From: Halobacteriales archaeon QH_10_67_13
GTDB taxonomy: Archaea; Halobacteriota; Halobacteria; Halobacteriales; Haloarculaceae
Direction: 5' to 3'
Assembly: GCA_003021335.1 (NCBI GenBank)
Contig: PXQL01000096.1
Span: 1-14,440 of the forward strand
Length of the DNA stretch: 14,440 bases
Each line of letters opens with the position of its first letter. Position 1 is the stretch's first letter. The notes beneath the pieces are model-generated. The model was given only the letters and a program-made list of their open reading frames with translations. It searched no databases and had not been told where the DNA came from. Both the position numbers and the translations under genes were made by a program. Shown here piece after piece: positions 1 through 14,440 of the stretch.

Positions 1-124
1 GAAAGCAGAGACCACCTTCGAGTGGACCCTCCCGGGCGGGGAGACGGTCCGGACGGCCGGCGAGCGCCTGCTCGCGCGGCCGGCCCGACGAACGGAACGA
101 ACAGGTGATTCACCATGGCGATAG
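1..124 (+). CDS. rnp1: RNase P protein component 1 (Rpp29), C-terminal fragment
   Basis: The reading frame enters at base 2 and runs to a TAG at 122-124, giving about 40 residues. They include TTFEWTLPGGETV and the basic tail RPARRTERTGD. This matches the end of archaeal Rpp29, an Sm-like barrel protein that binds RNase P RNA and supports tRNA 5' maturation. The identification rests on this tail plus position: rnp1 normally lies directly upstream of rps17 in haloarchaeal ribosomal operons. The stop lies inside rps17, whose ATG begins at 115 in another frame, a 10-nt overlap suggesting translational coupling. The start and most of the protein lie outside the window. Confidence 0.8.
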   Translation, partial: KAETTFEWTLPGGETVRTAGERLLARPARRTERTGDSPWR

Positions 125-459
125 GACTCGACGTCGCACGGCCACCCGAGCCGGACGACCCGGAGGAGTACGACTACGAGACGTGCCCGTTCCACGGCGA
201 GCTGTCCGTCCGCGGACAGGTCATCGAGGGCGAGGTCGTCTCCGCAGCGATGGACAAGACGGTCGTCGTCGAACGCGAGTACGACGTTCCAGTGCCCAAG
301 TACGATCGGTACATGAAACGCCGGTCGCGGGTCCCGGCCCACGTGCCGGGCGTGCTGGCGCCGATCGAGGTCGGCGACGCGGTGAAAATCGCCGAGACGC
401 GGCCGCTGTCGAAGACCAAGTCCCACGTTGTCGTCGAGGTCAACGGCGGTGAGCGGTGA
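115..459 (+). CDS. rps17: 30S ribosomal protein S17 (uS17)
   Basis: This 114-residue primary 16S rRNA-binding protein helps initiate small-subunit assembly. Residues 1-30 form the acidic N-terminal extension seen in archaeal S17. The OB-fold core follows, with [20 protein letters not shown] (34-53), the basic segment [16 protein letters not shown] (62-77) and a C-terminal strand SHVVVEVN. Length matches haloarchaeal homologues. The start ATG at 115 lies within the end of rnp1. The TGA at 457-459 overlaps the ATG of rpl14 by one base (TGATG). A GTG at 456, one codon before the rpl14 ATG, is an unlikely start for the next gene. Confidence 0.96.
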
Positions 460-857
460 TGGAGGCGATCAAGGCCGACGTCACCCAGGGCTTGGAGAAG
501 GGCTCGCTGATGACGTGTGCGGACAACACCGGCGCCCGCGAGCTCAAGCTCGTCAGCGTCGCCGGCTACACGGGGCGGAAAAACCGCCACCCCAAGGCCG
601 GCATCGGCGACAAGGTGACCGTCTCGGTCACCAAGGGTACCCCAGAGATGCGTCGGCAGGTGCTCGAGGCGGTGATCGTCCGCCAGCGCAAGCCGATCCG
701 ACGCCCCGACGGGACGCGGCTCCGATTCGAGGACAACGCCGCCGTGATCGTCGACGACAACGAGGATCCACGCGGCACCGAGCTCAGGGGTCCGATCGCC
801 CGCGAGGTCGCCGAGCGGTTCGGCGCGATCGCATCCGCAGCAACGATGATAGTATGA
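459..857 (+). CDS. rpl14: 50S ribosomal protein L14 (uL14)
   Basis: This 132-residue large-subunit protein sits at the subunit interface, where it contacts 16S rRNA in bridge B8. The family signature [11 protein letters not shown] begins at residue 20. It is followed by [15 protein letters not shown], the basic [26 protein letters not shown] and the C-terminal [12 protein letters not shown] chose the ATG at 459, because the protein then begins [10 protein letters not shown] as in haloarchaeal L14; the GTG at 456 would add one residue. The last four bases overlap the start of rpl24 (ATGA at 854-857). Confidence 0.97.
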
Positions 858-1213
858 CACGACAACCACGCAAACAGCGGAAACGCACGGAAGAGGCGCC
901 GCTGCACGAGCGACACAAGCAGGTCCGGGGGACGCTGTCCTCGGACCTGCGCGAGGAGTACGGACAGCGCTCGGTCCGGGTCAACCAGGGCGACACCGTC
1001 GAGGTGTCCCGCGGGGATTTCGCCGGCCAGGAAGCGGAGGTCGTCGACATCGACCTGCGCGCGGCCGCGGTCCACGTCGAGGGGATCACTCAGGAGACCG
1101 CCGACGGCGAGGAAGTGCCCCGCCCGGTCGACGCGAGCAATCTCAAAGTAACCGAGCTCGAGCTATCGGACGACAGGCGCCGCGAGCGCCTCGAGGAGGG
1201 CAGCGATGAGTAA
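854..1213 (+). CDS. rpl24: 50S ribosomal protein L24 (uL24)
   Basis: This 119-residue early-assembly protein binds 23S rRNA near the 5' end. The N-terminus is basic ([20 protein letters not shown]), followed by a KOW-type barrel, [22 protein letters not shown], at about residues 43-64. The C-terminal tail is acidic ([18 protein letters not shown]), as usual in halophiles. The start is fixed by the 4-nt ATGA overlap with rpl14. The frame is open further upstream, but that part is a shadow of rpl14. The last 8 nt overlap the start of rps4e. Confidence 0.95.
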
Positions 1214-1907
1214 TCATCAAAAGCGGCTGTCGGTGCCGAAAAGCTGGCCCGTCGAGCGCAAGACAGAGACGTTCACGGTCAAGGCTGGCGCCGGCCCGCA
1301 CGGCGAGGACGGCGTTCCCCTGCTGATCATCCTCCGGGATGTCCTCGGGGTCGTCGACAACCGGAAGGAAGCCCGGTACGCGCTCGCACAGGACGGCGTC
1401 GTCATCAACGGCGAGTCAGCGAGCGACGAGGAGCGGCCGATCGGGATGTTCGACATCCTGGCGCTGCCCGACCGCGAGGAGTACTACCGGGTGTTCCCCG
1501 ACGAGGGCGGCCGCCTCTCGCTGACGCCCATCGACGAGGACGCCGCGGGCAGCAAGCTCGGGAAAGTGATCAACAAACACCACGTCCCGGGCGGAGAGAT
1601 CCAGCTAACGTTGCACGACGGACAGACGCTGCTTGCCGGTCCGGAGTACGCCACCGGCGACTCGATCGTCGTCACCAACGACGACGAGGAGATCGTCGCC
1701 CACTTCGAGTACGAGGAGGGCGCACTGGTTACGGCCGTCACCGGGACCCACGCCGGCCAGATCGGCCGGATCGCGGAGATCCAGGTGACCGCCGGCAGCG
1801 CCGCCAACAACGTCGTCGTCGAGCAGGAAGACGACGACGGGTTCGAGACGATCGAGGAGTACATCGTCGTGATCGACGAGAACTTCACCGGAGGTGATCA
1901 AGAGTGA
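1206..1907 (+). CDS. rps4e: 30S ribosomal protein S4e (eS4)
   Basis: This 233-residue small-subunit protein is found in archaea and eukaryotes but not in bacteria. Residues 1-40 carry the RS4 N-terminal signature ([20 protein letters not shown]). An S4-type RNA-binding region follows ([20 protein letters not shown]), then the central domain and a KOW-like segment near residues 175-195 ([17 protein letters not shown]). Length matches haloarchaeal S4e. A GAGGAGG Shine-Dalgarno at 1193-1199 precedes the ATG, which lies inside the end of rpl24. The gene ends by overlapping the GTG of rpl5 (GTGA at 1904-1907). Confidence 0.96.
1890..1900 (+). promoter_or_regulatory. Strong Shine-Dalgarno site for rpl5
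   Basis: GGAGGTGATCA lies 3 nt before the GTG start of rpl5 at 1904. It is an extended complement to the archaeal 16S rRNA 3' end. It supports the non-ATG start and lies inside the end of rps4e. Confidence 0.75.
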
Positions 1908-2446
1908 GCTCAGAGACCGACGGCGACGCGGCCAACGGCGAGTTCCACGAGATGCGCGAACCCCGCGTCGAGAAGGTCGTCGTCCACGCGGGCGTCGGCC
2001 AGGGTGGGCGCGAACTCGGCCGCGTCGAGGAGATCATCACCGAGATCACCGGACAAGAGCCGGTGCGCACGACCGCAAACGCCACCGAGCCGGACTTCGA
2101 CATCCGGGAGAGCGACCCGATCGGCGCGAAGGTGACGCTGCGCGGCGATCAAGCCGAGCAGTTCCTCGAGACAGCCCTCGGGATCGTCGAGCTCGCGGCA
2201 AGCCAGTTCGACGAGACGGGCAACTTCAGCTTCGGGATCGAGGAACACACCGACTTCCCGAGCCAGGAGTACGACCCGACGGTCGGGATCTACGGGCTCG
2301 ACGTGACGGTCAACCTCGTTCGACCGGGCTACCGGGTCGCAAAGCGCGACCAGGCTAGCCAGCCGATTCCCGCGAATCACCGACTCGACGTGGCCGACGC
2401 GGTCGCGTACGTCGAGCAGCAGTACGACGTGGAGGTCACAGCATGA
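1904..2446 (+). CDS. rpl5: 50S ribosomal protein L5 (uL5)
   Basis: This 180-residue protein binds 5S rRNA and forms the central protuberance with L18. Recognisable blocks are [18 protein letters not shown] (about residues 18-35), the [27 protein letters not shown] region and [19 protein letters not shown], the family's conserved central motif. The C-terminus [20 protein letters not shown] is typical of haloarchaea. The start is GTG, backed by a strong Shine-Dalgarno at 1890-1900 and the GTGA overlap with rps4e. The TGA at 2444-2446 overlaps the ATG of rps14. Confidence 0.96.
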
Positions 2447-2616
2447 GCGAACGCGACGGCGAGACCGGCGAACAGGTTGCAAAACGAACCGGACAGCTCG
2501 AGGAGTGTCAACGCTGCGGACGCAAGCAGGGCCTGGTCGGGAAGTACGACATCTGGCTCTGCCGACAGTGCTTCCGCGAGGTGTCCAGGAGCATGGGCTT
2601 CAAGAAATACTCATGA
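2443..2616 (+). CDS. rps14: 30S ribosomal protein S14 (uS14), zinc-ribbon type
   Basis: This 57-residue gene begins at the ATG overlapping the end of rpl5, with GGAGGT at 2431-2436 as ribosome binding site. It encodes a zinc-binding S14 of the head of the small subunit, near the decoding region. Four cysteines form the zinc site: C22-x2-C25 ([18 protein letters not shown]) and C40-x2-C43 (LCRQCFREV). The C-terminus is MGFKKYS, the usual archaeal end. The 19 residues before the first cysteine pair are the short archaeal N-terminal extension. The TGA at 2614-2616 overlaps the ATG of rps8 by 3 nt. Confidence 0.95.
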
Positions 2617-3005
2617 CCGGAACGGATCCACTGGCCAACGCGCTCTCGGCGATCGATAACGCCGGAGACGTCGGTCATCTGACCGAGCGGGTACGGCCCG
2701 CCTCGAACGAGATCGGCAGCGTGCTCAGAGTCCTGTACGACCGGGGCTACATCGACGGGTTCCAGCGCGTCGAAGAGGGCACCGCCGAGGAGTTCGAGGT
2801 CGAACTGAAAGGAGCGATCAACGACTGTGGTCCGGTCAAACCCCGGTACGCCGCGGGCGCGGACGGGTTCGAGAAGTGGGAAAAACGGTACCTCCCGGCT
2901 CGAGACTACGGCACGCTCGTGGTGACGACCTCGGATGGCATCATGACCCACTACGAGGCCCGCGACCGGGGGATCGGCGGTCAAGTGATCGCGTACGTCT
3001 ACTAA
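2613..3005 (+). CDS. rps8: 30S ribosomal protein S8 (uS8)
   Basis: This 130-residue primary 16S-binding protein contacts helix 21. It starts [17 protein letters not shown], the conserved N-terminal helix. [22 protein letters not shown] follows at about residues 29-50, then the archaeal insert with [20 protein letters not shown]. The conserved C-terminal RNA-binding region ends with [20 protein letters not shown]. The ATG at 2613 gives the standard archaeal length; the open frame further upstream is the antiparallel or shifted shadow of rps14. Two bases separate it from rpl6. Confidence 0.96.
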
Positions 3006-3007
3006 CG

Positions 3008-3544
3008 ATGTCACGAGAAACAGTTCAGATACCGGAAGACGTCGACGCTCGGACCGACCACCTCGACCTGGTCGTCGAGGGGCCCAACGGGTCGGTGACC
3101 CGGCGGCTGTGGTACCCCGACGTCTCGGTCGCAGTCGAGGACGGCGCGGTCGTCATCGAGAGCGACGCGGAAGACGCACAGACGCTGTCGACGATGGGAA
3201 CCTTCCACAGCCACGTCGAGAACGCCTTTTATGGCGTGACCGAGGGCTGGGAGTACGAGATGGAGGTGTTTTACTCACACTTCCCGATGGACGTGTCCGT
3301 CGAAGACGGCGCGGTCGTCATCGAGAACTTCCTCGGCGAGCGCGCCCCCAGGCGCACCGAGATCCACGGCGACACCGAGGTCGAGGTTGACGGCGAGACG
3401 GTCGTCTTGCGCGGCCCTGACATCGAGGATGTCGGGCAGACAGCCGCAGACATCGAGCAGCTGACCCAGGTCACCGACAAGGACGTCCGGGTCTTCCAGG
3501 ACGGCGTGTACGTGACCGAGACGCCACAGGGAGGTGACGCCTGA
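3008..3544 (+). CDS. rpl6: 50S ribosomal protein L6 (uL6)
   Basis: This 178-residue large-subunit protein lies near the factor-binding site. It contains two tandem copies of the L6 fold. The first holds [25 protein letters not shown] and the second begins around [21 protein letters not shown]. The linking region has the conserved [23 protein letters not shown]. The C-terminal [17 protein letters not shown] is the family signature that contacts 23S rRNA. Acidic residues dominate the surface segments, as expected for a halophile. The start ATG at 3008 follows the rps8 stop by 2 nt. The TGA at 3542-3544 shares one base with the rpl32e ATG. Confidence 0.95.
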
Positions 3545-4590
3545 TGAGCGACGACGATCACGAACAGGACCAACAGACAGACGAGACCGAGGAGCACCGA
3601 GAGACGGACAGCCTGACCGAGATCGGCGGCGTCGACGAGGAGACCGCCGAACAACTCCGCGCGGCCGGGTACGAGAGCCCGGGGCATCTGAGCGCGGCCA
3701 ACCAGGAGCAGCTCGCCGCCGTCGACGGGGGGAGCACCGCGCTGGCCGCCCGGATCAAGGCCGAAACCGATGCCCTCGAGGTCGACGAGGAGATCGAAAG
3801 CGAGGTCGACGAGTTCGGCACGGACTCAGAAGAGTCGGAAGAAGACGCAGACGGGAGCGCGGGATCGGCCGAGGCAGACGAGACGGGCAAGACAGACGAT
3901 ACCCCCGAGATCACGGAGCTCACCGACATCAGCGGCGTCGGCGAGGCAAAAGCCGAAGGGCTCCGCGAGGCCGGCTACGCGACCGTCGACCAGGTCCGGG
4001 GCGCCGATCAGGACGAACTCGCTGACGTCGACGGCGTCGGGATGGCACTGGCCGCCCGGATCAAGGCCGACGTCGGCGACGTTGAGATCACAGAGGAAGT
4101 CGAAGCCGAAGTCGAAGAGGAGGAAGAACCCGAAGAGGAAGAAGACCTCGAGACGGAGCTCCGGCCCCGCGGGCTGGTCGAGAAGACCCCGGACCTGGAC
4201 GAGGAGACAGAGCGGCTGCTCGCACAGCGCCGGGCCGTCGAGAACCCCTCCTTCGAGCGCCAGGACCATCATAAGAAAAAGCGTATTCCGAGCTCCTGGC
4301 GTCGGCTCCGCGGCGACCGCTCGAAGCGCCGCCGCGGGGTCAAGGGCAAGGGCGCGGACGTCGACCCCGGCTACCCCTCGCCCGAGGCCGTGCGAGGACT
4401 GCACCCCTCCGGATTCGAGGAGGTGCGGGTCCACCGCCCGGCGGATCTCGACGGCGTCGATGGCGACCGGCAGGCAGTCCGGATCGCCGCCTCGGTGGGC
4501 GCGCGAAAGCGCGAACGCATCGAGGAGCAAGCCGAGGACGCCGGCATCCGGGTTCTCAACCCCACCTACGAGGAGGTGGTGGTCGAATGA
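3544..4590 (+). CDS. rpl32e: 50S ribosomal protein L32e (eL32) with duplicated helix-hairpin-helix extension
   Basis: This is a 348-residue large-subunit protein. The conserved L32e core is about residues 202-348, with [39 protein letters not shown] and [18 protein letters not shown]. The N-terminal extension normal in haloarchaea holds one helix-hairpin-helix unit, and from memory their total length is about 240 residues. Here there are two units: residues 24-88 ([15 protein letters not shown]... ALAARIKAE) and 126-190 ([15 protein letters not shown]... ALAARIKAD). They are separated by an acidic low-complexity linker (89-125). A second acidic run (190-200) leads into the core. A Shine-Dalgarno GGGAGGTGA at 3529-3537 precedes the ATG, and the gene overlaps rpl19e by 4 nt. 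Confidence 0.95.
3613..4113 (+). repeat. Tandem in-frame duplication inside rpl32e
   Basis: Two diverged copies, 3613-3807 and 3919-4113, are offset by 306 nt (102 codons). They encode matching helix-hairpin-helix units. Both contain an identical 23-nt stretch encoding LAARIKA plus flanking bases, at 3742-3764 and 4048-4070. The second copy looks closer to the single unit of other haloarchaea ([26 protein letters not shown]), so the first may be the extra one. That order is inference. Confidence 0.85.
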
Positions 4591-5036
4591 CCGACCTGAG
4601 CGCACAGAAGCGGCTGGCCGCGGACGTGCTCGGCGTCGGCGAGAACCGGATCTGGCTCGACCCCGAGCAACAGGGCGACATTGCCGAGGCGATCACCCGC
4701 GAAGACATCCGGGAGCTGGTCGAGGAAGGCGTCGTCCGGGCCGAAGAGCCGGGCGGCAACTCCCGGAGCCGGGCCCGCGAGCGCGAAGCAAAACGCGCCT
4801 ACGGCCACCAGAAAGGCGCCGGCAGTCGAAAGGGCGAGGCCGAGGCCCGTAAGAGTGACACCGACGACTGGGCGTCAACGATCCGAGCACAGCGACGGCG
4901 ACTGCGCGAGCTCCGCGACGAGGGGCGGCTCAGTCGCTCGCAGTACCGCGACGTCTACGACAAAGCCGGCGGCGGCGAGTTCGACAGCGTCGCGGACCTC
5001 GAACGGTACATCGACGAAACTTACGGTGATACATAA
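4587..5036 (+). CDS. rpl19e: 50S ribosomal protein L19e (eL19)
   Basis: This 149-residue archaeal/eukaryotic large-subunit protein is mostly helical and rich in Arg/Lys in the centre. The N-terminus [24 protein letters not shown] is diagnostic. Next comes the helix [16 protein letters not shown], then a basic stretch ([25 protein letters not shown]) that penetrates rRNA. The C-terminal [20 protein letters not shown] follows. AGGAGGTG at 4571-4578 is the ribosome binding site. The start overlaps the rpl32e stop (ATGA), and the TAA at 5034-5036 shares one base with the rpl18 ATG. Confidence 0.96.
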
Positions 5037-5590
5037 TGGCAACCGGACCACGATACACAGTTCCGATGCGGCGACGCCGCGAGGCCCGAACCGATTATCA
5101 TCAGCGGTTGCGCCTGTTGAAATCCGGCAAACCACGCCTGGTTGCTCGCAAGGGCAACAACAGCGTCAGGGCGCAGCTGGTCGTTACTGGGCCGCTCGGC
5201 GACGAGACCGTCGCGAGCGCACACTCGACAGATCTCCGCGAACACGGCTGGGAGGCCCCGACCGGGAACCTCCCGGCGGCGTACCTGACCGGTCTGCTCG
5301 CCGGACAGCGCGCGATCGAGGGCGGGTTCGAAGAGGCGGTGCTCGACATCGGGCTGAACTCCCCGACCCCGGGGAGCAAGGTGTTTGCAGTACAGGAAGG
5401 TGCAATCGACGCGGGTCTCGAGATCCCGCACAACGACGAGGTCCTCGCGGACTGGTCGCGGACGCGCGGCGAGCACATCGCCGACTACGCCGAGCAGGAG
5501 GACGGGCTCTACGCCGGCGCGTTCGACGCGACGGAGCTGCCCGCGCACTTCGACGAGATCCGCGAGCGGCTGCTTGGAGGTGACCAATGA
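5036..5590 (+). CDS. rpl18: 50S ribosomal protein L18 (uL18)
   Basis: This 184-residue 5S rRNA-binding protein works with L5 in the central protuberance. It opens [20 protein letters not shown], a basic N-terminal arm, followed by [18 protein letters not shown], the conserved archaeal/eukaryotic motif. Further blocks are [20 protein letters not shown] and [19 protein letters not shown] (about residues 119-137). Length agrees with haloarchaeal L18. The final 4 nt overlap the rps5 start (ATGA). Confidence 0.96.
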
Positions 5591-6222
5591 GCGCAGAGGA
5601 GGGCTGGGTCCCACAGACCCGGCTCGGCAAGCAGGTCGCCAACGGTGACATCGAGACCATGGAAGAGGCGCTGGCCACCGGGCTCCCGCTCAAGGAGCCC
5701 GAGCTGGTCGACCAGCTCGTCCCCGGGCTCGAAGACGAGGTGCTCGATATCAACATGGTCCAGCGGATGACCGACTCGGGACGCCGGGTGAAGTTCCGGT
5801 GTGTAGTCGTGGTCGGCAACCGCGACGGACTGATCGGGTACGCGGAGGGCCGCGACGACCAGGTCGGCGGCGCGATCGAGAAGGCAATCGACATCGCGAA
5901 GCTGAACCTGATCACGGTACCGCTCGGGAGCGGCTCCTGGGAGGACCGCCCCGGGGGCACCCACTCGCTGATCCGGGACGCCGAGGGCAAGGCCGGCAGC
6001 GTCGTCGTCCATGTGATGCCCGCCCCGAAGGGCCTCGGCCTGGCGGCCGGGGAGACCCCACAGAACGTACTCGAACTCGCCGGCGTCGAGGACGCCTGGA
6101 CCGAGAGTCACGGCAACACCCGAACAACGGTCAACCTCGCGAAGGCGACGTTCAACGCCCTGGAAAACGCCGCCGAGGCGCGGGTCCCCCAGCGAGTCCG
6201 GGAACGAGAGGTCGAACGATGA
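5587..6222 (+). CDS. rps5: 30S ribosomal protein S5 (uS5)
   Basis: This 211-residue small-subunit protein is involved in decoding fidelity and the mRNA entry channel. The archaeal N-terminal region ([20 protein letters not shown]) precedes the double-stranded RNA-binding-like S5 domain, with [20 protein letters not shown] at about residues 68-87. The C-terminal domain shows [17 protein letters not shown] and [18 protein letters not shown], both conserved. A good Shine-Dalgarno, GGAGGTGA, lies at about 5576-5583. The TGA overlaps the rpl30 ATG by 4 nt. Confidence 0.96.
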
Positions 6223-6680
6223 GAGCGCTCGTCCAGTTGCGCGGTGAGGTCAACATCAACCAGGACGTGCTCGACACCCTCGAGATGCTCAACCTCGGGC
6301 GGGTCAACCACGCCACCTTTATTCCTGAAGAGCCCACGTACAAGGGAATGGTGACGAAAGTAAACGACTACGTCGCGCACGGCCGACCCAGCGAGGCGAC
6401 CGTCGCGATGCTACTCAAGCGCCGCGGCGAGACCGCAGACGGCGAGACCGTCACCGACGCACTGGTCGCCGAGGCGACCGACTACGCCGACGTCGACGAG
6501 CTGGCGGCGGCGCTCGTCGCCGAGGAGACGACCCTGCAGGACGCGGGCCTGTCGCCGACGCTGCGCCTGCATCCGCCCCGTGGCGGCCACGACGGGATCA
6601 AACAGCCCGCCACGACCGGCGGGCAGCTTGGTGTCCACGAACCCGAGGCGATCGACGACCTCCTGGGGGCGATGCGATAA
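6219..6680 (+). CDS. rpl30: 50S ribosomal protein L30 (uL30)
   Basis: This 153-residue protein is the long archaeal/eukaryotic L30/L7 form. It starts [20 protein letters not shown], followed by [25 protein letters not shown], the family core. The C-terminal half carries the archaeal extension with [20 protein letters not shown]. The start is the ATG in the ATGA overlap with rps5; the longer open frame upstream is a shadow of rps5. It ends with a TAA that shares one base with the rpl15 ATG. Confidence 0.95.
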
Positions 6681-7150
6681 TGACAGACAAGAGCAAACGA
6701 CAGCGCGGATCGCGCACCCACGGCGGCGGCTCGCAGAAAAACCGGCGCGGTGCCGGCCACCGCGGCGGCCGCGGTGCCGCGGGCAGAGACAAACACGAAC
6801 ACCACAACCACCCGCCGCTCGGAAAACACGGGTTCGACCGGCCGGAAGCCGTAACGGACGACGTCGCGACCGTCGAGCTGCGCAAGCTCGACGAAGACGC
6901 GCCGCTACTGGTCGCTGACGGGCTCGCCGAGGAGACCGAGGCGGGGTATCGGATCGACGCCCGCGAACTGATCGACGAGCCCGTCGACCGGATCAAGGTC
7001 CTCGGTGGGGGCCAGGTGCGACGTGAACTCACCGTCGTCGCCGACGCCTTCTCCGAGAGCGCCCGCGAGCGACTCGCCGCGGCCGGCGGCGAGGCCGTCG
7101 CGGCCGAGACGGACTCGGAGCCGGAGACAGAACCAACTACGGACGCGTAA
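6680..7150 (+). CDS. rpl15: 50S ribosomal protein L15 (uL15)
   Basis: This is a 156-residue large-subunit assembly protein. Residues 1-50 form the Gly/Arg/His-rich arm (RGSRTHGGGSQKNRRGAGH, then HEHHNHPPLGKHGF) that threads through 23S rRNA. The globular domain includes IDARELIDEPVDRIKVLGGG and VVADAFSESARERLAAAGG, the conserved C-terminal signature. The tail (ETDSEPETEPTTDA) is acidic. It is the last ribosomal protein gene before secY and, unlike the others, is separated from its downstream neighbour by 30 nt. Confidence 0.95.
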   Translation: MTDKSKRQRGSRTHGGGSQKNRRGAGHRGGRGAAGRDKHEHHNHPPLGKHGFDRPEAVTDDVATVELRKLDEDAPLLVADGLAEETEAGYRIDARELIDEPVDRIKVLGGGQVRRELTVVADAFSESARERLAAAGGEAVAAETDSEPETEPTTDA

Positions 7151-7180
7151 CACAACACAACAGAACAGAATACAACACCA
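7151..7180 (+). repeat. A/C-rich pentamer spacer between rpl15 and secY
   Basis: The 30-nt gap reads as six near-identical pentamers: CACAA CACAA CAGAA CAGAA TACAA CACCA. It is nearly free of G and T, has no Shine-Dalgarno, and should be unstructured in mRNA. It directly abuts the secY ATG. Confidence 0.7.
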
Positions 7181-8537
7181 ATGAGCTGGAAAGACACCGC
7201 GGAACCGGTACTCACGCGGATGCCGTCGGTCAGGCGGCCCCAGGGACACGTGCCCTTTCGGCGGAAGCTGGGCTGGACGGCCGGCATCCTCGTGTTGTAC
7301 TTTTTCCTGACGAACGTCACCCTCTATGGACTCGGCACCGAGTCGGACGTGTTCGGCCAGTTCCGCTCGATCCTGGCCGGCGCCTCGGGCTCGCTGATGC
7401 AGGTCGGCATCGGGCCGATCGTCACCGCAAGCATCGTCTTGCAGCTGCTCGGCGGGGCGGACCTGCTCGGACTCGACACCCAGAACAACCCCCGTGATCA
7501 GGTGCTCTACCAGGGCCTGCAGAAGTTACTCGTGGTGATCGTGACCGCGATGACCGCCTTCCCGATGGTGTTTGCGGGCTTTCTCAATCCCGACACGACA
7601 CTCGGGATTGCGCCGGGGCTACTCGAGTGGATCCTGTTCGCGCAGGTGTTCGTCGGGGGGATCCTCATCCTGTACATGGACGAGGTGGTCAGCAAGTGGG
7701 GCGTCGGGAGCGGTGTCGGACTGTTCATCATCGCCGGCGTGAGCCAGCGGCTGGTCGGCGGGCTGGTCGCGACCCCGACCTTCGGCGGCGACTGGGGCAT
7801 CTTCCCACAGTGGGGCCGAATGCTGCTCGGGGCCGGCGAACAGACCCTCAATCTTGAGCTGCTGTTGATCGGCGAGGGCCAGCGCCCGCGTAAAAGGCGC
7901 CCGCGGACGGTTCCCGGTGAAGCTCATCTACGCCAGCGTCCTGCCGATGATCCTCGTGCGGGCGCTCCAGATGAATATCCAGTTCATGGGCCGAATCTTG
8001 AACCGCCAGCTCGGCGACGCGATGCCGGCGATCCTGGGCCAGTACGCCGAGGGCCAGCCCACCGGCGGGCTGTTCTACTACCTGGCGCCGATCCAGAGCC
8101 CCCAGGACTGGATGTTTTTCATCAACGAGGGCGGGGCGAACACGCCCCTTGAGATCATGACCCGCGTGTCGATCGACCTGACGATCATGGTCGTCGGCGG
8201 GGCGATCTTCGCGATCTTCTGGGTCAAGACCACGAACATGGGCCCAGCCGCGACCGCCCAGCAGATCCACGGCTCGGGTATGCAGATCCCCGGATTCCGG
8301 CAGAACGTAAGGAGCATCGAGCGGGTGCTCGACCAGTACATCCCGCAGGTGACCGTCATCGGCGGCGCCCTGGTCGGCCTGCTCGCCGTCGCGGCGAACA
8401 TGCTCGGCACGATCGGCGGAGTCACCGGGACCGGGCTGCTGCTGACGGTCTCGATTACCTACAAGCTCTACGAGGAGATCGCAGAAGAACAGCTCATGGA
8501 GATGCACCCGATGATGCGGCAAATGTTCGGCAGCTGA
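7181..8537 (+). pseudogene. secY: Preprotein translocase SecY, frame broken by an internal deletion (or sequence error)
   Basis: SecY is the pore subunit of the Sec translocon. The first frame (7181 to about 7882, 234 residues) shows the haloarchaeal N-terminus MSWKDTAEPVLTRMP, TM1 (about 33-51), the plug/TM2 region with MQVGIGPIVTASIVLQLLGG (73-92) and TM3-TM5 ending GVGSGVGLFIIAGVSQRLVGG. At GEGQ the frame changes. The second frame resumes with ARVKGARGRFPVKLIYASV (from 7884) and continues through TM7-TM10 to the normal end EEQLMEMHPMMRQMFGS. The expected TM6 and the following RVEIPLSH loop, about 28 residues, are missing. The net loss must be 2 modulo 3, for example 83 or 86 nt. Left alone, frame one reads on to a stop at 8152 with an Arg-rich aberrant tail. 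Confidence 0.88.
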
Positions 8538-8563
8538 TACCGAACATCTGAACGATGTTCGGC
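8523..8563 (+). repeat. Three-armed inverted/direct repeat at the end of secY
   Basis: ATGTTCGG (8523-8530, inside secY), CCGAACATC (8540-8548) and GATGTTCGG (8554-8562) can pair in two mutually exclusive ways. Arms 2 and 3 form a perfect 9-bp stem with a 5-nt loop just after the TGA. Arms 1 and 2 form an 8-bp stem enclosing the stop. ATGTTCGGC occurs as a direct repeat at 8523 and 8555. It could be a 3'-end or processing structure. There is no strong U tract immediately after it. Confidence 0.7.
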
Positions 8564-8638
8564 TGACATCTACCGTCTCTTGTATCTAATTCTCGGATTC
8601 AAATCTGTTATTCAGTGTATTCTGACAACAGGATCCCC

Positions 8639-8667
8639 CTATACTCGGTATAGCAAAAATTAATATA
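8639..8667 (+). promoter_or_regulatory. Palindrome with adjacent TATA-like A/T run
   Basis: CTATAC-TCG-GTATAG (8639-8653) is a perfect 6-bp inverted repeat. It is followed at once by AAAAATTAATATA (8655-8667), which resembles an archaeal TATA element. It might be an operator/promoter pair for a long leader of the downstream cassette or a small RNA. This is suggestive only. Confidence 0.3.
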
Positions 8668-8893
8668 GACTGATCAAGAACGGCATATCGGTCTGACCGT
8701 AAGATGCGGTCCAATTAGACAGAGGGCGCCAACAAACGATTGGATGGGGCAGGCGATCCGGAGTCTAATCATCTACTGTTCACACCAATCCATTCCACGC
8801 ACTCCCGGGTAGGTAGGTTCAATTACGAGCCCCCAAGACGGTTACATGCGGGGTCCGGAATACCGTTGTCTGCGCCGGTCTGTGTGTAAGCCT

Positions 8894-8933
8894 CCTGTGA
8901 ACACAGGGTTGAGACACACGAGCATGGGTGTCT
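8894..8933 (+). repeat. Two inverted repeats upstream of the amidohydrolase gene
   Basis: CCTGTG-AA-CACAGG (8894-8907) is a 6-bp perfect palindrome with a 2-nt centre. AGACAC...GTGTCT (8912-8917 and 8928-8933) has 6-bp arms and a 10-nt loop. Both lie just upstream of the TATA-like element at 8941-8948, a position suited to regulator binding. Confidence 0.4.
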
Positions 8934-8940
8934 ACCGCAG

Positions 8941-8948
8941 AATAAATT
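8941..8948 (+). promoter_or_regulatory. Candidate TATA element of the three-gene cassette
   Basis: AATAAATT is A/T-only and lies about 40 nt before the ATG at 8989. Archaeal TATA elements are centred about 27 nt before the transcript start, so transcription would begin near 8970, with a short leader and no Shine-Dalgarno. No convincing BRE was seen. Confidence 0.35.
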
Positions 8949-8988
8949 CTTGCAAAAGATTGATACTGTCGAACAGGCTTGTCCGGAC

Positions 8989-10125
8989 ATGGGAACGGTT
9001 GACAAGGGTAAAAAAGTCAGATCGCTCGGTGACGTTGATACTGTTATCGATGCGGATGCTCATGTAATGGAGTCCGTGGATCAGATCGTTCCGTATATCG
9101 ATCATAAACACTCTGCAGTAGCCGATTTGGTTTCTCGAACACCGATTCCCACGAACAGCGTGTATCAGCTTGAGATTCAAGGACCGTATTTACCTGACAA
9201 CTACGATATTGGTAGTGATGCATTCGACGAGGATAACGCCGGATCAGCGTACGGACCCGAAGAGAAGCTCTTAGAGATGGAGGAGTTCGGGATTGATTAT
9301 TCAATTGTCAGTCCAACACTTAACCTGCTGTTGCCGACAGTAAAAAACGACCGTATCGCTGTTGCGCTTGCAAACGGGTACAATTCCTGGCTTGTCGATA
9401 ACATTCTTGATGCACACCAGGGGATCAAGGCAAATTTACTCGTTCCTCCACAGGATCCGACAGCCGGGGCAGAAGAGATTGAGCGTCTCGCTGATGAGGA
9501 CGATATCGTTGGTGTTGCCCTTCCGTCGACGGGGCTCGCCCCCCTCCCAGGGCACAAGTTCTACGACCCGATTTACCAAGCCGCGCAAGATTACGGACTG
9601 CCGGTCTGTCTCCATGGTTCTGCCGGGCAGACGAGCGAACAGTTCCCGCTTGTTAACAAATGGATCGAGACATACGCCGAAGGACATACCGTGTCACATC
9701 CACTGACCGCGATTTCAAACGTGACAAATATGATCTTCCAGGGGCTTCCAGAACGGTTTCCGGACTTAGAATACCTTATTCAAGAAGCGGGTATTGGGTG
9801 GGTCCCGTACTTGAAATGGCGATTAGACGATCATTACTTGGAGCGCCCATACGAGCTACCGCTGCTCGATCGGGCTCCGAGCGAGTACTTCGAAGAGCAG
9901 TTCTACATCGGAACACAGCGGCTGGGTCATCCCCCACGACCGCAGGCGATGGCAAAGATGGTCCAACTTGTTGGGCCCAGCTCGATTATGTTTTCAGCTG
10001 ATCTCCCACACTTTGATTTTGATCCGCCCGAGGAGTTATTTAATCCGATTCGTGGCTCTTTGAACGCGGGTGAGATCCAAGCGGTCATGGGCAATAACGC
10101 AAGAGAGGTGTTTGGATTCGAATGA
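8989..10125 (+). CDS. Metal-dependent hydrolase/decarboxylase, amidohydrolase-2 family (ACMSD-like)
   Basis: This 378-residue TIM-barrel enzyme belongs to the family of aminocarboxymuconate semialdehyde decarboxylase and resorcylate decarboxylases. Visible motifs are VIDADAHVME at residues 19-28 (first metal-ligand motif), LPVCLHGSAG around H209, HTVSHP with H237, EAGIGWVPYLKWRLDDHY at 266-283, and FSADLPHFDFDPPEE with the expected catalytic/metal Asp at D338. The substrate cannot be told; the family includes C-C decarboxylases and hydrolases. I chose the ATG at 8989. A TTG at 8950 would add 13 residues but overlaps the TATA-like element. GC is much lower than in the ribosomal genes, with many A/T-ending codons, yet the protein is acidic and looks halophilic. 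It overlaps the Rieske gene by 4 nt. Confidence 0.85.
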   Translation: MGTVDKGKKVRSLGDVDTVIDADAHVMESVDQIVPYIDHKHSAVADLVSRTPIPTNSVYQLEIQGPYLPDNYDIGSDAFDEDNAGSAYGPEEKLLEMEEFGIDYSIVSPTLNLLLPTVKNDRIAVALANGYNSWLVDNILDAHQGIKANLLVPPQDPTAGAEEIERLADEDDIVGVALPSTGLAPLPGHKFYDPIYQAAQDYGLPVCLHGSAGQTSEQFPLVNKWIETYAEGHTVSHPLTAISNVTNMIFQGLPERFPDLEYLIQEAGIGWVPYLKWRLDDHYLERPYELPLLDRAPSEYFEEQFYIGTQRLGHPPRPQAMAKMVQLVGPSSIMFSADLPHFDFDPPEELFNPIRGSLNAGEIQAVMGNNAREVFGFE

Positions 10126-10490
10126 GCGGACGTAAGCGTCACCAAGTCGCTACGTCCGAGGAGCTGGACGATGCATCAAGGGTGATCGCTGACATCCGGG
10201 GGCGGGAGATTGCTGTGTTTTCTTACGACGGGGAGTACTATGCAGTCGCCAATCACTGTATTCACCAAGCGGGGCCGCTGTGCGAAGGAGAGCTGCAGGC
10301 GACCCGGGAGTTTTCAACCGGCGAAGATGGGTGGGAATGGAGACAACAAGAGAAAAAGCAGGTTATTGTTTGTCCATGGCACGCGTGGCGGTTCGATATT
10401 ACCACCGGAGAAAGCGTTGACGACGATCGCTACGCCGTCCCAACATACGAGACGGAAGTCGAGGACGGGCAGGTGTTTGTCATCGCATGA
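10122..10490 (+). CDS. Rieske [2Fe-2S] domain protein
   Basis: This 122-residue single-domain protein carries the Rieske cluster motifs C46-I-H48 and C84-P-W-H87. The first is within NHCIHQAGPLCEGEL and the second within IVCPWHAWRFDITTGE. Two Cys and two His would bind a [2Fe-2S] cluster for electron transfer. The ligand boxes are about 35 residues apart, where ferredoxin-type Rieske proteins usually have about 15-20. The insert (about 60-80) is polar and Trp/Glu-rich. No membrane anchor or oxygenase catalytic domain is present, so it is a soluble carrier or subunit, not a dioxygenase. Its ATG overlaps the amidohydrolase stop (ATGA), with GAGAGGTG at 10103-10110 as a possible ribosome binding site. 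Co-translation suggests a shared pathway or complex. Confidence 0.88.
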   Translation: MSGRKRHQVATSEELDDASRVIADIRGREIAVFSYDGEYYAVANHCIHQAGPLCEGELQATREFSTGEDGWEWRQQEKKQVIVCPWHAWRFDITTGESVDDDRYAVPTYETEVEDGQVFVIA

Positions 10491-10521
10491 GTTTAGCCGT
10501 CTGCGGGCCACATTCTGAGCG

Positions 10522-10923
10522 ATGAACGGTAAAGAGACACCGCCTCGAAGCGCTTCCCTTCCGGCAGGATACGACGAGACGGACCCGTACGAAGGTGAGG
10601 AACTATCCGCGTATCCAGACTGGTGGCAGGCCAACATTGCGGAATTTCGGGAGTTCGGGATGCGTCCTTACCTCCCACCGCGGTTCGTTGACGGAGCGGC
10701 CGTACCGGAACTCATCAGTACGTTGGAAGCTGAACTCGGCGTCAAAATCGAACTGCGTGCCGTGGATCCATCGGTGACAGATGATTGGACAGTTCGGGTT
10801 AATAAGACCGCTGTCACGGAGATAGAGCGTAATCGTACCCCGAGTGGTCGAACGGAATACATGTTGAATAGCACCGAATTTGAGAGGATAATTCGTCACG
10901 CCGTGTCGGAGGAGAAAGTTTGA
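10522..10923 (+). CDS. Small uncharacterised protein of the amidohydrolase-Rieske cassette
   Basis: This encodes 133 residues; I do not recognise a named family. It follows the Rieske gene by 31 nt on the same strand and shares its lower GC, so it is probably the third gene of the operon. No signal peptide, membrane span or cysteine is present. Residues 15-55 are aromatic and proline rich (YPDWWQANIAEFREFGMRPY, then LPPRFVDG). About 58-120 look like a small alpha/beta domain: VPELISTLEAELGVKIELRA, DDWTVRVNKTAVTEI, then a strand-rich TEYMLNSTEFERII. The alternating hydrophobic pattern and reasonable codon choice argue that it is real. It could be a small subunit or accessory factor of the enzyme; that is inference from position only. 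Confidence 0.7.
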   Translation: MNGKETPPRSASLPAGYDETDPYEGEELSAYPDWWQANIAEFREFGMRPYLPPRFVDGAAVPELISTLEAELGVKIELRAVDPSVTDDWTVRVNKTAVTEIERNRTPSGRTEYMLNSTEFERIIRHAVSEEKV

Positions 10924-11120
10924 TTCGATGTAAACTTCTCGTGGTGTTTGTTATCACTGAGACACACTGACCCGGGCTAACAACAGTAGATCTCACGTAC
11001 GACGCCATGCTGGCTTTCGTCGTCTCTGATCAGTATAAAAACACACGGAGGAATTGTTAAAGGATCATAGCGACCGGAAGTCTCAGGTCGTCGTCGGGAC
11101 ACGGCAGTCCGTGACCGGTT
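10924..11120. other. Convergent intergenic region
   Basis: This 197-nt stretch lies between the 3' ends of the small island gene and the ABC operon. It holds one copy of TGAGACACAC (10958-10967), the TATAAAAA/TTTTTATA element (11034-11041) and a weak CACGG-CAGT-CCGTG hairpin near 11099-11112. GC rises towards the transporter. No gene is supported. Confidence 0.6.
11034..11041 (-). terminator. T-rich tract downstream of the ABC operon
   Basis: On the minus strand the sequence reads TTTTTATA within GTGTGTTTTTATACTG, about 80 nt after the stop of the last transporter gene. Archaeal RNA polymerase commonly terminates at such U tracts. The same bases could act as a TATA element on either strand, so the call is tentative. 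Confidence 0.35.
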
Positions 11121-12101
11121 TCAGTTCAGCCCGGGAATCGCGGTTCGGTCCTCGAAGTGCCGCATCGCCGCGGCGGTCGTGAGCACGAAGGCGAGATAGA
11201 AGACCGCGATCACGGCGTAGATATCGGTGAACCTGAACGTATCGGCACCGATGTCACGTGCTCGCCGGAACAGCTCCGGGACGGTAATAAAGGCGGCAAG
11301 CGAGGAGTATTTGATCAGGTAGATGAACTCGTTGGTCCAGCCCGGAATCGCAAAGCGCAGCGCCTGTGGTAGGACAACGTGTCTGATGCCGGCGAGCTTT
11401 CCCAGTCCGATCGCGCGGGCGGCGGTCAGCTGGCCGGCGTCAACGCCGGTCAGCGCCGAGCGGATGTACTCGGACTGGTAGGCAGAGGAGTTGATCGTGA
11501 ACCCGATCATCGCGACGACCACCGCCGCGGAGGGCAGCGGTCCGCCGACGCCGGGCAGTCCTCGGACCGGTGGACCGAGCGAGAGCCCGAACCAGAGGAC
11601 AAACAGCTGTGCGAGAAGGGGCGTGCCACGGATGAGCTCGGTGTAGGCAAGCGCCGTCCAGCGCGTGACGGGGCCGCCGTAGACACGAGCGACCGCGAGC
11701 GGGACCGCGATCACGAGCCCACACAGGATCGAGACGACGGTAAGCTGGACCGTGATCAGGGCGCCCTCGGCGAGCGCCGGGAGGTTCCGAACGCCGAGCG
11801 CGGCGGTCTCGAACGCCCACGCGAGCCACCCAATCGGCGTCCCGAGGGCGCCGAGATCGGTCGCGACGGTCGACAGCGCGTCGGCGACACCCTCGAGGGG
11901 TCCGGCAGGGACGAACGGCTCCCGGTCGGTGACGTTCACGCTGGGGGCGACAAGGCGGTCGTAGCTCCACCGGACGATCAACCATCCCCAAAACAGGACT
12001 CCAAGCCCGGCGAGCAGCGCCTGGCGGGCGGTCGGCAGCTCGCCGACGGCACTGGTCCCCGCCCGGCCGGCCGAGGTGCCACTCTCGGGGACCTTGCTCA
12101 T
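11121..12101 (-). CDS. Polar amino acid ABC transporter permease (HisM/GlnP type), long N-terminus
   Basis: This 326-residue inner-membrane subunit carries the His/Glu/Gln-family permease domain at about residues 112-320. It has an EAA-type cytoplasmic loop that docks on the ATPase: AARAIGLGKLAGIRHVVLPQ, about residues 227-246. Typical motifs are ELIRGTPLLAQLFVLW (155-170), AYQSEYIRSAL and PGWTNEFIYLIKYSSL. The first 105 residues are additional to the usual 220-240-residue subunit. They contain one predicted membrane helix (about 29-44) and a loop with VNVTDREPFVPAGP, followed by an amphipathic stretch. The ATG lies 3 nt after the ATPase stop. It is the last gene of the operon and is convergent with the island genes. 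Confidence 0.9.
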   Translation of the reverse strand: MSKVPESGTSAGRAGTSAVGELPTARQALLAGLGVLFWGWLIVRWSYDRLVAPSVNVTDREPFVPAGPLEGVADALSTVATDLGALGTPIGWLAWAFETAALGVRNLPALAEGALITVQLTVVSILCGLVIAVPLAVARVYGGPVTRWTALAYTELIRGTPLLAQLFVLWFGLSLGPPVRGLPGVGGPLPSAAVVVAMIGFTINSSAYQSEYIRSALTGVDAGQLTAARAIGLGKLAGIRHVVLPQALRFAIPGWTNEFIYLIKYSSLAAFITVPELFRRARDIGADTFRFTDIYAVIAVFYLAFVLTTAAAMRHFEDRTAIPGLN

Positions 12102-12104
12102 CAG

Positions 12105-12836
12105 TCAGTACTCCCCCGTGAGCCGGCTCAGGTACTCCGCGGTGCGGTCGGACCGTGGATCGGTAAAGAGCCGTTCCGGATCCCCGCGCTCAACGATCGC
12201 ACCCGCCTCGAGGAAGGTTAGTCGGTCGGCGACCGACCGGGCGAAGCCGAGCTCGTGGGTGACACACAGCATCGTCATCCCGTCGTCGGCCAGCTCCCGC
12301 ATCACCGCGAGCACCTCGCCGATCAGCTCCGGATCGAGCGCCGAGGTCGGCTCGTCGAACAGGAGCAGCTCGGGATCCATCGCGAGCGCGCGGGCGATCC
12401 CGACCCGCTGTTTCTGTCCGCCCGAGAGCTCTGCGGGGTAGGAGTCGAGCTGGGCGCCGAGCCCGACCTGTTCGAGTTCCCGGCGGGCCCGCTCTCTGGC
12501 CTCCTCCTTCGAGAACCCCCGGACCCGCCGGAGCCCGAGCGTGACGTTGCCGAGTGCCGTCCGGTGGGCGAACAGGTTGAAATCCTGAAACACCATCCCG
12601 ACCTGCCGGCGGAGCTCGTCGGCGTCGGTATCCCCGATCGGCTCACCGTCGAAGCGGATCGTCCCGTTATCGACCTCGGCCAGCCGGTTGACACACCGCA
12701 GTAGGGTCGATTTCCCCGAGCCGGAGGGCCCGATGATCACCTCGACCTCGCTGCGGTCGAGTTCGAACGATACCGCGTCGAGGACCAGCTCCTCGCCGTA
12801 GTGTTTGGTGACCCCATCGAAGGCGAGCAGCGTCAC
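12105..12836 (-). CDS. Polar amino acid ABC transporter ATP-binding protein (HisP/GlnQ type)
   Basis: This 243-residue ATPase energises uptake through the two flanking permeases. All nucleotide-binding motifs are intact: Walker A GPSGSGKS (36-43), Q-loop Q84 in MVFQDFNLF, signature LSGGQ (137-141), Walker B LLLFDE (157-162), D-loop SALD, and the switch histidine H194 in VTHELGFA. MVFQDFNLF and the downstream region are typical of the amino acid transporter subfamily. The start is GTG, overlapping the upstream permease stop by 4 nt (GTGA), with a G-rich ribosome binding site on the minus strand inside the permease end. Length is standard for the family. Confidence 0.95.
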   Translation of the reverse strand: MTLLAFDGVTKHYGEELVLDAVSFELDRSEVEVIIGPSGSGKSTLLRCVNRLAEVDNGTIRFDGEPIGDTDADELRRQVGMVFQDFNLFAHRTALGNVTLGLRRVRGFSKEEARERARRELEQVGLGAQLDSYPAELSGGQKQRVGIARALAMDPELLLFDEPTSALDPELIGEVLAVMRELADDGMTMLCVTHELGFARSVADRLTFLEAGAIVERGDPERLFTDPRSDRTAEYLSRLTGEY

Positions 12837-13603
12837 GACTCACCCCCCGGGATCGCATAGTGGTGGTCGAGTAAGTCGAGGAGGCGATTTGTCGTGAACG
12901 TCAACACGAAGTAGATCAGGCTGATCGCGAGGATCACCTCGATGATCGCCCCCTGACGGCCAGGCTGTGTGAAAAGCTGGTAGCCCCGCCTGAGAAGCTC
13001 CGCGAGCCCGATCGCGAACACGACGCTCGTGTCTTTCAGGACGATCGTGAACTCGTTTTGAAAGCCCGGCACGGACCGACGGAGTGCCTGGGGTAAGACG
13101 ACGTGTCTGATCGCCGCCGGCTTCGACAGACCCAGCGACCGGGCGGCTTTGAGTTGTCCCTCGCCGACGCTCTGGATCGTCCCCCGGAAGACCTGGGACT
13201 GGTAGGCGGCACTCCGGAGCCCGAGCGCGAGCGTCGCGGCGAGAAAGCCGCTCATCCGAACGTCGAGGACCGGAATCGAGCCGAGCTGGCGGGGGATCGG
13301 GAGCCCGAAGAAGAACAACACGATGAGGACGACGATCGGAGTCCCCCGGAGCGCCACGCCGACCGTCGAGACGACAGACTGCAGGCGGCCATCGCCGTAG
13401 GCTTCGATCGCCCCGGCCGGCAGGCCGAGCAAAAATCCCAGGCCGACGCTCGCGAGCGTCAACAGGATGGTGACGGCCGTCCCGAGCAGGAGAAATCGCC
13501 GGTTCTCCCAGACAAACATCCAGTCGCCGCCCGTCTGCAACGGGACCCACCCGAGCAGATCGGGAACGAGGATCGCCGCCGTCTCGACTGCAACCGCGTC
13601 CAC
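12833..13603 (-). CDS. Polar amino acid ABC transporter permease (HisQ/GlnP type)
   Basis: This 256-residue membrane subunit starts with GTG at 13603. Hydrophobic helices are visible at about 38-64, 78-100, 117-135, 192-205 and 219-237. The EAA-type loop is AARSLGLSKPAAIRHVVLPQ (about 153-172), and VALRGTPIVVLIVLFFFGLP (83-102) is the conserved pore-side segment. FQNEFTIVLKDTSVVFAIGL is the family's signature after the loop. It closely resembles the other permease of this operon in the EAA region (both end AIRHVVLPQAL or GIRHVVLPQAL), as expected for a heterodimeric channel. It overlaps the ATPase gene by 4 nt and follows the binding-protein gene by 118 nt. Confidence 0.92.
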   Translation of the reverse strand: MDAVAVETAAILVPDLLGWVPLQTGGDWMFVWENRRFLLLGTAVTILLTLASVGLGFLLGLPAGAIEAYGDGRLQSVVSTVGVALRGTPIVVLIVLFFFGLPIPRQLGSIPVLDVRMSGFLAATLALGLRSAAYQSQVFRGTIQSVGEGQLKAARSLGLSKPAAIRHVVLPQALRRSVPGFQNEFTIVLKDTSVVFAIGLAELLRRGYQLFTQPGRQGAIIEVILAISLIYFVLTFTTNRLLDLLDHHYAIPGGES

Positions 13604-13721
13604 GGCTACCCCCCCCGACGCCGGACGGCGCCGCCGGCGCGAGCGAACGAGCTACCCGTCTCGGGGGGCCGGAGGACGGACGAACCGCGAGCACACGCAG
13701 ACGAGGGCGGGCGACCCACGA
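13604..13721 (-). other. Spacer between binding protein and first permease, with GC-rich hairpin
   Basis: This 118-nt non-coding gap is very GC rich. CGCCGG (13619-13624) and CCGGCG (13634-13639) form a stem around a self-complementary CGGCGCCG. In ABC operons such a hairpin can stabilise the binding-protein mRNA and lower expression of the membrane genes; that role is inferred. Confidence 0.4.
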
Positions 13722-14440
13722 TTACTCGAAGTACTCGCTGACCAGGTCGTCGTAGGTGCCGTCCTCCTGGATCTCAGTCAGCGCATCGTTGATATCGCCG
13801 ACCCGGTCGTCACCATCTCGGAGGCCCAGCCCGTACCGCTCGCCGGTCTCGAACACGAACGCCACCCGGACCGGCCGGTCTCCGGCGAACGTCTCGGCGA
13901 CGGGGGTGTCGACGACGACGGCGTCGACGTTGCCGCTCTCGAGATCGTTGACCGCGAACACGTAGTTCCCGTAGGACCGCGCGGCATCGCCGTCGATCAG
14001 ACCCGGGCTCACGAGCTCCTCCTCGACGGTGACCTCGCCGGTCGTCCCGGACTGCGCCCCGACCGGCCGCCCCTCAAGATCCGCGAACTCTGCGGGGTCG
14101 ATGTCGTCCTCCCGGACCAGGACCGCCTGGTCGGCCTCATAATATGGGTCCGTGAAGTCGATCTGCTCGTCGCGGTCGTCGGTGATGGTCATCGCGGCGG
14201 CGATGAGATCGATGTCACCCTCGGTGAGCGACGGGATCAGCGAGTCGAACTCGATGTCGACCCAGTCGCCGGCCTCGTAGCCGGCCCGCTCGATCGCGTC
14301 GACCGCGAGGTCAACGTCGAAGCCGACGAGTTCGTTTGTCTCCTCCTCGATGTACTCAAAAGGGGCGAACCCCGAGGAGGTTCCGGGCACGATCGTCTCC
14401 GTGTCGCCGTCGCCGGTGCAGCCGGCGAGGCCGACGGCCG
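13722..14440 (-). CDS. Polar amino acid ABC transporter substrate-binding lipoprotein (5' end beyond window)
   Basis: The frame is open to the window edge. Its first visible residues are AVGLAGCTGDGDTE, with a lipobox LAGC whose Cys (codon 14418-14420) would carry the lipid anchor on the outer face of the membrane. The mature protein belongs to the family 3 solute-binding proteins (SBP_bac_3). It shows SSGFAPFEYIEEETNELVGFDVDL, then AAAMTITDDRDEQIDFTDPY with the Arg that usually binds the ligand carboxylate, then QSGTTGE and VDAVVVDTPVAE. It ends EIQEDGTYDDLVSEYFE, the normal family C-terminus. An internal GTG at 14390 is not the true start, because the lipobox lies upstream. Exact amino acid specificity cannot be read. 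Confidence 0.93.
   Translation of the reverse strand, partial: AVGLAGCTGDGDTETIVPGTSSGFAPFEYIEEETNELVGFDVDLAVDAIERAGYEAGDWVDIEFDSLIPSLTEGDIDLIAAAMTITDDRDEQIDFTDPYYEADQAVLVREDDIDPAEFADLEGRPVGAQSGTTGEVTVEEELVSPGLIDGDAARSYGNYVFAVNDLESGNVDAVVVDTPVAETFAGDRPVRVAFVFETGERYGLGLRDGDDRVGDINDALTEIQEDGTYDDLVSEYFE

Follow-up and report, generated by a model that had tools for sequence, protein, structure and literature searches.

The broken secY of a draft haloarchaeal genome is very probably a scaffold joint and not a loss of TM6

The core of the protein channel has two essential components, SecY and SecE, according to a review (PMC2910488). Literature searches on SecY TM6 or split SecY, on haloarchaeal secY and on assembly frameshifts returned nothing specific beyond this review in the portions of the sources that were available. 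For draft genomes, the available portions of two methods papers deal with gap sizes: an assembler paper points out that gap estimates need correction, as pairs spanning a gap must exceed the gap length (PMC3158087), and a gap-filling paper mentions gaps of negative size and gaps predicted too short (PMC3504050).

Here we analysed a secY that appears broken in the window, by which we mean the whole 14,440-nt stretch of DNA under study. The window belongs to a contig of 17,294 bases and is directly followed by 239 N (14441–14679), up to which an amino-acid ABC transporter binding-protein ORF on the minus strand (13722–14390 and on) runs. The window itself contains no non-ACGT letters, and the secY joint carries no N. 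Judging the genes by eye, we take the window to include the end of a haloarchaeal ribosomal protein operon, with secY behind it, and the ORF directly before secY (6680–7150) is presumably L15. On this reading, the gene occupies its customary position downstream of genes for ribosomal proteins.

The secY gene is split at 7882/7883 into two halves that lie in different frames. The left half (7181..7882, plus strand; 234 codons, 234 aa) runs from an ATG at 7181 to a CAG at 7880–7882, ends in GEGQ and carries the plug domain and the TM1–5 region. It matches Pfam PF00344 at positions 1–119 with 90.8 bits (cut-off 32.2), scores above the cut-off for the PF10559 plug domain and is aligned from residue 1 by 15 of 15 congeners with secY. 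Conserved secY sequence restarts with ARVKGARGRFPVKL at 7884, in a frame other than that of the left half. This right half (7884..8537, plus strand) opens with GCC (A) and CGC GTA AAA GGC (RVKG), spans ARVKGARG, the rest of the 6/7 loop and TM7–10, closes with a TGA stop at 8535–8537, and matches PF00344 at positions 164–306 with 107.4 bits against the same cut-off of 32.2. Either half alone scores above the SecY/Sec61-alpha family cut-off; the assembled gene does not form a single continuous frame with ten TM segments, being in two frames with the TM6 region absent. The first-pass annotation had described a secY split in two frames, with a GEGQ end at 7882 and a restart at 7884, and both the coordinates and the Pfam matches on the two halves agree with it. 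Two mechanical ORFs in the ORF list overlap the break: a frame of 323 aa (7181..8152, plus strand) consisting of the left half and an out-of-frame tail, from which no gene product is expected, and a frame of 206 aa (7917..8537, plus strand) with a putative internal GTG start in the right half.

The size of the loss was measured against relatives, as the first-pass annotation had proposed. The genus set comprised 17 further genomes, of which 15 carry secY and two (G013 and G014) gave no match. Each of the 15 yielded a full-length secY match, and the missing stretch is present in the proteins of all of them. The distance from Q234 to RVKG, spanning the joint at 7882..7884 (plus strand), is 4 nt in the window versus 87 nt by tblastn in eight of the 15 congeners, namely those whose left-half alignment reaches Q, which gives a loss of 83 nt. 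In the other seven, the alignment breaks off earlier, within the variable loop that precedes TM6, which gives a crude difference of 98–122 nt. A loss of 83 nt is 27 codons plus 2 nt, or 2 mod 3, in keeping with the earlier frame arithmetic of 2 mod 3 and 83–86 nt. Beyond the genus, the stretch was absent from none of 80 loci in named haloarchaeal genomes (13 of them on contigs already included in the genus set); 79 of the 80 are single-frame, and the exception, L087, shifts frame in another part of the gene. All 140 other family genomes with secY gave a full-length match without stops, and five further genomes gave no match. When the whole SecY of a congener was compared with Methanocaldococcus jannaschii 1rhz, the missing stretch aligned to a hydrophobic segment and the residues next to it. 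By the TM numbering of 1rhz, we take these to be TM6 and the first part of the 6/7 loop. Alignment to relatives agrees with the first annotation that about 28 residues, the TM6 segment among them, are absent from the assembled secY.

Two explanations that look to the DNA at the joint itself were rejected. A 9-nt direct repeat, GCGCCCGCG, lies at 7882–7890 and 7897–7905 (plus strand); it had been recorded at these positions, correctly, and credited with a possible role in slippage, which does not hold. A deletion between direct repeats would retain a single copy. In the window, both copies persist at or to the right of the joint, offset by 15 nt, with the missing stretch to their left, so that the repeat does not explain the loss and slippage is rejected; a flanking repeat reduced to one copy, the hallmark of such a deletion, is not what is found. 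By the relatives' codons, the edges of the lost stretch share at most one base (C, 7883). Seven of the nine bases of the first copy and all of the second are conserved, native ARVKGARG codons, and the first copy is complete only through the joint. The repeat is incidental to the secY break. Unusual cross-species conservation of the lost stretch likewise failed as a cause in a windowed conservation and shared k-mer test, the stretch ranking 502nd among 1381 windows for the genus and 682nd among 1381 for the wider set.

The source assembly is a draft of 1.49 Mb in 116 contigs and is 52.1% complete. From it we drew a sample of 20 contigs, with no more than 20 kb taken from any one (240,345 bases), together with 230,000 bases from congener G003 and 237,469 bases from congener G008. 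The own-genome sample contains 13 N runs, ranging from 1 to 239 in length, versus one single N in G003 and none in G008; such irregular lengths are as expected for scaffold gaps with estimated sizes. Four of the 13 runs were measured, and all four are undersized, by 23 to 180 nt. A MatE gene with 1 N is short by 137 nt and a PolX gene with 25 N by 61 nt (7/7 relatives each), and a second MatE gene with 37 N is short by 180 nt (5/5 relatives). An ABC ATPase gene with 74 N is short by 23 nt, as judged from 2/2 distant homologues that are 38–47% identical, one of them in the same genome. Gap sizes in this assembly are thus underestimated wherever they were measured.

Genes broken in the manner of secY were also sought in the three samples. 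A first frame-break scan returned 74, 64 and 84 candidates (G000, G003 and G008, respectively), was affected by antisense-frame noise and was superseded by a competitive frame-switch scan. The latter gave 11 candidates in 270 gene-like frames of the own genome, four in 234 of G003 and one in 224 of G008, and it picked up the secY break unprompted. Pfam matches and tblastn against relatives identify seven of the 11 own candidates as breaks within one gene: secY, an MFS gene (L119), a gene with no Pfam match (L101), a DUF7286 gene broken twice (L104), a MatE gene (L111) and a PolX gene (L118). Five of these seven breaks carry no N, one carries a single N and one carries 25 N. Three further candidates (L103, L118 at 17278 and L100 at 16085) were discarded as ordinary neighbour genes, and the remaining one (L109 at 3964) was placed in neither class. 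In G003, three of the four candidates have halves in different families and the fourth (L125) was placed in neither class. The sole candidate in G008 (L133, 6403–8306) is an AidB/acyl-CoA dehydrogenase-like gene with an apparent frame change near 6811, without a large loss. Breaks of this kind are thus rare in the two congeners, which are nonetheless not break-free.

The four N-less breaks other than secY lie in unrelated genes and are of similar size to the secY loss. The L101 gene lacks 95 nt near 3168, according to 5/5 relatives. The MFS gene lacks sequence near 1679, amounting to 94 nt by two of the four relatives with both halves and 73 nt by the other two; the 94-nt relatives align up to the joint, the second match of the 73-nt relatives starts later, and one relative has no second match. 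The DUF7286 gene (2937–5771) lacks about 125 nt near 4370 and about 112 nt near 3443, both measured against one distant relative of 38–60% identity.

Given a draft genome with undersized N gaps and with further N-less losses of like size, we read the secY break as a scaffold joint. We are highly confident that it is an assembly artefact, in which two scaffold pieces, separated in reality by a gap of about 83 nt inside an intact secY, ended up joined end to end with no N between them. The gap between the two pieces inside secY would have been underestimated or falsely closed; an estimate at zero or below would lead to closure without N, and the true length would be lost. The secY joint would then belong to a class of N-less, undersized gaps of the same genome, and we infer that the same joining step made it and the other joints. 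Among the points against an artefact are that the measured N gaps fall short by very different amounts, from 23 to 180 nt, that the secY joint itself is unmarked by N, that the conservation test gave no reason for contigs to end there, and that one congener sample also has a frame change inside a gene. Nevertheless, an assembly deletion, which the first-pass annotation had offered as the first of three causes, gains strong support from the undersized N gaps and the other N-less losses, and the heading of that annotation, which has TM6 lost from secY, finds no support as a statement on biology. The organism's own secY is most likely intact and ordinary.

The two halves were also compared with those of relatives for signs of function or decay. 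The ratio of third-position to first-plus-second-position differences against the 15 relatives was 1.11–1.66 for the left half and 1.06–2.15 for the right; in 105 relative-to-relative pairs, the same ratio was 0.98–4.12 (left) and 1.10–6.00 (right). By this measure, both halves resemble working genes; the test is weak, since the relatives' own branches account for much of each distance. An artefact predicts such a functional-gene pattern, which an old pseudogene would not show, and a real deletion would therefore have to be recent. Identities of the left and right halves to the 15 relatives correlate at only 0.68, which is no proof that both halves come from one strain.

Of the competing explanations, the one that survives best, improbable as we judge it, is that the deletion is real in some or all of the sampled cells and that an intact second secY lies in the unassembled half of the genome. 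On this view, a living Halovenus would only very recently have lost TM6 and the reading frame from its chromosomal secY, and a second, unassembled secY would handle protein export; we likewise give this picture a very low probability. A real deletion would make this a haloarchaeon in which another copy has taken over from the secY of the ribosomal operon. The assembly lacks about half of the genome, and a second copy is not without precedent: at least six of the 140 other family genomes carry two full-length secY (G026, G031, G038, G047, G053 and G104), two more have a second match, and two Haloferax plasmids in a plasmid collection carry secY (48% of the query covered). Within the genus, however, 14 of the 15 genomes have one secY match, and the extra match in G005 is a near-identical end repeat. 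A real deletion would also fail to account for the sequence missing from unrelated genes elsewhere in this genome, and neither half shows decay in its codon-position patterns. The first-pass annotation had called for a search of the rest of the genome for a second secY; a family search of the assembled genome, 52.1% complete, found only the two halves. A 36-aa congener piece with TM6 matched nothing elsewhere in this assembly, in a search run without a positive control.

Less probable still is an origin of the deletion, at low coverage, in a chimeric read or in the library, as opposed to scaffolding. Such an event would likewise leave neither N nor a repeat at the joint, but the undersized N gaps elsewhere in this assembly implicate scaffolding; which technical step failed makes no change to the verdict of an artefact. 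We give almost no credence to a functional SecY assembled from two polypeptides, for although both halves have open frames and SecY consists of two pseudosymmetric halves, TM 1–5 and 6–10, according to the review (PMC2910488), TM6 itself is removed, which is more than a linker, the first start codon of the right half is the internal GTG at 7917, and a split gene is the sole copy in none of the 140 other family genomes with secY.

Downstream of secY, the composition of the window changes. Right after the gene, G+C drops from about 65% to 48–55% over positions 8501–11000, a stretch that includes an amidohydrolase (8950–10125) and a Rieske protein (10122–10490) and an ORF without Pfam match (10522–10923). 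This low-G+C stretch may be acquired DNA. In five draft congeners (L008, L012, L013, L014 and L016), the contig ends about 160–1040 nt past secY, where the window turns low in G+C.

Two other broken-looking secY genes were encountered among the relatives. In the uncultured archaeon A07HN63, a metagenome assembly (KI543216.1; L087, 2591–2614), the frame of secY changes between query residues 137 and 140. In Halovenus salina (G005:C1; NZ_CP112972.1; L018, L007 and L042), both ends of the chromosome record share a 3.77-kb stretch with 3771/3772 identities, which looks like an untrimmed circular overlap, and a one-base gap in this end repeat breaks the second secY. Both cases are small frame changes, in contrast to the 83-nt loss in the window.

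Compared with archaeal SecY (PF00344; solved structures 1rhz, 3mp7), both halves in the window are ordinary haloarchaeal SecY. A congener's whole SecY matches 1rhz over its full length, including the stretch missing here, and the assembled gene differs from it in lacking TM6 with the first part of the 6/7 loop and in changing frame. Compared with scaffolded drafts that have undersized or negative gaps, this genome shows the same features, with sequence lost between neighbouring contigs, short N runs and breaks across unrelated genes. It differs in that some joints carry no N at all and hence look like true deletions; because these joints mimic deletions in conserved genes, claims of gene loss or pseudogenes drawn from this draft genome are unsafe.
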